DNA of 64,000 nt, taken from contig OY282446.1 in the NCBI GenBank assembly GCA_958295975.1, forward strand, positions 2,333,289 to 2,397,288. The letters are read 5' to 3'. The stretch is from Tepidiformaceae bacterium (lineage in GTDB: Bacteria > Chloroflexota > Dehalococcoidia > Tepidiformales > Tepidiformaceae). The position numbers and the translations under genes were made by a program. The number at the start of each line of letters is the position of its first letter. Position 1 is the stretch's first letter. Under the pieces are notes generated by a model. It ran no database searches. It was not told the origin of the DNA and was given only the letters and a program-made list of their open reading frames with translations. Positions 1 through 64,000 of the stretch are shown one piece after another.

Positions 1-2450
1 TGGTCCATCTCCAGCAGGGGGTAGTCGGCGAGCGCCCGCAGTTCCGCCGCCGCGTCGGGGTGGAGCCACGCATCGTCCACGAGACGCCCGCGCAGTTCAT
101 CCCGCTTGTCCCTGTCTTCGTTGCGGCGCGCGCGCTTGGCGGATTCGGTGGAGTCGCGCGGCCACTTCACGCGCACCTCCGCCAGCCCGCGGATGGCGTT
201 TTCGAGTGCGTCGCGCGTCCAGCCGTTCGCGCCCAGCGTGCCATTGGCGCCGCGCGCGAACGGATCGTAGCCGTCACCGGGATGCGCGGCGAGCGTATCG
301 GCGCAGGCGATGCGCGCCTCGAGGTTGGGCAGGGCGAGCGGGTCCGTCAGTTCACGCTCCGCGTGCCAGAGCGCGATGAAGAGCCGCAGGCGCGCGATCT
401 GCGCGGCCATGGGATTGATGTCCTGCCCCATCAGCTGATACGTGATGATGGAACGGGTCACGGTGGAGCGGGACTCATGGCGCTCGTCCCCGTTGAGCTT
501 GCCGAGCGCAGTTCGCAGCGCCTGAAGCACGGCCAGCAGGAACGCGCCGCTACCGGTAGCAGGATCGAAGATGCGCAGCCCGCCAATGCTCCCCAGCAGT
601 CGCCGCCGCGTCTGCTCCCGCTCCGGTCCGCTGAGCGCGGGCGGAAGCGGAGCATCGGGATCGCGGAACAGGTCGAGCAGATCGTCATCGCGGACGGACG
701 CGGGGGTTCGCGCGCGCACTGCCGCCGCCAGCGCGTCGGCGGCCATCTCGGCGGTCACGTCCATGGGCGTGTAGTAGGCCCCGTCCGGCGCCTTCAGCGT
801 CTCATCCCCATCCCGTTCTTCCAACAGGGGGTCGGCCACGAGCTGCTCGAAAAGGTTGCTGAGCAGCTCGGGATCCAGCGTCTGCTCGCGCTCGCCGGGG
901 CGCTGCTCGTCGGCGGTCCAGTGGTAGCGGGCGAGCACATCGAACAGGCCGGGTTCGCGTCCGTCTCTCCAATAGTGCGTGTCCGCGATGAAGAGGCGGT
1001 CATCGCCCACGCGCCGCTCGAAGAGGGAACCGTTGAGGAAGGGCACATCCGCGAACGCCTCGCGGGCGGCTTCGATGGAGTAGTCAGTCCGGTCCCGCTT
1101 CTCCCTGTTGAGCCGTTCGTGGAAGAGGTAGCGCAGCACCTCGCCGTGGTAGTCGCCGATTCCGCTCTCGGTGACGAACTGGCGGTCGAAGAGGGCAGGG
1201 GGAATATCGCCCTCTTCCTTCAGAATCCAGACGAACAGCGTCCGAATCAGGTGGCGCAACAGGATTTCGTGGCGCGCGTGCGTATCGGGCGTCTCGCGGA
1301 ACGCGCCGTCGTCGTGTCGCAGACCGCGCATCCATCGCCGGACTTCCTCGTAGAAGCCGCGCTGCAGGGGCAGCACGTCGAGCGCGTCCGCGAACGACTG
1401 GGGCTTGATCGTTTCCCGCCGCAGCAGCTCCAACACGCGAGCGGCGGCGTCCCGGGCGGCGGGCGGCGGCAGCTCGGGATCGAACGGCTGCGTCATGGAG
1501 ACGCGCCGATCCCGAGCAGTCGCGATGCGCGCAAGGGAACGACCACCGGGACCCGTCTGCCACACAAACGCGACGGCGATGCGCGAATCGGATTGCGCCG
1601 CGAAGGTACGCGCGCAGCGAGCCGCGTCCCCGCGACTGATGCCGCGTTCGTCGTACCCGAAGCGCACGGCGGCGATGCGCACGCGGGGCGGGAGCAGCGA
1701 GGGCTGCTGGACCCGCTCCAGCTCGACCTCCGGCCCGTCCCCGTGAGCGTGCGCCTGCCAGTCCACCAGCGCCTGATCGCGCGCGGCGCCCTGCAGTTCG
1801 CCAGCATCGACGGGCGGATGCGAGACGGAGACGGCACCGAGCGCCCGCAGCGCCTCACTCTCGTTCCCGACGGCGGCGGCAAGCGCCCGCAGCGCCCGTT
1901 CTCCCACGCCCCCCTGTCGCTGGCGGCCAGTCGTCGGAGCGAGAACGGCGAGCAGGGAGTCCAGCGGATCAAAGGACTCGCTTTCTCCACGCACGAGCGG
2001 ACCGAGGTCGATTTCGCCGTCCTGCTCGACCGTATCGCCCGTCGCCTTGCGATAGAGCCGCCAGCGCAGGCCGTCCGTGAGCACGCCGAGCGTGGATTGC
2101 GTTCCGGCGGCGTGGTCGCGCAGGTAGCGCTGGGCCTGCCGATGCGGCGTTTCCGTGCGGTCGCCGGAGCGCTGGTGACGCTCGAAATCGGCGCCCAGCG
2201 GCTTCGCTTCCACGATGGCCCGCGCGGGGCCGCCCTCGACGAGCGGGCGGGCGTAGAGCACGTAGTCGGGGCGGTTGCCCGCGGCACTCTCCTCACGCCG
2301 GATGCGCGAAGAGTCGTACAGCGAATCGATCAGCGGATCGATGAGGTGCTGTCTGGTGTCCGCTTCGCTGTATCCGCCCCGGGAGTCCAGTTCGGCGAGG
2401 ATGCGGCAGCCCTCGCGGAGCCCGTGAAGCAGCCTCGTACCAGCGGGCAT
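1..2450 (-). CDS. Type IIG (Eco57I-like) restriction-modification enzyme, C-terminus cut by window edge
   Basis: This frame stays open from an ATG at 2450 to the left edge, so about 816 residues are visible and the C-terminus is missing. Near the N-terminus a PD-(D/E)xK nuclease core is visible: RPDYVLY (Asp62), then AIVEAKP (Glu81, Lys83), followed by GVLTDGLRWRLY, typical of restriction-enzyme N-domains. The middle has VPFLNGSLFE, YYTP near residue 558 and methyltransferase motif I DPATGSGAFLL near residue 629, followed by a QDINPMAAQIARLRL helix. The catalytic NPPY motif should lie beyond the edge. This order matches single-chain enzymes that cut DNA and methylate adenine N6. Shadow frames on the plus strand are long but not coding. 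The gene is divergent from the DinB gene. The family is clear; the recognition site and activity are unknown. Confidence 0.87.
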   Translation of the reverse strand, partial: MPAGTRLLHGLREGCRILAELDSRGGYSEADTRQHLIDPLIDSLYDSSRIRREESAAGNRPDYVLYARPLVEGGPARAIVEAKPLGADFERHQRSGDRTETPHRQAQRYLRDHAAGTQSTLGVLTDGLRWRLYRKATGDTVEQDGEIDLGPLVRGESESFDPLDSLLAVLAPTTGRQRQGGVGERALRALAAAVGNESEALRALGAVSVSHPPVDAGELQGAARDQALVDWQAHAHGDGPEVELERVQQPSLLPPRVRIAAVRFGYDERGISRGDAARCARTFAAQSDSRIAVAFVWQTGPGGRSLARIATARDRRVSMTQPFDPELPPPAARDAAARVLELLRRETIKPQSFADALDVLPLQRGFYEEVRRWMRGLRHDDGAFRETPDTHARHEILLRHLIRTLFVWILKEEGDIPPALFDRQFVTESGIGDYHGEVLRYLFHERLNREKRDRTDYSIEAAREAFADVPFLNGSLFERRVGDDRLFIADTHYWRDGREPGLFDVLARYHWTADEQRPGEREQTLDPELLSNLFEQLVADPLLEERDGDETLKAPDGAYYTPMDVTAEMAADALAAAVRARTPASVRDDDLLDLFRDPDAPLPPALSGPEREQTRRRLLGSIGGLRIFDPATGSGAFLLAVLQALRTALGKLNGDERHESRSTVTRSIITYQLMGQDINPMAAQIARLRLFIALWHAERELTDPLALPNLEARIACADTLAAHPGDGYDPFARGANGTLGANGWTRDALENAIRGLAEVRVKWPRDSTESAKRARRNEDRDKRDELRGRLVDDAWLHPDAAAELRALADYPLLEMD

Positions 2451-2457
2451 CGGCGGG

Positions 2458-2463
2458 AGTATA
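2458..2463 (-). promoter_or_regulatory. -10 element of the type IIG gene, apparently leaderless
   Basis: On the minus strand the hexamer reads TATACT and ends only seven bases before the ATG at 2450. A transcript started from it would begin at or next to the start codon, and no Shine-Dalgarno sequence is seen in between. No convincing -35 is visible. Confidence 0.5.
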
Positions 2464-2534
2464 GGGGAACGGGGAGTGGCGCGCGCAGGGGCGGCGCGGC
2501 ACGATGGGCGCATCCCCGAACGGGAGGGCGCGCC

Positions 2535-3065
2535 ATGAGCACGACGCCGCTGGACATTCTCCGCACGGGCCTGGACTCGATGCACGGGCTGCTCGACCAG
2601 GCGCTCGGCGACATGACGCTGGAGCAGCTCAACTTCCGCCCGCGCGAGGGCGGCCTCAGCCCCTTCTTCAGCCTCTGGCACTACGTCCGCACCGAGGACA
2701 ACATCGTCAACTACGTCGTGCAAGGGCGGCCCACGGCGTGGCTGGAGGGCGGCTACGACGGGCGCTTCGGGCTGCACCGCACGGCGCAGGGCACGGGCAT
2801 GTCCGACGCGGACGCGAAGGCGCTCGCGCTCAGCGACCTCGACGGCTGGCGCGAGTACCAGCCGCGCGTGTGGCGGGCGACGGCGGAGTACCTCGCGGGG
2901 CTGTCGCCGGACGAGTTCGACGCGCGCACGGTCACGATCAAGCCGCTGGGGGAGATGTCGCTCTGGCAGGCGCTGAACGGCGTGTGCCTGAGCCACGGCT
3001 ACCGGCACGTCGGCGAGATCGAGTACGCGCGCGGCATCCTCGGCATCGGGGGCCTCACCGTCTGA
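2535..3065 (+). CDS. DinB family protein
   Basis: A 176-residue protein with the four-helix DinB/YfiT layout: an N-terminal helix (LDILRTGLDSMHGLLDQAL), a conserved SLWHYVRTEDN region near residue 50 and a C-terminal LSHGYRHVGEIEYAR segment. Histidines in the second and last helices are the expected metal ligands. Family members include damage-inducible proteins and thiol-dependent transferases, so the substrate cannot be read from sequence. The ATG follows GGGAGGG. The preceding open frame back to position 60 is only the antisense of the restriction gene, so this start is preferred. SDR and PEP-mobile genes follow in the same direction, 92 bases on. Confidence 0.85.
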   Translation: MSTTPLDILRTGLDSMHGLLDQALGDMTLEQLNFRPREGGLSPFFSLWHYVRTEDNIVNYVVQGRPTAWLEGGYDGRFGLHRTAQGTGMSDADAKALALSDLDGWREYQPRVWRATAEYLAGLSPDEFDARTVTIKPLGEMSLWQALNGVCLSHGYRHVGEIEYARGILGIGGLTV

Positions 3066-3099
3066 CGCCGCCCCGCTGGCCCGCGACGGCTCCGCTCGT

Positions 3100-3105
3100 T
3101 AGGCT
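3100..3105 (+). promoter_or_regulatory. -10-like element upstream of the SDR gene
   Basis: TAGGCT lies in the 92-base gap between the DinB and SDR genes, 52 bases before the SDR start. It matches the TAnnnT element seen at many other starts here. No clear -35 is visible. Confidence 0.35.
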
Positions 3106-3157
3106 TCCGTTCGCATCCGGCGCGGCGCGGGCCGCGCGAGCAACGCGGGAGGGCGTG

Positions 3158-3934
3158 ATGAAGCTGGAAGGCAAGGTCGCCGCCGTCACGGGCGGCAGCC
3201 GCGGCATCGGGCGCGGCATCGTGGAGGCGTTCCTCGCGGAGGGCGCCAGCGTGGTCATGAACGGGCGCGACCCGGAGAAGGGCGAGCGCGCCCTCGCGGA
3301 GCTGGGGGCGGGCGAGCGCGCCGCCTTCATCGCGGGCGACGTGACCGAGGAACGGACGCTGATGGGGCTGGTGGACGGCGCCGTCGAGCGTTACGGGCGC
3401 ATCGACGTCCTCGTCAACAACGCGGGCGGCAGCCGCGGCTTCGCGCAGGTGGCGGAGATGGAGAACGAGGACTGGGACCACACCATCCGCTGGAACCTGT
3501 CGGCCACGTTCTGGGGGATCAAGCACGCCTTCCGCCACATGATTCCGCAGGAGAGCGGGCGCATCATCAACGTCTCCTCGCTGGAGGGGAAGCACGGCAA
3601 GCCCGGCATCGCCGCCTACGTGGCCGCGAAGCACGCCATCAACGGCCTCACCAAGAGCGCGGCGCAGGAGGTGGGCACGCTGGGCATCACCGTGAACGCC
3701 ATCTGCCCGGGGCTGATCGAGACCGACATCGTGAGGGAAAGCGGGGCCGCGGCGGCCGCCTCCATGGGCCTCACCTACGACGAGATGGTGCAGCGCTTCT
3801 CCGAGGAGTCCGCCATCAAGCGCATGAACACCGTCGAGGAGGTTGGCGCGGTGGCCGTGCTCCTCGCCTCCGATGTGGGCGCGGGCGTCACGGGCGCGCT
3901 CTGGTCGGTGGACGGCGGCACCGCCGCCTACTAG
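3158..3934 (+). CDS. SDR-family NAD(P)-dependent oxidoreductase
   Basis: A 258-residue classical short-chain dehydrogenase. It has the TGGSRGIGRG cofactor loop at residues 11-20, the NNAGG motif, a catalytic serine in NVSSLEG, the YVAAKHA (YxxxK) active site and CPGLIETD after strand 6. A C-terminal VDGGTAAY segment is typical of FabG-like enzymes. It would oxidise an alcohol or reduce a ketone or 3-oxoacyl group with NAD(P)H in the cytoplasm. The substrate is not evident. It ends 10 bases before the PEP-mobile gene, so the two are probably cotranscribed. The ATG follows GGGAGGGCG. Confidence 0.92.
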   Translation: MKLEGKVAAVTGGSRGIGRGIVEAFLAEGASVVMNGRDPEKGERALAELGAGERAAFIAGDVTEERTLMGLVDGAVERYGRIDVLVNNAGGSRGFAQVAEMENEDWDHTIRWNLSATFWGIKHAFRHMIPQESGRIINVSSLEGKHGKPGIAAYVAAKHAINGLTKSAAQEVGTLGITVNAICPGLIETDIVRESGAAAAASMGLTYDEMVQRFSEESAIKRMNTVEEVGAVAVLLASDVGAGVTGALWSVDGGTAAY

Positions 3935-3944
3935 GAGCGTGAGC

Positions 3945-5678
3945 ATGAGCGACGAACGCGAACTCCTCTGCAGCTGGGACAGCGTGCACGCCCCGCCCCA
4001 CAGCGCCTACACGACGACGAACGCCGCCGAGGTGCTGCCGGGCGTGACCAGGCCCCTGCCCGCCGACCTCTGGCGGGAGTGGGACTACGTCTGGAACCAC
4101 GGCGTGCTCGAGGACCTGGGCGTGCTCGACCTCGTGCCCCTGCCCAAACCGCCGGGGACCACCACGCTGCCCTTCATCGGGGGGCGCTTCGTCATCAACT
4201 ACGCCCTCAACATGCAGTTCACCGCCACCTACCAGGTGGGCGAGGGCAGCGACTTCCTCAAGCAGTTCCTCGAGGGCGGCGATGCCCTGCAGAGCGAGGC
4301 CGCTTCCGACCAGGAGCGCGCCGCCGCCACGCGCGCGCGCATCACCGCGCGCTGGGAAGGGACCACGGCGACCTACGCGAAGAACCGCGAGACCACCTAC
4401 GACGCCTGGCGCCGCTCCCGCGCGCGCAACTGGACCGCCGCCGCCGACGCCGACCTGATCGCGGCGCTCGACGAGGCCGTCGAACTGACGGGCCGCATCT
4501 TCATGGCCCACTACTACAGCTCCGTGGGCGGCGGCGAGTACACCACCATCGTCGGCGACCTCCTCAAGGAGCACGTCCCCGACCATCCGCCGGAGTGGAC
4601 GAACACCATCACGAGCGGGCTCACCGACGTGGAGAGCGCCCTGCCCGCGAAGGCCATCTGGGACCTGAGCCGCTTCGCGCTGGCGCGTCCGGCGCTGGCG
4701 GACGAGTTCGGCGCGCTCACAGCGGAGGGCCTCACCGCGCGTCTGGCCGAGCCGCCCACGGACGACTGGCGCGCCTTCGCGGCGGAGTACGCCGCCTTCA
4801 TCGACCAGCTCGGCTTCCGCGGCCAGAACGAGACCGACCCCTCCTACCGCACCTGGGACGAGGCCCCCAACTTCGTGCTGAGCAGCATCCGGGCCGACCT
4901 GGGCGCGCCCCCGGAGCGCGATCCGCACGCGCTCGAACGGAAGCAGGCGGCGGCGCGCGAGGCCGTGGAGGGCGAGATCGAGGCGCGCCTGCCCGCCGCC
5001 GTGCTCGACGACTACCGCCACGCCCTGCGGCTGGCCCAGACCCTGAACCGCGGGCGCGAGGGCAGCAAGGCCAACTGGGCGCGCGCCTGCCGCACGCAGC
5101 GCCCGCCCGTGGTCGAGCTGGGGCGGCGGCTGGCCGAGCGCGGCCTCATCGCCGGCGCCGAAGACGTGTGGTACCTGCGCCTGACGGAGCTGCGCGAGGC
5201 GGCGGCGGGCGCGCTCGACGCCGAACGCGCGCGGGCGGGCGTGGCCGCGCGCAAGGAGGAACGCGCCTTCCTCGAACGCCACGAGCTGCCCGTGCTCTTC
5301 GACTGGCCCGTCGAGCTCATCCCGCGGGAGGAGACGGCGGCGGCGGAGTCCGCCTCCTACGAGGGGCTGGGCGTCAGCCCGGGCACGGCCACGGGCCGGG
5401 CGCGCGTCATCGAGAGCGCGGAGGCGGCCATGAGCGCCGACCTGGCGCCGGGCGAAATCCTCGTCGCGCCCGTCACCGACGCGGCTTGGACGCCGCTCTT
5501 CATCCCCGCCGCGGGCGTGGTGGTGGAGACGGGCGGCATCCTCAGCCACGCGGCCACGGTGGCGCGCGAGTTCGGCATCCCCGCCGTCGCCCAGATCCGC
5601 GGCGTCACCTCGCTCATCCCCAACGGCGCCACCGTCACCATCGACGGTTCCGCCGGCACCGTCACGGTCGAGCCCTAG
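3945..5678 (+). CDS. PEP-utilizing enzyme with mobile phosphohistidine domain, lacking ATP-grasp
   Basis: A 577-residue protein resembling the last two thirds of rifampicin phosphotransferase or PEP synthase. The central helical part carries GFRGQNETDPS near residue 290, the GREGSKANWARA stretch and AEDVWYLRLTEL. The last 90 residues form the swivelling phosphohistidine domain, with GEILVAPVTDAAWTPLF and GGILSHAATVAREFGIPAV, where His is the phosphorylated residue. The N-terminal ATP-grasp domain that normally phosphorylates this His is missing, and the protein opens directly with ELLCSWDSVHAPPHSAY. A close paralogue lies at 41789-43525. Function is unknown; it may work with a separate ATP-grasp protein. 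Its stop overlaps the convergent VOC gene through a shared CTAG. Confidence 0.85.
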   Translation: MSDERELLCSWDSVHAPPHSAYTTTNAAEVLPGVTRPLPADLWREWDYVWNHGVLEDLGVLDLVPLPKPPGTTTLPFIGGRFVINYALNMQFTATYQVGEGSDFLKQFLEGGDALQSEAASDQERAAATRARITARWEGTTATYAKNRETTYDAWRRSRARNWTAAADADLIAALDEAVELTGRIFMAHYYSSVGGGEYTTIVGDLLKEHVPDHPPEWTNTITSGLTDVESALPAKAIWDLSRFALARPALADEFGALTAEGLTARLAEPPTDDWRAFAAEYAAFIDQLGFRGQNETDPSYRTWDEAPNFVLSSIRADLGAPPERDPHALERKQAAAREAVEGEIEARLPAAVLDDYRHALRLAQTLNRGREGSKANWARACRTQRPPVVELGRRLAERGLIAGAEDVWYLRLTELREAAAGALDAERARAGVAARKEERAFLERHELPVLFDWPVELIPREETAAAESASYEGLGVSPGTATGRARVIESAEAAMSADLAPGEILVAPVTDAAWTPLFIPAAGVVVETGGILSHAATVAREFGIPAVAQIRGVTSLIPNGATVTIDGSAGTVTVEP

Positions 5679-6049
5679 GGGCGCAGGGCGCGCGTCTCCG
5701 GCGTCTCGATCAGCTGGCAATAGTTGCCGTCGGGGTCGGCGAAGGTGGAGATGCGCCCGCCCCAGGGCTCCGCGCCCTTGCTGCGGATGAAGGCCGCGCC
5801 GCCCGCCTCAAGACGCGCCTGCTCGGCGTCGAGGTCGTCCACCACGAAGTTGATGAGGCAGCGCCTGGCGTCCGTGGCGGGGCCGCGCACCTCATCGTGG
5901 CCGCTCACGATGAGGTAGCTCTGGCCGAGGACGAACGCGCCCGGGGCCATCTCCGGCGCGGGCATCAGCCCCACCACGTCGCGGTAGAAGGCGATCAGGC
6001 GCTCCGGCCGCTCGCTGCCCAGGTTCAGCGAGAGCGAGGGCAGGATCAC
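5675..6049 (-). CDS. VOC (glyoxalase/bleomycin-resistance fold) protein
   Basis: A 124-residue single vicinal-oxygen-chelate domain with two beta-alpha-beta-beta-beta halves: SLNLGSERPERLIAFYRDVVGL at the start, and a C-terminal half ending in STFADPDGNYCQLIE, the usual metal-binding Glu region. Such proteins act as dimeric metalloenzymes (isomerases, dioxygenases, epimerases) or as drug-binding proteins; no substrate can be assigned. It starts at GTG. The aldo/keto reductase gene upstream ends five bases before it, so the two are likely cotranscribed. Its TAG stop is the antisense of the neighbouring gene's TAG within one CTAG. Confidence 0.85.
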   Translation of the reverse strand: MILPSLSLNLGSERPERLIAFYRDVVGLMPAPEMAPGAFVLGQSYLIVSGHDEVRGPATDARRCLINFVVDDLDAEQARLEAGGAAFIRSKGAEPWGGRISTFADPDGNYCQLIETPETRALRP

Positions 6050-6053
6050 GGCG

Positions 6054-6995
6054 CTATCCCGCGAAGCCGTCGATGGCGGCGAGATCGTCGTCCGTGAGCG
6101 TCCAGCCCGCGGCGTCGACGTTGGCCCGCACCTGATCGGGGCGCGTGGCCCCGGAGATGACGCTGGGCACGCCCTCCTGCGCGAGCAGCCAGCTCATGGC
6201 CAGCTCGAGCACGGTATGGCCACGCTCCGCCGCGAACGCCTCCGCCTGCGCGAGGATGTCCCAGTTGCGATCGTTCACGTACTTGCCCGCCAGCCCGGCC
6301 AGCATCCCCTCCTTGAAGCGGCTGCCGTCGGGCATCTCCGCGTCGCGGCGGTACTTGCCCGTGAGGAAGCCACCCGCCAGCGGGAAGTAGGGCAGGATGC
6401 CGAGGCCGCCCTCGCGCGCGGCGGGCGCCACCTCGGCCTCGATGGCGCGCTCCACGAGGCTCCACTCGTTCTCCACGGACACGTAGGGCGCGAGGCCGTT
6501 CGCGGCGGTGACCTCGCAGGCCTCCGCGATCTGCGCGGCGGACACGTTGGAGATGCCCGCGTGGCGCACCTTGCCCGCCTTCACGGCGTCGTCCAGCGCG
6601 CGCGCCGTCTCCTCCGCGGGCGTGTCCGGGTCGGGGAAGTGCACCATGTAGAGGTCCACGTAGTCGGTGCCGAGGCGCTGCAGGCTCTGCTCCAGCGCGT
6701 TCGTGATGTACTCGCGCGAGCCGCTGCCGGGCGAGGCCATGGCCGCGCCGGGCATCCCGAACTTGGTGGCGATGACGGCCTCCGCGCGCCGCCCGCCGAG
6801 GGCCGCGCCCAGCATCTCCTCCGAGGCGCCCATGCCGTACATCTCGGCGGTGTCGAAGAAGTTGACGCCCAGCTCGAGCGCCGCGTCGACCACGGTTTTG
6901 GCGGCGTCCGCGTCGATCCTCATGCCGAAGTTGTTGCAGCCGAGCCCGACGACCGAGACTTCCAGGTCCGAGCTGCCGATGGTGCGCTTCTCCAC
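6054..6995 (-). CDS. Aldo/keto reductase
   Basis: A 313-residue TIM-barrel NADPH-dependent oxidoreductase. The sequence has GLGCNNFGMRID, the catalytic FFDTAEMYG (Asp and Tyr), KFGMPG (Lys), YMVHFPDP (His) and a C-terminal cofactor site with VISGATRPDQVRAN, the layout of voltage-gated K-channel beta/YajO-like reductases. It should reduce aldehydes or ketones in the cytoplasm. The GTG at 6995 was chosen because AGGAGG lies eight bases upstream. The long open frame further upstream is antisense-like and proline/arginine-rich. It lies 62 bases after the P450 gene and probably belongs to the same transcript. Confidence 0.93.
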   Translation of the reverse strand: MEKRTIGSSDLEVSVVGLGCNNFGMRIDADAAKTVVDAALELGVNFFDTAEMYGMGASEEMLGAALGGRRAEAVIATKFGMPGAAMASPGSGSREYITNALEQSLQRLGTDYVDLYMVHFPDPDTPAEETARALDDAVKAGKVRHAGISNVSAAQIAEACEVTAANGLAPYVSVENEWSLVERAIEAEVAPAAREGGLGILPYFPLAGGFLTGKYRRDAEMPDGSRFKEGMLAGLAGKYVNDRNWDILAQAEAFAAERGHTVLELAMSWLLAQEGVPSVISGATRPDQVRANVDAAGWTLTDDDLAAIDGFAG

Positions 6996-7057
6996 GTGCG
7001 TGGCCTCCTGTGCGTGCGTTCGCGCGCAGTGTAGGGCAATCGGCGGCGGGGCGCGCC

Positions 7058-8320
7058 TCAGGCGGGCTCGAACTCCAGCTCCAGGGACTTCACCGAGCGC
7101 ATGGCCACGCCCTCGCCCATGCGCGGGTTGCGCCCGGGCTTGATGCGAACGTCGCCGATGGCCTCCAGGATCATGCGCGAGCCGATCACCGCCTCCGTGC
7201 GCGCCAGCTGGTAGCCCACGCAGAAGTGCTTGCCCAGCCCGAAGCCGAGGTGGCTCGAGCGCCCGCCCTCGCGGTGGCCCACGCGCGTCTCCTTCCCGAA
7301 GTACAGGTCCTCGCGGAAGATGTCGAACGTCTCCGGCTCGGCGAAGACGCGCTCGTCGTGGTTGGCGGAGTGCATGGAGAGGTGCGCGACCGCGCCCGCG
7401 GGGATGGCCACGCCGCGCACGCGCGTCCCGCGCAGCGTCAGCCGCGGCTCGCCGCCGACCGGCCCGGAGTGGCGCATCGTCTCCGTGAAGGCGCGGTCCA
7501 GCAGGGCGTGGTCGCGCCGCACATCCGCGAACTGGTCGGGATGGTTGAGCAGCAGCCACCAGAGGTTGGCGATGGCCTTGTCCGTGGTCTCGCCGCCCGC
7601 CGTCAGCAGCAGGCTGGTGAAGGCCTTGACGTCGGGCGCGGAGAGCCGCTCGCCGTCCACCTCCGCCGCGCACAGCTTCGAGATGAGGTCGTCGCCCGGA
7701 TTCCGCAGCCGCTCGCGCACGAACGGCTCCAGGTACTCGTGGAACTCGCGGTTGGCCTCGATGCCCGCCTTCCGCAGCGCCGGATCGGGCGACAGCCCCG
7801 CGAGGAACGTCGGGTACCAGCGGCGGAAGCGGTCGTGGTCGGACTGGGGCAACGCGAGCATGTCCACGATCACGTTCACCGGCAGGCGCGCGCTGAACTG
7901 GTCCACGAGGTCCACCTCGCGCTTCGCCGCGAAGCCGTCCACCAGCTCGCGCGCGGCCTTCTCCGTGAAGCGCGTGACGAGCTCGCGCACATTGCGCTCG
8001 ACCACCGGCAGGAAGGCGTCCAGCCTGCGGCCCACGAACTCGGGCGCGACGATGGCGCGCTTGCGCGTGTGCTCGTCGCCATCCATGGCCGTCAGCGAGG
8101 GGCCGAAGACGGCGCTGTGGGACTGCTCCATGATGCTGCTGGAGAAGGTCTCGTGGTCGAGGAAGCCCGCGACCACGTCCTCGTAGCGCGTGATCCACCA
8201 GCTCCCGTCGCGCGGATGGCGCCAGACGGGATGCTCGTCGCGCAGCCGCCGCAGGGCCGGATACGGGTCCAGCCGGAACTCCTCCCCTTCCAGCAGACGC
8301 GGGTCGAACGGCTCAGCCAT
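7058..8320 (-). CDS. Cytochrome P450
   Basis: A 420-residue soluble bacterial P450. The I-helix oxygen-activation motif is LLLTAGGETTDKAI, the K-helix ExxR is in TETMRHS, and the haem ligand is Cys367 in LGFGLGKHFCVGYQLAR. It would hydroxylate a hydrophobic substrate with electrons from a ferredoxin/reductase pair; neither partner is encoded nearby. It starts at ATG 8320, four bases after the NYN-domain gene ends, which suggests cotranscription. The further upstream open frame is the shadow of that gene. Substrate unknown. Confidence 0.94.
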   Translation of the reverse strand: MAEPFDPRLLEGEEFRLDPYPALRRLRDEHPVWRHPRDGSWWITRYEDVVAGFLDHETFSSSIMEQSHSAVFGPSLTAMDGDEHTRKRAIVAPEFVGRRLDAFLPVVERNVRELVTRFTEKAARELVDGFAAKREVDLVDQFSARLPVNVIVDMLALPQSDHDRFRRWYPTFLAGLSPDPALRKAGIEANREFHEYLEPFVRERLRNPGDDLISKLCAAEVDGERLSAPDVKAFTSLLLTAGGETTDKAIANLWWLLLNHPDQFADVRRDHALLDRAFTETMRHSGPVGGEPRLTLRGTRVRGVAIPAGAVAHLSMHSANHDERVFAEPETFDIFREDLYFGKETRVGHREGGRSSHLGFGLGKHFCVGYQLARTEAVIGSRMILEAIGDVRIKPGRNPRMGEGVAMRSVKSLELEFEPA

Positions 8321-8324
8321 GGGG

Positions 8325-9023
8325 TCACTCCACGGCACGAGGATGCCTGATGCGCGGCAGGCCGTCGAGCAGCCCGTCGATGTGCTCGAAGAGCGTCGGG
8401 GACACGGTGCGCCCAAGCGGATCGAGGAAGAACTTGGCGCCCTCGCGCCGGGCCAGCTTGGCGGCGGGCACGAAGTCGGTATCGCCGGAGACGAGCACGA
8501 TGGCATCGGCCTGCCGCTTCAGCGTGATCGAGGCGATGTCGAGCCCGATGCGCATGTCCACGCCCTTCTGGCGCAGCGACGGGACGAAGTCGGCGTCGGA
8601 GAGCGGCAGGGCGGAAGCGTCCCCGTCCAGCAGCCGGTCCCGCGTCTCCCTCCGCAGGAGCCACCCCGGAGCGACTCCGACTTCCCCCAGCCGCACCGCG
8701 AAATAGCGCCGCCCGTGCAGCGCCTTGAACAGCCGCAGCCGGAATTGCGCCTCATCCGTGGCCGCGTGCTGGTACATCTCCCTGCTGACGGGCGTCTTGA
8801 TCCGCCGCCCGGACGGACGCGCATCATAGTAGAAACCGCGATAGAGCAGCTGGTAGCAGTCGGGAACCCGCCAGGTTTCGTTCAGCCGCTCCAGATGCCC
8901 GCGGACCAGCTGCTCAAGCAGATCCGCGACGGCTTCGGGAGCGGAGCGGTCCACATCGGGCACGAGCCCCGGCAAGCGCTTCAGGAAGTAGGCGCCGTCA
9001 ATGAGAATCGCCGTCTTGATCAT
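8325..9023 (-). CDS. NYN-domain (LabA/PIN-like) ribonuclease candidate
   Basis: A 232-residue protein of the NYN superfamily, relatives of PIN nucleases. It begins IKTAILIDGAYF with acidic Asp9. A GVDMRIGLDIASI segment and VLVSGDTDFVPAAKLARREG supply the other conserved acidic residues. Members cut RNA or, in some cyanobacteria, influence gene expression; the target is unknown. Start choice is uncertain: ATG 9023 gives the canonical N-terminus, while ATG 9038 would add five residues, and neither has a good ribosome site. A U-tract-terminated structured RNA lies immediately upstream, so expression may depend on terminator read-through. The P450 gene follows after four bases. Confidence 0.85.
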   Translation of the reverse strand: MIKTAILIDGAYFLKRLPGLVPDVDRSAPEAVADLLEQLVRGHLERLNETWRVPDCYQLLYRGFYYDARPSGRRIKTPVSREMYQHAATDEAQFRLRLFKALHGRRYFAVRLGEVGVAPGWLLRRETRDRLLDGDASALPLSDADFVPSLRQKGVDMRIGLDIASITLKRQADAIVLVSGDTDFVPAAKLARREGAKFFLDPLGRTVSPTLFEHIDGLLDGLPRIRHPRAVE

Positions 9024-9043
9024 CGGATGACCAGCCATGCAGG

Positions 9044-9118
9044 AAAAAAGCCCCAGAGGCCGGACTTGCTCACGAAAGCCGGCTGTGCCGGAAGCAAGGC
9101 GTACGCCTGGGGCAAGAC
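9044..9118 (-). ncRNA. Compact structured RNA with U-tract terminator upstream of the NYN gene
   Basis: The transcript expected from the promoter at 9125-9154 would fold into a closed multibranch structure. The outer stem pairs GCCCCAG (9113-9107) with CTGGGGC (9056-9050) and runs directly into UUUUUU (9049-9044). Inside it are the palindrome AGGCGTACGCCT and a stem CTTGCT/AGCAAG (9098-9093 with 9070-9065). That stem encloses a CCGGC-ACA-GCCGG hairpin (9091-9079). The terminator is thus the closing stem of the whole RNA. It may be a free small RNA of about 75 nt or a leader attenuator of the NYN gene 6-21 bases downstream. I do not recognise it as a known riboswitch. Boundaries are inferred. 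Confidence 0.5.
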
Positions 9119-9124
9119 TCTCCC

Positions 9125-9154
9125 ATGATGGGTCCCCGCGCGACGGTTTGTCAA
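9125..9154 (-). promoter_or_regulatory. Sigma70-type promoter for the structured RNA/NYN gene, overlapped by palindromes
   Basis: On the minus strand TTGACA (9154-9149) is separated by 18 bases from CATCAT (9130-9125). The -35 sits inside the palindrome GGTTTGACAAACC, flanked more widely by GACGGTT and AACCGTC. The -10 sits inside CCCATCATGGG. Such symmetry over both boxes suggests repressor or activator operators. This is the best full promoter in the window. Confidence 0.6.
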
Positions 9155-9223
9155 ACCCGCGCGAACCGTCCCGGGCGCAGGATACGCCGTCCATGCGGCG
9201 GGGAGCGGTACCCGCCCCTGCGC

Positions 9224-9229
9224 TAGGCT
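9224..9229 (+). promoter_or_regulatory. -10 element of the arylsulfotransferase operon, apparently leaderless
   Basis: TAGGCT ends seven bases before the ATG at 9237, so transcription would begin at or next to the start codon. No ribosome site is present between them. Confidence 0.45.
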
Positions 9230-9236
9230 ATGGCCG

Positions 9237-10715
9237 ATGCGCCCCGACGGCTCCCTGGCGCGCCGCATCCTCGAGCGGCTGCCGCTGGCGCTCTTCCTGC
9301 TCGCGCTGGCCGTCGGGCTGATCGCCTGCGGCATCGCCATCGAGCGCTACGACCTCTTCCCCAAACCCATCCTCTCGGCGGCGCTCAAGACCGCGCGGGC
9401 GACGCTGGAGAGCGCGCCCGCGGATACCGGCCAGTTCGCGGACTTCGCGGAAACCCCGCTGGACCGCATCCGGGAGCGGCGCATCGAGGTCGTCGAGGGG
9501 GACGCGCCGGGCAATGCCGTACTCGTCACGGGGGGACGCCACCAGTTCCGCGAACTGTGCCCCGAACACGGCTGCCTCGCCGTCGCCATCGCGCCTTCCG
9601 GCGAGATCGTCCACGCCTGGCCCTTCCGCCCCAACGCCATCCACGCCGCCAACATCGCAGACGAGGACGATTATCCCTACGAGCTGAACAACTTCGCCGC
9701 CGAACGGGACATGCACCTCACCGCCATCGAGCAGTACCGTAACGGCGATCTGCTGGTCACCTTCCACCTCACGAACGCCTTCCCCTATGCTGGCGGCGTC
9801 GCCCGCATCGACCGCAACGGCCATCCCCGCTGGTTCCGGCGCGACTACAGCCACCACTGGCCACGGCTCACGGACGGCGACGTTGCCCTCATTCCCGCCC
9901 TCGCCGTCGGCGACGACGCCCTCGAAGTGCCGAACGGAGACGAGGTCTTCACCTACTCCTGCGACGGCAGGGTCTACCGCAGCGTCCTCAACATCGTGGA
10001 TGGGGACGGTACCCTTCTCGAACGGATTCCCGTCCTCGACATGCTGCTCGCATCCCCCTGGAGCGGCGTGCTCATCGCGCCGCACGATCCCTGCGATCCC
10101 CTGCACCTCAACTCCATCGACGTCGTTGGGGAGAACGGGGGCGGCCTTGCCGGCGACATCGTCCTGTCCCTCCGCAACGTCAGCGCCTTCGCCATCCTCG
10201 ACGGCGAGACGCACGAGCTGAAGCGTCTCGTGCGCGGAACATTCGTCGGGCAGCACGACGTCACGCATTTGCGCGGCTCGACGTTCCTCATGTTCGACAA
10301 CCGGGGCGGCGACCGCACGGGCGGGCCGTCCCGCCTGCTCATGGTCGACCTCGCCACCGGAGTCGAGCGAACCGTGTTCCCCAACGACCGCACCCCGGAG
10401 GCCCTGCGGGGGCTCTATTCCCACAACCGAAGCGCCATCGATGTCTCGCCCGACGGGCGGCGGGCCATCGCCACGTTCGCGCACCCGGGCGTGGCCGTGG
10501 AGGTGCGCCTCGCCGACGGCGCCGTCCTTGCCGTCTTCCGTTCCCTCCACGATGTCTCCGGCCTCGACCAGTTCCCCGAGGAGCACCTCCACCGGGCGGC
10601 GAGGTTCATCCTGCAGGGCGTGGACTACTGGCGCGGCAGCGGCGCCGCGGCCGCCAGGCCGCCGCAGTCGCCCATGCGCTATCCTGTACGCGAGAGAGCG
10701 GGAGCGGAACCCTGA
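9237..10715 (+). CDS. Arylsulfotransferase (ASST) family protein, membrane-anchored
   Basis: A 492-residue protein. An N-terminal hydrophobic helix (about residues 14-34, LPLALFLLALAVGLIACG) should anchor it to the membrane with the rest outside. The body shows beta-propeller ASST signatures: HLNSIDVV, DIVLSLRNVSAFAILD, FVGQHDVTHLRG and FLMFDNRGG, with conserved histidines typical of a family that transfers sulfate between phenolic compounds through a sulfohistidine, without PAPS. The exact substrate is unknown and related proteins may not be sulfotransferases. It overlaps the next small membrane gene, and a PAPS-type sulfotransferase closes the same four-gene run. Confidence 0.82.
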   Translation: MRPDGSLARRILERLPLALFLLALAVGLIACGIAIERYDLFPKPILSAALKTARATLESAPADTGQFADFAETPLDRIRERRIEVVEGDAPGNAVLVTGGRHQFRELCPEHGCLAVAIAPSGEIVHAWPFRPNAIHAANIADEDDYPYELNNFAAERDMHLTAIEQYRNGDLLVTFHLTNAFPYAGGVARIDRNGHPRWFRRDYSHHWPRLTDGDVALIPALAVGDDALEVPNGDEVFTYSCDGRVYRSVLNIVDGDGTLLERIPVLDMLLASPWSGVLIAPHDPCDPLHLNSIDVVGENGGGLAGDIVLSLRNVSAFAILDGETHELKRLVRGTFVGQHDVTHLRGSTFLMFDNRGGDRTGGPSRLLMVDLATGVERTVFPNDRTPEALRGLYSHNRSAIDVSPDGRRAIATFAHPGVAVEVRLADGAVLAVFRSLHDVSGLDQFPEEHLHRAARFILQGVDYWRGSGAAAARPPQSPMRYPVRERAGAEP

Positions 10716-10903
10716 GCGTCGCGGACCTGCTGGCGGCAAGCCTTTACATCGGACCCGGTTCGGGGCTGGCGGCGTTCGGCTCGCTCGCCGCCGTGATCGC
10801 CGCCGGGGCGCTGGTGGCCGTCGGCTTCGTCTGGTATCCGGTGCGCCGCATCCTGCGTGTCCGGCGGGCCGCGCGCGACCGGCGGGCGACGCAGGGGCGT
10901 TGA
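10712..10903 (+). CDS. Small membrane protein, ASST operon (CTG start)
   Basis: A 63-residue frame starting at CTG 10712, which overlaps the TGA of the preceding gene (10713-10715). It follows a GGGAG ribosome-site-like stretch. The product is SVADLLAASLYIGPGSGLAAF, then a strongly hydrophobic helix and a WYPVRRILRVRRAARDRR basic tail, so one or two membrane segments with a positively charged cytoplasmic end. No ATG, GTG or TTG is available in frame at the right place. The hydrophobic-then-basic pattern and tight coupling on both sides make a real gene likely. Function unknown; perhaps an accessory of the membrane-anchored sulfotransferase. Confidence 0.55.
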   Translation: MSVADLLAASLYIGPGSGLAAFGSLAAVIAAGALVAVGFVWYPVRRILRVRRAARDRRATQGR

Positions 10904-11280
10904 CGGCCGCCGCCGTGGTGCTCTCGGCGGCGCTCTTCGCGGCGGCGCTCAGGCTCTCGCGCATTGAGCGCGTCTCCGCCGACGCCCTCACCATCGCCCG
11001 CGACGCGCTGGCCGTCATGCGCGATCCCGCGCTGGACGAGGAGGCGAAGGAGCGGCTGGTCCAGCGGCGGGCCGTCGCCCTCGTCGGGAAGGCGGCGCTG
11101 CTCACCGCGATGAGCGCCGCGATTCTCGCCCTGCCCTTCCTCCCTCTCCTGCTCTTCCACGCCACCGGCCTCGCGCCGCTGGGGGACACGCTGGCGCTGG
11201 CGGCGAGCTGGCGCACGGTCGCGCTGGCCGCCGCCCTGGGCGTCGCGGCCTGGGTGGTCCCGTGGCTGATCCGGCGCTGA
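10900..11280 (+). CDS. Membrane protein of unknown function, ASST operon (TTG start)
   Basis: A 126-residue protein beginning at TTG 10900 inside a TTGA overlap with the previous stop, behind GCAGGGGCG. Predicted membrane helices lie at about residues 2-17 (TAAAVVLSAALFAAALRL), 60-85 (ALLTAMSAAILALPFLPLLL) and 100-122. Between the first two is a charged helix with DEEAKERLVQRRA. I do not recognise the family. Its last 19 bases overlap the sulfotransferase gene, so translation is probably coupled. Confidence 0.6.
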   Translation: MTAAAVVLSAALFAAALRLSRIERVSADALTIARDALAVMRDPALDEEAKERLVQRRAVALVGKAALLTAMSAAILALPFLPLLLFHATGLAPLGDTLALAASWRTVALAAALGVAAWVVPWLIRR

Positions 11281-12368
11281 ACCCCGCCGACCGCTACTCG
11301 CGGGCCGACCGGGCGCTGCACCGGCTGGCCTTCGCGACGATCGAGGCGCAGAAGGCGCTCGCGGACATCGAGGACCGGCTCTACGCGCGGCGCCTGGCCG
11401 CGATCCCGCTCGAGCGGCCCGTGTTCGTGGCCTCGCTGCCGCGCGCGGGCACCACGCTGCTGCTGGAGGCGCTGCACGAGAGCGGCGCCTTCGCCGCCCA
11501 CTCCTACCGGCGCATGCCCTTCCTCTTCATCCCCCTCCTGTGGGACGCGCTGTCGCGCCGCCTGCGCGTTTCGGGCGCGCCCGTGGAGCGCGCCCACGGC
11601 GACGGCATGACGACCGGCTTCGACGGCGTGGAGGCTTTCGAGGAAGCGCTCTGGCGTGCCTTCTGGCCCGACCATTACCGGGCCGACCGCATCCTGCCCT
11701 GGCGCGCGGACGAGCGGGATCCCGGCGGCGAGTTCGAGGACTTCCTGCGGAACCACCTGCGCAAGATCATCGCGCTCCATCCCGCCCCCGCGCGCTACCT
11801 GTCGAAGAACAACGGGAACGCGGCGCGCGTTCCGCTGTTGCTGCGGCTGTTCCCCGACGCGACCGTGCTGATCCCCTTCCGCAATCCCGTGGACCACGCC
11901 GCCTCGATGCTGCGCCAGCACCGCAACTTCACGGCGCTGCACACGCGCGACGCCTTCGCGCGGCGCTACATGCGCGACCTCGGCCACTTCGACTTCGGGG
12001 CGAATTTCACGCCGATCGCCTTCGACGGCTGGCTCGACGCGCCCGGCATCGGGCCGCCGGAGGAAGCGAACCCGTGGCTGCGCTACTGGAACGCCGCCTT
12101 CGCGCGCCTGCTCGCGCAGGCGGAGGCGGACGCGCGCATCACGCTCGTGGACTACGACGCCTGCTGCGCGGACGCGGAGGCGGGGCTGGCGCGCATCGCG
12201 GACGCCATCGGGCTGGACGGCGCGCCGCGCGCGCGCCTGATCGCGCGGGCCGATCGCTTCCGCGCGCCGACCAGTTACGACGCCACGGGCCTCGACCTCG
12301 ACGGCGCACTCCTCGCGGGCGCGCGCGCCCTGCACGGCGAGCTGCGGGCGCGCGCGGCGGGGCGGTAG
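11262..12368 (+). CDS. Sulfotransferase family protein (PAPS-type)
   Basis: A 368-residue protein starting at GTG 11262. The 5'-phosphosulfate-binding loop PVFVASLPRAGTTLLLEAL lies near residue 60 and the 3'-phosphate-binding strand-helix VLIPFRNPVDHAASM near residue 210, the two hallmarks of cytosolic PAPS-dependent sulfotransferases. RYLSKNNGNAARVP between them is typical of the Sulfotransfer_3 type. The acceptor is unknown. It closes the operon begun by the ASST-like protein, so two unrelated sulfuryl-transfer chemistries are cotranscribed. It ends three bases before a convergent orphan. Confidence 0.85.
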   Translation: MADPALNPADRYSRADRALHRLAFATIEAQKALADIEDRLYARRLAAIPLERPVFVASLPRAGTTLLLEALHESGAFAAHSYRRMPFLFIPLLWDALSRRLRVSGAPVERAHGDGMTTGFDGVEAFEEALWRAFWPDHYRADRILPWRADERDPGGEFEDFLRNHLRKIIALHPAPARYLSKNNGNAARVPLLLRLFPDATVLIPFRNPVDHAASMLRQHRNFTALHTRDAFARRYMRDLGHFDFGANFTPIAFDGWLDAPGIGPPEEANPWLRYWNAAFARLLAQAEADARITLVDYDACCADAEAGLARIADAIGLDGAPRARLIARADRFRAPTSYDATGLDLDGALLAGARALHGELRARAAGR

Positions 12369-12371
12369 CGG

Positions 12372-13265
12372 TTATGTCATCATCAGGCGCTCGAACTCGT
12401 CGTCCGGCATGTCGTCGGGGACGCGGCGGCCGGGGCCGAAGACGAGGCGCCGCGGCAGGCCGCTGGCGACCGTCATCTCGCCGCGGTTGACGAGGCGGCG
12501 GACGGCGCGGTCGGGGGCGCGCCGGTCGTGCAGGATGGGCAGCCCGAGGCGCGTGCGGAAGGCCGAGCGCGCGCTCGCCACCGTGCCCCCGAAGAGCTCG
12601 CGCTCCTGCCGCCGCAGCTCCGCCAGGGCCGCGTCGAAGGCGCGCTGGGGAAAGCGCTCGTGGAGCAGCGGCGCCAGCCGCGCCCACAGCGTGTCCTGCG
12701 GGCCCGCGAGCGGCAGCGGAACCGCGTGCGTGCGTCCGTACGGCAGCGGCTCGTCCCAGGACACCCAGCGCCCGTAGAGGCGGCGCAGGCGCTCGCCCAG
12801 GGGCGTGCGCGCCGTCCAGCGCTCGCGCGCATCCACGGCGGCGTCCGGCGCGGACGCCGCCGCCCCTTCGCAGAGCGCGAACACCTCGCGCGCGATGGGC
12901 GCGCGCGGGTCGGTCAGGTCGCAGTCGGCGTCGAGCGGCTCCACCAGCAGGAACGTGTTGGCGTGGGCCGCGCCCCAGCCAGCCGCCAGACGGCGCTCGT
13001 CCTCCGCCAGCGGGCGCAGGGAGAGGAGCAGCGTGAGCTGGCCGTCGTCGAGCGCGCGGCGGGCGCGCAGGTAGCGGCCCCAGGCGTTGCCGCCGTCCGC
13101 GTAGACGGGGCTGCCGGAGCGCATGCGGGGGCGCTCCGCGCGGGGCACGTCGTAGACGACGCCGCGCGCCGTGCCCGCGAGGTCGCGCAGCGCGCGCACG
13201 AGCATGTCGCGCATGGCCCCGTCGTGCGGGTCCGCGCCGGAACGTCCGCGCCTGCGCTTCCACAC
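12372..13265 (-). CDS. Protein of unknown function
   Basis: A 297-residue protein I do not recognise. Codon use matches its neighbours and the amino-acid composition is protein-like (for example RRLYGRWVSWDEPLPYGRTHAVPLPLAGPQDTL split by helical stretches). It is rich in Arg and Ala, has no signal peptide or membrane helix, and looks soluble. The GTG at 13265 is favoured because a TAGGCT -10 element ends nine bases upstream. ATG 13214 is an alternative that would remove 17 basic residues. It is convergent with the sulfotransferase and just downstream of the VapC-like gene on the same strand. Confidence 0.6.
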   Translation of the reverse strand: MWKRRRGRSGADPHDGAMRDMLVRALRDLAGTARGVVYDVPRAERPRMRSGSPVYADGGNAWGRYLRARRALDDGQLTLLLSLRPLAEDERRLAAGWGAAHANTFLLVEPLDADCDLTDPRAPIAREVFALCEGAAASAPDAAVDARERWTARTPLGERLRRLYGRWVSWDEPLPYGRTHAVPLPLAGPQDTLWARLAPLLHERFPQRAFDAALAELRRQERELFGGTVASARSAFRTRLGLPILHDRRAPDRAVRRLVNRGEMTVASGLPRRLVFGPGRRVPDDMPDDEFERLMMT

Positions 13266-13274
13266 TTCGGGGCA

Positions 13275-13280
13275 AGCCTA
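13275..13280 (-). promoter_or_regulatory. -10 element of the 12372-13265 gene
   Basis: TAGGCT on the minus strand, nine bases before GTG 13265. The short spacing leaves little room for a leader and supports that start. Confidence 0.4.
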
Positions 13281-13285
13281 GCGCA

Positions 13286-13687
13286 TCAGCTGGCGGCGGG
13301 AAGGCGATTCAGCGGCCCGGGCCACTGGAGGATGCGCTGGTCGGCGGTTACGAGCCGGTGGTCGCCGATGAGCGCGGTGGCGACGATGATGCGGTCGGCG
13401 GGGTCGCCGTTGAGACCGCCCAACTGGATGGCGCGTATTCCGATCTCTCCGTTCACGGGAATTTCGACAAGTCCCGCTTCAAGCAGGCCCGCGCGCCAGG
13501 ACGCGATGTCGCCCGGAAACGCGAGCCGTCCCTTGCCATGAAGCAGCGCGACTTCCCAGAAGGTCATCGCGGACACGGCGACGTCGCCCCTTGCCCATGC
13601 CCGCGCGATCACCTGCCGCGCCCTGCCGCCAAGCCCGCGGTCCCCGAAGCGCGACCACAGGAGCACGTGGGTATCGAGCAGAATCAG
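13286..13687 (-). CDS. PIN-domain toxin, VapC-like (CTG start)
   Basis: A 133-residue PIN-domain nuclease. Acidic residues are visible in ILLDTHVLLW (Asp5), TFWEVALL (Glu) and NGDPADRIIVATAL (Asp), the layout of VapC toxins that cut tRNA or rRNA. The likely start is CTG 13687, which overlaps the antitoxin's TGA as CTGA with GGAGG seven bases upstream. No ATG or GTG fits as well, and the ATG-containing longer frame would run into the antitoxin. Upstream partner gene and spacing indicate a type II toxin-antitoxin operon. Confidence 0.87.
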   Translation of the reverse strand: MILLDTHVLLWSRFGDRGLGGRARQVIARAWARGDVAVSAMTFWEVALLHGKGRLAFPGDIASWRAGLLEAGLVEIPVNGEIGIRAIQLGGLNGDPADRIIVATALIGDHRLVTADQRILQWPGPLNRLPAAS

Positions 13688-13977
13688 GAGTCGGCCTCCG
13701 CAACGCCCCCGAAGTCGGCGAACCACTCCGCGGGCATGGGGGAGACGATATCGCCGAGGATCTCAATCCGGCCCCGATCCGCGCCAAAGAACGCCTTCGG
13801 ATCCCCGCCCCGCCTCGGCCGTTCGCGGCAGGGGAGGATGCGGAACGCGGGATGGCCGTCCCTGGTGATGACGAGCTCGCCGCCGTTCTCCGCGAGCTCG
13901 TCCAGCAGTTCGAGGCAGCGCGCCTGGAACCCGGAGTCGTCAACCGTCGTGACGGCATCGTCAATCGCGCTGCTCAT
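13684..13977 (-). CDS. Antitoxin, Phd/YefM-like, partner of the PIN toxin
   Basis: A 97-residue protein whose N-terminal half (FQARCLELLDELAENGGELVITRDGHPAFRILP) has the Phd/YefM strand-helix pattern, including VITRDGHPAFRI. The C-terminal half (GRIEILGDIVSPMPAEWF) is the usual toxin-binding extension. It should bind its own operator and neutralise the nuclease. ATG 13977 lies eight bases after GAAGGGAG. Its stop overlaps the toxin start. tRNA-Ala lies 52 bases upstream on the same strand. Confidence 0.82.
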   Translation of the reverse strand: MSSAIDDAVTTVDDSGFQARCLELLDELAENGGELVITRDGHPAFRILPCRERPRRGGDPKAFFGADRGRIEILGDIVSPMPAEWFADFGGVAEADS

Positions 13978-14029
13978 CGCCCACGCTCCCTTCACGTCTG
14001 CCCCACAGGATAGCAGTGCGCCGGGCGGC

Positions 14030-14105
14030 TGGTGGAGCTGGGGGGATTCGAACCCCCTACCTCTTGACTGCCAGTCAAGCGCTCTCCCAATTGAGCTACA
14101 GCCCC
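14030..14105 (-). tRNA. tRNA-Ala (anticodon GGC)
   Basis: A 76-base cloverleaf on the minus strand. The acceptor stem is GGGGCTG with CAGCTCC, including the G3-U70 pair that identifies alanine tRNA. The D-arm is GCTCAATTGGGAGAGC. The anticodon stem-loop CTTGA-CTGGCAG-TCAAG gives GGC, and the T-arm is GGGGGTTCGAATCCCCC. The 3' CCA is encoded, unlike in the tRNA-Lys of this window. Confidence 0.97.
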
Positions 14106-14257
14106 GCGCCGCCCAGATGGTAGCAGCCCCGCCCGCTTCGGGCAGGCGACGCCGTCGGGGCACGGCATGGCGCGCGCGTCCGCGCGGGCGTAAACTGGGA
14201 AGGCGGTGGGGTGTCGACCGTTCCCCGCGTCGGCGGCCTGTTCACAGGGAGGCTTTG

Positions 14258-14677
14258 ATGCGAGCGGAAACGAATGACGTCGCCTTCCGGCTGCTCCTCG
14301 CGCTGGGGGAGAGCTGGGACGCGCTCCAGCGGGCCGCGATCGACCCGTCCTCGAAGGGGCTCTACCTCACGAAGGAGTACCTGGGCGGGTACACGCGCTT
14401 CAGCGCCGGGCCCTCGACCAGCCCGCGCCTGATCGTGGAGTGGAACGAGGCCACCCGTCACCTGCGCGTGCTGCGCTGCCACGAGTGGCCGGGCTTCGAG
14501 GCCACCATCTCCAGCACCGTGGCCCACGTGCGCGAACAGGCGCGCACGCACGGCATCATCGCCAGCGTGGACGGCGTGTTCGTGCGCGCCTGCCAGGAGC
14601 CGGTGCAGCCCGCGCGCCGCACGGTGCTGCCGGGGGCGATGGACGGCGCGGGCGCGTCCCTGCGCAAGCGCGCCTGA
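14258..14677 (+). CDS. Small protein of unknown function
   Basis: A 139-residue soluble protein starting at ATG 14258 behind AGGGAGG. A TAAACT -10-like element lies at 14191-14196. The sequence (LLLALGESWDALQRAAIDPSSKGLYLTKEYLGGYTR, split by a polar turn) has alternating amphipathic helices and strands, then RLIVEWNEATRHLRVLRC. No family is recognised and no catalytic motif is obvious. It converges on the carboxyltransferase gene with a 12-base gap. Confidence 0.65.
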   Translation: MRAETNDVAFRLLLALGESWDALQRAAIDPSSKGLYLTKEYLGGYTRFSAGPSTSPRLIVEWNEATRHLRVLRCHEWPGFEATISSTVAHVREQARTHGIIASVDGVFVRACQEPVQPARRTVLPGAMDGAGASLRKRA

Positions 14678-14689
14678 GGCGCCCCTTCC

Positions 14690-16498
14690 CTAGCGCAGGA
14701 TCTCCAGGTCGTCGCCGGGCGGCTCGGCGAGGCGCGCGGAGCCGCGCGCGCGGCGGGCCAGGCGCGCGGCCCAGCCCCCCAGCCGGTCCGTGACATCGGC
14801 GGCGCGACGCTCCAGCCGCCCGCGCACCCAGGCGTGCGTCGCGCCCGCGCCGCGGTAGCGCTCGCGGCGGCGGTTCAGGCGGCGCTTCGGGCGCTCGCGC
14901 TGGATGTCCGTGAGCGCGCGCACGACGAAGCGGCGCAGGAGCAGGGCGGCCTCGTCGTGGTTCGTGTGCGCGCCCTCGCCCGGCTCCGGCACGACCGTAT
15001 CGACCACGCCGAGGCGCAGGCAGTCGTGCGAGGTGAGGCGCAGGCTGGCCGCCGCCTGCTCCGCCTGGGCGGCCTCGCCGTAGAGCCGCCGGGCGGCGTC
15101 CTCGGGCGAGACCACCTCGTAGACGGCGTTCTCCAGCATGAGCACGCGGTCGGCCACGCCCATGGCCACCGCCGCCTCGGAGGCGCCCTCGCCCGTGATC
15201 ACCGCCAGCGTGGGCGTTTCCAGCTCCAGCATCTCGCGCGTGCAGCGGGCGAGGGCGTGGCCCAGCCCCGTCTCCTCGGCGGCGAGGTCGGGCCGCGCGC
15301 CGGCGGAATCGAGCAGCGTCACCAGCGGCAGCCGGAACTTCGCGGCCAGGCGCATGGCGCGGCGCGCCTTGTGGAAGCCCGCCGGGCCGATGGCCCCCCC
15401 GGAGGCGCCGCCGCGCGGGCGGTTCTGGCCGATGAGCATGACCGCCTCGCCCCCCAGCAGCCCCACCCCCGCGGTGACGGCGGGATCGTCCTCGCCCGAG
15501 CGGTCGCCGTGAAGCTCGACGAACGTGGTGGTCATGCGGCGGATGAGATCGGACGCACCGGGCCGGTTCTCGTGGCGCGACAGCTGCACCTGCCGCCAGG
15601 CCTCCAGCCGCGAGTACTCGCGCGGCTCGCGTTCGCGCGGGTCCGACCGCGGCCTCAGCTCGTAGCCGCTCGTGAGCAGGTCGAGCAGCAGGCCCAGCGA
15701 GGGGCGCGCGTCCTCGCGGCGCACGATGGCGTCGATGAGCCCGCGGCGCAGGTGCGATTCCGCGGTGTGCGCCTCCTCCGGCAGCTCCCCGTCCGCCCCC
15801 TCGCGCATGGCCCGCAGGGCGGCGTAGCCGACGAGCGCGCGCGGCTCGGCGATGATGAAGTCGGCGAGGTTGGCCAGCCCCGCGTAGGCCGAACCGGTGG
15901 CCGGGTCGGCCAGCAGGGCGACGTGCGGAAGGCCGCGCGCGTCCAGCTCGCGGTGGGCGACGGCCAGCCGCGGCGCCTGCATGAGCGCGAGCAGGCCCTC
16001 ACGCATGCGCGTCCCCGAGGTGGAGAGCGCGGTGATCACGGGCAGGCCGCGGCGGGCGGCGTGCTCGAAGGCGCGCGCCAGCCGTTCGCCCGCGGCCACG
16101 CCGACGGAGCCGCCGAGGAAGCTGAAGTCGAGGGCGGCGATGACGATCTCGCGCCCGTAGAGCGTGCCCGTGCCCGTGAGCGCGGCCTCCGCCAGCCCCG
16201 TGCGCCGCTGCGCCTCGATCACGCGCTGGCGGTAGGGCCGGGGCTCGCGGAAGCGCACCGGATCGAGCGCCGTCACGCTGCGGTCGCGCTCGCGGAAGCT
16301 GCCCGGATCGAGGATGGCCGCCACGCGCTCGCGCGCGCCCAGATGGAAGTGGTGGCCGCAGGCGTGGCAGACGCGGTGGCGCTCGTAGCCGCGCGAGTCC
16401 GCCAGCGAGGCCTCGCAGGCGAGACAGCGCTCGGCGCGCGGCTCCCCCGAAGCCGCCTCCCCGGCGCGGTCGCGGCGCAGCAGCGCGCGCATCCTCAT
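14690..16498 (-). CDS. Fused acetyl-CoA carboxylase carboxyltransferase (AccD-AccA)
   Basis: A 602-residue fusion of the beta and alpha carboxyltransferase subunits. The N-terminus has the AccD zinc ribbon (Cys25, Cys28, Cys44, Cys47 in CLAC...CHAC), then a crotonase-type beta half with STSGTRMREG. After a linker near residue 305, the AccA half begins (YSRLEAWRQVQLSRHENRP) with FVELHGDRSGEDD, RPRGGASGGAIGPAGFHKA and ITGEGASEAAVAMGVAD. It would transfer CO2 from carboxybiotin to acetyl-CoA to give malonyl-CoA. It closes the long operon that contains fabD, fabG and acpP. ATG 16498 follows the ftsK stop by 13 bases; ATG 16492 is also possible. Biotin carboxylase and carrier protein must be elsewhere. 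Confidence 0.9.
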   Translation of the reverse strand: MRMRALLRRDRAGEAASGEPRAERCLACEASLADSRGYERHRVCHACGHHFHLGARERVAAILDPGSFRERDRSVTALDPVRFREPRPYRQRVIEAQRRTGLAEAALTGTGTLYGREIVIAALDFSFLGGSVGVAAGERLARAFEHAARRGLPVITALSTSGTRMREGLLALMQAPRLAVAHRELDARGLPHVALLADPATGSAYAGLANLADFIIAEPRALVGYAALRAMREGADGELPEEAHTAESHLRRGLIDAIVRREDARPSLGLLLDLLTSGYELRPRSDPREREPREYSRLEAWRQVQLSRHENRPGASDLIRRMTTTFVELHGDRSGEDDPAVTAGVGLLGGEAVMLIGQNRPRGGASGGAIGPAGFHKARRAMRLAAKFRLPLVTLLDSAGARPDLAAEETGLGHALARCTREMLELETPTLAVITGEGASEAAVAMGVADRVLMLENAVYEVVSPEDAARRLYGEAAQAEQAAASLRLTSHDCLRLGVVDTVVPEPGEGAHTNHDEAALLLRRFVVRALTDIQRERPKRRLNRRRERYRGAGATHAWVRGRLERRAADVTDRLGGWAARLARRARGSARLAEPPGDDLEILR

Positions 16499-16511
16499 GC
16501 CGTGGAGTGTA

Positions 16512-18941
16512 TCAACTGCCCTCGCCAACGGGAGCGGCGACGGCGAGCACCTCGCGCGACTCGCCCTCCAGCCGGGGGCCGACCACGCCCTCCTCCTCGA
16601 GGGCGGCGATGAGCCGCTCGGCCTTCAGGTAGCCCACGTTCAGGCGGCGCTGCAGGAGCGAGGGCGAGAGGCGCTTGTGGCGGGCGGCGAGGTCGCGCGC
16701 CGCTTCCAGCGCGGGATCGTCGTCCCCCACGTCGATGTCGTCGCCGCCGTTCCGCGCCACCAGCGCATCCTCCAGCAGCTCGTCCGCTTTCTCCGGACGC
16801 ATGTCGTGGAAACGCTCGTCGTTCCAGAATTCGACCAGCCGCTCGACCTCGGCGTCGGACACGTAGACGCCCTGCACGCGCTTCGGCCCGGCGTCGGTGG
16901 GCTGGTAGAGCATGTCGCCCTGCCCCAGCAGCTTCTCCGCGCCGCTGCGGTCGAGGATGGTGCGGGAGTCCGTGATGGAGGTGACGGCGAAGGCCACGCG
17001 CGTGGGGAAGTTGGCCTTGATCAGCCCCGTCACCACGTCCACGGAGGGCCGCTGCGTGGCCACCACGAGGTGGATGCCCGTGGCGCGCGCCAGCTGCGCC
17101 AGCCGGCAGAGCAGCTTCTCCACCTCGAAGGGGGCGACCATCATGAGGTCGGCCAGCTCGTCGATGATGAGCACCCAGTAGGGGAGCCTCTTGAGCACGC
17201 GCGGATGGCGGTTGTAGGACTCGATGTTGCGCACGCCCAGCTCGGCGAACTTGCGGTAGCGCGCCTCCATCTCCGCCACCACGGCCTGCAGCGTGCCCAC
17301 CACCTTGTCCAGATCGACGATCACCTCGCTGAAGGCGAGGTGGGGCAGACGGCTGTAGGGGACGAGCTCGACGCGCTTCGGGTCGACCATGATGAAGCGC
17401 ACCTCGTCGGGCGTGGCGTTGGTGATGAGGTTGGTGACGATGGCGTTCAGGCAGACGCTCTTGCCGCTGCCCGTGGCCCCGGCGATGAGCAGGTGGGGCA
17501 TCTTCGCCAGGTTGGCCACCACGGGCTGGCCGGAGACGCTCTTGCCGAGGGCGATGGCGAGCTTCGCGCGGCTGGCCACGTCGCGGAAGGGGCGGCTCTC
17601 CATGACCGTGCGCAGGGTCACCACCGTGGCCGTCTCGTTGGGCACCTCGATGCCCACGATGGCGCGCCCGGGCACCGGCGCCTCGATGCGCAGGCTGGGC
17701 GCGGCCAGCGCCAGGGCGAGGTCGCTCTGCAGGGCCGTGATCTTGTTCACGCGCACGCGCGTGCGCCCCGTCTCCACGCGCTCCTTCGCGGGGCGTCCGT
17801 CGGACCCGACCACGGCCTTGCCGTCGGGATCCTTCAGGGCCACCTCCTTGTAGCGCACCTCCCAGCCGGGCTCCACGCCGAACTGCGTGACCGTGGGCCC
17901 CTCGTTAATCTCCACCACGGAGGCGTCCACGCCGAAGCTGGCGAGCGTATCGACGATGAGCTGCGCGCGGGCGGCGTTGTCGTGCTTGTGGTCGCTGCTG
18001 GGCTTCGGCTCCTGCAGCAGCTCGATGGGGGGCAGCTGCCAGCCGCCGCGATCCGCGGGCGCGGTCCCAGCCGCCTCGATTTCGTCGATCTCCGCGGCCC
18101 CGTCGGGGGGCGGAGCGGATTCCGGTTCCGGCGGCGCGTCCGTCCCGGCCTCGACGGCGGGGGCGCCGCCGATGCCCACCACGTCGGAGTGCGGCGCGCC
18201 GGGCGCCATGCGCGGGCGGTAGACGATGGTCCCCGGGGCGCCCACCGCGCCGGACGCGGGGACCGGAGCGCCAATCACCAGCGGACTCTCCCCGGTGCGA
18301 CGGGTGCTGCGGAAGAGCGCGCGCGCGGCGACGCCGAGCCCGCGCGCGACGACGGCGAGCCCGCGCCCCAGCGCCGCCAGGGCGCGATGCGGCCAGCGCT
18401 CGGCCCAGGCGTACGCGAGGCCGCGGGAGAGGGCGCGCAGGGCCGACATGGTGAGGCGCGGAGCCAGCAGGCCGAGCGCCGCCCCCAGCGAGACGATCCA
18501 GACGAGCACGCCCAGGTAGCTGCTCACGAGCGCGCGCCCGACGGCCCCGCCCAGCGTGACCTCGCGGAACTCCACGCCCGCCGCCGTCCAGTCCGCCGAA
18601 TTCAGGCCGAGCGCGCCCCAGACGAAGACGCCGAGGGCGGCGTAGCCGAGCGCGCGCGGACCGAAGCGCGGGGACTTCCCGCCGCGGCGGCGCACGATGG
18701 CGACGCCGACGGCCGCGATGGCCGCCGCGAGGATGGCGAGCCCCAGCCCGAAGGTCTCCAGCAGCCAGGTGCGCGCGCCGGAGAGGATCGCGCCGACGTC
18801 GATGATCCAGAGGAAGAAGGCAATGATCGCGACGGCCAGCAGCGCGCCGATGAGCGCGGTGCGGACGTGGGGGGAAGCGGGGAAGGGAAGCCGCCGCCAG
18901 CCCCGCGGGGGACCGGAGCGGGTTCGCGAACGAGCCGCCAT
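16512..18941 (-). CDS. ftsK: FtsK/SpoIIIE DNA translocase
   Basis: An 809-residue septal DNA pump that segregates chromosome ends during division. The N-terminus carries about four membrane helices between residues 25 and 165. A proline-rich linker follows, then the alpha/beta motor with EINEGPTVTQFGVEPGWEVRY, Walker A GATGSGKSV, and Walker B VLIIDELADLMM. The C-terminal winged-helix gamma domain (LSPSLLQRRLNVGYLKAERLI, in two runs) should bind KOPS-like DNA sequences. Length and order are normal for the family. It sits 69 bases after the ribonuclease J gene. Confidence 0.96.
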   Translation of the reverse strand: MAARSRTRSGPPRGWRRLPFPASPHVRTALIGALLAVAIIAFFLWIIDVGAILSGARTWLLETFGLGLAILAAAIAAVGVAIVRRRGGKSPRFGPRALGYAALGVFVWGALGLNSADWTAAGVEFREVTLGGAVGRALVSSYLGVLVWIVSLGAALGLLAPRLTMSALRALSRGLAYAWAERWPHRALAALGRGLAVVARGLGVAARALFRSTRRTGESPLVIGAPVPASGAVGAPGTIVYRPRMAPGAPHSDVVGIGGAPAVEAGTDAPPEPESAPPPDGAAEIDEIEAAGTAPADRGGWQLPPIELLQEPKPSSDHKHDNAARAQLIVDTLASFGVDASVVEINEGPTVTQFGVEPGWEVRYKEVALKDPDGKAVVGSDGRPAKERVETGRTRVRVNKITALQSDLALALAAPSLRIEAPVPGRAIVGIEVPNETATVVTLRTVMESRPFRDVASRAKLAIALGKSVSGQPVVANLAKMPHLLIAGATGSGKSVCLNAIVTNLITNATPDEVRFIMVDPKRVELVPYSRLPHLAFSEVIVDLDKVVGTLQAVVAEMEARYRKFAELGVRNIESYNRHPRVLKRLPYWVLIIDELADLMMVAPFEVEKLLCRLAQLARATGIHLVVATQRPSVDVVTGLIKANFPTRVAFAVTSITDSRTILDRSGAEKLLGQGDMLYQPTDAGPKRVQGVYVSDAEVERLVEFWNDERFHDMRPEKADELLEDALVARNGGDDIDVGDDDPALEAARDLAARHKRLSPSLLQRRLNVGYLKAERLIAALEEEGVVGPRLEGESREVLAVAAPVGEGS

Positions 18942-19010
18942 GCGACGGTACTCCTGACGCCGGACGAATTCCCCGCCCGCGCCGCCGTCCGGTTCCGAGG
19001 CGTTTCTCGA

Positions 19011-20663
19011 CTACACCTCGATCGTGACGGGCAGCACCATCGGCCGTCGCCGGGTTTCATCATACAGGAATTTGCCGAGGGCGTCCTTGAGGCGGGAGTT
19101 CACCTCGCCCGCGGGGGCGGCGTGCTCGCGCCCCTGCAGCGCGTTCTCGGCCACGCGCGCGGCGCGGTCGAGCAGGGCCGCGTGCTCCTCGTTGTCCACG
19201 AAGCCGCGCGACAGCACCTCGGCGGGCCGCGCCAGCCGCCCCGTGCGCGCGTCCACGGCCACGATGACGACGAGCACGCCGTCGGTGGAAAGGTGGGCGC
19301 GGTCGCGCAGCACGTACTCGTCCACGTCGCCCACGCCGAGCCCGTCGATGTAGACGTAGCTGGCGTCCACGCGCCCGGCCTGCCGCGCCTCGTCGTCGTC
19401 GATTTCGAGCACGTCGCCATCGGTCAGCACGAAGGCGTTGCCGGGCGGCACGCCCACGCGCTCGGCCAGGCGCGCGTGCGTCACGAGGTGGCGGTACTCG
19501 CCGTGCACGGGCACGAAGTACTCCGGCTGCAGCAGGCTCTGGATGATCTTGAGCTCGTCCTGGCTGGCGTGGCCGCGCACGTGCACGTTCTCGGCGCGGT
19601 TGTAGAGGACGTGCGCGCCCTGGCGGAAGAGGTTGTCCACGTTGCGGGCCACGGCCTGCTCGTTGCCGGGGATGGCGTTGGCGGAGAGCACCACGGTGTC
19701 GCCCTCCATGATGTCGACGTGGCGGTGCGAGCCGTTGGCCATGCGCGTGAGGGCGCTGGTGGGCTCGCCCTGGCTGCCGGTGGTGACGATGGCGAGGGCC
19801 GAGGGCGGCAGGCGCCGCATCTCCTCGACGCCCACGAACGTGCCCTCCGGCGCGCGCAGGTAGTCGAGCTGGCGGGCCATGGCCACGTTGTCGATCATCG
19901 AGCGGCCCGTGACGAACACCTTGCGCCCGGTGAAGACGGCGGCGTCCACCACCTGCTGCACGCGCGCGATGAGCGAGGCGAAGGTGGCCACGATCACGCG
20001 CCCCCCGGCGTTCACCATGATCGTGCGCAGCGAGTCGCCCACCAGCTGCTCGCTGGGCGTGTGGCCCTCCACCTCGGCGTAGGTGGAATCGGCCAGCAGC
20101 AGCAGGCAGCCCTCGCCGCCCACCTGCCCCAGCCGCGTGAGGTCCGTGTGCTGGTCCATGACGGGCGTGTGGTCCAGCTTGAAATCGCCCGTATGCACCA
20201 CCGTGCCCAGGGGCGTGCGGATGATGAGGCCGCAGGCGTCGGGGATGCTGTGCGCGACGGGGAAGAACTCCACCTCGAAGGCGCCCGCGCGCACGGACTC
20301 GCCCGCCTTCACCTCGCGCAGCGGCTCGACCGGCAGGCGGTGCTCCTTCATCTTCACCCGCACCAGCCCCAGCGTCAGGCGCGTGCCATGGACGGGCACG
20401 CTGAATTCGCGGCAGAACCAGGGCAGCGCGCCCACGTGGTCCTCGTGCCCGTGCGTGAGGAAGACGGCGCGCAGCTTGTGCGCGTTGGCGCGCAGGTAGG
20501 TGAAGTCGGGGATGACGAGGTCGACGCCGAGCATCTCCTCCTCGGGGAACATGAGGCCCACATCCACGACGATGATGTCGTCGCCGTACTCGAACAGCAT
20601 CATGTTGCGGCCAATCTCGCCGAGGCCGCCGAGGGGGATGACGCGCAGGGGCGTGCCGCTCAC
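19011..20663 (-). CDS. rnj: Ribonuclease J
   Basis: A 550-residue beta-CASP metallo-beta-lactamase-fold RNase. Two zinc ions are held by HGHEDH (His71, His73, Asp75, His76) together with later histidines in FPVAHSIPDACG and HTGDFKLDHTP. The beta-CASP part contains DSTYAEVEGHTPSE, TTGSQGEPTSALTRMA and VRGHASQDELK. It matures and degrades mRNA and rRNA by endonucleolytic and 5'-to-3' exonucleolytic cleavage. The GTG start overlaps the stop of the uracil-DNA glycosylase gene as GTGA. Length and motifs are normal. Confidence 0.97.
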   Translation of the reverse strand: MSGTPLRVIPLGGLGEIGRNMMLFEYGDDIIVVDVGLMFPEEEMLGVDLVIPDFTYLRANAHKLRAVFLTHGHEDHVGALPWFCREFSVPVHGTRLTLGLVRVKMKEHRLPVEPLREVKAGESVRAGAFEVEFFPVAHSIPDACGLIIRTPLGTVVHTGDFKLDHTPVMDQHTDLTRLGQVGGEGCLLLLADSTYAEVEGHTPSEQLVGDSLRTIMVNAGGRVIVATFASLIARVQQVVDAAVFTGRKVFVTGRSMIDNVAMARQLDYLRAPEGTFVGVEEMRRLPPSALAIVTTGSQGEPTSALTRMANGSHRHVDIMEGDTVVLSANAIPGNEQAVARNVDNLFRQGAHVLYNRAENVHVRGHASQDELKIIQSLLQPEYFVPVHGEYRHLVTHARLAERVGVPPGNAFVLTDGDVLEIDDDEARQAGRVDASYVYIDGLGVGDVDEYVLRDRAHLSTDGVLVVIVAVDARTGRLARPAEVLSRGFVDNEEHAALLDRAARVAENALQGREHAAPAGEVNSRLKDALGKFLYDETRRRPMVLPVTIEV

Positions 20664-21307
20664 GACTGGCCGAACAGGTTCATCTGCCGCGCCGGGGCCT
20701 CCCCGGCGGCGGCGGGAGCCGACTCCGCGCGCGCCGCGCGGGCCCCTTCCAGCAGGCCGGGGAGCGTGCGGAAGTCGTCGACGATGACGCCGCGCAGGCG
20801 CTGCTGGTGGAGCGCGGCGGCGGGGTGGTACATGGGCACGACCAGCCGCCCGCGCACCTCGCGCGCGCGCCCGTGGATGCGCGAGATGGCCTGGTTGGGG
20901 AAGAAGCGCGACATGGAGTAGCGCCCCAGCGTGACCACCAGCAGGGGGTCGATGAGCCGCAGCTGCGCGCCCAGGTAGCCGCCGCAGGCCTCAATTTCGC
21001 CGGGGAGGGGATCGCGGTTGCCCGGCGGGCGGCACTTGAGCACGTTGCAGATGTAGACCTCGGGGCGGCCGAGCCCGGCCTCCGCCAGCAGCTCCTCGAG
21101 GAAGGCGCCGGCCGGCCCCACGAAGGGGCGGCCCTGGCGATCCTCGTTCACGCCCGGTGCCTCGCCGATGAGCATCACCTCGGCGTCGAGCGGCCCCTCG
21201 CCGGGCACGGCCAGGCGGCGCGTTTCGGCGAGGGCGCAGCGGCGGCAGGCGCGCACCTCGGCGCACAGCTCGTCCATCTCCCGTTCGGTTTCGGGCGCGA
21301 CCGTCAT
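20660..21307 (-). CDS. Uracil-DNA glycosylase, family 4 (iron-sulfur)
   Basis: A 215-residue family-4 UDG (UDGa type), which removes uracil arising from cytosine deamination. Visible signatures are CRRCALAETR (first two Cys of the 4Fe-4S site), MLIGEAPGVNEDRQGRPFVG, VYICNVLKCRPPGNRDP with a further Cys, and VVPMYHPAAALH in the DNA-binding/catalytic motif. ATG 21307 overlaps the TatC stop as ATGA. Family 4 enzymes are common in thermophiles but occur more widely. The C-terminal 30 residues are low-complexity and end in MNLFGQS. Confidence 0.94.
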   Translation of the reverse strand: MTVAPETEREMDELCAEVRACRRCALAETRRLAVPGEGPLDAEVMLIGEAPGVNEDRQGRPFVGPAGAFLEELLAEAGLGRPEVYICNVLKCRPPGNRDPLPGEIEACGGYLGAQLRLIDPLLVVTLGRYSMSRFFPNQAISRIHGRAREVRGRLVVPMYHPAAALHQQRLRGVIVDDFRTLPGLLEGARAARAESAPAAAGEAPARQMNLFGQS

Positions 21308-22371
21308 GCGGGGGCCTCCTCCCGCGGTTTGTACAGCAGTTTGGCGAAGAGCACCCCGACGAAGTAGAGGCCCAGCAGGGGCACGGCCACGACGGACTGC
21401 GTGATCGGGTCGGGCGTGGGCGTGGCGATGGCCGCCAGCACGAACACGACCACGATGGCGTAGCGCCAGAAGCGCAGCAGCTGGCGCGCCGTCACCAGCC
21501 CCACGCGCGCCACCAGGGCCATGACCATGGGCAGCTGGTAGGCGATGCCCACCCACAGGATGATGCGCGTCACGAAGCTGATGTACTCGTTGATGCCGAT
21601 CACGTTCTCCACGTTGTCCGAGGCAACGTCCAGCAGGAAGTTGAGGGCGCGGTCGAGCACGATGAAGTAGGCGAAGGCCATGCCCCCCACGAGGAAGACG
21701 AGCGAGCCGAGCACCCCGCCCAGCAGCACGCGCCGCTCGCCGCGCGTGAGGCCGGGCACGATGAAGGCCAGCGCCTCGTAGATGAGCACCGGCATGGCCA
21801 GCAGCACGCCGCCGTAGATGCCGATGCGGAAGATGGCGCCGATGCGGTCCGTGGGCGAGAAGGAGGCCAGCCGGAACTCCTCCTCGCTCTTCTGCCCGAG
21901 GTAGTCCACGGCGTCCTGCACGGTCACGATCGCGGCGAGGTCGCCGCTGGCGATGGGGACGGGGCGGAAGCCCGCCGCCGCCTGCCGCAGGACTTCCCGC
22001 AGGATGTCCAGCAACACTCCCTCGTTCTCCACGCCGATGTCCTCGCGGAAGGTGTGTTCCGGCAGGATCGCGTGCGCCGTGTCCTCGGGGTTCTCGTGGA
22101 CCCTGAGGGCGGTCACTTCGCGCACCATCTCGAAGCTGACCTCGATGCGGTCGCGCGCGGGCCGCAGCAGGATGTCGAAGGTGTTGGGCAGCGAGTCGGG
22201 CGGATCCCAGGTGAAGAAGAGGACGGCGAACACGCCCACCACCACGGCGAAGGCGGCGACCAGGAAGCGGTTCCTCAGCTCGAGGAGGTGCTCCATGATC
22301 GTCAGGTCGCCGCGGTTCCCTCCCCGGGGCTCGTCGTCGGGCGGGGCGACCGTCGCGCCGTCGCTGACCAT
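21304..22371 (-). CDS. tatC: Tat translocase subunit TatC with an enlarged first periplasmic loop
   Basis: A 355-residue TatC, about 100 residues longer than usual. It starts with the conserved EHLLELRNRFL (Glu and Arg for twin-arginine recognition). Six membrane helices follow, with FxxF-type segments and a C-terminal RFWRYAIVVVFVLAAIATPTPDP. The extra length lies between helix 1 and helix 2 (about residues 60-190), outside the membrane, and contains DAVDYLGQKSEEEF preceded by IVTVQ. That 11-residue run, [11 protein letters not shown], is identical to helix IV of the acyl carrier protein encoded about 1.1 kb away. TatA/B lies immediately upstream, so the operon supplies both translocase components. 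Confidence 0.93.
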   Translation of the reverse strand: MVSDGATVAPPDDEPRGGNRGDLTIMEHLLELRNRFLVAAFAVVVGVFAVLFFTWDPPDSLPNTFDILLRPARDRIEVSFEMVREVTALRVHENPEDTAHAILPEHTFREDIGVENEGVLLDILREVLRQAAAGFRPVPIASGDLAAIVTVQDAVDYLGQKSEEEFRLASFSPTDRIGAIFRIGIYGGVLLAMPVLIYEALAFIVPGLTRGERRVLLGGVLGSLVFLVGGMAFAYFIVLDRALNFLLDVASDNVENVIGINEYISFVTRIILWVGIAYQLPMVMALVARVGLVTARQLLRFWRYAIVVVFVLAAIATPTPDPITQSVVAVPLLGLYFVGVLFAKLLYKPREEAPA

Positions 22372-22374
22372 TCG

Positions 22375-22935
22375 CTAGAAGACGAGCGGCTTGCCCGACG
22401 CCGCCTCCGCTTCGGGCTCGCGCTCCGGCGCGGCGCCGTCTTCGGCGTCGGCGTCGGACGCGAAGGCGTCGCGCGGCGGGGACGCGGCGATGGGGGGCAG
22501 GTGGGCGGGGCCGGGCACGCCCCGTGGCGGCTCCGGCGCGGCGTCCGCCGGGGCGGCGCCGTTCCCGTTGGCGGCGGGCGCCGACGGCTTCAGCTCCTTC
22601 AGTTCGCGCAGCTCCTCGCCGACGGGGGCGGCGGCCTCGCGCGCCTCCTCGCCCGCTTCCTCCACCTCGCCGCGCACCTGCTTCAGCTCCTCGCGCACCT
22701 CGCGCATGGAGCCGCGCACCTCTTTCACGTCGGCGCGCACGGCCTCCATCTCCTCGTTGAGGTAGGCGAATTCCTCGCCGAATTCGTCGCGCACGACGCG
22801 CGCGTAGCCCTGCAGCTTCTTGATGAAGCGCCCGATGTAGTAGGCCATTTCGGGCAGCCGCCGCGGGCCCACCACGATCATGATCAAGGCGAAGACGAGC
22901 AGGATCTCCTGGTAGCCGATGCCCAGGAATTCCAC
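22375..22935 (-). CDS. tatA: Sec-independent translocase TatA/TatB family protein
   Basis: A 186-residue protein starting at GTG. The N-terminus IGYQEILLVFALIMIVVGPRRLPEM is the single membrane helix plus hinge typical of TatA/TatB, written here across residues 6-31. An amphipathic helix with FIKKLQGYARVV and a long charged coiled coil (residues 50-110) follow, then an acidic Pro/Ala-rich tail. The long coiled coil is more TatB-like, so the exact role is open. It precedes tatC by three bases and forms the export module within the fatty-acid/RNA operon. Confidence 0.88.
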   Translation of the reverse strand: MEFLGIGYQEILLVFALIMIVVGPRRLPEMAYYIGRFIKKLQGYARVVRDEFGEEFAYLNEEMEAVRADVKEVRGSMREVREELKQVRGEVEEAGEEAREAAAPVGEELRELKELKPSAPAANGNGAAPADAAPEPPRGVPGPAHLPPIAASPPRDAFASDADAEDGAAPEREPEAEAASGKPLVF

Positions 22936-22982
22936 GGCTCACACTCCCGCGCGGCGCGGGGCGGCGGGACGCCAGCGGGACG

Positions 22983-23243
22983 CTAGCCGCCGTCCTCGAC
23001 GCCGTGGTCCTGGAGATAGTCTACCGCGTCCTGCACGGTGACGATCTTCTCGGCATCCTCGTCGCTGATCTCCAGCTGCGCGCCGTTGGAGAACTCCTCC
23101 TCCAGCGACATGATGAGTTCGACGAGATCGAGGGAATCGGCCTCGAGGTCATCGACGAAGGAAGCGGCGGGCACGACGTCGGCTTCGTCGACGCCGAGCT
23201 GTTCGACAACGATGGCGCGGACACGCTCGAAAGTGGAGGGCAC
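22983..23243 (-). CDS. acpP: Acyl carrier protein
   Basis: An 86-residue acidic four-helix carrier that holds fatty acyl intermediates. The phosphopantetheine attachment site is Ser37 in [13 protein letters not shown], and helix IV is [15 protein letters not shown] 23243 is chosen because AGGAG lies in the end of nusB at suitable distance; a TTG at 23264 would lengthen it by seven residues. It belongs with fabD, fabG and accDA in the same operon. Its helix IV sequence recurs inside the TatC loop. Confidence 0.95.
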
Positions 23244-23247
23244 CTGG

Positions 23248-23733
23248 CTATGTCTCCTGGGCAAAGGTTGGGGGCTGGTGCGACGCCCGTTCGCGGTCGT
23301 CGCGGATCTCCTTGCTCACGGTACGCAGCACGCCGTTCACGAAGCCAGCGGAGGATTCGCCGCCATAGCGTGCGGCGAGCTCAACCGCCTCGTTCACGAC
23401 GGCCCCGATAGGAGCCGAAGTATCGTGAAGCAACTCCCAGAGCGCAAGTCGCAGGATCGTGCGCTCCACCACGGGCAGCGTGGCGAGGGGGTGGCGGGGG
23501 GCCACCGGCTGCAGGCGGCGGTCGAGTTCGGCGCGCGTGGCGGCCACGCCCCGCAGCATGCCGCGCCCGAAACCGGCGGGGCCGTCGGCCGTCACCTCGC
23601 CGTCCTCCTCCGCCACCTCGCGCAGGCGGCGATCGTAGGCCGTCTCCGCGTCGTGGCTCGACGTCTCCGCCTCGTAGAGCGCCTCCAGCACGAGGCAGCG
23701 CGCGCGGCGCAGCACGTGGTCGCCGCCGCTCAC
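23248..23733 (-). CDS. nusB: Transcription antitermination protein NusB
   Basis: A 161-residue all-helical RNA-binding protein of the rRNA antitermination complex, partner of NusE (S10). It starts [18 protein letters not shown] and contains [21 protein letters not shown] and [19 protein letters not shown], ending with [12 protein letters not shown], the standard NusB C-terminal signature. An internal [16 protein letters not shown] loop is somewhat longer than usual. GTG 23733 overlaps the fabG stop as GTGA. It precedes acpP by four bases. Confidence 0.94.
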
Positions 23734-24479
23734 GCCATCACCATGCCGCCGTCCACGTGGATGCACTGGCCGGTGACGTAGGCCGCGCCCGGCCCGGCGA
23801 GGAAGCGCACGAGCGGCGCCACCTCCTCCGGCGCGGCGAAGCGATCGAGCGGCACCTGGCCGCGGATGGCGGCGCGCTGCTCCTCCGTGAGCGAGGCCGT
23901 GATGTCGGTCTCGATGAAGCCGGGGGCGACGGCGTTCACGGTCACGCCGCGCGAGGCCACCTCCCGCGCCAGCGCGCGCGTGAAGCCGATGAGGCCCGCC
24001 TTCGAGGCCGCGTAGTTGACCTGCCCCGCGTTCCCCATCACGCCCACCACGCTCGCGATCATGACGACGCGCCCCGCGGGCGAGCGCAGCAGCGGGCGCA
24101 GGGCCGCCTTCGTGACGGCGAAGGCGCCGCGCAGGTTCGTGCGGTGCACGGCGTCCCAGTCGTCCTCGGACATGCGCATGAGCAGCCCGTCGCGGGTGAC
24201 GCCCGCGTTGTTCACGAGGATGTCGAGGCCGCCCAGTTCGGCGGCGGCGGCCTTCACCAGCGCCGCCGCCTGCTCCGTCTCGGCCACGTCGCCGGGGAGG
24301 GCGACGGCCTCGCCGCCGTCCGCGTGGATGGCGGCGACCGTTTCGGCGGCGGCGCCGGCGGCGGCGCGGTAGTTCACGGCCACGCTCGCGCCCGCGCGCG
24401 CCAGCTCAAGGCAGATGGCGCGCCCGATGCCGCGCGATCCGCCCGTGACCAGCGCCCGCCGCCCGTCCAGTTCGCCCAT
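23730..24479 (-). CDS. fabG: 3-oxoacyl-[acyl-carrier-protein] reductase
   Basis: A 249-residue SDR that reduces 3-oxoacyl-ACP with NADPH. Motifs are TGGSRGIGRAI, NNAGVTRDGLLMRM (the classical FabG signature), IASVVG (catalytic Ser), YAASKAGLIGFTRALARE (YxxxK) and NAVAPGFIETDIT. It is closely packed between fabD and nusB, which supports the fatty-acid role over generic SDR functions. ATG 24479 follows the fabD stop by two bases. Confidence 0.96.
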   Translation of the reverse strand: MGELDGRRALVTGGSRGIGRAICLELARAGASVAVNYRAAAGAAAETVAAIHADGGEAVALPGDVAETEQAAALVKAAAAELGGLDILVNNAGVTRDGLLMRMSEDDWDAVHRTNLRGAFAVTKAALRPLLRSPAGRVVMIASVVGVMGNAGQVNYAASKAGLIGFTRALAREVASRGVTVNAVAPGFIETDITASLTEEQRAAIRGQVPLDRFAAPEEVAPLVRFLAGPGAAYVTGQCIHVDGGMVMA

Positions 24480-24481
24480 CG

Positions 24482-25417
24482 CTACAGCTCCACGCGGACC
24501 GTGTCGGCACCGTTCACGGTGATGCAGGCAACGCGGCGCAGCATGCGTTTGATGATGCCGCTGAGCACGCGCCCGGGGCCGAATTCGACGAACGTGCCCA
24601 CGCCCCGTTCGCCCAGGAACTCGACCGTGCGCGCCCACTGCACGGGGCGGTGCACCTGATCGACGAGCTCGTTGCGGATGGCCGTGACCTCGCTGATGGC
24701 GGAGGCCGTGCAGTTCGCCACCACGGGCGCGCGCGGCTCGGCGATGGCGGCGGTGGCCACGGGGTTGACCATGCCCTCCGCCGCCGGGCGCATGAGCGAG
24801 CTGTGGAAGGCCCCGCTCACGTTCAGGGGGATGACCTTCTTCGCGCCGCGCGCGCGGGCGTAGTCGAGGGCGCGCACGACGGACTCGCGCGGGCCGCCCA
24901 CCACGATCTGGCCGGGGGCGTTGATGGTGCAGATCTCCGCGCCCGACTCGCGGCACACGTCCTCGCACTCGCTCTCGTCGAGGCCGATGACGGCGGCCAT
25001 GGCGCCCGGCCGCTCGCGTCCGGCGGCGGCCATCAGCTCGCCGCGCGTGCGCAGCAGGCGCACGGCGTCGTCGAAGGCGAGCGCGCCCGCGGCCACGAGC
25101 GCGGGGTATTCGCCCAGCGAGTGCCCAGCCACGAAGGCGGGCCGCTCCAGCAGCGCGGGCTGCAGGTCCGTGGCCACGCGCAGCAGGGCGAGGCTGGTGA
25201 CGGCGATGGCGGGCTGCGTGTTCTCCGTGCGCTGCAGCTCCTCCTCGGGGCCCTCGAAGCAGAGGCGCGAGAGGGGGAAGCCGAGCAGCTCGTCGGCGCG
25301 GTCGTAGAGTTCGCGGGCGGCGGGGAATTGCTCGTAGAGGTCCTTGCCCATGCCCACCGCCTGCGCGCCCTGGCCGGGGAAGACGAAGGCGCGCGAGGGC
25401 CGCTCGCTCTCACGCAG
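24482..25417 (-). CDS. fabD: Malonyl CoA-ACP transacylase
   Basis: Around 311 residues; it loads malonate onto ACP. The sequence shows AFVFPGQGAQAVGMG, the nucleophile in GHSLGEY, the catalytic His in SGAFHSSLM, and FVEFGPGRVLSG. The start is unclear. Between the rpmF stop and FPGQG there is no in-frame ATG, GTG or TTG. CTG 25417 gives a normal N-terminus. ATA 25450, overlapping the rpmF stop as ATAG, or a GTG within rpmF are alternatives. Lines of open frame further upstream lie inside rpmF and are shadows. Confidence 0.93.
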   Translation of the reverse strand: MRESERPSRAFVFPGQGAQAVGMGKDLYEQFPAARELYDRADELLGFPLSRLCFEGPEEELQRTENTQPAIAVTSLALLRVATDLQPALLERPAFVAGHSLGEYPALVAAGALAFDDAVRLLRTRGELMAAAGRERPGAMAAVIGLDESECEDVCRESGAEICTINAPGQIVVGGPRESVVRALDYARARGAKKVIPLNVSGAFHSSLMRPAAEGMVNPVATAAIAEPRAPVVANCTASAISEVTAIRNELVDQVHRPVQWARTVEFLGERGVGTFVEFGPGRVLSGIIKRMLRRVACITVNGADTVRVEL

Positions 25418-25446
25418 GGCGAGGAAGGGGCCGGGGGACGTGGGCG

Positions 25447-25644
25447 CTATCCTTCCAGGTCCGGGTCCGGCAGGCGCAGCGCCTCCCGGCCGCGGTAGGT
25501 CCCGCACACGGGGCAGGCGCGGTGCGCCAGCCGCGGCGAGCGGCACTGGCGGCAGGTCACCACGTGCGGCGCCCGCAGGCGATGGTGCCCGCGGCGCTTG
25601 CGCTGCCGCACGCGGGGGTATTTGCGCTTGGGCAGGGGGGGCAT
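25447..25644 (-). CDS. rpmF: Large ribosomal subunit protein bL32
   Basis: A 65-residue ribosomal protein. It starts MPPLPKRKYPRVRQRKRRGH and has the four-cysteine zinc site CRQC...CPVCG near residues 31-48. The C-terminal extension ALRLPDPDLEG is short. It lies between the YceD-like gene and fabD, an order conserved in many bacteria where rpmF heads the fatty-acid cluster. Confidence 0.96.
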   Translation of the reverse strand: MPPLPKRKYPRVRQRKRRGHHRLRAPHVVTCRQCRSPRLAHRACPVCGTYRGREALRLPDPDLEG

Positions 25645-25707
25645 CGGCTCGCTCCCTCGTCATGCTCGCGCCCGCGGCGTTCCCGGCGATCGGTTCCGGC
25701 TCGCGAG

Positions 25708-26223
25708 TCAGGGCTCACTCCTCTCCAGCGCCGCCAGGGCGGCCCAGCGCGGATCGCCGGAGGCGGGTTCGCAGGCGCATTCGCCCGCGCTCCGCTCGGC
25801 CCCGCACTGCGGACACAACCCCCGGCAGCCATCGCTGCAGAGCGGCTGCATCGGGGCAGCCGCCTCACAATATTGCCGCACCGCTTCCGTAATGTCGATC
25901 ACGTGGTCCCGCGAGATGGCGAACGCCTCCGGATCGCCTTCCTCCTCCGGCAGCCGCGCGCCGCTGCCCACGTCGTAGCGCTGCTCGTAAATCTCGTCGA
26001 AGGCCACGGGCGCGACGGCGGTGACGGGGGCCAGGCAGCGCGCGCACTCCAGCTCCAGCGCCACCTCCAGCGAGGCCCGCACGAGCGCCCCCGCGCCGAT
26101 GCGGACCAGCTCCACCCGACCGCCGCGGAGCGCGCCCGCCGCCGCCAGCTCGTGCCCGCGCGAGGCGCCGGGCGCGTCCCGCAGCAGCTGCGCGGCATGG
26201 AACGCGATCACCGGAATCTCCAC
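25708..26223 (-). CDS. YceD/DUF177 family protein
   Basis: A 171-residue protein with the DUF177 signature. The CARCLAPV and CRGLCPQCG cysteine pairs suggest a zinc site, and ECARCLAPVTAVAPVAFDE is typical of the family. It is usually adjacent to rpmF and is linked to 23S rRNA accumulation in some bacteria and plants. It starts at GTG 26223, 17 bases after a TATACT -10 element and just behind GGAGGGG. It is the first gene of the housekeeping operon. Confidence 0.92.
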   Translation of the reverse strand: MEIPVIAFHAAQLLRDAPGASRGHELAAAGALRGGRVELVRIGAGALVRASLEVALELECARCLAPVTAVAPVAFDEIYEQRYDVGSGARLPEEEGDPEAFAISRDHVIDITEAVRQYCEAAAPMQPLCSDGCRGLCPQCGAERSAGECACEPASGDPRWAALAALERSEP

Positions 26224-26240
26224 GCGCCCCTCCGCATCCC

Positions 26241-26246
26241 AGTATA
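26241..26246 (-). promoter_or_regulatory. -10 element of the YceD-rpmF-fab-tat operon
   Basis: TATACT on the minus strand, 17 bases before GTG 26223, with GGAGGGG in between as the ribosome site. It probably drives the long housekeeping operon. No -35 is evident in the short region before the divergent promoter. Confidence 0.55.
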
Positions 26247-26275
26247 GGCGGTTCGCGCGGGGGCGCGGCCTCTGC

Positions 26276-26281
26276 TACAGT
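26276..26281 (+). promoter_or_regulatory. Extended -10 element of the 26412 gene
   Basis: TGCTACAGT (hexamer TACAGT) with the extended TG. It precedes the 12-base inverted repeat by four bases, so the repeat would lie at the start of the transcript. Confidence 0.45.
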
Positions 26282-26285
26282 CCCC

Positions 26286-26382
26286 TCGCTGACAGGCACC
26301 TCACCGTCTGGCCGTGCACATCGCGCGGGATGGGCTTCCGCCCCCTGCGCCGCACGACTGGACGGTATCCGCCTGTCAGCGA
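26286..26382 (+). repeat. 12-base perfect inverted repeat enclosing a 73-base loop in a 5' leader
   Basis: TCGCTGACAGGC at 26286-26297 is the exact reverse complement of GCCTGTCAGCGA at 26371-26382. Both arms lie in the predicted 5' untranslated region of the SHOCT-domain gene, so the leader RNA could close into a long stem with a 73-base interior. It could be a cis-acting RNA, a protein-binding site or the ends of a very small element. Confidence 0.5.
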
Positions 26383-26411
26383 TAACCATCCCGCTGCCGC
26401 AGGGGGCTTCC

Positions 26412-27101
26412 GTGGCTAAATCGGAACTGGAACGCAATCTCGAAGAACTCGATGCTCTCCGTAAGGAAGGGGTCCTCTCGGACTCGGAGTACGAGGTCGC
26501 CCGCCAGCGTGCCATCGAAACGAGTGCGATCGGTCAGCCCCCGGCACCCCAGGCGGCGAGCCCGCCCGCCCCGCCTCGCTCGTCGCGGTTTGGGTGCGGG
26601 AAGATGCTTCTCGTCATCGGCGGTGTGCTCGTCGGCCTGGTTGTTGTCATCGTCATCATTGTCGCGGTTACTGGGGGCGGAGAGGGCTCCTCGCCTGCCT
26701 CCACCGCCACGCCGAGGAGCGGGTTCATGCGGGTCGGCAGCGTGGAGATCCAGGTTCTCTCCATCGAGACTTTCGACGCCACGCCCTACAACATCTTCAA
26801 CAACGAGAACCTTCGGATTCACGTCATGGTTCAAAAGATCAGGGGCGACGAATACAACTTCACGCTCAACGAATGGGTGCTGGTCACGTCCACCGGAGTC
26901 GGCATCGACTACAGCATCTTCTGCACCGATTGTCCTGATCCCATCGACGAACTCGTGATCTACGGCGATCAGCCCCTTGAAGCCTATGTCTACTTCAGGC
27001 TACCAGCAGGCGAACATGCATTCACGGAGTTGAGGTACGAACCCCTCTTCTCGTCGAACGAGGGGATTATCCCGCTGAACGTCTCCTTCACCATTCGCTA
27101 G
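26412..27101 (+). CDS. Membrane-anchored SHOCT / DUF4352-like protein
   Basis: A 229-residue protein starting at GTG 26412. Residues 4-36 form a SHOCT-type helical hairpin (LEELDALRKEGVLSDSEYE). A Pro-rich linker follows, then a membrane helix at about residues 62-85 (LLVIGGVLVGLVVVIVIIVAV). After a Ser/Thr-rich stalk comes an extracytoplasmic immunoglobulin-like domain with DUF4352 features (VGSVEIQVLSIETF; LRIHVMVQKIRG; FRLPAGEHAFTELRYEP). No enzyme motif is visible; it is probably an envelope protein. The leader carries the long inverted repeat. GC is slightly lower than nearby housekeeping genes. Confidence 0.72.
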   Translation: MAKSELERNLEELDALRKEGVLSDSEYEVARQRAIETSAIGQPPAPQAASPPAPPRSSRFGCGKMLLVIGGVLVGLVVVIVIIVAVTGGGEGSSPASTATPRSGFMRVGSVEIQVLSIETFDATPYNIFNNENLRIHVMVQKIRGDEYNFTLNEWVLVTSTGVGIDYSIFCTDCPDPIDELVIYGDQPLEAYVYFRLPAGEHAFTELRYEPLFSSNEGIIPLNVSFTIR

Positions 27102-27135
27102 GAGACACATCACACCGGACAGGCCCGGGGACGCC

Positions 27136-27165
27136 TCAGCGCACGGCTTCGAGGATGCCGGTGAG
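27136..27165 (-). pseudogene. 3'-end remnant of the coiled-coil/membrane gene family
   Basis: Thirty bases match the 3' ends of the genes at 27687 and 28145 at all but one position and encode LTGILEAVR plus stop. They are preceded in frame by LWLFL and, just before that, by the stop of the 27181-27684 gene. Only the tail of the family survives here, so another gene appears to have replaced the rest. Confidence 0.55.
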
Positions 27166-27180
27166 CAAGAACAGCCACAG

Positions 27181-27684
27181 CTAACGCTTTGCCCGTCCGT
27201 CACCCCCCCCCCCCCGAGTGGGGTGAATCTCGCGCCAGTAGCGCTCCAGTGTCTCCCGCTTCGCGTCGCTCATCCCCGTGTGGCGATGCTTCCACGCCCA
27301 GAAGCCATCCTCCTCGCTCAGCCCCTCGAAGTTGTCGGGGAACTCGCGGTGGGCATCGTCGGGCGTGGCGTGACCCTGATAGCACCAGCGGGCGTGCTCG
27401 CGCTTCACCACGCGCAGGAACTGCTCGCGATCCACGGCTCCCATCTGGCCGACGTAGTCGAGGCGGCTGCCAGGGATCATCGACTCCGGCAGGTTGACGC
27501 CGTTGGCGATGCCGAGGTCGCACCCCTCGCCCCTGAAGCCGTCGTCGATGTACTGCAGCACGTTGTCGCGCTCCTCGGCCCAGTTGGCCTCGGTCGAGGC
27601 GCAGCGAATCAGCCAGCCACGGTCGGTGCCGCAATCCTCGCTGACGACGACGGCCAGCGCCTCCTCGGCGCGTTCGTTCAGCAT
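27181..27684 (-). CDS. Protein of unknown function downstream of a coiled-coil/membrane gene
   Basis: A 167-residue soluble protein I do not recognise. It is rich in Trp, Glu and Arg in the second half (KREHARWCYQGHATPDD, then GFWAWKHRHTGMSD and ERYWREIHP), with several conserved-looking Trp and His residues. Its ATG lies two bases after the stop of the 27687-28010 gene, so both are probably translated from one mRNA. Near the 3' end a run of 13 G changes the reading frame of the last residues if its length varies. It is flanked by a tail remnant (27136-27165) and a complete copy of the coiled-coil gene, as if inserted as a cassette. Confidence 0.65.
   Translation of the reverse strand: MLNERAEEALAVVVSEDCGTDRGWLIRCASTEANWAEERDNVLQYIDDGFRGEGCDLGIANGVNLPESMIPGSRLDYVGQMGAVDREQFLRVVKREHARWCYQGHATPDDAHREFPDNFEGLSEEDGFWAWKHRHTGMSDAKRETLERYWREIHPTRGGGGDGRAKR
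27203..27215 (-). repeat. Homopolymer of 13 G near the 3' end of a coding region
   Basis: Thirteen consecutive C on the plus strand (G on the coding strand). With 13 the protein ends GGGGDGRAKR. One more G would stop right after the glycines. One fewer would shift into a different tail. Such tracts vary by slippage, and they are also prone to sequencing error. Confidence 0.7.
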
Positions 27685-27686
27685 GG

Positions 27687-28010
27687 TCAGCGCACGGCTT
27701 CGATGATGCCGATGAGGACGCCGATGGCGGCCACGCCCGCCAGCATGGTGGTCACCGTCCAGCGGATCAGGCGCATCTCCATGCGCGCCATCTCCATCCG
27801 CACCTCGGCCAGCCCCGTGTCGATCTTGCTCTCCAGCCTGCTTTCGACCTGCACGATCTGGGCGCTCAGGCCGTTCTCGACGCGGGCAATCTCCGCGCTC
27901 AGGCCGCTTTCGACGCGGACCACCTCGTGGCGCAGGCTCTCGACGTCGCCCCAGGTCGCGGGGCTGGCGTAGTCCCGTCGCGGGTCGCTGGACTGCTCGG
28001 CTGCCGCCAT
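27687..28010 (-). CDS. Coiled-coil protein with C-terminal membrane helix, copy 1
   Basis: A 107-residue protein beginning MAAAEQSSDPRRDYASPATWGDVE. It continues as a heptad-rich coiled coil (LSAEIARVENGLSAQIVQVE and VRMEMARMEMRLIRW) and ends in a membrane helix (MLAGVAAIGVLIGIIEAVR). The pattern resembles small phage-haemolysin XhlA or DUF1640-type proteins, but no family is certain. Copies lie at 28145-28423 and 31357-31845, with truncated tails at 27136 and 28538. A TAGGAT -10 lies six bases before the ATG, so the mRNA would be leaderless. It is coupled to the downstream 27181-27684 gene. Confidence 0.7.
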   Translation of the reverse strand: MAAAEQSSDPRRDYASPATWGDVESLRHEVVRVESGLSAEIARVENGLSAQIVQVESRLESKIDTGLAEVRMEMARMEMRLIRWTVTTMLAGVAAIGVLIGIIEAVR

Positions 28011-28016
28011 GCGGGC

Positions 28017-28022
28017 ATCCTA
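28017..28022 (-). promoter_or_regulatory. -10 element of coiled-coil copy 1, leaderless
   Basis: TAGGAT on the minus strand ends six bases before ATG 28010. The same arrangement is seen at copy 2. Confidence 0.5.
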
Positions 28023-28044
28023 CACCACCGGACACGGGCGCGAA

Positions 28045-28202
28045 GGCGCGCCTGCGGAAGGCGCGTGCCAGGCTACCCCCACAGTTCGCGCAACGGGATC
28101 GGACGGAAGCATGACTGTTAAGTCCGGGCAGGCATAACGCGCGATCAGCGCACGGCTTCGAGGATGCCGATGAGGACGCCGATGGCGGCCACGCCCGCCA
28201 GC
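28045..28202. repeat. Long direct repeat, unit A
   Basis: A 158-base stretch nearly identical to 28438-28595 (three mismatches by eye). It comprises the leader between two coiled-coil genes plus the 3' end of copy 2. It begins with a hairpin CGCGCCT-GCGGA-AGGCGCG and includes GTGCCAGGCT, a degenerate version of the MDH promoter region at 29376. Confidence 0.85.
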
Positions 28203-28423
28203 ATGGTGGTCACCGTCCAGCGGATCAGGCGCGTCTCCATGCGCGCCATCTCCATCCGCACCTCGGCCAGCCCCGTGTCGATCCTGCTCTCGACGCGGGC
28301 AATCTCCGCACTCAGGCCGCTTTCGACGCGGACCACCTCGTGGCGCACGCTCTCGACGTCGCCCCAGGTCGCGGGGCTGGCGTAGTCCCGCCGCGGGTCG
28401 CTGGACTGCTCGGCTGCCGCCAT
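28145..28423 (-). CDS. Coiled-coil protein with C-terminal membrane helix, copy 2
   Basis: A 92-residue near-identical relative of copy 1, from which 15 residues of the coiled coil are missing. N-terminus SSDPRRDYASPATWGDVE and the C-terminal membrane helix (LAGVAAIGVLIGILEAVR) are preserved. Different coil lengths between copies suggest that repeat units are gained and lost while the ends are kept. A TAGGAT -10 ends six bases before the ATG. No gene follows in the same transcript before copy 1's leader. Function unknown. Confidence 0.68.
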   Translation of the reverse strand: MAAAEQSSDPRRDYASPATWGDVESVRHEVVRVESGLSAEIARVESRIDTGLAEVRMEMARMETRLIRWTVTTMLAGVAAIGVLIGILEAVR

Positions 28424-28429
28424 GCGGGC

Positions 28430-28435
28430 ATCCTA
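28430..28435 (-). promoter_or_regulatory. -10 element of coiled-coil copy 2, leaderless
   Basis: TAGGAT on the minus strand ends six bases before ATG 28423, as at copy 1. Confidence 0.5.
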
Positions 28436-28437
28436 CA

Positions 28438-28595
28438 GGCGCGCCTGCGGAAGGCGCGTGCCAGGCTCCCCGCACAGTTCGCGCAACGGGATCGGACGGA
28501 AGCATGACTGTTAAATCCGGGCAGGCATAACGCGCGATCAGCGCACGGCTTCGAGGATGCCGATGAGGACGCCGATGGCGGCCACGCCCGCCAGC
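28438..28595. repeat. Long direct repeat, unit B
   Basis: Second copy of the 158-base unit at 28045-28202. It ends abruptly inside the membrane-helix codons of a third coiled-coil gene, where the unrelated VapBC region begins. Confidence 0.85.
28538..28595 (-). pseudogene. Truncated third copy of the coiled-coil gene
   Basis: Only the last codons, for LAGVAAIGVLIGILEAVR and stop, remain. The 5' part is missing and the toxin-antitoxin module starts directly at the break. The matching leader sequence reappears at 29311, just past the toxin gene, as expected if the module replaced the 5' part of this copy. Confidence 0.7.
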
Positions 28596-28634
28596 CTCCG
28601 CTTGATCGTGTACATTGTGTCGGGAGAACGCACG

Positions 28635-28895
28635 ATGGCCATCTTCACGAAGGTTCCCCACTCCACGGCGTCCCGGCCCGCCGCCAGTCCGCGCCCGTAC
28701 CCGCTGCGGACGGCGGAGGCGGTGATGGCGCACCTCGGCAAGGAGACGCCGGATGAGGCGAGGATGCGGCGCGAGGACAAGACCCTCCCCTTCGGCACCC
28801 GCTGGCTTGGCCAGTTCCAGCCGGACGGGGAGTTGACCGACGAGGAGATCGCCGGGGAGCGCCATCAGCGTCTGGCCCGGAAGTACCTCGCGTAG
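28635..28895 (+). CDS. Putative antitoxin of the second VapBC pair
   Basis: An 86-residue protein starting at ATG 28635, seven bases after GGGAGAA. It is basic in the first third (KVPHSTASRPAASPRPYPLR) and acidic near the end (ELTDEEIAGERHQRLARKYLA), as for antitoxins with a DNA-binding start and toxin-binding tail. I recognise no specific family. The assignment rests on its position: it ends three bases before the PIN-domain gene. A TACATT element about 20 bases upstream could be its -10. Confidence 0.62.
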   Translation: MAIFTKVPHSTASRPAASPRPYPLRTAEAVMAHLGKETPDEARMRREDKTLPFGTRWLGQFQPDGELTDEEIAGERHQRLARKYLA

Positions 28896-28898
28896 CCC

Positions 28899-29306
28899 AT
28901 GCTGATCGATGCCAACGTGCTCATCGACCTCGCGTTGAACCGGCAGCCACACGCCGCCCAGGCCAGATCCCTGTTCGACCGGATCGATCAGACACGGGAA
29001 CGCGCCTTCATCGCCTGGCACACCATCTCGAACGTCTACTACGTCGTTTCCGGCAGACGCGGCGCCCGGGCCGCCCATGAGTTCATCGCCGACCTGCCGT
29101 CCTTTCTGGAAGTGGCGCGGACCGGCACGGCGGACATGCGCTACGCCGTCAGTCTGCCGATGGCGGACTTCGAGGACGCGCTGCAGGTTGCCGCCGCCAA
29201 TGCCTGCGGGGCGCGCTCCATCGTCACGCGCAACGTGCGGGATTTCGCGCGCTCGCCCATTCCCGCCGTCACGCCCGCAGAGGCGCTCACGCAACTCACC
29301 CCGTGA
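28899..29306 (+). CDS. PIN-domain toxin, VapC-like
   Basis: A 135-residue PIN nuclease with the first acidic residues in MLIDANVLIDLAL (Asp4 and Asp10), a middle helix WHTISNVYYVVSG, MADFEDALQVAAA and the C-terminal IVTRNVRDFARS. The nuclease would cleave RNA unless bound by the upstream partner. The repeat-related sequence resumes five bases after its stop. The pair looks like a small transferable cassette. Confidence 0.88.
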   Translation: MLIDANVLIDLALNRQPHAAQARSLFDRIDQTRERAFIAWHTISNVYYVVSGRRGARAAHEFIADLPSFLEVARTGTADMRYAVSLPMADFEDALQVAAANACGARSIVTRNVRDFARSPIPAVTPAEALTQLTP

Positions 29307-29310
29307 CAGC

Positions 29311-29375
29311 CGGGCGCGAAGGCGCGCCTGGGGAAGGCGCGTGCCAGGCTCCCCGCACAGTTCGCGCAACGGGAT
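29311..29375. repeat. Leader repeat, unit C
   Basis: Starts CGGGCGCGAAGG, five bases after the toxin stop. It carries the same hairpin (CGCGCCT, loop, AGGCGCG) and the GTGCCAGGCTCCCCGCACAG segment found in units A and B. It is the leader expected upstream of the truncated third coiled-coil copy. Confidence 0.75.
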
Positions 29376-29413
29376 CGCGTGCTAGGCTCCCCCCACAGTT
29401 CGCGCAACGGGAG
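29376..29413 (+). promoter_or_regulatory. MDH promoter/leader, tandem copy of the repeated leader core
   Basis: GCGTGCTAGGCT contains an extended -10 (TGCTAGGCT; hexamer 29383-29388), followed by CCCCCCACAGTTCGCGCAAC and the ribosome site GGGAGAGG. The same core occurs in tandem in unit C with CCAGGCT, which destroys the TA of the -10. The functional promoter may thus be the parent of the degenerate copies. Confidence 0.5.
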
Positions 29414-29418
29414 AGGCA

Positions 29419-30357
29419 ATGGCTCGCAAGAAGGTCACCATCGTCGGGGCCGGCATGACCGGCGGGGCCATGGCCCAGCGGCTCATCGAACGCGACGTCT
29501 GCGACGTCGTGCTGCAGGACGACCCGCAGTTCGCGGGCACGATGCATTTCGGCAAGGCCCTCGACGAATCGCAGGCGGCGGCCTGGAGCGGCTTCAGCGC
29601 CTCCATCCGCGCCACCGACGGCTGGGACGAAACGGCGGGCTCGGACGTGGTGGTGGTGACGGCGGGGGCGCCGCGCAGGCCGGGCATGAGCCGCGAGGAG
29701 CTGCTCAACGGCAACGCCGCCATCGTGCGCGACAAGGCGGGCGCGGCGGCGGCGGCCTCCCCCGGGGCCGTGCTCGTCGTCTTCTCCAACCCCATGGACG
29801 CCATGTGCCACGTGGCCCTCGAGGCCAGCGGCTTCCCGCCCGCGCGCGTCATCGGCCAGGGCGGCGCGCTCGACAGCGCCCGTTACCGCCACTTCGTGGC
29901 CGAGGCCGCCGGCGTCTCGCCCCAGGACGTGCACGGCTACGTGATCGGCGGACACACGGACACGACCATGGTGCCGGTGGTCTCGCAGACGCGCGTGGGC
30001 GGCGTGCCCCTGACCAGCCTGCTGCCCGCGGAGACGATCGCGGAGGTGGTGGCCCGCACCATGCGCGGCGGCGCCGAAATCGCCGAGCTGCTGCGCACGG
30101 GCAGCGCCTTCCAGGCGCCCTCGGCGGGGACCATCGCCATGGTCGCGGCCATCCTGCTCGACCAGCGCCGCCTGCTGCCCTGCTCCACGCTCCACCGGGG
30201 CGAATACGGCATCGAGGGCGTGTTCTCGGGCACGGTCGTGCAGCTCGGCGAGGGCGGCGTCCAACGCGCCTTCGAGCTGGAGCTGTCGGACGAGGAGCGC
30301 GCGCGCGTCGTGGCGGCTGCGGAGGCGACGCGGTCCCTCGTCGCGCAGCTGGCGTAG
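29419..30357 (+). CDS. mdh: Malate/lactate dehydrogenase family protein, probable malate dehydrogenase
   Basis: A 312-residue NAD-dependent dehydrogenase. It has the Rossmann loop VTIVGAGMTGGAMAQRL, VVVTAGAPRRPGMSREELL (substrate-loop Arg), VVFSNPMDAMCHVAL, GQGGALDSARYRHFVAE and the catalytic His in VIGGHTDTTMVPV. Most relatives read GGHGD there, so the loop is slightly unusual. RPGMSRE favours malate over lactate. It would interconvert malate and oxaloacetate in the citric acid cycle. Its promoter is part of the repeated leader family. It converges with the DRTGG gene. Confidence 0.88.
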   Translation: MARKKVTIVGAGMTGGAMAQRLIERDVCDVVLQDDPQFAGTMHFGKALDESQAAAWSGFSASIRATDGWDETAGSDVVVVTAGAPRRPGMSREELLNGNAAIVRDKAGAAAAASPGAVLVVFSNPMDAMCHVALEASGFPPARVIGQGGALDSARYRHFVAEAAGVSPQDVHGYVIGGHTDTTMVPVVSQTRVGGVPLTSLLPAETIAEVVARTMRGGAEIAELLRTGSAFQAPSAGTIAMVAAILLDQRRLLPCSTLHRGEYGIEGVFSGTVVQLGEGGVQRAFELELSDEERARVVAAAEATRSLVAQLA

Positions 30358-30401
30358 CCGCGCGTTGCGGGCTGCGGCGCACTCGCCGCAAGGCGCGGCG
30401 C

Positions 30402-31283
30402 CTACGCCAGCGCGCCCTCCACCAGCCCCGGCAGCGGCGTCACGGCCAGCAGCTGGGCCATGCGATCCAGCTTGCGCTCGCCGTGGAAGCGAGTGCGATC
30501 GAACACGGACTCCAGCGCGATGACCGTGTTCTCCGTGTCCGTGCGCGAGAGCATGACAGGCACGCCGCGCGAGGCGGCGGCGTCGAACAGGTACTCGCTG
30601 GGCCGCCGCCCGCCCGTGAGGATAAGGCAGGCGGGGTCCGTGGCCAGCGCGGCCAGGTGCTGGTCCGTCTTGTCGAAGCGCACCACCACCGCTTTCGCGT
30701 CGAAGCGGCTCAAGTAGGGCTGCCCCGCGTCGGAGCCGATGGGGGCGATGACGAGGTGGTCGCAGGTGGCGTCGGGGCCGTCGCCCGCGACCAGCGTCTC
30801 GGCGTTGAGCGCGGCCTGCGCCTCGGAGACGCTGAAGCCCGCGAGCGTGCGGTCCTCGGCGATGGCGACGAGGGGCGCGCCGCCCACCTCGGCGGGGGCC
30901 TCCGCGTGCGCCTTCGCGGGTAGGTCGAGCGCGACCACGGCCAGCGGCGCGAGCTCGGCCACGCGCGCGTCGTCGGGGATGCCGCGCGCGACGAGGATGG
31001 CGGCGGCGGCGCGGTCGTGCGGCCCGTCGAGCTCGGCCACGATCACCTCGTCGCCGTCCGGCGCGGGGACGGCGTCGGGAGCGACGGGCGTGGCGGCGGA
31101 GCCGGGCGCGAAGTCGAGGCTGGCGAACCAGCGCGCGTCGGCCACGGCGCCGTCGTCGCCGGGGCGCTCGCCGCGCGCCAGCCGCACGGGCCGTCCGCTC
31201 CAGGCGAGGGCGCGGGCCACGGCGGCGGCCACGCCGGTCTTGCCCGCGCCGGGCGCGTCCGCGATCACGGTGAGCAGGGGCAT
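30402..31283 (-). CDS. P-loop / DRTGG-domain protein (phosphotransacetylase N-terminal-like)
   Basis: A 293-residue protein. The N-terminal BioD-like P-loop domain starts TVIADAPGAGKTGVAAAVA. The C-terminal DRTGG-type domain has HLVIAPIGSDAGQPYLSRF, AVVVRFDKTDQHLAAL and ILTGGRRPSEYLFDAA, ending MLSRTDTENTVIALESVF. The same pair of domains precedes the catalytic part in long phosphotransacetylases; here the catalytic part is absent, so a regulatory or nucleotide-sensing role is likely. ATG 31283 begins at the P-loop strand. It is convergent with MDH. Confidence 0.82.
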   Translation of the reverse strand: MPLLTVIADAPGAGKTGVAAAVARALAWSGRPVRLARGERPGDDGAVADARWFASLDFAPGSAATPVAPDAVPAPDGDEVIVAELDGPHDRAAAAILVARGIPDDARVAELAPLAVVALDLPAKAHAEAPAEVGGAPLVAIAEDRTLAGFSVSEAQAALNAETLVAGDGPDATCDHLVIAPIGSDAGQPYLSRFDAKAVVVRFDKTDQHLAALATDPACLILTGGRRPSEYLFDAAASRGVPVMLSRTDTENTVIALESVFDRTRFHGERKLDRMAQLLAVTPLPGLVEGALA

Positions 31284-31344
31284 GTCGCCCCGATTGTGGG
31301 CGAGAGCGCGCGCTTGCGGCAAGCGCGGGAAGGGGCGTCGCGTG

Positions 31345-31350
31345 TATGCT
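31345..31350 (+). promoter_or_regulatory. -10 element of coiled-coil family member 31357, leaderless
   Basis: TATGCT ends six bases before ATG 31357. Just upstream (31311-31329) is a hairpin CGCGCTTG-CGG-CAAGCGCG, reminiscent of the hairpins in the leader repeats. Confidence 0.5.
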
Positions 31351-31356
31351 GCCGTT

Positions 31357-31845
31357 ATGGCCGCGGCGGAACAGTCGACGGACGAACCCCGTCGGGACTA
31401 CGCCAGCCCCGCCACCTGGGGCGACGTGGAGCAGGTTCGCCACGCGCTGAGCCTGCAGATCGCCCAGCTCGAGAGCGCGACCACCACCCGCATCGCCGAA
31501 CTCGAAAGCGCGACCACCGCCCGCATCGCCGAACTCGAAAGCGCGACGCAGGTGCAGATCGCCGGGGTGAAGGCGGAGATCGCCCAGCTGGACGCCAAAC
31601 TGGAGAAGCAGATCGCCGAGGTGAAGGCGGAGATCGCTCAGCTGGACGCCAAACTGGAGAAGCAGATCGCCGAGGTGAAGGCGGAGATCGCCCGGCTGGA
31701 CGCCAAAACCGAGGCGATGGGCGCGCGCCTGGAGATGCTGATCACGCGGCAGGAGACTCGGCTGCTCCGCTGGCTCGCCGGCACCGTGGGGGCTGGCGTG
31801 GCCTTCCTGAGCCTGCTGATCGCCCTCCTCGAAGTCTTCCGCTAG
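31357..31845 (+). CDS. Longer member of the coiled-coil/membrane family with internal repeats
   Basis: A 162-residue relative of the genes at 27687 and 28145. It begins with the same DEPRRDYASPATWGDVE and ends with a membrane helix (GVAFLSLLIALLEVF). The middle is a coiled coil built from repeats. IAELESATT units (33-base DNA repeats near 31490-31555) come first, followed by three 54-base units starting at 31567, 31621 and 31675 that encode VKAEIAQLDAKLEKQIAE. The units are nearly identical at the DNA level, so the coil length is probably variable. It ends in a CTAG shared with the convergent hydrolase. Function unknown; perhaps a membrane-tethered spacer or scaffold. Confidence 0.72.
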   Translation: MAAAEQSTDEPRRDYASPATWGDVEQVRHALSLQIAQLESATTTRIAELESATTARIAELESATQVQIAGVKAEIAQLDAKLEKQIAEVKAEIAQLDAKLEKQIAEVKAEIARLDAKTEAMGARLEMLITRQETRLLRWLAGTVGAGVAFLSLLIALLEVFR

Positions 31846-32780
31846 GCGTCGAGCGCCTTCCCCAGGAACGCGACGATCGCCGCCAGCGCCTCGCCCGCCG
31901 CGGGCACACTCTCGATCTGGAGGAAGGCGTGCGTCGCGCCCTCGCAGACGCGCAACTCGACCGTCGCCCCCGCCTCCGTCAGCGCCCGCGCGAACCCGCG
32001 CGATTGCGCCAGCAGCGGATCGCGCGTGCCCGCCGTCAGGAACGTCGGGGGGAAGCCGCCGAGCCGCGGGCTCAGGCGCGGGCTCACGGAGGGGTCCGCC
32101 AGCAGGGCCTCGTCCGCGCCCGCGCCGAGGTAGTCCTCCATCTGCCAGACGAAGGTGCGCCCGTTCACGAAGGGCGAGTCCTCCGGCAGGCGCAGCATGC
32201 CGGGGAAGTCGTAGACGCCGTAGGGCAGGACGGCGGCGCGGAAGGGCGTCGCGCCATCGCGCGCCAGCAGGCGGTCGAGCGCCGCCGCCGCCAGGTTGCC
32301 GCCGGCGGAATCGCCCATGATCGCCAGCCGCGCCGGATCGGCCCCCAGCGCGCCCGCCTCCGCCGCCAGCCAGTCCGCCGCCGCCACGCAGTCGTCGAGC
32401 CCCGCCGGATGGGGATGCTCCGGGGCGAGCGCGTAGTCCACGCTGGCCACGAGGAAGCCGCGTTCGGCCAGCCGCCGCGCCAGCTTGTCGTGCGTGCGCG
32501 GCGAGCCCGCCACCCACGATCCGCCGTGCGTGAAGAGGATGGCCGGATGCGGCCCCGCGCCGTCGGGCGGATAGAGGTCGGCGGTCAGGGGTTCCCCGCG
32601 GCGGCTGGCGATGGCGCGCCCGCGCTCCACGGGCCGGTCGGGCGCGCCCAGGTTCAGCACCTCCGCCGTGGCCGCCCAGCGTTCGCGAATCTCGATGCCG
32701 CGCACGCGGGGCAGGTCGGGGGGCGGCGGCGTCTCGTAGAACTGGAGGACGGCGGCGATGAACGCATCGAGGTCCGCCAT
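31842..32780 (-). CDS. Alpha/beta hydrolase, HSL-type esterase
   Basis: A 312-residue esterase of the hormone-sensitive lipase group. Oxyanion-hole HGGSWVAGS lies near residue 85 and the nucleophile in MGDSAGGNLA. The acid is in TAGTRDPLLAQ and the His in CEGATHAFL. It would hydrolyse short-chain acyl esters. Its ATG overlaps the stop of the GNAT gene as ATGA, and the PHA synthase lies two genes upstream, so it may act on hydroxyalkanoate oligomers, but this is inference from position. Confidence 0.88.
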   Translation of the reverse strand: MADLDAFIAAVLQFYETPPPPDLPRVRGIEIRERWAATAEVLNLGAPDRPVERGRAIASRRGEPLTADLYPPDGAGPHPAILFTHGGSWVAGSPRTHDKLARRLAERGFLVASVDYALAPEHPHPAGLDDCVAAADWLAAEAGALGADPARLAIMGDSAGGNLAAAALDRLLARDGATPFRAAVLPYGVYDFPGMLRLPEDSPFVNGRTFVWQMEDYLGAGADEALLADPSVSPRLSPRLGGFPPTFLTAGTRDPLLAQSRGFARALTEAGATVELRVCEGATHAFLQIESVPAAGEALAAIVAFLGKALDA

Positions 32781-33406
32781 CAGGCCCCTTCCACGGCGTG
32801 GATCACGCCCGTGGCGATCTTGGTGCGCTGCCCCGCCTCCACGTCGTGGCTGAGGATGACGAGGTCGTGCGTCTGGCCGTCGCGGTCCTTCACGTGGTCG
32901 CGCAGCAGCGCCTCGGGCCGGAAGCCGAGCGAGCGGAAGACGGAGATCGCCTCCGGCTGGTCCACCGTCATCTGCGCCACCAGCTTCTCCATGCCCATCT
33001 CCAGGGCGACGCGCAGCGCCTCCTCCGTGAGCAGGCGCCCGATGCCCAGCCCGCGCATGTCCTCGGCCACGAGCACGCGCAGCTCGGCCACGTGCCGCGC
33101 CCACGTCTGGTCGAGGCGGTCGACCGAGCCGTAGCCGTGGATGCCGTCCTCCTCCACGAGCAGCAGCGTGTGCTTGCGTCCCGAGTCGAGGCGCTCCACC
33201 CAGTACTCCACCTGGTCCGGCTGCGTGATGTCCTGGCGCAGGAAGAGCAGGTCGTGGTGCGGCAGCCCGCGCGCGAACTCCAGCATGGCGGGGGCGTCGT
33301 CGCGCGTCATCACGCGCAGCGTCGCCGCGCGCCCCGCGATCACGCCCGTCGCCGGGTAGCGCTCGCCGGCGTTCACCGACTTCAGATCGAACGAACCGAA
33401 AGCCAT
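32780..33406 (-). CDS. GNAT-family N-acetyltransferase
   Basis: A 208-residue acetyltransferase. The acetyl-CoA loop is in VAEDMRGLGIGRLLTEEAL (R/QxxGxG/A), preceded by strand ELRVLVA and followed by VFRSLGFRPEALLRDHVKD. The start at ATG 33406 overlaps the end of the PHA synthase gene by 25 bases. The acceptor is unknown, probably a protein or small amine. The overlap with phaC and with the esterase indicates one operon. Confidence 0.86.
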   Translation of the reverse strand: MAFGSFDLKSVNAGERYPATGVIAGRAATLRVMTRDDAPAMLEFARGLPHHDLLFLRQDITQPDQVEYWVERLDSGRKHTLLLVEEDGIHGYGSVDRLDQTWARHVAELRVLVAEDMRGLGIGRLLTEEALRVALEMGMEKLVAQMTVDQPEAISVFRSLGFRPEALLRDHVKDRDGQTHDLVILSHDVEAGQRTKIATGVIHAVEGA

Positions 33407-34455
33407 TGGTCCAATTTCGGCCACAGGCGGTACATGGCGTTGCCGCCGGCCACGAGGCTGGCGTGCCCTCCGCGCAGGATGACCTCCTCCTTCTCCTCGG
33501 AGCCCACCCGCTCCAGCATGGGCCGCGCCGCCGCGTGGGGCACGATGTGGTCGTGCTGGGCCATGGCGTGGATCATGGGCACGCGGATGGCGGAGAGGTC
33601 CACCCGCCGCCCGTCCAGCTCCAGCGTCCCCTCCAGCAGCGCGTTCTTCCAGTAGAGCTCCTTGATCATCTGCCGGAAGGCCTCCCCCGCGAAGGGGATC
33701 TGGTCCGCGGCCCAGCGGTCCACCAGCATGAAGGATTTGACGTAGCGGTCGTCGCGAATGCGGTCGAGCACCTGGATGGGGCTCGTCAGCCGCCCCGTCG
33801 GGCGGAGCATGTCGAAGGCCGACAGCATGATCTCCCCGGGCACGTTGCCCAGCGTGTCCACGATGCGGTCCACGTCGAAATAGCGCTGGTCCGTCCACTG
33901 GCTGAAGAGGCCCATCTGCTGGAAATCGACGGGCGTGGTGAGGCAGGCGATGTTGCGTACGGGGGAATCGTGCGTGCCCGCGTACATGAGCGTGAGCGAG
34001 CCGCCCACGCAGTAGCCCAGCAGGTTCAGATCGGACTCGCCCGAATCCGCCAGCACGCGCTCCACGCAGTCCGGGATGAAGGACAGGGCGTAATCCTCCA
34101 GCCGCAGCCCGCGGTCCTCCTCGCGCGGCAGGCCCCAGTCGATGAGGTAGACGTCGTAGCCCTGCCGCACGAGGAACTCCATCATGCTCTGCCCCGGCGT
34201 CAGGTCGAGGATGTAGGGCTTGCTCACCAGCGAGGTGATCACCAGCAGGGGGATGCGGTACACCTCGTCCGTCTGGGCGTGGTAGTGGTAGAGCTTCATG
34301 GGGCCGCGCGCGTGGATCGTGTCCCGCGGCGTGGCCCCCACCTGCGGGTCGTCGAGCGAGATGTACTCGAGCCCGACCAGCCCGCGGCGGAGGACGGCCT
34401 CGACCGTGGTCTGGACCTGTTGGGCGATGTCGGGCGTGCTGGCGGCGGCGCTCAC
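33382..34455 (-). CDS. phaC: Poly(3-hydroxyalkanoate) synthase, class III-like PhaC
   Basis: A 357-residue synthase that polymerises (R)-3-hydroxyacyl-CoA into storage polyester. The lipase-like box is LLGYCVGGSLTL with catalytic Cys149. The Asp is in MAQHDHIVP and the His in RGGHASLVAGG. PVDFQQMGLFSQWTD and the short N-terminus match class III/IV enzymes, which need a partner subunit. That partner is probably the gene immediately upstream (34540-34947). It starts at GTG 34455. A strong GC hairpin lies in the gap before it. Confidence 0.93.
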   Translation of the reverse strand: MSAAASTPDIAQQVQTTVEAVLRRGLVGLEYISLDDPQVGATPRDTIHARGPMKLYHYHAQTDEVYRIPLLVITSLVSKPYILDLTPGQSMMEFLVRQGYDVYLIDWGLPREEDRGLRLEDYALSFIPDCVERVLADSGESDLNLLGYCVGGSLTLMYAGTHDSPVRNIACLTTPVDFQQMGLFSQWTDQRYFDVDRIVDTLGNVPGEIMLSAFDMLRPTGRLTSPIQVLDRIRDDRYVKSFMLVDRWAADQIPFAGEAFRQMIKELYWKNALLEGTLELDGRRVDLSAIRVPMIHAMAQHDHIVPHAAARPMLERVGSEEKEEVILRGGHASLVAGGNAMYRLWPKLDQWLSVRSI

Positions 34456-34474
34456 CGGTCACTCCGCCCCGGAA

Positions 34475-34489
34475 CGGGGGCTTCCCCCG
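34475..34489 (-). other. GC hairpin between the PHA synthase subunit genes
   Basis: CGGGGG-AAG-CCCCCG on the transcript, 20 bases before phaC's GTG. There is no U-tract, so it looks like an RNA processing or stability element that could set the ratio of the two subunits, and not a terminator. TTCCGGGG occurs on both sides. Confidence 0.35.
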
Positions 34490-34539
34490 AATCGTACCCC
34501 GGAATGGCGGTACGCGACGGCGGCGAGGTTGCGGGAACG

Positions 34540-34947
34540 TTAATTCGCGTGCGAATTGGCGCCCGCGTCGGGCGGCGGCTCGGGGCGCTTCGTGCGCCGC
34601 GGGCGCGGGCGTCCCCCCGCGGACGACGCCGACGCGGCCCCGTCCAGGCCGGCGAGCTGCGCCTCCACCGCCGCCAGCCGGTTCTCGATGGCCAGCAGGC
34701 GGTCGCCCAGCGCGAGGATGTCCGTGCGCGTGGGCACGTTCATGGTCATGAACCAGGAGCCCATGGCCTCGTTCATCGTCTTCTGGAAATGGAGGAAGAC
34801 GTCGAGGTTGCGCCCGAGGCCCCGGCTGAACTCCTCGGTGCCCATGATCTGGTTGAAGAACTCGTTCCACTGCCGTTCCGAGCGGGTGGCCCACTCGCGC
34901 CAGGCGGCGGAGAGATCGGGGATGCCGGCGGTGTCGGCGGCGCTCAT
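34540..34947 (-). CDS. PHA synthase partner subunit (PhaE/PhaR-like)
   Basis: A 135-residue helical protein: AWREWATRSERQWNEFFNQI at residues 15-34, LGRNLDVFLHFQKTMNEAM, FMTMNVPTRTDILALGDRLL and a coiled coil IENRLAAVEAQL, ending in a basic Pro-rich tail. The VPTRTDILALGDRL..IE..L..VE pattern is shared with PhaE, PhaR and phasin-type proteins that bind class III/IV synthases. Position directly before phaC supports that role. Whether it is closer to PhaE or PhaR cannot be decided here. ATG 34947 overlaps the regulator's stop. Confidence 0.77.
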   Translation of the reverse strand: MSAADTAGIPDLSAAWREWATRSERQWNEFFNQIMGTEEFSRGLGRNLDVFLHFQKTMNEAMGSWFMTMNVPTRTDILALGDRLLAIENRLAAVEAQLAGLDGAASASSAGGRPRPRRTKRPEPPPDAGANSHAN

Positions 34948-35339
34948 GGGGTTCCCTCCCCGTTGGTCTCGGTCGCGGTCCCGTCGTTCTCGAAGCCCGC
35001 GAGCGCCCCGCGCAGCACCTCGCGGTAGCGCTCCAGCCCCTCGACCCAGGCGCGCAGGAACAGCTCCCCCGCCGCCGTCAGCGAGTACATGCGCCGCGCC
35101 GGGCCCTGGTCCGAGGTGTCCCAGAAGGAGGAGACGAAGCCGCTGCCCTCCAGCTGCCGCAGGGCGCGGTAGACCGTGCCGCTGTCGGGCTGGGGCAGCC
35201 CCGTCGCGTCCAGCTGCCGCGCGAGCTGGTAGCCGTAGGCGTTGCAACCCTTGAGGAAGGCGAGCAGGCTCGTGGCCAGCAGTTCCCCGTGGAGACGCGG
35301 CTCCGTGCCCATGCGCGCGCGGGCGCTCCCTTCGGCCAT
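34944..35339 (-). CDS. PadR-family transcriptional regulator
   Basis: A 131-residue winged-helix protein. It shows LLATSLLAFLKGCNAYGYQLARQL, then SGTVYRALRQLEGSGFVSSFW (recognition helix and wing) and RRMYSLTAAGELFLRAW, the PadR/YqjI pattern, plus a C-terminal dimerisation helix. As first gene of the PHA operon, divergent from the phasin gene, it probably represses both; the intervening 116 bases should hold its operator. ATG 35339 was chosen from the domain start. Confidence 0.87.
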   Translation of the reverse strand: MAEGSARARMGTEPRLHGELLATSLLAFLKGCNAYGYQLARQLDATGLPQPDSGTVYRALRQLEGSGFVSSFWDTSDQGPARRMYSLTAAGELFLRAWVEGLERYREVLRGALAGFENDGTATETNGEGTP

Positions 35340-35415
35340 GCCCCCATTCTCGCGCCCGCGTCCGTTAGCGGCAAGACGCGGCAATGTGCGGGTTGCATCT
35401 AGCGGCGCGACGCCG

Positions 35416-35421
35416 TAGCCT
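35416..35421 (+). promoter_or_regulatory. -10 element of the phasin gene
   Basis: TAGCCT, 34 bases before ATG 35456, with CGGAGG as ribosome site. The neighbouring bases 35360-35415 separate it from padR and contain related GTTAGCGGCAAGACGCGGCAA and TCTAGCGGCGCGACGCCG patches, plausible PadR sites, each given here only in part. Confidence 0.4.
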
Positions 35422-35455
35422 TCCCCGCACACATACCGTCCACGGAGGTTCCACG

Positions 35456-35938
35456 ATGGCCGAAACGACGCAGTCCGACCACTACTTCCAGGCGCTGCTC
35501 GCCAGCTACGACGCGCTCGCGCAGGCGATGGAGCAGGCCAGCGAACGCGGCATCACGCTCTCGCGCCAGCTGATCGCCGACGTGCAGGCGGGGCAGCGGC
35601 AGTCCCTCGAGCTGGCCCGGCAGATGGCCGCCAATCCTTCCGACATGGCCGCGGCCTACTCCGCCGTGATGGAGACGGTGGTGGCCGCCCAGAGCCAGGC
35701 GCTCGAGTTCACGCAGGCCGCCTACCGCGAGGCGCTGGCCGCCAGCGGCGAGGCCCGCGAGGCCCTGGACGCGCTCCTCGCCGCCAGCCGCGCCGCCGCC
35801 GAGGCCGCCCTCTCCCTCTCCCGCGACTGGCAGAACTCCAACCCCTGGAGCGACCTCATGCGGCAGGGCATGGCCACCTTCGGCATGGCCGCGCCGGAGC
35901 CGCCCGCGGCGGAACCCGCCGGCAAGGCCAGCGCCTAG
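35456..35938 (+). CDS. Phasin-like PHA granule protein
   Basis: A 160-residue, almost entirely helical amphipathic protein: LLASYDALAQAMEQASERG, LSRQLIADVQAGQRQSLELA and a later FTQAAYREALAASGEAREAL helix, with a short Pro/Ala tail. That composition and its place divergent from the PHA operon fit phasins, which coat polymer granules and control their size. It starts at ATG 35456 behind CGGAGG. It shares a CTAG stop overlap with the convergent hydrolase gene. Confidence 0.78.
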   Translation: MAETTQSDHYFQALLASYDALAQAMEQASERGITLSRQLIADVQAGQRQSLELARQMAANPSDMAAAYSAVMETVVAAQSQALEFTQAAYREALAASGEAREALDALLAASRAAAEAALSLSRDWQNSNPWSDLMRQGMATFGMAAPEPPAAEPAGKASA

Positions 35939-36774
35939 CCGCCCCGCTCCTCCGCCAGCAGCTCGGCCACCCGCTGGTAGGCCGTGGCGTTGTAGACGAT
36001 GCCGTAGTGGCTCGTGGCGATGCCGGTGTTCAGGTCCGGCTCCGTCTCGTGGCAGCTCTCCGGCCGCACCAGCCCGTCGTGCCGCGCGTAGAGCGCGCGC
36101 CGCCGGAAGGGCGCGCGCCGCGGGCGCATGATGTTGGCCGTGAAGCGGCAGGCGCAGTGGCCGCTGAAGCAGGTCCCTTCCACGTGCCAGGTGAGCGGCG
36201 ATCCCCCCCGCCGCCGCACCGCCGCCATGCCCTCGATCAGGGCCGGATGCACGTAGGCCACCTCGTGGAAGGGCGCGGCCAGCGAGATCAGCAGGTCCAC
36301 CATCTCGGGATGATCGAAGGCCACGCTGCGCGCGATCAGCGCCCCCAGGCTGTGCCCGATGAGGCGCACGCGGCAGCCCGTCTCCGCCGCCGCCCGCCGC
36401 ACCGCCCCCAGCACCAGGTCCGCGGAGGCGTCGGGGCAATCCACGTTCAGCCCCAGCCCCGAGTAGTAGGGCCGGTAGCCGATGCGCGCCAGCCACCAGT
36501 AGAGCTCGACCAGCGAAAGGTCCGTGCCCAAGAACCCCGGCACCACCACCACCGGCTGGCCCTCGCCGTGGGGCGCGCCCCAGCCGTAGTAGACGGGCGA
36601 GCAGCGCAGGTTCAGCCATTCCTGCCAGATGCCCAGCTCGTTCCAGACGGGCGTGAAGGCGGGCTGGACGGAGTGGTCGTCCGGATACCAGTCCGCGAAC
36701 GGCGCCAGCGCCTCCGCCGGAGGGACGTCCCCCGGCGGCGCGCCCGCGTCGATCTCCCCGATGCTCCTCGCCAT
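35935..36774 (-). CDS. Alpha/beta hydrolase, lipase-like
   Basis: A 279-residue hydrolase: VVVVPGFLGTDLSLVELYWWL near residue 75 and the nucleophile elbow LIGHSLGALIARSVAF near residue 140, followed by ISLAAPFHEVAYV. A Cys-rich segment CFSGHCACRF is unusual, and the final His is probably in TSHYGIVYN. The PGFLG opening occurs in lipases and PGAP1-like esterases. Position next to the phasin gene suggests a lipid- or PHA-related esterase. No signal peptide is seen. Confidence 0.78.
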   Translation of the reverse strand: MARSIGEIDAGAPPGDVPPAEALAPFADWYPDDHSVQPAFTPVWNELGIWQEWLNLRCSPVYYGWGAPHGEGQPVVVVPGFLGTDLSLVELYWWLARIGYRPYYSGLGLNVDCPDASADLVLGAVRRAAAETGCRVRLIGHSLGALIARSVAFDHPEMVDLLISLAAPFHEVAYVHPALIEGMAAVRRRGGSPLTWHVEGTCFSGHCACRFTANIMRPRRAPFRRRALYARHDGLVRPESCHETEPDLNTGIATSHYGIVYNATAYQRVAELLAEERGG

Positions 36775-36816
36775 CCGCTACTCAAGGGCGCTCGCGGGCG
36801 GTCCGCGACCCCCGCC

Positions 36817-37287
36817 CTAGCCCTCGCCCCCCAGATCGCGGTCGTAGGCCTCGAAGATGAGGTCGACGCCCGCCGCCATGTGGTGGCGCACGTCGCCCTG
36901 CAGCCTGCCCGCGTCCGAGCGCAGGCGGGCGGCGTCCACCTTTCCCGCCGCGATCTGGCCCGCCACGTCCTCGCGCAGCTCGTCCGTGCGCCGGATGAGG
37001 GAGGGGTGCTCGGCGCGGGCGCGATCGATGCGGAAGTTCAGGTGGGGGGCCAGTTCGGCCATCTCGTCGAGGCTGCCGCCGGGCGCTTCCGCCGTCTCGC
37101 TGTGTTCGCGCAGCACCGCGGCCAGCCCGTCGAGTGCGTCGCGCAGCCCCCCGGCCCAGGCCAGGCGGTCGCCCGCGGCGGGCGCGATGATGGCATCGTC
37201 CATGCGTTCGCGCGCGCGCTTCAGGGCCTCGTGCCCGCTCAGCCGCGGCCCGCCGAACTCCTCGCGCATCGCCTCGCCGTCGCTCAT
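36817..37287 (-). CDS. Helical protein of unknown function, possibly hemerythrin-like
   Basis: A 156-residue all-helical protein starting at ATG 37287 behind GGGGAGG. Helix 1 is HEALKRARERMDDAI, helix 2 LRDALDGLAAVLREHSETAE, then LAPHLNFRIDRARAEHPSLIRRTDEL, written here in two parts of the chain, and a final helix to the C-terminus. His residues in H(x)..REH..H..EHP positions suggest a four-helix bundle of hemerythrin type, but the spacing is not convincing. A TACCCT -10 lies at 37323-37328. Confidence 0.62.
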   Translation of the reverse strand: MSDGEAMREEFGGPRLSGHEALKRARERMDDAIIAPAAGDRLAWAGGLRDALDGLAAVLREHSETAEAPGGSLDEMAELAPHLNFRIDRARAEHPSLIRRTDELREDVAGQIAAGKVDAARLRSDAGRLQGDVRHHMAAGVDLIFEAYDRDLGGEG

Positions 37288-37348
37288 GGCTCGCCTCCCC
37301 TCGGGGCGCTGCTCTCCCTGCAAGGGTACACCACCGGCGGACCGCGCA

Positions 37349-37421
37349 TGGGCCCGGGGAGACTCGAACTCCCGACCGTTGGATTAAAAGTCCACTGCTC
37401 TGCCGGCTGAGCTACAGGCCC
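37349..37421 (-). tRNA. tRNA-Lys (anticodon TTT)
   Basis: A 73-base cloverleaf: acceptor GGGCCTG paired with CGGGCCC (one G-U), D-arm GCTCAGCCGGCAGAGC, anticodon stem-loop with CTTTTAA, and T-arm GGGAGTTCGAGTCTCCC. The discriminator is A and CCA is not encoded, so it must be added after transcription. The flanking genes are on both strands. Confidence 0.96.
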
Positions 37422-37443
37422 GCCACGATCTTAGCGCAAGGCT

Positions 37444-37449
37444 GTACAA
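37444..37449 (+). promoter_or_regulatory. -10 element of the Rieske oxygenase gene
   Basis: TACAAT, preceded by TG two bases earlier (GCTGTACAAT), 21 bases before ATG 37471 with GAGGAGG between. It lies immediately upstream of tRNA-Lys on the opposite strand. Confidence 0.5.
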
Positions 37450-37470
37450 TGCCCCCGCGAGGAGGAAGCC

Positions 37471-39117
37471 ATGGTCGAGACCCTGACCGGCACGAACCGC
37501 TCCGCGGGCATCTCCGTGCAGGAGCTGCTGGCCCACGACACGCGCCCCGTGCCGGAGTACCTGAGCCGCGAGGCGCCGCTGCCGCCCGGCCCCACGCTCG
37601 TGCCCGTCGAGCGCTACTTCTCGCGCGCGTTCCAGGAGCGGGAGAACGAGCAGCTGTGGAAGCACGTCTGGCAGATGGCCTGCCACGAGGACGACATCCC
37701 CAACGTGGGCGACTACATGCCCTACGAGATCGCGGACCTCAGCTTCCTCATCGTGCGCAGCGCGCCGGACGAGTTCCACGCCTTCCGCAACGCCTGCCTC
37801 CACCGCGGGCGGCGGCTGAAGGAGCGCCCGGGCAAGCAGACGCACGAGCTGCGCTGCCCCTTCCACGCCTGGGCCTGGCATCTGGACGGCACGCTCAAGG
37901 AGATCCCCTGCCAGTGGGACTTCCCCTACGTCGACCCGGCGGAGCAGAACCTGCCCGAGGTTCCGCTGGGGCGCTGGGGGCGCTTCCTCTTCATCAACCC
38001 CGACCCGAACGCCGAACCCTTTGAGGAGTTTCTCGGCGATTTCCCCGTGAACTTCGAGCTGCTGCCCTACGAGAACCGGCACAAGGTGGCCGAGGTTCGC
38101 AAGGTGCTGCGCTGCAACTGGAAGGTGGCGCAGGACGCCTTCGCCGAGTCCTGGCACGTGTTCTCCACGCATCCGCAGGTGGTCTGGGGCTTCGGCGACT
38201 GCAACGCGCAGTTCGACGCCTTCGGCAACTACTCGCGCCAGCACAACCCCGCCGGCGCGCCCAGCCCCCACCTCGAGGGCGTCGACTGGACGCCCCTGCC
38301 GCCCTCGCCCGACGGACGCCCGCGCGAGCGCCACGCCTTCACCGGGGCCATCTACGAGCGCCGCGACGACGGCAACGTGGACGTGACCATGCCCAACGGA
38401 CGCCACGGCGTCTTCACGCAGGAGGCCGTCTGGGTGGAGGGCGAGCTGGGCCACGCCGACCTGCACCTCTGCCAGTGGGTGGCCGGTCCGCAGGTGGCGG
38501 CGCCCCTCGCCATGCCCGCCCCCGAGGATGAGCCCGCCGCGAATGGGGCCGCCCCCGACGGCGGCGAGCTGTACGCGCAGATCGGGGAGAACGGCGACGC
38601 CGCGCCGGAGACGCGCGAGGAGCGCGTGCGCGCCACCGCCGCCGTGCGCGCGAAGGCCGCGCAGGGCGTGCGCGAGGCCATGCGCCCCCTGCTCGGCGAC
38701 GTGGTGGACCGCGTCTGCGATTCGGAGCTGACGGGCAACATCTACTTCAACCTCTTCCCCAACCTCATGCCCAGCAGCGCCTTCGGGCCGATGGCCATCT
38801 GGTTCCGCTTCCGCCCCAACGGGAACGATCCGGAGGAGTGCATCATGGAGGCCATCTGCATCGCGCCCACGCCGGAGGGCACGACGCCGCCGCCCGCGCC
38901 GCCCGTGCATGTGCTGGACCCCGACGACAGCTGGACGGAGGCGGAGGAGCTCGGCGGGCTGGCCATGGTCATGGACCAGGACACGGGCAACATGCCCTGG
39001 GTGCAGCGCGGCGTGCGCTCCCTCGAAAGCGGCGTGCTCCAGCTGGCCGACTACAACGAGGCCAAGCTGCGCCACTTCTACCTGCTGCTCGAGGAGTACC
39101 TCGAGCGGGAATGGTAG
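37471..39117 (+). CDS. Rieske-type aromatic ring-hydroxylating oxygenase, alpha subunit
   Basis: A 548-residue oxygenase. The Rieske 2Fe-2S site is CLHRGRRL followed by CPFHAWAW (Cys, His, Cys, His). The mononuclear iron site is in QDAFAESWHVFSTHP, the Asp-His-His cluster that bridges to the Rieske centre. An insert rich in acidic and Ala residues at about 350-415 makes it longer than usual (430-460). It would hydroxylate or demethylate an aromatic or steroid-like substrate using a ferredoxin and reductase, not encoded here. The substrate is unknown. No beta subunit is visible nearby, so a homomultimeric enzyme is likely. Confidence 0.92.
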   Translation: MVETLTGTNRSAGISVQELLAHDTRPVPEYLSREAPLPPGPTLVPVERYFSRAFQERENEQLWKHVWQMACHEDDIPNVGDYMPYEIADLSFLIVRSAPDEFHAFRNACLHRGRRLKERPGKQTHELRCPFHAWAWHLDGTLKEIPCQWDFPYVDPAEQNLPEVPLGRWGRFLFINPDPNAEPFEEFLGDFPVNFELLPYENRHKVAEVRKVLRCNWKVAQDAFAESWHVFSTHPQVVWGFGDCNAQFDAFGNYSRQHNPAGAPSPHLEGVDWTPLPPSPDGRPRERHAFTGAIYERRDDGNVDVTMPNGRHGVFTQEAVWVEGELGHADLHLCQWVAGPQVAAPLAMPAPEDEPAANGAAPDGGELYAQIGENGDAAPETREERVRATAAVRAKAAQGVREAMRPLLGDVVDRVCDSELTGNIYFNLFPNLMPSSAFGPMAIWFRFRPNGNDPEECIMEAICIAPTPEGTTPPPAPPVHVLDPDDSWTEAEELGGLAMVMDQDTGNMPWVQRGVRSLESGVLQLADYNEAKLRHFYLLLEEYLEREW

Positions 39118-39135
39118 CGGGGGGTCGTTCCGCTC

Positions 39136-40020
39136 CTATCCGTTGAGGAAGGGCGCGAGCAGCGTGAGCGTGTCCGGCGTGGAGGGCGCGATCTGGACGC
39201 GGTCGATGCCCAGCTCGCCGAGGCGGCGCAGGTTGGCGGCCACGCGCTCCGGCTCGCCGAGGAAGCCGCCGAAGAGGCGGTCGCCCATGGCCTCCCCCTG
39301 CGCGCGCAGGGCCGGGTCGGGGCCCGCCCCCACCAGCGCGAGGAAGCCCAGCGGCGTCTCCGGCGCCGCCTCCCGCGCCAGCGCCACGCGCGCGCGCAGG
39401 TCGTCCTCGGAGTAGGCGGCCACGCGCGCGGCGAACTCCATGGGGTCGCCCGCGTCGCTCACGGAGAAGCCCATCAGCTCGATGCGGTCCACGTGCGGCG
39501 CGGCCCCCCGCAGCGTGCGCGGCCCCGCCGAGGAGGCGATGAGGACGGGCGGCGGCTTCGGCAGCGGCCCGATGGCCGGAATCTCGATGTCGTAGTACTC
39601 CCCGCGGAAGCGGCACGCGCCCGTGTGCAGCAGCTCGCGCACGATCGGCAGCGCCTCCAGATAGGCCCCCGCGCGGTCCCGCGCGGAGGGGAAGGCATGG
39701 CCCATGCCCGTGATCTCGTGCTCCGCCCAGCCCGCGCCCAGCCCCGCCTCCAGCCGCCCCCCGGAGACGCGGTGCAGGGCCAGCGCCGCCTGCGCGAACT
39801 CCACCGGCGAGCGCACGAGGTTGTTGCCGAAGGCGATCATCACGCGCGTGCGCTCCGTGGCCAGCGCGAAGGCCGTGGCCGTCACCCACACGTGCGGGTG
39901 CGGCTGCGGCGAGGAGATGTGGTCGGCCACGGAGATGACCGGGTAGCCCTCCGCCTCGCGCTCCCGCGCCCACTGCATGGGGTCGTCGTCGACGCTGATG
40001 AAATTGGGGCAGAACTCCAC
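39136..40020 (-). CDS. LLM-class F420/FMN-dependent oxidoreductase
   Basis: A 294-residue luciferase-like TIM barrel: EREAEGYPVISVADHI, VWVTATAFALATERTRVMI, FGNNLVRSPVEFAQAAL, then RLEAGLGAGWAEHEITGMG, a strong bacterial luciferase/F420 signature. It would transfer hydride or oxygen with F420 or FMN; which is not clear. GTG 40020 has CGGAGG six bases upstream and is preferred over TTG 40041. The MFS gene upstream ends 23 bases before it. Confidence 0.88.
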   Translation of the reverse strand: MEFCPNFISVDDDPMQWAREREAEGYPVISVADHISSPQPHPHVWVTATAFALATERTRVMIAFGNNLVRSPVEFAQAALALHRVSGGRLEAGLGAGWAEHEITGMGHAFPSARDRAGAYLEALPIVRELLHTGACRFRGEYYDIEIPAIGPLPKPPPVLIASSAGPRTLRGAAPHVDRIELMGFSVSDAGDPMEFAARVAAYSEDDLRARVALAREAAPETPLGFLALVGAGPDPALRAQGEAMGDRLFGGFLGEPERVAANLRRLGELGIDRVQIAPSTPDTLTLLAPFLNG

Positions 40021-40043
40021 GCGGGCCTCCGTGCGCCCCAATC

Positions 40044-41705
40044 CTACGGGCGCGGCGGGGGCGCGTCAGCCGCGAGCGCGGAAGCCTCCGCCTCCGTCTC
40101 GCGCGGCGGGGGCGCGCGGCCCCGCAGGGGAATCTCCGTGAGCGCCAGCGACAGCGCCACCAGCACGACGCCGCCGATGGCGGAGAGCAGGAAGAGGCGG
40201 CGGTTGGCCACCGCCACGGCCTCCCGCTGCACATCCAGCGCACGCTCGAACAGGACCGGGGCGCCGCCCTCCGTCAGGAACGCCGCGCGCGCCCCTTCCA
40301 TGCGCTCCGGGTCGAGCGCGAGCGTGGCGTCGCCCTCCAGCGCCTCCGCCACGGCGGCGGGCAGGGCCGCGCGCGTCTCCGCGTCCAGGTTCCCCGTGAA
40401 GGTCGCGCCGTAAGAGGCCGTGAAGACGGCCCCGAAGAGGGCCACGCCCAGCACCTGCGCGATCTGGCGGAAGTACATCTGGCTGCTGGTGGCCACGCCC
40501 GTCTGCTCCTGCGACACGGAGGCCTGCACGATGACGTTGATGACGGGCGTCACCAGCCCCGAGCCGATTCCGAAGACGATCAGGTAGACGGCCACGTGCC
40601 AGCGCGGGTCGCCCACGCCCAGCGTCTGCAGGAGAAAGGCGGCGAGCGCGGAGAAGGCCGACCCCAGCACCACCTGCCGCTTGAAGCGCCCCGAACGCGC
40701 GATCAGCCGCCCGCCCACGATGCTGGCCGCCACCATGCCCAGCGCCTGCGGCATGAAGAGCAGGCCGGAGACGGTCGCCGACGCCCCCAGCGAGGTCTGG
40801 ATGAAGGTGGGCAGGTATTGCACGGCGGAGAAGAGCACGGCGCTGGAGAGGAGGGCGATCAGCCCCGTGAGCACGTACATGCGGTTGCGGAAGAGGGACA
40901 TGGGGATGATGGCTTCGGGATGGCGGCGCTCGCGCAGGATGAAGAGGAGCATGAGCGCGCCCGCCCCGGCCAGCAGCCCCACCGTCGCCGCCGAGCCCCA
41001 GCCGAACGCATCCCCCGTCCAGGCGATGGCCAGCAGGGCCGCCACCGTCGCCGTCGTGAGCAGCCCCGCGCCCGCGAAATCGATGTCCCCGATGCGCCCC
41101 CCGTGCCGCACGTTCGGCAGCGTGCGCCAGATGAAGACCAGCGCCGCCGCCCCGATGGGCAGGTTGATGAAGAAGCACCAGCGCCAGCCCAGCCCGTCCG
41201 TGAGGAAGCCCCCCACGGGCGGTCCGATGAGCGTGCCCGCCGTGATCACGGCGAGGATGTAGCCCACGTACCGGGCCCGCTCGATGGGCGTGTACATGTC
41301 CGCCATGACCACCAGCACGCAGGCGAGGATGACGCCGCCGCCGATCCCCTGCAGGCCGCGCGCCGCGATCAGCGCGGGCATGGACGGGGCGAAGCCGCAG
41401 GCCAGCGATCCGGCCAGGAACACGACCACGCCCGCGATCACGAACGGACGCCGCCCGAACATGTCCGAGAGCTTGCCCACGATGGGCACCGCCACCGTCG
41501 AGGTCAGCAGGTAGAGCGTGATCACCCACGAGATCAGCTGGAAGCCGTCGAGGTCGGAGAGGATGCGCGGCAGCGCCGTGGCCACGATGGAGCCGTCCAG
41601 CGCGCTCAGGAACATGCACGCGCCCAGCGACAGCAGCAGCAGCAGCTTCCCGCGCTCGCTCAGCAGCGCGCCCAGCGCGGGCTCGGACGGAACGGATGCT
41701 GCCAA
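40044..41705 (-). CDS. MFS transporter, DHA2 (14-helix) drug exporter family
   Basis: A 553-residue exporter with fourteen predicted membrane helices and a long last loop. Motif A is in GKLSDMFGRRPF, motif B in ARGLQGIGGGVI and motif C in AGTLIGPPVGGFLTDGLGWRW. The N-terminal LDGSIVATALPRI (motif D1) confirms the DHA2 family, which pumps cationic or amphipathic compounds by proton antiport. Start is probably TTG 41705 with GAGGG upstream. The substrate is unknown. Confidence 0.92.
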   Translation of the reverse strand: MAASVPSEPALGALLSERGKLLLLLSLGACMFLSALDGSIVATALPRILSDLDGFQLISWVITLYLLTSTVAVPIVGKLSDMFGRRPFVIAGVVVFLAGSLACGFAPSMPALIAARGLQGIGGGVILACVLVVMADMYTPIERARYVGYILAVITAGTLIGPPVGGFLTDGLGWRWCFFINLPIGAAALVFIWRTLPNVRHGGRIGDIDFAGAGLLTTATVAALLAIAWTGDAFGWGSAATVGLLAGAGALMLLFILRERRHPEAIIPMSLFRNRMYVLTGLIALLSSAVLFSAVQYLPTFIQTSLGASATVSGLLFMPQALGMVAASIVGGRLIARSGRFKRQVVLGSAFSALAAFLLQTLGVGDPRWHVAVYLIVFGIGSGLVTPVINVIVQASVSQEQTGVATSSQMYFRQIAQVLGVALFGAVFTASYGATFTGNLDAETRAALPAAVAEALEGDATLALDPERMEGARAAFLTEGGAPVLFERALDVQREAVAVANRRLFLLSAIGGVVLVALSLALTEIPLRGRAPPPRETEAEASALAADAPPPRP

Positions 41706-41755
41706 CTCCCACCCTCGGGCCGGACGCGCCGCGCGCCCTTCGCCGCCGTCGCTGC

Positions 41756-41761
41756 TAAAGT
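41756..41761 (+). promoter_or_regulatory. -10 element of the second PEP-mobile gene
   Basis: TGCTAAAGT (hexamer TAAAGT) with extended TG, 27 bases before ATG 41789; GGGAGG is the ribosome site. Confidence 0.45.
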
Positions 41762-41788
41762 GCCGCGGAACCGCGACGGGAGGCGAGC

Positions 41789-43525
41789 ATGGAGAACCTG
41801 CGCGAACCGCTCTGCAGCTGGGACAGCGCCATCGTCGAGCGCTACAACGACTATACCACCGGCAACACCGAGGAGGTGCTGCCCGGCGTCACGCGCCCCC
41901 TGCCCGCCGACCTCATCCGCGCCTGGGAGCAGCGCTGGCACCGCATCGCCGTGCGCGAACTCGACATCGAGGACCTCGTGCCCATCCCCGACCCGCCCGG
42001 CGCCACCATGCTCCCCATCGTGGCCGGCCAGTTCGTCGTCAACATCGGCATCGTCAACGCCCTCACCTCCACCTTCGAGACGGGCGGCTCGGCCGATTAC
42101 CTCAAGCAGTTCTTCGAGGGCGACGAGGAGATCACGGCCGAGACCGCCACGGACGTGGAGCGCGCCACCGCCACGCGCGCCCGCCTCGCCGCCTTCTGGC
42201 CGCGCGCGGCCGGGTCCGTGGCCGCCGACGCCGACCGCGTGCGCGCCGCCAGCGACGCCACCCGCGCCCGCGACTGGTCCGCCGCCAGCGACGCCGATCT
42301 GCTCGCCGCCGTGGACGAGACGACCGCCCTCTGCGGCGACGTCTTCTTCACGCACTACTGGGTGACGTCGAGCGCGGGCATGCAGACCACCCTGCTCGGC
42401 GGGCTGCTCGACGCGCACGCGCCGGACCACCCGCCGGAGTGGGCGGGCGGCCTCACCAGCGGCCTCACGGGCGTGGAGAGCGCGCGTCCGGCCAAGGCCA
42501 TCTGGGACCTCAGCCGCTTCGCCGCCGCCCGTCCCGCCCTCGCCGCCGCGCTGGCGGACATCGCCGCCGCGGACCTCACGGAGCGGCTGGCCGCGCCCCC
42601 GGACGACGACTGGGCCGCCTTCGCGCGCGAATGGCGGGCCTTCATGGCCGACCTCGGCTTCCGCGGCCAGCGCGAGACCGATCCCTCCTGCGCCACCTGG
42701 GACGAGGCCCCTGACTTCGTCCTCGGCGCCCTGCGCGCCGACCTCGCCGCGGGCGCGGAGCGCGACCCCCACGCCCTCGAGGCCGAACGCGCCGCCGCCC
42801 GCGCGGCCCTCGAAACCGAGGTCGAGGCCGCCCTGCCCGAGGATGCGCGCCCCGAATTCCGTGCCATCCTCGCCCTCGCCCAGACGCTCAGCCGCGAGCG
42901 CGAGGGCACCAAGGCCAACTGGGCCCGCTCCGCCCGCGCCTACCGCCCGCCCCTGCGCGAACTGGGGCGGCGGCTGGCCGAACGCGGCCTCCTCGACGGC
43001 CCCGACGACGTCTGGTTCCTGCGCCTCGCCGAGCTGCCCGACGCCGCGGGCGACGAGCTCTCCCCGGCGGAGGTGCAGGACGCCGTGGCCGAGCGCAGGC
43101 GCGAATACGAGCGCCTCCACGACTACGAGCTGCCCGCGCTCTTCTCCCGCCCCGTCGAGGCCTCCCCGCGCAGGCGCGCCGCCCCCTCCGGCGAGACCGC
43201 CTTCCGCGCCACCGGCGTCAGCCCGGGCAAGGCCCGCGGGCGCGCGCGCGTCATCCTCAGCGCCGACGCGGACGCCGGGGCCACCGTGCTCCCCGGCGAA
43301 ATCCTCGTCGCGCCCGTCACCGACGCCCCCTGGACGCCGCTCTTCATCCCCGCCGCGGGCGTGGTGGTGGAGACCGGCGGCGCGCTCAGCCACGCCGCCA
43401 CGGTCGCGCGCGAGTACGGCATCCCCGCCGTCGCGGGCGTGCGCGACGCCACCACCCTCATCCCCAACGGCGCCATGCTCGCCATCGACGGCGCGACGGG
43501 CGAGGTGACGGTGGAGGAGGGGTAG
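41789..43525 (+). CDS. PEP-utilizing enzyme with mobile phosphohistidine domain, paralogue lacking ATP-grasp
   Basis: A 578-residue paralogue of the 3945-5678 protein, similar over its entire length. Shared features are EEVLPGVTRPLPADL near the start, DHPPEWAGGLTSGLTGVESA in the middle, GFRGQRETDPS, GTKANWARSARAYRPP and the C-terminal phosphohistidine segment GGALSHAATVAREYGIPAV. The ATP-grasp part is again absent. The start ENLREPLCSWDS mirrors the other copy, so both were probably duplicated after losing that part. The flanking genes differ, which suggests an old duplication. Function unknown. Confidence 0.85.
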   Translation: MENLREPLCSWDSAIVERYNDYTTGNTEEVLPGVTRPLPADLIRAWEQRWHRIAVRELDIEDLVPIPDPPGATMLPIVAGQFVVNIGIVNALTSTFETGGSADYLKQFFEGDEEITAETATDVERATATRARLAAFWPRAAGSVAADADRVRAASDATRARDWSAASDADLLAAVDETTALCGDVFFTHYWVTSSAGMQTTLLGGLLDAHAPDHPPEWAGGLTSGLTGVESARPAKAIWDLSRFAAARPALAAALADIAAADLTERLAAPPDDDWAAFAREWRAFMADLGFRGQRETDPSCATWDEAPDFVLGALRADLAAGAERDPHALEAERAAARAALETEVEAALPEDARPEFRAILALAQTLSREREGTKANWARSARAYRPPLRELGRRLAERGLLDGPDDVWFLRLAELPDAAGDELSPAEVQDAVAERRREYERLHDYELPALFSRPVEASPRRRAAPSGETAFRATGVSPGKARGRARVILSADADAGATVLPGEILVAPVTDAPWTPLFIPAAGVVVETGGALSHAATVAREYGIPAVAGVRDATTLIPNGAMLAIDGATGEVTVEEG

Positions 43526-43680
43526 CGCGCGGGCACCCGTCCCTGGAGATTTCCGCTTGCCCTTATGGGTGGCTCCCGCTACGGTGTAGATGGCTCATGC
43601 CATGATGCCGGTAATGTAACGATAGTGTAATCCTAGCGTAGATGGCGGACGGCGGTGGGACTATCAGGCAGGATATTGCC

Positions 43681-43896
43681 GTGTTTAAACCGATGCCCAT
43701 CCATGACGTCGAGCGCAAGCTCAGGGCTGAGGGATTCCGGCTGGACAGCCAGAATCCCCAGAAGAAGTACATCAAGGAGACGAGCGAGGGGCGGCGTACC
43801 GTGAAGGTGCCGTGCCATCGGGACGTTCCCGCCGGGACGCTTAAGAAGATCATCCAGCGGATGGGGTTGTCCCCTGAGGAGTTCGAGCGCCTGTAG
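43681..43896 (+). CDS. HicA-like small protein, orphan and probably lacking the catalytic His
   Basis: A 71-residue protein of the HicA/YcfA fold: MPIHDVERKLRAEGFRLDSQ, VKVPCHRDVPAGTLKKIIQRMGLSPEEF. The latter is the usual strand-helix end of HicA toxins. The catalytic His normally follows the first strand in a GSH motif, but here the stretch reads SQNPQKKYIKE, without His. No HicB partner is adjacent. GTG 43681 has AGGA seven bases upstream; ATG 43642 or 43693 are alternatives. The upstream 60 bases are AT-rich, with TAATGTAAC and AGTGTAATC patches. Confidence 0.62.
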   Translation: MFKPMPIHDVERKLRAEGFRLDSQNPQKKYIKETSEGRRTVKVPCHRDVPAGTLKKIIQRMGLSPEEFERL

Positions 43897-43950
43897 CCGT
43901 TGGGCCTCGGCGACGGCGAACTGCCGTCGCCGAGGTCTGTGTGACGCAGA

Positions 43951-44778
43951 CTAGCGCCAGCCGGGCTGCCCGCAGTTGTCGAGGTTCGGCTGTACCGGAG
44001 TCTCGAAGAGTCTCGAGACATCGAACTCGAGAAGGCTAATTTCGGAAGTTCGGATCAAGAGGCGGGAAGCCCCTCGAAGGTCTTCGATCAAGCCCCTTGC
44101 AGTAGATGAAAGGGGGTTGATGAGGTTTTTTCCGTCAGCTACCCAAGTCACTGAAACCGATGCCCTGTTATCGATCCGGTAGGTAATCCTTCCAGAACGG
44201 TGGTATTCATCCGTGGACATTCCTATTCCAATTTCCCCAGATCCTGTACAGATTATATTGAAGATCGCTCGCTGATCCAGCCCATAAGCGTCTCGATATT
44301 CATCGCTAACGGCGATGCTCGTCGAAAGACTGCCATCGAGGCGGTCGCGCTCTGCTACGTACGACACCCCAGTTAACGTGATATACTCCGCCAAGACTGG
44401 TCCAGCAGCACGGGAGGGCGCGGGTGTTGCTGTCGCAGCTGCAGTAGGTTTCGGTGTCGCAGTGGGCGTTGGCGTCGGCGTCGGGTGCGGAGCGGACGGG
44501 CTATCAGGCAGCGGCACGGCGAGCGTGATGTCACTGTAGCGGAAGCGCCCGTTCGAGGTTTCCGCGTAGGCCGAGGCGTCGCCACTGCCCAGCGGGATCG
44601 TGCCCAGCGTGCGCCAGCTTCCGCCCTCGGGCCGGGCGCTGATGTAGTTGAGCGTCGGATCGCTGGTGCTCTCCCAGACGCGCACCTCGACGTTGGCCGT
44701 GCGGGACGACTGGGCGAAGGTGACCGCGCCGCCGATGGCGATGACGGCGACGAGCCCGGCGATGATCCAGTTCTTCAC
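43951..44778 (-). CDS. Secreted or membrane-anchored protein with a Pro-Thr linker
   Basis: A 275-residue protein starting at GTG 44778, eight bases after AAGGAGG. An N-terminal hydrophobic helix (WIIAGLVAVIAIGGAVTFA) would target it out of the cell. A short beta domain follows (VEVRVWESTSDPTLNYIS, FRYSDITLAVPLP) with a Pro-Thr-rich linker (TPTPTPTATPKPT) and a C-terminal domain with ITYRIDNRASVSVTW. No family is recognised for the last domain. The end of the gene is AT-richer than its start, so it may be a fusion of older and newer parts. The upstream region contains a hairpin overlapping the ribosome site. Confidence 0.68.
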   Translation of the reverse strand: MKNWIIAGLVAVIAIGGAVTFAQSSRTANVEVRVWESTSDPTLNYISARPEGGSWRTLGTIPLGSGDASAYAETSNGRFRYSDITLAVPLPDSPSAPHPTPTPTPTATPKPTAAATATPAPSRAAGPVLAEYITLTGVSYVAERDRLDGSLSTSIAVSDEYRDAYGLDQRAIFNIICTGSGEIGIGMSTDEYHRSGRITYRIDNRASVSVTWVADGKNLINPLSSTARGLIEDLRGASRLLIRTSEISLLEFDVSRLFETPVQPNLDNCGQPGWR

Positions 44779-44804
44779 GGAGAAGCCTCCTTGCGGCAAG
44801 GGAA

Positions 44805-44810
44805 AGCGTA
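44805..44810 (-). promoter_or_regulatory. -10 element of the 43951-44778 gene with a hairpin over the ribosome site
   Basis: TACGCT on the minus strand. The transcript then reads CCTTG-CCG-CAAGG followed by AGG; the hairpin contains part of AAGGAGG, so folding could hide the ribosome site. Confidence 0.4.
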
Positions 44811-44812
44811 GT

Positions 44813-44914
44813 CGACGAACTGGCGCATCCACCGTGAACCGACAAGGAGGCGGAGACCGCATCCCTCGCCGGGACGTCACGGGGCAGGACGCACAGCGCC
44901 TCGCCAGTTCGTCG
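44813..44914. repeat. 13-base perfect inverted repeat, spaced 76 bases
   Basis: CGACGAACTGGCG at 44813-44825 and CGCCAGTTCGTCG at 44902-44914 are exact reverse complements. They lie between two divergent accessory genes, upstream of both -10 elements. Total length about 102 bases is close to that of the inverted repeat pair at 26286-26382, but the arm sequences differ. Confidence 0.5.
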
Positions 44915-45014
44915 CGGGGGACGATAGGGCACGGGCGCGGGCCGGTCAAACGCGCCGGGATGGGGTGCCAACCCCGGCAGGGTGTGCTAGCCTTTCCTGG
45001 GAAGGAGGTTCCCC

Positions 45015-45983
45015 ATGCCTAGCGCCACGGTCCGCGAACTGATTAAAACCGTCCGCGAGCTCTTCAACCAGCCCCGCCAGCGCCATGCCCTCTGGCAGTC
45101 CCCTCAGTGGAACCCTGTCTGGAGTGCTATTGATGGCATCGAGCTTGCTCAGAGTGCCATTGATGCCTATGGAATCGAGGGAAATGACCTTGGCGATGGA
45201 GAGTCTTATCTCCACCTGCAAGGGTTGCTCCAATCTTTTTATATCCAGCAGGATTCCTGCGCGGGAATTACTACGTACTTGAACCTTCCTCGAATTGTTA
45301 CGGAAGAAGACTCGGAAGCAGGACTGCAAGAATTGCGGAATCTGCGAAATAGTGTTACGCATCCGAGTGATATCAAGAGAAAGAAATCTCATTCTATTCC
45401 TCCTATGTTGCTTGACCGTGAAAGATTTTCTGTCACGTCTTTTTCTAGTGAGGAATCGAATACAAAACAATACAAAATATCCGATCTGATATCGGCACAT
45501 GATGATGGAATTTCTTCCATTCTGACGAGGATCATTTCTGCCATGGATAAAAGCGAACAAGATCATCGGGAAAAGTTTGCAGATGATCATCTTTCAGATA
45601 TCTTTCGTGATGCTAGCTATCAGTGCAGGATCATTGCAAGTGCTGCTACCGGAGAAGGCAGACTGAGTGATCGGGATCATGCTCCGTACTATATTGAGAC
45701 TATCCAAGAAAAAATGGATGCATTTCGGTCTGCCATGTCGGAAAGACGGCTTCCTCTTGAGGAATATTTTTTTGGCGATCCGCTTGCCAAGCTGGAATAT
45801 CCTCTTGCCCAGATCCGCTGTTTTTTCTTGGAAGAATGTTCGGAAGACGCACCGGACCCTGAAGCAGTGTATATCTTCGCCGAGTACATCCGCGTCCAGT
45901 TCAGCGAAATGGAGGATGTCGCGCACCAGATCGATGCTGAGTACAACTCGGTCTCGTTACAGCGCGAGACTGAGACTAACTGA
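45015..45983 (+). CDS. HEPN-like protein, AT-rich accessory gene
   Basis: A 322-residue protein in DNA clearly AT-richer than the rest (45421-45480 has 17 G/C of 60). The start GGAAGGAGG-ATG is strong. Residues 65-82 (YLHLQGLLQSFYIQQDSC) and the following ELRNLRNSVTHPSD form a HEPN-type bundle with the RNxxxH motif (Arg111 to His116), the active site of HEPN RNases in abortive-infection and toxin systems. The second half is helical and not recognised. Codon use and composition point to recent transfer. No obvious nucleotidyltransferase antitoxin is adjacent. A TAGCCT -10 lies at 44988-44993. Confidence 0.72.
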   Translation: MPSATVRELIKTVRELFNQPRQRHALWQSPQWNPVWSAIDGIELAQSAIDAYGIEGNDLGDGESYLHLQGLLQSFYIQQDSCAGITTYLNLPRIVTEEDSEAGLQELRNLRNSVTHPSDIKRKKSHSIPPMLLDRERFSVTSFSSEESNTKQYKISDLISAHDDGISSILTRIISAMDKSEQDHREKFADDHLSDIFRDASYQCRIIASAATGEGRLSDRDHAPYYIETIQEKMDAFRSAMSERRLPLEEYFFGDPLAKLEYPLAQIRCFFLEECSEDAPDPEAVYIFAEYIRVQFSEMEDVAHQIDAEYNSVSLQRETETN

Positions 45984-45997
45984 CTTGCAGTAGCGTG

Positions 45998-46147
45998 CTA
46001 GAGCCGCGAGACGATGATGGCAGTCATGATGCCCAAGACCGCGAGCAGCACCGTCGTCGCGCCTCCGACGGTGAGAAGGATGCGGAGGCTCAGGTTCTTC
46101 CGCAGAAGGGCGATGTCGTCCTTCGTGGCGAGGTTCGCGCCGACCAT
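45998..46147 (-). CDS. Small membrane protein with short coiled coil
   Basis: A 49-residue protein beginning VGANLATKDDIALLRKNLS, followed by a membrane helix (LLTVGGATTVLLAVLGIMTAI). ATKDDIALLR.NL is reminiscent of DUF1640-type proteins and of the coil-plus-tail layout of the 27687 family, though the sequence differs. ATG 46147 is the first in frame. It lies between the HEPN-like gene (convergent) and yaaA. Too short for a firm call. Confidence 0.5.
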   Translation of the reverse strand: MVGANLATKDDIALLRKNLSLRILLTVGGATTVLLAVLGIMTAIIVSRL

Positions 46148-46179
46148 GCCGCGATCGTACGCCCGCGCCCGCCGCCCCG

Positions 46180-46953
46180 CTACTCGCGCGGGCGCGCGAA
46201 CACCAGGCGGTCCGGCGCCGACAGGTCCGGGCGGTAGCCGTAGCCCTCCTCCGCGAACTCCGTGAGCGCCTCCGCGTCCTCGATGCGGTTGCGGATGACG
46301 TAGCGCGCCATCAGGCCGCGGGCGCGCTTCGCCACCAGCCCGATCGTCTTCAGCTGGCCCCCGCGCTCCTCCTGGAAGACGGCGCTGATGAGCGGGCGGC
46401 GCAGCTCGGCGGGCGGCACGGCCTTCGCGTACTCGTTCGAGGCGAGGTTGAGCACGGGCGCGTCCGCCGCCGCGTCCTCCTCCTCGTTGAGGGCGTGGGC
46501 GAGGCGCGCGCCCCAGAACTCGTAGAGGTTGCCGCCGCGCGCGTTTCGCAGCTTCGTGCCCATCTCCAGCCGGTAGGGCTGGATCAGGTCGAGCGGGCGC
46601 AGCAGGCCGTAGAGGCCGGAGAGGATGCGCAGCCGCCCCTGCGCCCAGTCGAGGTCGTCGGCGGAGAGGCTGTCCGCGTCGAGCCCCTTGTAGACGTCGC
46701 CGCGGAAGGCCAGCACGCAGGGCCTGGCGTTCCCGTCCGCGGGGGGCGGACGCATCTCCTGGAAGCGGGCGCGGTTGAGCCGGGCCAGCGGCTCGCTGAG
46801 GCCCATGAGCCGCCGCAGGTCGTCCTCCTCGAGCTCCTTGCAGCGTTCCACGAGCAGGGCCGTGTCGGCGGCGAAGCGCGGCTGCGTGGGCGCGGGGCCG
46901 AGCGCGCCGGGGGAGAAATCGAGGGCCTTGGCGGGCGAGATGAGCGTGAGCAC
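46180..46953 (-). CDS. yaaA: Peroxide stress protein YaaA (DUF328)
   Basis: A 257-residue member of the YaaA family, which limits iron-driven damage under hydrogen peroxide. Signatures are LTLISPAKALDF at the start, AFRGDVYKGLDA, RILSGLYGLLRPLDLIQPYRLEMG and the end region VIRNRIEDAEALTEFAEEGY. GTG 46953 has GGGAGG upstream, and TACCCT at 46982-46987 is a likely -10. It is divergent from the ThDP enzyme gene. Confidence 0.93.
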   Translation of the reverse strand: MLTLISPAKALDFSPGALGPAPTQPRFAADTALLVERCKELEEDDLRRLMGLSEPLARLNRARFQEMRPPPADGNARPCVLAFRGDVYKGLDADSLSADDLDWAQGRLRILSGLYGLLRPLDLIQPYRLEMGTKLRNARGGNLYEFWGARLAHALNEEEDAAADAPVLNLASNEYAKAVPPAELRRPLISAVFQEERGGQLKTIGLVAKRARGLMARYVIRNRIEDAEALTEFAEEGYGYRPDLSAPDRLVFARPRE

Positions 46954-47056
46954 GGGGCTTCCTCCCGAACGGTCTGGGGCAAGGGTAGCAGACGCGCCCT
47001 TGCCCCTCGCCCCGCGGTGCGGGGAGAATCGCCCGCACCCGCGCACGGAGAAGGCC

Positions 47057-48688
47057 ATGAACGGCATCGAGCTCGTCGCCCGCATCCTCAAGACGGAGGG
47101 GGTGGCGGAGATGACCTGCTTCCCCAACAACCCGCTCATCGAGGAGGCGGCGAAGCAGGGCATCCGCCCCGTCATGTTCCGCCACGAGCGGGGGGCGGTC
47201 ATGGCCGCCGACGGCTACAGCCGCGTGAGCGACGGCCAGCGCTTCGGCGTGGTGGCCACGCAGAACGCGGCGGGCGCGGAGAACGCCATGGGCGGCATCG
47301 CCCAGGCCTTCGGGGACAACGTGCCCGTGCTCGTGCTGCCCGGCGGCTACGCGCTGGCGGAGCGGCAGGTGCGGCCCAACTTCTCCGCCGTGGAGAACTA
47401 CCGCGGCATCGTCAAGTCGGTCGAATCGCTCGACGCGCCCGAACAGATCGCGCCCGCCATGCGGCGCGCCTTCCACGCCCTCCGCAGCGGGCGCGGCGGA
47501 CCCGTCGTGGTCGAGCTCACCGCCGACGTGTGCGCGCGCGAGGTTCCCGACGCGGCCCAACGCTACGACCCGCCCGCCGCCGTGCGCCAGCGCCCCGCGC
47601 GGGGCGACGTGGAGGCGGCCGTGGGCGCCCTGCTGGCCGCCGAACGCCCCCTCATCTGGGCGGGCGCGGGCGTGCTGGCGGCGGGCGCGACGGAGGCCCT
47701 GCGCGAGCTCGCCGAGCTGCTCGCCATCCCCGTGTTCACCACCATGGAGGGCAAGTCCGCCTTCGACGAGCGCCACCCCCTGGCGCTGGGCGCGGGCAGC
47801 GGCGCCACCACCGGCCCCGCGCACGCCTGGATCGTGGAGTCCGACGTGGTGCTCGCGCTGGGCGCCAGCCTCACGCGCAACCACTACACGCAGACCGTGC
47901 CGCCGGGCAAAACCGTCATCCACAACACCGCCGCCGTCGAGGACATGAACAAGGACACGCCCTGCGACGTCGCCCTCGCCGGCGACGCCCGCCTCGCCAT
48001 CGAGGCGCTCATCGCGGAGGCCCGCGCGCGCACCGACGGGGCGGGCCGCGCCTCGGATGCCGCCACGCGCCTGGCCGGGGCCAAAGCCGCCTGGCTGGCG
48101 GACTGGACGCCGCTGCTCCGCTCCGGCGAGGCGCCCCTCAACACCTACCGCGTCATCCACGAGATCGACGAGAACATCGACCGCGAGCGCTCCATCGTCA
48201 CGCACGACGCGGGCGCGCCGCGCGACTCCATGGTGCCCTTCTTCACGGCCACCGCGCCGCACAGCTACATCGGCTGGGGCAAGACCACGCACCTCGGCTT
48301 CGGCATCCCCCTCATGATCGGCGCGAAGCTCGCGCGCCCCGACCGCTTCTGCCTCAACTTCATGGGCGACGGGGCCTTCGGCATGTCGGGGCTGGACCTC
48401 GAGACCTCCGTGCGCGCGGGCCTGCCCATCACCACGGTGCTGCTGAACAACGGCGGCATGGCCACCTATCCGGGCGGCTTCCCCACGGCGCGCACGCAGT
48501 ACGGCGTCTCGCACATGACGGGCGACTACGCGGCCATCGCCGAGGGGCTGGGCGCGACCGGCATCACCGTCACGCGGCCCGACGAGCTTGGCCCCGCCAT
48601 CCGCAGGGCGCGCGCGCTCAACGACGACGGGCGCACCGTCCTCATCGACGTGCACTCCAACCACGAGTCGCGCAAGTCGCGCTTCTAG
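47057..48688 (+). CDS. Thiamine diphosphate-dependent enzyme, acetolactate-synthase-like
   Basis: A 543-residue ThDP enzyme with the three expected domains. The catalytic Glu is in FRHERGAVMAADGYSR near residue 45. A FAD/ADP-type central domain runs about residues 190-320, and the ThDP motif is GDGAFGMSGLDLET followed by VLLNNGG. It would decarboxylate a 2-oxo acid and transfer the aldehyde, like acetolactate synthase, oxalyl-CoA decarboxylase or benzoylformate decarboxylase; the choice is not evident. The N-terminus MNGIELVARILKTEGV is canonical. No small regulatory subunit follows, which argues against a classical biosynthetic ALS. Confidence 0.87.
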   Translation: MNGIELVARILKTEGVAEMTCFPNNPLIEEAAKQGIRPVMFRHERGAVMAADGYSRVSDGQRFGVVATQNAAGAENAMGGIAQAFGDNVPVLVLPGGYALAERQVRPNFSAVENYRGIVKSVESLDAPEQIAPAMRRAFHALRSGRGGPVVVELTADVCAREVPDAAQRYDPPAAVRQRPARGDVEAAVGALLAAERPLIWAGAGVLAAGATEALRELAELLAIPVFTTMEGKSAFDERHPLALGAGSGATTGPAHAWIVESDVVLALGASLTRNHYTQTVPPGKTVIHNTAAVEDMNKDTPCDVALAGDARLAIEALIAEARARTDGAGRASDAATRLAGAKAAWLADWTPLLRSGEAPLNTYRVIHEIDENIDRERSIVTHDAGAPRDSMVPFFTATAPHSYIGWGKTTHLGFGIPLMIGAKLARPDRFCLNFMGDGAFGMSGLDLETSVRAGLPITTVLLNNGGMATYPGGFPTARTQYGVSHMTGDYAAIAEGLGATGITVTRPDELGPAIRRARALNDDGRTVLIDVHSNHESRKSRF

Positions 48689-48690
48689 CC

Positions 48691-49458
48691 TCAGGCTTCG
48701 GGCGGCAGCGCGTCGAGGAAGGCGCGCACGGCTTCGTTGAAGGCGGCGGGCTGGTCGAGGTTCACGCCGTGGCCCGCGTCGGGGATGACGACGCTGGTCG
48801 CGCCCGGGATCTGCGCGCCCATGTAGCCGTGGGCGGCGATGAAATTGGCGTCGTCCGCGCCCACCAGGTTGAGCGTGGGCACGGCGATGGCGGGCAGCGA
48901 CTGGATGACCCACGCGTCGCGCTGCGTGAGCATCCCGCGCGCGGCTCTGGCCAGGCCCTCCGCCGAGCGGTGGCCCGCGTCCCGCACCTCCGGCGAATTG
49001 CCCAGCGCCTCCAGCCCGCGCGACTCGAACGCCTCCGCGCGGGCGAGGGCGAAGCGGTTCCAGCCCTCCCGCGCCTCCACGTTGTTGTAGCCGGGCCCCG
49101 TGTCGAACAGCATCAGCGCGCGCGTGCGCTCCGGATGGCGCAGGTGGAAGGCGAGCGACATGTAGCCGCCCAGCGAGAGCCCGCCCACGACCGCGCGCTC
49201 CTCCCCGCAGGCGTCGAGCACGGCGGCCATGTCGGCCACGGTCTCCGCCTCGGAGTAGGCCGCGGCGTCGGCGGGGCCGTCCGTACCGCCGTGCCCGCGC
49301 ATGTCCCAGGCGATGACGCGGTGGCGGTCCGCGAACGCCTCCAGCTGCCCGCGCCACATGCGCGCGCTGGCGGCGAAGCCGTGCGTGAGCAGGATGGCCG
49401 GGCCCGCGCCCGCCGTCTCGTAGTGCAGGGTCGCGCCGTCGCGCGTCACCATCGCCAT
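48691..49458 (-). CDS. Alpha/beta hydrolase
   Basis: A 255-residue enzyme: LLTHGFAASARMWRGQL, the nucleophile in VVGGLSLGGYMSLAFH, the Asp in LVGADDANFI and the His in PDAGHGVNLDQP. It resembles 3-oxoadipate enol-lactonase and related esterases, without proof of substrate. ATG 49458 is preferred. It shares a two-base gap with the convergent ThDP gene and follows ybeY on the same strand by 30 bases. Confidence 0.88.
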   Translation of the reverse strand: MAMVTRDGATLHYETAGAGPAILLTHGFAASARMWRGQLEAFADRHRVIAWDMRGHGGTDGPADAAAYSEAETVADMAAVLDACGEERAVVGGLSLGGYMSLAFHLRHPERTRALMLFDTGPGYNNVEAREGWNRFALARAEAFESRGLEALGNSPEVRDAGHRSAEGLARAARGMLTQRDAWVIQSLPAIAVPTLNLVGADDANFIAAHGYMGAQIPGATSVVIPDAGHGVNLDQPAAFNEAVRAFLDALPPEA

Positions 49459-49488
49459 CGTTCGCCTCCCGCGGGTCTCGCGCCCAGT

Positions 49489-49968
49489 CTACGCGCCCGT
49501 CGCGCCCGTTTCCGCGTGACCCGTTATGTCGCCCAGGTACGATTCCTCGCGCGCTCTCATGCGCGCCGCCGCCTCCCCGCCCCCCTCGTGCTCGTAGCCG
49601 CACAGGTGGAGGATGCCGTGCACGAGCAGGTGCGCCAGCTCCTCGTCGAGCGAGTGCCCCAGTTCGGCGGCCTGCCGCTCGGCCACGTGCGCGCCGATGG
49701 CGATGTCGCCGAGGCTGGCCGGTTCCCCGGGCAGCGCCTCCGCCTCCGGGAAGGCGAGCACGTCCGTGGGCGCGTCGATGCCGAGGAAGCGCAGGTTCAG
49801 CTCGCGCATGGTCTCGTCGTCCGCCACGAACACGGTGAGCAGGGCGTCGGCGGACGCGCCCTCGCCTGCGAGCACGCGCGCCGCCAGCATCGCGAGGGCG
49901 TGGTCGTCGACGGCGTCTTCCGCGTCGTCGTGGACGATGAAGGCGATGGGGCGGAACGGGGCGGGCAC
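49489..49968 (-). CDS. ybeY: Endoribonuclease YbeY
   Basis: A 159-residue zinc-dependent RNase for 16S rRNA 3'-end maturation and ribosome quality control. The metal site is HLLVHGILHLCGYEHE (three His). The usual FLGIDAPTDVLAFP segment precedes it and LGDIAIGAHVAERQA follows strand 4. The start GTG 49968 immediately follows the nuoN stop, so it is read as the last gene of the nuo operon, an unusual neighbour. Confidence 0.94.
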   Translation of the reverse strand: MPAPFRPIAFIVHDDAEDAVDDHALAMLAARVLAGEGASADALLTVFVADDETMRELNLRFLGIDAPTDVLAFPEAEALPGEPASLGDIAIGAHVAERQAAELGHSLDEELAHLLVHGILHLCGYEHEGGGEAAARMRAREESYLGDITGHAETGATGA

Positions 49969-51429
49969 CTAGCCCCCGGCGAAGACGGCGGCGGCCTCGC
50001 GGGCGGCGGCCACCAGCGGCATGGGCACGATGCCGAAGACGAGCACGCCCAGCGTGGCCACGCCCAGCGCCAGCGCCACCGTGGGCGCGACCGGCAACCG
50101 CCGCTCGTCCTCCGCCTCGCCCAGGAACATGCGCCGCACGACCGCGAGGTAGTAGTAGGCGGAGACGACGGAGTTGAGCACGCCCACGATCACGAGCCAC
50201 ACGAGGTCCGCGCGCACGCCCGCGTTGAACACGTAGAGCTTGGCCCAGAAGCCCGCCGTGGGGGGGATGCCCGCCAGCGAGACGAGGCAGAAGGCCAGGG
50301 CCAGGGCGAGCAGCGGCGCGCGCCGCCAGAGGCCCGCGTAGCTGGCGATCTCGTCGCTGCCCGTGCGCCGCGAGATGGCGATGACGGCGATGAAGGCCCC
50401 GAGGTTGGTGAAGGCGTAGGCGGCCACGAACAGCAGCACGCCGCTCGCCCCCGCCACGAAGCGCTCCCCCGCCACGGCCACCGCCGCGAGCCCGATCATG
50501 AAGTTGCCCGCCTGCGCGATGGAGGAGTAGCCCAGCATCCGCTTGATGTCCCGCTGGACGAGCGCGAGCACGTTCCCCAGCGTCATCGAGACGGCGGCCA
50601 CGACGGCGAAGATCATGGCCCAGTCGTCGCTCAGGAACTCCTCGCCCAGCCCCTCGAAGAAGAGGCGCATGACGACCGCGAAGGCCGCCGCCTTGGAGCC
50701 CACGGAAAGGAAGGCGGCCACCGGCGTGGGCGCGCCCTGGTAGACGTCGGGCACCCACATCTGGAAGGGCACGACCGCCATCTTGAAGCCGAACCCGGCG
50801 ATCAGCAGCACCGACGCCGCCGCCAGCAGCGAGCGGTTGTCCGCGCCCCGTTCGGCCACGGCGGCGGCGATGTCGGTGAGCAGCGTGGAGCCGCTGAAGC
50901 CGTAGAGCAGGGCCATGCCGTAGAGCAGCAGGGCGGAGGCGATGGCCCCCAGCAGCAGGTACTTCACGCCCGCCTCGCCGGAGCGCCGGTCCTTGCCCCA
51001 GCCCGCCAGCGCGTACTGCGGGATGGAGGAGAGCTCGAGGGCGAGGAAGATCGTGATCAGGTCGCGCGCCCCCGCCAGGAACATCAGCCCCGCCGCCGCC
51101 GTCAGCACCAGCGCGTAGTACTCCGACTGGCGGCGGCCCTCGCGCTCCACCCAGTCGATCGAGGCGATCACCACGATGGCCGTGACGCCCGCGAACACGT
51201 ACTGGAAGAAGACGGAGAAGGCGTCGATGCTGAAGGTTCCCTCGAAGGCCTCGCCGAAATCGCCGCGCACGGCCCACGCGGTCGTCCACGCCGCCGCCCC
51301 GGCGAGGCCCGCCAGCGCGATCCAGGGCAGCGCCGCCCGCCGCGGCGGGGCCAGCGCGTCCCAGGCCAGCACCGCCCCCGCCGCCAGCAGCACCGCCAGC
51401 TGGGGACCGACGACGTCCAGCTCCCTCAC
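49969..51429 (-). CDS. nuoN: NADH-quinone oxidoreductase subunit N
   Basis: A 486-residue antiporter-like membrane subunit with about fourteen helices. Key residues are the Glu in LALELSSIPQYALAGW, the Lys in GVKYLLLGAIASALLLYG and Lys in GFGFKMAVVPFQMWVPDVYQ. The VQRDIKRMLGYSSIAQAGN signature is clear. GTG 51429 overlaps the nuoM stop as GTGA. Part of the proton-pumping arm of complex I. Confidence 0.95.
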   Translation of the reverse strand: MRELDVVGPQLAVLLAAGAVLAWDALAPPRRAALPWIALAGLAGAAAWTTAWAVRGDFGEAFEGTFSIDAFSVFFQYVFAGVTAIVVIASIDWVEREGRRQSEYYALVLTAAAGLMFLAGARDLITIFLALELSSIPQYALAGWGKDRRSGEAGVKYLLLGAIASALLLYGMALLYGFSGSTLLTDIAAAVAERGADNRSLLAAASVLLIAGFGFKMAVVPFQMWVPDVYQGAPTPVAAFLSVGSKAAAFAVVMRLFFEGLGEEFLSDDWAMIFAVVAAVSMTLGNVLALVQRDIKRMLGYSSIAQAGNFMIGLAAVAVAGERFVAGASGVLLFVAAYAFTNLGAFIAVIAISRRTGSDEIASYAGLWRRAPLLALALAFCLVSLAGIPPTAGFWAKLYVFNAGVRADLVWLVIVGVLNSVVSAYYYLAVVRRMFLGEAEDERRLPVAPTVALALGVATLGVLVFGIVPMPLVAAAREAAAVFAGG

Positions 51430-52886
51430 GATCCCACCCTCGCGCTGACCGCCCCGATGGCGGGATCGAGCATGTCCATGATCAGGTCGGGGTAGACGCC
51501 CAGCAGGATCACCAGCGCGGCCAGGCCGGCGACGCTGGCGTGCTCCCACCAGTGGCGCTGGTCGCCCGCGCCCGCCCATTCGGGGCGCACCGGCCCGAAG
51601 ACGACGCGCTGCAGCGTCCAGAGGATGTAGCCGGCGGAGAGCACGACGCCGAAGATGGCCATGATCACGGCCCACTCATACGCCTGGAAGGCGCCGAGGA
51701 AGATGGTGACCTCCGCCACGAAGCCCGCCAGCGCGGGCAGGCCCACGCTGGCGAAGCCCGCGAACGCGAGCCCCGCCGCCAGCAGCGGCATCTGCCGCGC
51801 GAGCCCGCCCAGGCGGCTGATCTCGCGCGTGTGCGTGCGCTCGTACATCAGCCCCACGACCACGAACAGCAGCCCCGTGATCAGCCCGTGCGCCAGCATC
51901 TGGTAGGCCGCCCCCACCATGGCCGTCGTGCCCAGCGCCCCGATGCCGAGCAGCACCAGCCCCATGTGGCTCACGGACGAATAGGCGATGAGCCGCTTCA
52001 CGTCCGTCTGGCGGAAGGTGACGAAGGCCCCGTAGAGCACGCTGGCCGCGCCGATGGCCGCGAACCACACGCCGTAGTCCCGCGCCTCCCCCGGCAGGAT
52101 GGTGACGCAGGTGCGGATGATGGCGTAGCCCCCCATCTTCAGGAGCACGCCCGCCAGCATCACGGAGACCGCCGTGGGCGCGTCCCCGTGCGCGTCCGGC
52201 AGCCACGTGTGCAGGGGCACGATGGGCAGCTTCACCGCGAACCCGATGAACAGGAAGAGGAACACCCAGCGCAGCGGCAGCACCGCGCTCTCCACGCCCG
52301 ATTGCCCCAGCACGGCCATGTCGAAGGTGCCCGCGCCGAGGGCCAGCGCGAGGATGGCCACCAGCATGAAGGCCGACCCCGCCACCGTGTAGAGCACGAA
52401 CTTCATGGCGGAGTACTCGCGCCGCCCCGATCCCCACACCGAGATGAGCAGGTACATGGGGAAGAGCTCCAGCTCCCAGAAGAGGAAGAAGAGCAGGAAG
52501 TCCATGGCCGTGAACACGCCCAGCACGGAGGTCGAAAGCACCATCAGGCAGGCGAAATAGGCGCGCTGGCGGTGCTCGATGCTGAAGGAGACGAGCACCG
52601 CCGCCACCGTCAGGAAGGTGGTCAGCACCACCAGCGGCAGGCTCAGCCCGTCCACCGCGAGGAAGTACTGGACCTCGAAGGCGCCCGCGTCGATCCAGCT
52701 GGCGCGGTCGGCGAACTGGAAGCCGCCGCCGTTCTCGAAGCGGAAGAAGAGCGCCAGCGAAAGCCCCAGCGCCGCCAGCGCCCCCGCCAGCGCCACCCAG
52801 CGCGCGTACCGCGCCCGGTCGGCGGGCAGCAGCAGCGCCAGCAGCCCCGCGAAGGCGGGCAGGAAGACGAGCACGGTCAGTTCCAC
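51426..52886 (-). CDS. nuoM: NADH-quinone oxidoreductase subunit M
   Basis: A 486-residue antiporter-like subunit. Proton-channel residues are in FLLFFLFWELELFPMYLLI (Glu), KFVLYTVAGSAFMLVAIL (Lys) and GFAVKLPIVPLHTWLPDAHGDAP. The QTDVKRLIAYSSVSHMGLV segment is the subunit signature. It starts at GTG 52886, 13 bases after the nuoL stop. Confidence 0.96.
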   Translation of the reverse strand: MELTVLVFLPAFAGLLALLLPADRARYARWVALAGALAALGLSLALFFRFENGGGFQFADRASWIDAGAFEVQYFLAVDGLSLPLVVLTTFLTVAAVLVSFSIEHRQRAYFACLMVLSTSVLGVFTAMDFLLFFLFWELELFPMYLLISVWGSGRREYSAMKFVLYTVAGSAFMLVAILALALGAGTFDMAVLGQSGVESAVLPLRWVFLFLFIGFAVKLPIVPLHTWLPDAHGDAPTAVSVMLAGVLLKMGGYAIIRTCVTILPGEARDYGVWFAAIGAASVLYGAFVTFRQTDVKRLIAYSSVSHMGLVLLGIGALGTTAMVGAAYQMLAHGLITGLLFVVVGLMYERTHTREISRLGGLARQMPLLAAGLAFAGFASVGLPALAGFVAEVTIFLGAFQAYEWAVIMAIFGVVLSAGYILWTLQRVVFGPVRPEWAGAGDQRHWWEHASVAGLAALVILLGVYPDLIMDMLDPAIGAVSARVGS

Positions 52887-52899
52887 GCGCGCCCTCCCC

Positions 52900-54825
52900 C
52901 TACGATCCCGTGGCCAGCACGATGATGGCGGCGACGACCGCGCCCGCGGCGAGGGCCGCCCCGTAGAGCTGCACCTGCCCCGTCTGCGCGTGGCGCAGGA
53001 CGCGGCCCGACTGCATCCCCAGCCAGCCCGCGCCGTTCACGGCCCCGTCCACGGCGAAGGCGTCGAACGCCGCCACCAGCCGGTTCCAGCCGCGCTGGAA
53101 GAGGCCCGCGGCGAAGGCCCGCTCGTACAGGTCGTCGAGGAAGAACTTGCGCTCCAGCAGCAGGGCCAGCGGGTAGGCCGTGCGCCGGATTTCGGCGGAA
53201 TCGACCAGCCGCCGCTGGTAGATGGCCCACGCCGCCGCGATCCCGGCCACGGCGATGAGCGACGAGGCGATGGCGATGCCGTAGCTGAAGGCGGGCGCGT
53301 GGTGGAGCGCGTCGGCGGGCACGGCGCCCTCCACGAAGTGCTGGAACTCGCGTCCCCAGGCCCACCAGCCCGCCGCCACGGCCCCCGCCGCCAGCGCCAG
53401 CAGCGGCCACGTCATCACGCGCCCCGATTCGTGCGGATGGGCGGGATCGCCGTGGAAATGCGAGTCCTCGTCCGACGGGTCCACCGGCTCGCCGCCCTTG
53501 TACGTCCCGAAGAAGGTCATGAACACGGCGCGGAACATGTAGAGCGCGGTGGCGAAGGCGGCGACGGCGGCGATGGCGTAGAGGGCGCGGTTCTGGTGCC
53601 ACGCCTCCAGCAGGATTTCGTCCTTCGACCAGAAGCCCGCCAGCGGAAAGACCCCGGCCAGGCTGAGCGTGCCGATGAGGAAGGTCCAGAAGGTGAGCGG
53701 CATGACCGTGCGCAGGCCGCCCATGCGGCGCATGTCGAAGGTGTTGGTGGCGTGGTTCACGGAGCCGCTGCCGAGGAAGAGCAGGGCCTTGAAGAAGGCG
53801 TGCGTGAAGAGGTGGAAGACGGCCACGGCGTAGCCGAAGACGCCCAGCGCCAGCATCATGTAGCCCAGCTGGCTGATGGTGGAGTAGGCGAGCACGCGTT
53901 TCAGGTCCGTCTGCACCAGCGCCAGCGCCGCCCCCACGGCCACCGTGGCCGCGCCGATCCAGGCCACCGTCTCGCGCGCGTCCGGCGACGCCTCCAGCAC
54001 GGGGAAGAAGCGCGCCATGAGGTAGACCCCGGCGGCCACCATGGTGGCCGCGTGGATGAGCGCGGAGACGGGCGTGGGGCCCTCCATCGCGTCCGGCAGC
54101 CACACGTGCAGGGGGAACTGCGCGCTCTTGCCCACCGCCCCCGCGAACAGCCCCAGCCCGAACAGCGTCAGCGTCGTCCCCGAAAGCGCCCCCGTCAGCA
54201 CCAGCTCGTGGATTTCGTCGATGGCCAGCGTGCCCCCCCGCGTCCAGATGAGGAGCATCGCCGCCAGCAGCCCCAGGTCCCCGATGCGCGTCACGATGAA
54301 CGCCTTCTTGGCGGCGGCGGCGGCGCTCGGCTTGTGGAACCAGAAGCCGATGAGCAGGTAGCTGGAAAGCCCCACCAGCTCCCAGAACACGAAGAGCATG
54401 AGGAGGTTGTCGGCCAGCACCAGCCCCAGCATGGCCGTGATGAAGAGGCTCATCCAGGCGTAGTAGCGTCCGTAGCCGGGGTCGCGCTCCATGTAGCCCT
54501 GCGAGTAGACCTGCACCAGCAGGGCCACGCTCGTGACCACCACCAGCATCACCGCCGTGAGGCCGTCCAGGCGCACGCCCAGGCTCAGCTGCAGCGGCCC
54601 CGCGTGGAACCAGTCGTGCGTATGGGTGGCCGCGCGGCCGTCCGCGCCGAGCGTGTCCACGAGCGCGACCAGGGCCAGCGCGAAGGAGGCCGTGATGGCG
54701 GCGATGCTCAGCCAGCCCGCCAGCTTCGGCAGCTTGCGAAGGTACAGCGCGATGGCCGTGAAGGCCGCCAGCGGGCAGAGGATGATGGCCCAGAGCACCG
54801 CCTCGCTGACGCCGGGGACGTCCAT
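52900..54825 (-). CDS. nuoL: NADH-quinone oxidoreductase subunit L
   Basis: A 641-residue antiporter-like subunit with the long lateral helix at its C-terminus. YYAWMSLFITAMLGLVLADN, FVFWELVGLSSYLLIGFW (Glu), AFIVTRIGDLG, AGAVGKSAQFPLHVWLPDAM (Lys) and VQTDLKRVLAYSTISQLGYM are present. A His-rich loop (DEDSHFHGDPAHPHESG) lies near residue 470. ATG 54825 is two bases past the stop of the small upstream gene. Confidence 0.96.
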   Translation of the reverse strand: MDVPGVSEAVLWAIILCPLAAFTAIALYLRKLPKLAGWLSIAAITASFALALVALVDTLGADGRAATHTHDWFHAGPLQLSLGVRLDGLTAVMLVVVTSVALLVQVYSQGYMERDPGYGRYYAWMSLFITAMLGLVLADNLLMLFVFWELVGLSSYLLIGFWFHKPSAAAAAKKAFIVTRIGDLGLLAAMLLIWTRGGTLAIDEIHELVLTGALSGTTLTLFGLGLFAGAVGKSAQFPLHVWLPDAMEGPTPVSALIHAATMVAAGVYLMARFFPVLEASPDARETVAWIGAATVAVGAALALVQTDLKRVLAYSTISQLGYMMLALGVFGYAVAVFHLFTHAFFKALLFLGSGSVNHATNTFDMRRMGGLRTVMPLTFWTFLIGTLSLAGVFPLAGFWSKDEILLEAWHQNRALYAIAAVAAFATALYMFRAVFMTFFGTYKGGEPVDPSDEDSHFHGDPAHPHESGRVMTWPLLALAAGAVAAGWWAWGREFQHFVEGAVPADALHHAPAFSYGIAIASSLIAVAGIAAAWAIYQRRLVDSAEIRRTAYPLALLLERKFFLDDLYERAFAAGLFQRGWNRLVAAFDAFAVDGAVNGAGWLGMQSGRVLRHAQTGQVQLYGAALAAGAVVAAIIVLATGS

Positions 54826-54827
54826 GC

Positions 54828-55025
54828 CTAGATCTTCCTCAGGATTTCGCGCGCCACGTGGGCCTTGCCCGTGGGCACGTAGATGGCGCGCTCGTCGCGC
54901 ATGGAGGCGTCCCCGCCGCGCCCCACGGGGGGGATGACGACGACGCGCAGGCCCTCCGCGGCGAACAGCTCGCGCCACGTCTCCGCCACGTACCCGTTCG
55001 CCACGCTCATGAATTCGACCCACAT
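54828..55025 (-). CDS. Small DUF2007-like protein inside the nuo operon
   Basis: A 65-residue protein starting MWVEFMSVANGYVAETWREL, then LRVVVIPPVGRG and AIYVPTGKAHVAREILRKI. The strand-helix-strand plan, in which the helix is EAEiikslLeaeGI-like in relatives, matches the DUF2007 family of unknown function. It lies between nuoK and nuoL with two- and four-base gaps, so it is cotranscribed. It has no membrane helix. It could be an assembly or regulatory factor. An ORF this short is supported by its conserved-looking pattern and spacing. Confidence 0.68.
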   Translation of the reverse strand: MWVEFMSVANGYVAETWRELFAAEGLRVVVIPPVGRGGDASMRDERAIYVPTGKAHVAREILRKI

Positions 55026-55029
55026 GGCG

Positions 55030-55344
55030 CTACAGCTTCAGGAGGTCGAGCTGGTCGACCTCGACGGTCTGGCGGCTGCGGTAGACGGACACGGCGAGCG
55101 CCAGCGCGACCGCCGCCTCCGCCGCGGCCACGGTGATGACGAAGGCCGTGAAGGCGTGTCCGGCGACGGCCCCGCCGCCGCTCCCGAAGCGCGAGAACGC
55201 GATCAGCGTCAGGTTCACCGCGTTCAGCATCAGCTCGATGCCCATCAACATGCCCACGGCGTTGCGCTTGCTCAGCGCGATCACCAGCCCCAGGCAGAAG
55301 AGCAGGGCCGCGACCGTGAGGAAGTGCTCCAGCGTGAGCGTCAC
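55030..55344 (-). CDS. nuoK: NADH-quinone oxidoreductase subunit K
   Basis: A 104-residue three-helix subunit. The two conserved Glu residues of the proton pathway are in LMGIELMLNAVNLTLIAF and VAAAEAAVALALAVS. GTG 55344 overlaps the nuoJ stop as GTGA. Confidence 0.95.
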   Translation of the reverse strand: MTLTLEHFLTVAALLFCLGLVIALSKRNAVGMLMGIELMLNAVNLTLIAFSRFGSGGGAVAGHAFTAFVITVAAAEAAVALALAVSVYRSRQTVEVDQLDLLKL

Positions 55345-55883
55345 GCCCGCTCCTCCCCGCCGCCGCCCGCGGCCCCGGCGTCGGCGTCCTCCTCCGCCTC
55401 CGGGCGCACGAGCATGATGGCCGCCACGAGCGCCATGGTGAGCAGCACGGAGGCGATCTCGAAGGGCAACACCCAGGTGGAGAGCAGCGCCCGCCCGAGG
55501 TCGGCGGCCCCGATGCCGGGATCGCCCGCCCCCGCGCCCCAGGCGGCGTCGTGGATGACGAACAGGAAGATCGCCGCCAGCGCCACGCCCAGCAGGATGG
55601 CGGGGCCGACCATGGCCGTCTCGGAGTTGTCGCGCAGGGCGCGCGGCGTGAGCGCGATGGCGAAGAGCAGCAGCACGGCGATGGCGCCCACGTAGATCAC
55701 GATCTGGGCGAGGGCGATGAATTCGGCGGAGAGCAGCACGAAGAAGCCGGCCACGCCGATGAAGGCCACGATCAGGAAGAGCACGGCGTGCAGCAGGTTG
55801 CGCGAGGCCATCACGCCCCCGGCCGCCCCCAGCGTGAGGATGGCCAGCGCCCAGAAGGCGATCTGCACGCCCGCGCCCTCCAT
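55341..55883 (-). CDS. nuoJ: NADH-quinone oxidoreductase subunit J
   Basis: A 180-residue five-helix subunit. VMASRNLLHAVLFLIVAFIG, GFFVLLSAEFIALAQIVIYV, GAIAVLLLFAIAL and FEIASVLLTMALVAAIMLV are its typical segments. The end carries an acidic Glu/Asp/Gly tail. ATG 55883 follows the nuoH stop after one base. Confidence 0.94.
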   Translation of the reverse strand: MEGAGVQIAFWALAILTLGAAGGVMASRNLLHAVLFLIVAFIGVAGFFVLLSAEFIALAQIVIYVGAIAVLLLFAIALTPRALRDNSETAMVGPAILLGVALAAIFLFVIHDAAWGAGAGDPGIGAADLGRALLSTWVLPFEIASVLLTMALVAAIMLVRPEAEEDADAGAAGGGGEERA

Positions 55884-55884
55884 C

Positions 55885-57144
55885 CTAGCGGCCCCCCGCG
55901 GCGGGATCGTCGAGGGGCACGTAGCCGCCCGCCTCGCGCGCCAGCCGCGGGCGCGTGGGCATGCGCTCGGGGCGGTAGCCGAGCAGCCGAGCCCAGCCCC
56001 ACACCGCCACCGCGGAGAGCGCAATGTTGACGGCGGCGAAGGCGAAGACGATGCCGTCGCCCAGGTCCGCCTCCGCCCACAGCAGCCGTTCGAGGGCCAC
56101 GAGGAAGAGGTTGAAGACGGCCAGCGGCAGCAGGAACTTCCAGGCGAACCCCATCAGCTGGTCCACGCGCAGGCGCGGCAGCGTGCCCCGCGTCCAGATG
56201 AAGACGAAGTAGAAGAGGTGCGTCTTGGCCACGAAGATGAGCCAGGGCGGCACCCACTGCTCCAGCCCCCACATGGACCAGCCGCCGAGGAAGACGGTGG
56301 CGGCGAAGGCCGAGGCCGCCAGCGCGTAGCCGATGTCCATGCCGTAGAAGAGGCCCCACTTCATGCCGCTGTACTCGGTCAGGTAGCCCGCCACGATCTC
56401 CGATTCGGCCTCGGCGATGTCCGTGGGCGTGCGGTTCAGCTCCGCGCTCACGCAGATGAAGTAGACCGCGAAGGCCAGCGGCATCATGAACACCAGCCAC
56501 AGGTTCACCTCCGCCTGGAAGAGCACGATGCCGGGCAGGCTGAGGGTGTTGGCGAACACGGCCACGCCCAGCAGCATCAGCACCAGCGGCACCTCGTAGC
56601 TGACGGACATGGCCACGACGCGCATGGCCCCGAAGAGGCTGTACTTGTTGTTCGAGCCCCAGCCCGCCATGAAGGCCGCCAGCACGGGCAGCCCCGACAC
56701 GGCGATGAAGAAGATGAGCCCGGCGGGCAGGTCGGCGAAGACCATGCGCGGCCCGAAGGGGATGACGGCGAAGAGCAGCACCGCGGGCGCGACGAAGAAG
56801 ATGGGCGCCGCCCACATGATGGCGCGGTCCGCGCGCGCGGGCGTGAGCGCCTCCTTCTGCAGCAGCTTGACCGCGTCCGCGAGGGGCTGCAGCAGCCCCA
56901 GCGGCCCCACGCGGTTCGGCCCCTTGCGCGCCTGCATGCGCCCGATGATGCGCCGCTCCCCGTAGACGCCGAGGAACAGCTGCGAGGGCAGCACGAACAC
57001 GAGGAAGAAGGCCACGAAGCCGATCAGCGGGGCCACGAGATAGGCCAGTTCGGACGGCCCCACGCTGTCGATCCCCTCGAGGATGACGCGCGAGAGGTTG
57101 GAGAGATCGCGGAAGTCGTACCAGTGGTCGGTCGCGGTGGGCAT
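55885..57144 (-). CDS. nuoH: NADH-quinone oxidoreductase subunit H
   Basis: A 419-residue subunit that forms the quinone chamber with NuoD and NuoB. It has YGERRIIGRMQARKGPNRVG, ELNRTPTDIAEAESEIVAGY and EYSGMKWGLFYGMDIGY, with eight predicted helices. The C-terminal 35 residues are a polar extension. Start ATG 57144 overlaps the nuoD stop as ATGA. Confidence 0.96.
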   Translation of the reverse strand: MPTATDHWYDFRDLSNLSRVILEGIDSVGPSELAYLVAPLIGFVAFFLVFVLPSQLFLGVYGERRIIGRMQARKGPNRVGPLGLLQPLADAVKLLQKEALTPARADRAIMWAAPIFFVAPAVLLFAVIPFGPRMVFADLPAGLIFFIAVSGLPVLAAFMAGWGSNNKYSLFGAMRVVAMSVSYEVPLVLMLLGVAVFANTLSLPGIVLFQAEVNLWLVFMMPLAFAVYFICVSAELNRTPTDIAEAESEIVAGYLTEYSGMKWGLFYGMDIGYALAASAFAATVFLGGWSMWGLEQWVPPWLIFVAKTHLFYFVFIWTRGTLPRLRVDQLMGFAWKFLLPLAVFNLFLVALERLLWAEADLGDGIVFAFAAVNIALSAVAVWGWARLLGYRPERMPTRPRLAREAGGYVPLDDPAAGGR

Positions 57145-58253
57145 CAGCGGTCGATCTCGCCGACGACGATGTCGATGGAGCCGAGGGCCACGATGGCGTC
57201 CGCGATGGAGCCGCCCACCGTCATCTCGCGCAGCACGCTCAGGTTGATCAGCGAGGGCGGGCGGATGTGGAAGCGGTAGGGCGAGGGCCCCTCGTCGCTC
57301 ACCAGGTAGTAGCCCAGCTCCCCGCGCGGGCTCTCGATGCGCGCGTAGGCCTCCCCCGCGGGCGGGCGCAGCGCCAGCGGCACCTCCGTGCTGTGCGGCC
57401 CGCCGGGCAGCCCGTCCAGCGCCTGCTCGACGATGCGGAGGCTCTGGCGCATCTCCTCCAGCCGCACGATGAAGCGGTCGTAGGCGTCCCCGCGGTAGCC
57501 GATGGGGATGTCGAACTCGTACTGCTCGTAGCCGCAGTAGGGGTCGGCCTTGCGGATGTCCCAGGCGACGCCGCTGCCGCGCAGCATGGGCCCGCTGAGG
57601 GAGGCGTTGATGGCCAGCTCGTGGGGGACGACGGCCACGTCGCGCGCCCGCGCCAGGAAGATCTCGTTCCCCGACAGCAGCCCCTCGCCGTCCGCGATGG
57701 TCTGGCGCATGGGCGCGATGAATTCGCGCACGCGCTCCTCGAAGCCCGGGGGCAGGTCGAAGGCCACGCCGCCGATGCGCATGTAGTTGCAGGTGAGGCG
57801 CGCGCCGCTGGTCATCTCGAAGATGTCGAGGATCTTCTCGCGCTCGCGCATGAACCACATGATCGGCGTCTGCCAGGCGCCGGTGTCGTTGGCGAAGGCG
57901 CCCGCGCCCATGCAGTGGCTGGCCAGGCGCTGCAGCTCGGCCATGATCACGCGGATGGCCTGCCCCCGCGGCGGCGTCTCGATGCCCGCCAGCTTCTCCA
58001 CCGCCAGGCAGTAGCCCAGGTTGTTGGACATGCTGCTCAGGTAGTCCGTGCGGTCCGTGAAGGGGATGTTCTGCGTGTAGGTGCGCTCCTCCGCCAGCTT
58101 CTCCATGGAGCGGTGCAGGTAGCCGATGACCATCTCCGCGTCGACCACGCGCTCGCCGTCCACCGTCGCCTTCACGCGGAACACGCCGTGCGTGGACGGG
58201 TGCTGCGGGCCGATGTTCATGACGAACGGCTCGGACTGGACGACGTCGTTCAC
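57144..58253 (-). CDS. nuoD: NADH-quinone oxidoreductase subunit D
   Basis: A 369-residue peripheral-arm subunit related to [NiFe]-hydrogenase large subunits. MNIGPQHPSTHGVFRVKAT carries the quinone-site His. GYLHRSMEKLAEERTYTQNI and ESPRGELGYYLVSDEG are family signatures, ending DIVVGEIDR. GTG 58253 overlaps the nuoC stop as GTGA. Confidence 0.97.
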   Translation of the reverse strand: MNDVVQSEPFVMNIGPQHPSTHGVFRVKATVDGERVVDAEMVIGYLHRSMEKLAEERTYTQNIPFTDRTDYLSSMSNNLGYCLAVEKLAGIETPPRGQAIRVIMAELQRLASHCMGAGAFANDTGAWQTPIMWFMREREKILDIFEMTSGARLTCNYMRIGGVAFDLPPGFEERVREFIAPMRQTIADGEGLLSGNEIFLARARDVAVVPHELAINASLSGPMLRGSGVAWDIRKADPYCGYEQYEFDIPIGYRGDAYDRFIVRLEEMRQSLRIVEQALDGLPGGPHSTEVPLALRPPAGEAYARIESPRGELGYYLVSDEGPSPYRFHIRPPSLINLSVLREMTVGGSIADAIVALGSIDIVVGEIDR

Positions 58254-58774
58254 GGGACCGGCCGCACCGGCGGTTCGGGCCGCGGCGCGGCCCCCGCGAA
58301 TTCGTTCAGCCCGGGCTGCAGCCCGCCCGGCATGGCGAGGAAATCCTTCCGCAGGGGATGCCCCGGATAGCCGTCCCACAGCAGGATGCGCTGCAGGTTG
58401 GGGTGCCCCTCGAAGCGGATGCCGAACAGGTCGTACGCCTCCGACTCCTGCAGCCACGCGCCCTGCCACACCTCCGTCACGCTGGGCACGGCGGGCGACT
58501 CGCGGTCCGCCGTCTCCACCTTCAGGCAGGCGATGCGGTTCCGCACCAGCGACTGCACGTGGTAGACCACCTCGAAGCGGTCCCACAGGTCCACGGCGCA
58601 GAGGTTCGTGAGGTGCGCGAAGTCCGTCTCCGCGTCGTCGCGCAGGGCGCGGAGGGTCTCGACCGCGCGTTCGGGGCGAAGCAGGCAGGCGCCCGCCTCC
58701 GCGCGCGCCACGGACCCGGGGACGAGCCGTTCGGCCACGCGCGCCAGCTCCACGCCGTCCCACCAGCGCGTCAT
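58250..58774 (-). CDS. nuoC: NADH-quinone oxidoreductase subunit C
   Basis: A 174-residue subunit. ERFEV-type strand is RFEVVYHVQSLVRN and the signature is SEAYDLFGIRFEGHPNLQRI followed by GHPLRKDF. The N-terminal part is short. It follows nuoA directly, with ATGA overlap, leaving no space for nuoB. Confidence 0.94.
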   Translation of the reverse strand: MTRWWDGVELARVAERLVPGSVARAEAGACLLRPERAVETLRALRDDAETDFAHLTNLCAVDLWDRFEVVYHVQSLVRNRIACLKVETADRESPAVPSVTEVWQGAWLQESEAYDLFGIRFEGHPNLQRILLWDGYPGHPLRKDFLAMPGGLQPGLNEFAGAAPRPEPPVRPVP

Positions 58775-59148
58775 CAGTCCCACTCCAGCGCGCGCTTGCG
58801 CCAGGCGTAGAGCCCGCCCACCACGAACGTGCCCACGAAGATGGCGATCTTGCCGAGGCCCGCCAGCCCGGCGTCCTCGACCACCACCGCCCAGGGGAAG
58901 AGGAACACGATTTCCACGTCGAACAGCAGGAAGAGGAGGGCGACGTAGTAGAAGCGGAAGTTGAAGCGCGTGAGCGCGGGGCCGCGCGTCACCATGCCGC
59001 ACTCGTAGGTGTCCTCCTTCACGGGGTCGGAGGGCACGCGCGGGCGGATGCCGGCGAACTGGAACGCCCACGACTGCACGATCGCGCCCGCGGGGAAGAT
59101 GAGCGCGATGAGAACGAGGATGGCGATGTGACCGTATTCGTGGAGCAC
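58774..59148 (-). CDS. nuoA: NADH-quinone oxidoreductase subunit A
   Basis: A 124-residue three-helix subunit. The loop signature is DPVKEDTYECGMVTRG (conserved Cys), followed by FRFYYVALLFLLFDVEIVFLFPW. GTG 59148 is the first gene of the operon. The presumed promoter lies at 59188-59218. Confidence 0.95.
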   Translation of the reverse strand: MLHEYGHIAILVLIALIFPAGAIVQSWAFQFAGIRPRVPSDPVKEDTYECGMVTRGPALTRFNFRFYYVALLFLLFDVEIVFLFPWAVVVEDAGLAGLGKIAIFVGTFVVGGLYAWRKRALEWD

Positions 59149-59187
59149 CGCTGGCCGCTTGTGAATTCTGTCGCAGGGACCGGCGGC

Positions 59188-59218
59188 ACTCTAGCACGGA
59201 CCGCCCGCCAGCGTCCAA
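59188..59218 (-). promoter_or_regulatory. Promoter of the nuo operon
   Basis: On the minus strand TTGGAC (59218-59213) and TGCTAGAGT (hexamer TAGAGT at 59193-59188), separated by 19 bases. The leader to GTG 59148 is about 35-40 bases. The TG-extended -10 agrees with others in the window. Confidence 0.5.
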
Positions 59219-59235
59219 ACGCGCCGCCCGCCGGT

Positions 59236-60441
59236 CTACCACTCGGCCAGCACCTCCTCCGTGTGCTCGCCCGGCTTCGGGGCGGGGCGGCGCAGCTCCC
59301 ACGGCGTCGCGCCGAAGACGCAGGGCGCGCCCGGCATGAGCGCGCTCCCCTCCAGCCCCTCGCCGGTGACGGGGACGAAGTGGCCGCGGTCGTGCAGGTG
59401 CGCGTCGTCCAGCGTTTCGTCGGGGGCGCGCACGACGCCCCAGGGCAGCCCGCAGGCCTGCGCGCCGCGGTAGACCTCCTCGGCGTCGTGGGCGGCGACG
59501 AAGCGCGCCACCTCGGCCATGATCTCGCCCGCCTCGGCGCCGCCGCGCCCGCCCTGCCGCGCGACCGGATCGTCGAAGCGCGCCTCGTCGAAGTTCGCGC
59601 CGAAGCCGCGCGATTGCATCCACGCCTTCAGCCTGCCCCACGATTCGTTGTCGCGCCCCACGTTGTAGACGAGCGCGTCGAGGCCGTCGCGGGCACGGTG
59701 GATCCAGGGCTCCGTGCGGAAGAGGGCGGCGTGGCGGCCCGTCTGGCGGATGACGTTGCGGCCCGCGTAGAGCCAGTGCGGCAGCCCCACCTCGGTGGTG
59801 GAGGAGAGGGCCTCGTGCATGGCGCAGTCGATGAACTGGCCCGCGCCCGTGGCCTCGCGCGCGAACAGGGCGGTGAGGATGCCCATGACGGCGTAGTGGG
59901 CGGCGGTGTTGTACGCCTGATCGCCCTTGCCGTGGATGGGCGGCGCGCCGGGGGCGTCGGCGGCGTCGTAGCCGTTCATGCACATGGGGCCGCCCGCCGC
60001 CAGCGCCACCAGGTCGGAGACGGCGTAGTGCGCCCACGGGCCGTCCTGGCCGAAGGGCGTGAGGGCGCAGTGCACGAGGCGCGGGTTGGCGGCGGCGAGC
60101 GCCTCGCGTTCCAGCCCGAGGGCGGCGGCGCGCCCCGGCGGCCCCGCCTCCAGGAACACGTCCGCGCGCGCGATCAGCGCCCGCGCCCGCTCGCGGTCCG
60201 CCTCCGAACCCTCCAGGTCGAGCGCGACCGAGCGCTTGTTGGCGTTGTGGTACCAGAAGCTGAGGGAGCGGTTCGGGCCGGGCTCGTCGTCGACGAACGG
60301 CCCCACGCGGCGCGCGGCGGAGCCCTCCGGCGGCTCGAGCTTGACGGCGTCCGCGCCCATGTCGGCGAGGAGCTTGCCGGCGTACTGCCCCAGCTCGTCG
60401 CAGAGCTCGACCACTCGCAGACCGGCCAGCGGGCCGCTCAC
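59236..60441 (-). CDS. Class III CoA-transferase, first partner
   Basis: A 401-residue CaiB/BaiF-type enzyme that transfers CoA between carboxylates. LAGLRVVELCDELGQYAGKLL, ADMGADAVKLEPPEG, and the region NKRSVALDLEGSEADRERA are the family's opening. The mid-segment KGDQAYNTAAHYAVMG is where the catalytic Asp is expected. It is fused head-to-tail with the next CoA-transferase (GTGA overlap), so the pair may form a heteromer, as in some known two-gene CoA-transferases. The substrate pair is unknown. Confidence 0.88.
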   Translation of the reverse strand: MSGPLAGLRVVELCDELGQYAGKLLADMGADAVKLEPPEGSAARRVGPFVDDEPGPNRSLSFWYHNANKRSVALDLEGSEADRERARALIARADVFLEAGPPGRAAALGLEREALAAANPRLVHCALTPFGQDGPWAHYAVSDLVALAAGGPMCMNGYDAADAPGAPPIHGKGDQAYNTAAHYAVMGILTALFAREATGAGQFIDCAMHEALSSTTEVGLPHWLYAGRNVIRQTGRHAALFRTEPWIHRARDGLDALVYNVGRDNESWGRLKAWMQSRGFGANFDEARFDDPVARQGGRGGAEAGEIMAEVARFVAAHDAEEVYRGAQACGLPWGVVRAPDETLDDAHLHDRGHFVPVTGEGLEGSALMPGAPCVFGATPWELRRPAPKPGEHTEEVLAEW

Positions 60442-61667
60442 ATGAACACCCCCGCCGCTTCGCACTCGTCCAGCTCCGCCTCATCCAGTCCGAGCGTTTC
60501 CGAGAGCACCGCGCGCGTGTCCGCGCCGATGAGGGGAGCCCCCGCGCGCAGCTCGCCGGGCGTATCCGAGAGCCGCGGGGCGACGCCGTCGTGGCGCGCG
60601 TCCCCCAGCTCCGCATGGGGCAGGGTTCGCCACCAGCCGCGCGCGGCCAGCTGCGGGTCATGCTCGACGCGATCGCCCGGCTTCTGGCAGACCGCCGCGC
60701 GCACGCCCGCCGCCTGCAGCTCCGCCATGAGCGCGTAGTCCCCGCGCGGGGCGGTCCACGCGGCAATGCGTTCGTCGAGCGCGTCCTCGTTGGCCAGCCG
60801 CGCGGCGTTCGTGGCGAAACGCTCCCCGCGCGCCCACTGCGGTTCCCCCATGACCCGCGCCAGCGCCTCCCACTCGGCGTCGGACATGACGGCGATGGCG
60901 ATCCAGCGGTCCTCGCCCGCGCAGGGGTAGGTGTTGTGGGGCGCGACGGCGGGTTCCCAGGCGCGGTTGCCCGGCGGCATCCCCGCGCGCCGCCAGCTCC
61001 GCCCGTTGACCGTGCGGTCGAGGACGGCGGGGCCGTTCAGCACCGCGCCCGCCTCCACCTGCGAGAGGTCGAGATGCTGCCCCTCGCCCGTGCGCGCGCG
61101 GTGCCAGAGCGCGGCGAGGATGGCGATGGCCGCCGAGTAGCCCGCCGTGTGGTCCATGAAGCTGTAGCCCCAGCCCGCGGGCGGCTTGCCGGGCAGGCCG
61201 GAGGTGAAGGTGAGGCCGCTGAGGGCCTGCGCCGTGGGGCCCCAGGTCGTGTGCTCGCGGTCGCGGCCCGTGTGCCCGAAGCCGGAGATGGAGCAGTACA
61301 CGATGTCCTCGCGCAGGGCGCGCAGGCCCGCGTAGTCCAGCCCCCAGGAGGCGAGCGTGCCCGCCGAGAAGTTCTCGATGACGACGTCGCTGACGGCGAT
61401 GAGGCGGCGCAGCAGCTCCATGCCCCGCGGGTGGCGCGCGTTGAGCAGCACGCTGCGCTTGTTGCGGTTCATGTAGTTGAAGAAGCCGGAGTTGTTGAGC
61501 GTGGGCCGTTCGCCGGCGAGGGGGCGTCCGAGGCGGATGGGGTCGACGGCCTGTTCGTGCTCGATCTTGTAGACGCTGGCGCCGAAGTCGGCGAGGAAGC
61601 GCGTGGCGGTGGGCCCGGCGATGATCCAGGTGAGATCGACGACGCGCACGCCTGCGAGCGGGAGCAC
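60438..61667 (-). CDS. Class III CoA-transferase, second partner
   Basis: A 409-residue paralogue of the previous gene. It has LAGVRVVDLTWIIAGPTATR, ADFGASVYKIEHE, GFFNYMNRNKRSVLLNARHP and SISGFGHTGRDREHTTWGP, with SFMDHTAGYSAAIAIL as the catalytic Asp region. The two proteins differ enough to suggest subunits, not recent duplicates. GTG 61667 begins LPLAGVRVVDL. The preceding helicase gene ends 22 bases upstream. Confidence 0.88.
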   Translation of the reverse strand: MLPLAGVRVVDLTWIIAGPTATRFLADFGASVYKIEHEQAVDPIRLGRPLAGERPTLNNSGFFNYMNRNKRSVLLNARHPRGMELLRRLIAVSDVVIENFSAGTLASWGLDYAGLRALREDIVYCSISGFGHTGRDREHTTWGPTAQALSGLTFTSGLPGKPPAGWGYSFMDHTAGYSAAIAILAALWHRARTGEGQHLDLSQVEAGAVLNGPAVLDRTVNGRSWRRAGMPPGNRAWEPAVAPHNTYPCAGEDRWIAIAVMSDAEWEALARVMGEPQWARGERFATNAARLANEDALDERIAAWTAPRGDYALMAELQAAGVRAAVCQKPGDRVEHDPQLAARGWWRTLPHAELGDARHDGVAPRLSDTPGELRAGAPLIGADTRAVLSETLGLDEAELDECEAAGVFM

Positions 61668-61689
61668 GGCCCCGATGATACGCGCGGCG

Positions 61690-64000
61690 TCAGGGGTTGA
61701 GCGTGCGGACGCCACGTTCGAGCGCGGCCAGCGACTCCCACTCGGAGAAGCCGAACAGCGCCTCCGTCACCTTGAGGTAGCGCCAGTCCTCGCCCGTCAG
61801 CTCGCTCGCGCTGCGGCACCAGGCGGCCATGCGCTGGTCCTTGCGCGGCACCTCGATGGTCTCCAGCCCCTTCGTCTCCACCACGTAGCGGGCGTCCGCC
61901 GTGCGGATCACGAAATCGGGCCGGTAGTGGCGCAGGCCGCCCGACGGGCTCATGTAGGGGACGTGGAAGCCCACGGCGTGCTCGTTCTTGGCGAAGGCGA
62001 GCGCGTCGTCGGCGCGGGCGTCGAGCCAGTCCGCGAAGCGCTGCTCCAGTTCGCTGTCGCAGGGGACGCGGTTGAAGACCGTCTTGTCGGCCTCGAGCGT
62101 GGGGCGCGTGGTGGCATACGGCTTCGTCTCCGAGACGCGGATGCGCTCGCCCGTGAGCCGCTCCTCCCGCTTGACGATGGCGAGGGCGCGGATGGCGACG
62201 ACGAACCGCTGGAACAACAGCTGCTTGGCGTCGCCGCGGTTGAGGCGGACCATGACGCGGCGCTCGTCCAGCGACGCCTCCTCCGTGAACATGCGCGTCT
62301 CGATGTAGCGCTTCATGAGGGGCGCGAGTCTGGCGAAGCCGTCGGCGAGGTTGGCGAGGCGGCATTCGCGCAGCACGAGGCGCGCCAGCACGTTCAGGTA
62401 GCCCGCCGCATCGGCGGGGAACTCGCGCTCGATCTCGCCCTCCTCCACCACCTCCGTCGTGAGGATGTCGCGCCCGACGTAGCCGAGCGGATCATCCCCC
62501 GCGTCGTCGGCCAGGCCCAGGTTGCCCGCCGGCAGCGCGGACACGTCGAGGCTCCCGAAATCGGGCACGCGCAGCGTGAGCGCGGGCGTGAGCACGGGGA
62601 TGTCGATGTCGCAGGCCAGCTTCTCCGGGTCCACGAGCACCGTCTCGATGGGGGGCCTGATGCTGGCCACGGGCACGCGCTCGATCTCCAGCCCCTCCTC
62701 CTTCAGCTCCTGATCCCAGAAGCCGCGGAAGGACTCGTGCTCGACGACGATGACCTGCTCGTCCACGGCGCCGGAGGCGACGGGCAACATGCGCCGCAGC
62801 CCGCGTCCCAGCGTCTGTTCGGGCAGGATCCGGGACTTCGCGGAGTAGGCGCGCAGGGGCACGATCACGCACACGTTCCGCACGTCCCAGCCCTCGCGCA
62901 GCATGAGCACGGAGACGATGGCGCGGTAGGGCGTGTCCGGCTCGTCCACTTTGCGCGAGGCCTCCCGCAGCTCGTCCAGCTCCCGCTGTTTCGCCTTGCT
63001 CGCGCCCTCCGTGATCTCGCCCCGGCGGTTCGTGTGGATGACGAGCACGCTCTCCTGGCTGAAGTCGGGCTGCGTCTTCAGCCAGTCGCCGATCTGGTCG
63101 GCGGCGGCCGTGTTCTCGGTCATGATGAAGAGCAGCGGGTTGCGCCCCAGCTTCTTCAGGTTGTCCCGCGCCTCGCGCCACTTGGCGATGCCCGCCGTCA
63201 GCTTGTCGCGGTGGCGGTCGGCGGCGTTCTCCGCCGCGTACTCCCGCACGCCCGACAGCTCGCCGAGGATGGGCCGCTTCACGATGCCGTCGTCGATGGC
63301 CTGCGCGATGGGGTAGTCGACCACAATCTCCTGGAAGAGCCTGCCATCCGTGTGCTTCGGCGTGGCCGTGAAATCGAGCTGCGCGCGCAGGCCGTGGCCC
63401 GTGCTGGCGGTCAGCTCCGCATCCATGCCCTTGATGGCCTCCCACCACTTCATCTCGGGTGTGTGCACGTGGTGGCCCTCGTCGTTGAGCACCAGCAGCT
63501 CGCCGTGAGAGGCCATGCGCGCGAGCAGCCCCGCGCCCGTACCCTCCAGCGCGCCCGGACGGGGGCCGCCCAGCACCGCCGTCATCTCCTCCGGCTCGGC
63601 CCCCGCGCGCCGACGCCCGCGCGAGTCGTACAGCTGGTGGATGTTGGTGAGGTAGAGGACGCCCGGCGTGGAGGAGCGCACGGGGTCGTCGCGCGTGACC
63701 ACCGTGAACTGCCAGTCCGCCTCCCACTCCGGCGGCACGAGCGGGTCGCGCCGGAAGATGGCGCCCGCGCGAAAGTCCTCCAGCAGCCGCTGGTAGACGA
63801 TCACGTTGGGCGCGATCAGCGCGAACGCCTGCGTGTAGTCCTCGCGCCGGTCCCGCTCGAAGCGCGCGTTGAAGTACTGCCAGACGATGGCCAGCGACAT
63901 CACCTTCGTCTTGCCCGAGCCCGTGGCCATCTTCAGCACGTAGCGCGCCCAGCGGTCCTCGGAGGGATGTCTCGGCTGGATCTGGCGACCGCTGTCGAAA
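61690..64000 (-). CDS. Res-like helicase-nuclease, N-terminus cut by window edge
   Basis: The frame is open to the right edge, so at least 770 residues are visible and the N-terminus is missing. Walker A is KMATGSGKTKVMSL near the edge, then NDEGHHVHTPEMKWW (DEAH-box variant), LDFTATPKHTDG, VIHTNRRGEI and the arginine finger region LPEQTLGRGLRRMLP. The C-terminus carries a PD-(D/E)xK site, YRPDFVIRTADARYVVETKG. This organisation is that of the BPTD_3080-type restriction proteins, relatives of type III Res. A methyltransferase partner should lie beyond the edge. The exact family and activity cannot be settled here. Confidence 0.88.
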   Translation of the reverse strand, partial: FDSGRQIQPRHPSEDRWARYVLKMATGSGKTKVMSLAIVWQYFNARFERDRREDYTQAFALIAPNVIVYQRLLEDFRAGAIFRRDPLVPPEWEADWQFTVVTRDDPVRSSTPGVLYLTNIHQLYDSRGRRRAGAEPEEMTAVLGGPRPGALEGTGAGLLARMASHGELLVLNDEGHHVHTPEMKWWEAIKGMDAELTASTGHGLRAQLDFTATPKHTDGRLFQEIVVDYPIAQAIDDGIVKRPILGELSGVREYAAENAADRHRDKLTAGIAKWREARDNLKKLGRNPLLFIMTENTAAADQIGDWLKTQPDFSQESVLVIHTNRRGEITEGASKAKQRELDELREASRKVDEPDTPYRAIVSVLMLREGWDVRNVCVIVPLRAYSAKSRILPEQTLGRGLRRMLPVASGAVDEQVIVVEHESFRGFWDQELKEEGLEIERVPVASIRPPIETVLVDPEKLACDIDIPVLTPALTLRVPDFGSLDVSALPAGNLGLADDAGDDPLGYVGRDILTTEVVEEGEIEREFPADAAGYLNVLARLVLRECRLANLADGFARLAPLMKRYIETRMFTEEASLDERRVMVRLNRGDAKQLLFQRFVVAIRALAIVKREERLTGERIRVSETKPYATTRPTLEADKTVFNRVPCDSELEQRFADWLDARADDALAFAKNEHAVGFHVPYMSPSGGLRHYRPDFVIRTADARYVVETKGLETIEVPRKDQRMAAWCRSASELTGEDWRYLKVTEALFGFSEWESLAALERGVRTLNP

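Follow-up and report, generated by a model that had tools for sequence, protein, structure and literature searches.

The closest proven analogue of the locus analysed here is AbiF with RCd22 (RF03085), a type III toxin-antitoxin (TA)-like pair in which a prophage nuclease gene follows a structured ncRNA and a terminator, and in which the ncRNA, by binding the nuclease directly, neutralises it both in cis and in trans (PMC12373285). The type III TA systems ToxIN, CptIN, TenpIN and AbiQ also have the order promoter, RNA, leaky terminator and endoribonuclease gene, and they are likewise found on mobile elements and in phage defence. Among PIN toxins, VapC20 cuts the sarcin-ricin loop (PMC7180214); VapC20-type toxins have the PIN-like nuclease superfamily in common with NYN, but VapC is restrained by a protein antitoxin, unlike NYN, whose candidate partner is an RNA. 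Finally, one source counts Teg147, which is 60 nt long and has its own promoter, among the bona fide sRNAs of S. aureus (PMC5826253), while two others place it on a genomic island (PMC3053349) and report that its Rfam family, RF03535, was created in a course (PMC7779021). NYN is mentioned in none of the three passages.

The locus studied here lies in a stretch of 64,000 nucleotides (hereafter the window). It has the type III layout, with an RNA gene that carries a promoter and a terminator directly upstream of an endoribonuclease gene, and the arrangement is also that of AbiF and RCd22. However, AbiF is Abi_2/HEPN-like and not NYN, and RCd22 has two copies of its motif; the RF03085 model (abiF motif) gave no match at E-values up to 10 in three representative RNAs of our module. 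The toxin candidate of the module has a NYN/PIN fold, and its RNA is a single unit, whereas classical type III antitoxins are tandem repeats. No direct or tandem repeats were detected in the window RNA or in those of loci L098, L160 and L038, which counts against a classical type III reading.

The module joins two orphans, the protein family PHROG_5783 and a structured RNA for which the only Rfam entry is a Staphylococcus sRNA. It spans about ten phyla and also occurs in lambdoid prophages and on conjugative plasmids. With the two joined, direct tests become possible of what Teg147 does, and of what a common prophage accessory gene does. A literature search for NYN together with ncRNA or toxin-antitoxin, with bioRxiv and most subscription journals outside its coverage, returned nothing on an RNA-NYN pair. 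The RNA was already known as a narrow sRNA family (the Firmicutes branch); within the searchable literature, neither its breadth nor its partner gene appears to have been described before.

Promoter, RNA and NYN gene in the window

The features of the locus are listed below in the order of transcription, with their basis in brackets. R2 is the covariance model of the long-form RNAs described in the next section.

9149 to 9154, minus strand: -35 box TTGACA, inside the palindrome GGTTTGACAAACC (inverted repeat read from the sequence)
9125 to 9130, minus strand: -10 box CATCAT, with 4 of 6 matches to TATAAT, inside the palindrome CCCATCATGGG
9044 to 9118, minus strand: small structured RNA, a divergent member of the NYN-associated/Teg147-like family (R2 match and fold)
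9107 to 9113, minus strand: 5' arm of P1, GCCCCAG (sequence; P1 covaries among relatives)
9100 to 9106, minus strand: 5' side of the core internal loop, GCGTACG in the window and GCAGUACG in relatives (cmsearch alignment)
9093 to 9098, minus strand: 5' arm of P2, CTTGCT (sequence, fold, cmsearch alignment)
9079 to 9091, minus strand: P3 hairpin CCGGC-ACA-GCCGG, followed by the bulge CUUUCGUG, which is CGAUCAUG in relatives (fold, cmsearch alignment)
9065 to 9070, minus strand: 3' arm of P2, AGCAAG (sequence, fold, cmsearch alignment)
9057 to 9064, minus strand: 3' side of the core internal loop, TCCGGCCT in the window and GCCGAUCC or GCCGAACC in relatives (cmsearch alignment)
9050 to 9056, minus strand: 3' arm of P1, CTGGGGC, doubling as the terminator stem (sequence; covariation among relatives)
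9044 to 9049, minus strand: U6 tract, intrinsic terminator (sequence)
8325 to 9023, minus strand: NYN (PIN-like) RNase gene, 232 aa and stop, PHROG_5783 (Pfam PF01936, phrog_5783, predicted model)
7058 to 8321, minus strand: P450 gene downstream of NYN, kept in same-genus relatives that are without the RNA and NYN; it marks the insertion boundary

An earlier note on this DNA had described a promoter TTGACA-18-CATCAT with two overlapping palindromes, and we located it as claimed (minus strand, 9154-9125). The outer stem GCCCCAG/CTGGGGC running into U6, the CTTGCT/AGCAAG stem and the CCGGC-ACA-GCCGG hairpin of the same note were all found in their places. The spacer between the -35 and -10 boxes is 18 bases, and this promoter was the sole sigma70-like match in the first 20 kb of the window (shuffle mean 0.4). 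Two ATG codons, at 9038 and 9023, are candidate starts of NYN; homologues align from the ATG at 9023 (MIKTAILIDG), which lies 20 bases past the U-tract. The window RNA folds at -33.1 kcal/mol (z -2.0), only moderately better than shuffled sequences, 8 out of 200 shuffles being equally good. With a fold energy this modestly unusual, thermodynamics was insufficient to settle the case of the window RNA, and the comparative evidence was decisive.

The window NYN matched Pfam PF01936 with 34.1 bits (cut-off 24.2; E 5e-8) and the phrog_5783 profile with an E-value of 2e-63, while PADLOC and NCBIfam returned generic NYN matches only. The acidic residues D9, D156, D162, D181 and D183 occupy invariant columns of the alignment, and all of them are present in the window protein. 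The predicted structure (pLDDT 93) matched the NYN domain of MARF1 (Z 15.1) and VPA0982 (Z 14.5); ToxN and AbiQ are not among the structural matches listed, an absence that excludes nothing. No sequence relative was found in the PDB. PHROG_5783 is a phage protein family for which we know of no described function.

A family of RNAs upstream of NYN genes

We compared the best 80 NYN protein relatives from species genomes, which have about 41-60% identity to the window NYN. They came from Pseudomonadota, Acidobacteriota, Chloroflexota, Verrucomicrobiota, Hydrogenedentota, Myxococcota and others, according to record titles; the labels of MAGs, and their assemblies, can be wrong. The sequences upstream of these genes have one RNA in common, with the layout ATCCGCCCCnnGGCAGUACGCC - P2 - loop - GCCGAnCCnnGGGGC-U(n). 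Two covariance models were built: R1 from 36 short-form RNAs, and R2 from 29 long-form RNAs, which have the extra hairpin P3 and are typical of marine-host metagenome bins. The window was left out of R2. The window RNA was below detection by R1 (5.7 bits); R2 matched it at 9118-9047(-) with 35.8 bits and an E-value of 7.1e-9 over 64 kb, Infernal E-values being rough in this analysis. This was the best match and far above the next, so the window RNA is a member of the long-form branch. The proposal of the earlier note, a promoter-driven structured RNA with a terminator before a NYN RNase gene, proved right, and the interpretation in that note is supported in part; the loss of the core motif from the window copy, described below, was beyond what the note could recognise. 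On this comparative evidence, the window sequence holds a genuine RNA, one member of a large and conserved family.

R1 matched in 78 out of the 88 sources searched. Among the 79 genome loci, which were selected by NYN similarity (unbiased sampling being confined to the phylum scan described below), 75 had an R1 match directly upstream of NYN, and 39 of these 75 lay outside the training set. The median distance from the end of the RNA to the start of NYN was 28 bases for the R1 matches. In phage and prophage loci, 40 out of 72 had an R1 match upstream of NYN.

The Firmicutes branch of the family coincides with RF03535 (TEG147; Teg147/sRNA85), which is of the same length class (60 nt) as the NYN-associated RNAs. 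RF03535 matched NYN-upstream RNAs of Firmicutes phages at the same bases as R1. In particular, the RNA of L160 (2419-2479) scored 58.3 bits, above the gathering cut-off of 56.1, and nine more NYN-upstream RNAs scored below it, at 33.9-52.6 bits (including L120 with 52.6 and L153 with 46.2). At gathering cut-offs, Rfam matched none of these RNAs in 20 genome loci, and TEG147 surfaced in low-threshold scans only. The Rfam description is of a Staphylococcus small RNA, whereas the module is broader, and both the proteobacterial forms and the window form escape its model: RF03535 gave no match in window positions 9020-9180 even at E-values up to 10, nor in the whole genome. The window RNA differs from RF03535 in its extra P3 hairpin and its changed core.

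Compensatory changes and the conserved core

The covariation check upstream of homologous NYN genes, which the earlier note had proposed, succeeded strongly, and compensatory changes were abundant. The stems that they back are P1, together with its inner GG/CC extension, and P2. In all, 94.7% of cells were paired against 81.0% in shuffles, with 102 double changes against 23, and slid controls were all far lower. The long forms were analysed separately, and compensatory changes likewise support their stems. An independent set of phage-borne RNAs gave a similar picture, with 94.3% paired against 74.7% in shuffles and 90 double changes against 19.

The least variable part of the RNA is a non-helical internal loop that sits within the terminator stem, with AGUA on its 5' side in 77 out of 78 relatives and GA on its 3' side in 71 out of 78. 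AGUA facing GA agrees, at the level of the consensus, with the bulged-G motif (loop E, sarcin-ricin). The position flanking this core is often a C-C or A-C mismatch. According to the cmsearch alignment, the window RNA retains P1, P2 and P3, and its core reads C-GUA / GG, with the first A of AGUA deleted and GA changed to GG; the AGUA/GA core of the NYN-associated family is therefore missing from it. This loss makes the function of the window copy uncertain, and the copy is perhaps altered or decaying. The change may reflect decay, or co-evolution of NYN and RNA.

Linkage between the RNA and NYN

In an RNA-first scan of the window's phylum, 5 out of 400 genomes were R1-positive, and NYN was immediately downstream in all 5. 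Conversely, 31 out of 32 NYN-bearing genomes were R1-positive, 30 of them with exactly one match, at the NYN locus. A closed stem followed by a T-tract was present before 148 out of 160 distinct NYN genes, compared to 41% of shuffles and 25% of 199 control ORFs. The distances among the RNAs and among the NYN proteins were correlated (Mantel r 0.60; 0 of 999 permutations as high).

Some RNAs were found apart from an intact NYN. A second, intact RNA in a Latescibacteria genome (L248, 994-1071) is followed by a small ORF that resembles a type II antitoxin instead of NYN, and the other RNA copy of that genome (L073) precedes a NYN with in-frame stops. In L201, a second, diverged RNA of the family (3431-3487) lies between NYN and an apparent phage integrase start, with its own upstream inverted repeat. 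Stops were also present in the NYN of L059, L066, L071, L094 and L182, although L071 is perhaps just cut short, and L190 has a frameshift. At six loci with a broken NYN the upstream RNA looks intact; among all the loci named, R1 recognised it in every one except L182, which was judged by eye.

Mobility and genomic setting

The homology of the window with eight same-genus genomes ends at about 8308, at the start of the P450 gene, and neither the window NYN nor the RNA is present in any of the same-genus genomes. This comparison indicates that RNA and NYN are a lineage-specific insertion before the P450 gene. An arylsulfotransferase-like ORF (9237-10715), divergent from the NYN unit, has no homologue in 11 related genomes, and it may also have been acquired.

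The NYN family was found on plasmids in 166 records, mostly of Campylobacter, followed by Xanthomonas, Aeromonas, Helicobacter and Thermus, and the RNA-NYN pair is present on conjugative plasmids and in phages. In the lambdoid phages ev099 and Brookers the module comes directly after a CI-like repressor, and the site after the CI repressor is where accessory lysogeny genes, rex among them, are located. The ev099 unit was matched in about 5% of complete E. coli genomes, mostly by partial matches (e.g. EDL933). In the Streptococcus phage Javan85 the module lies between a regulator and the integrase, and in a Thermus plasmid (L116) its neighbours are a helicase on one side and an N-6 DNA methylase on the other, a setting that resembles an insertion into a defence island. 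Inverted repeats with arms of at least 7 bases were present at the promoter in 31% of the phage loci L125-L212, compared to 2.6% in shuffles; they are operator-like, lie 27-47 bases upstream of the RNA and vary in sequence between loci. The enrichment is found mainly in phage loci, and there was none in the window's own clade. Judged by this distribution, the module is mobile. Linkage, conserved structure, mobility and intact catalytic residues are, at the level of sequence, demonstrated.

Proposed role and alternative readings

By analogy with the described systems, we lean slightly towards the view that the RNA is one half of a mobile two-gene module in which a single-unit RNA restrains the NYN nuclease, in a type III TA-like or abortive-infection manner. 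The module would consist of an RNA of 60-80 nt with its own promoter, whose closing stem normally serves as the terminator, and of a PHROG_5783 RNase of NYN/PIN fold some 20-50 nt further on. The leaky terminator would ensure that the RNA outnumbers the nuclease mRNA, and the bulged-G-like internal loop (AGUA/GA) would bind and restrain NYN. Once freed, for example by a phage infection that halts host transcription, NYN would cut cellular or phage RNA. We infer the toxicity of NYN and the binding of RNA and protein from the analogous systems. The recurrence of the pair suggests a toxin or phage-defence unit under RNA control that has so far gone unrecognised, and NYN would add a nuclease fold to the RNA-controlled toxin and abortive-infection systems. 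The broken NYN genes with intact RNAs upstream count for an antitoxin-like module, but ordinary pseudogene decay could also be their cause. The window copy, with an intact NYN and an altered core, runs counter to a strict antitoxin model unless NYN and RNA have co-evolved.

The fold would be just as compatible with autoregulation, or with an RNA that serves as cofactor. NYN could be a non-toxin that binds or cuts its own leader, a terminator-embedded attenuator setting NYN expression, and both the nearly constant position of the RNA in cis, immediately upstream of NYN, and a terminator stem that normally belongs to the conserved structure would agree with this. We nevertheless consider it rather unlikely, given the mobile, phage-moron distribution, the separate core and terminator of the Campylobacter form, the copy without NYN in Latescibacteria, the second copy before the apparent integrase in L201 and the fact that Teg147 is classed among the sRNAs and has a promoter to itself (PMC5826253). 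The earlier note had offered a stand-alone small RNA, an attenuator and an RNA substrate of the nuclease side by side. The first is favoured by the listing of Teg147 as a bona fide 60-nt sRNA in that source, while a pure attenuator has become less likely because core and terminator form separate hairpins in the RNA of the Campylobacter plasmids, and because there are orphan copies of the RNA; the same separation and the copies without NYN (L248, L201) argue for a role of the RNA beyond attenuation. A substrate or partner of the nuclease would fit the near-exclusive linkage. Alternatively, the RNA could be a cofactor or guide, a required part of an active ribonucleoprotein and not an inhibitor (compare Cas13-like AbiF or Y RNA-like partners). 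Its near-exclusive linkage to NYN, a conserved non-helical core resembling a protein-binding motif and its co-divergence with the NYN protein would all fit, but the alignments have no obvious variable, spacer-like segment and the RNA is retained at loci where NYN is broken, so we regard this as unlikely, and somewhat more so than a leader.

We consider it improbable that the RNA mimics the sarcin-ricin loop of 23S rRNA, with NYN recognising the bulged-G AGUA/GA motif and, once freed, cutting that loop as VapC20 does, and with the sRNA acting as an active-site decoy. If true, an antitoxin system built on a single RNA unit would have spread through many phyla, phages and plasmids, and Teg147 of S. 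aureus would be an antitoxin that has survived. A small-molecule riboswitch would explain a conserved internal loop inside the terminator stem, and terminator-embedded aptamers do exist (HMP-PP class; PMC6478431); linkage to one nuclease gene and to no metabolic gene, a separable terminator and the mobility of the RNA in phages make it very unlikely. Hardly credible, finally, is an ordinary terminator, or NYN coding sequence read from the in-frame ATG at 9194. The ORF 9194-8325 is indeed open through the RNA and the fold exceeds shuffles only moderately, but homologues align from the ATG at 9023, and the reading is contradicted by covariation, with the R2 match (E 7e-9), the compensatory changes and the invariant AGUA loop.

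Other RNAs near NYN genes

Some NYN relatives (lambdoid ones, those of Aeromonas and Thermus, and probably those of actinobacterial phages) have upstream RNAs of the same layout that were R1-negative and were judged by eye. In the phage loci L163-L195, other RNAs of the same layout lie upstream of NYN (e.g. ATCCGCTACGCCCGTAGGCGGGCA with a separate terminator), and these probably represent additional classes of RNA, each going with clades of NYN. An RNA on the Campylobacter pTet plasmid was considered as an orphan without NYN and rejected, as it is a truncated remnant that lacks the 5' half of the core; in both pTet loci (L249, L250) the remnant follows a large SNF2-type gene, NYN is lost and the tet(O) region adjoins. 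In Herbaspirillum (L083, 1562-1653), we also found a C4 antisense RNA, which is a phage immunity RNA; the module follows about 350 bases downstream of it.
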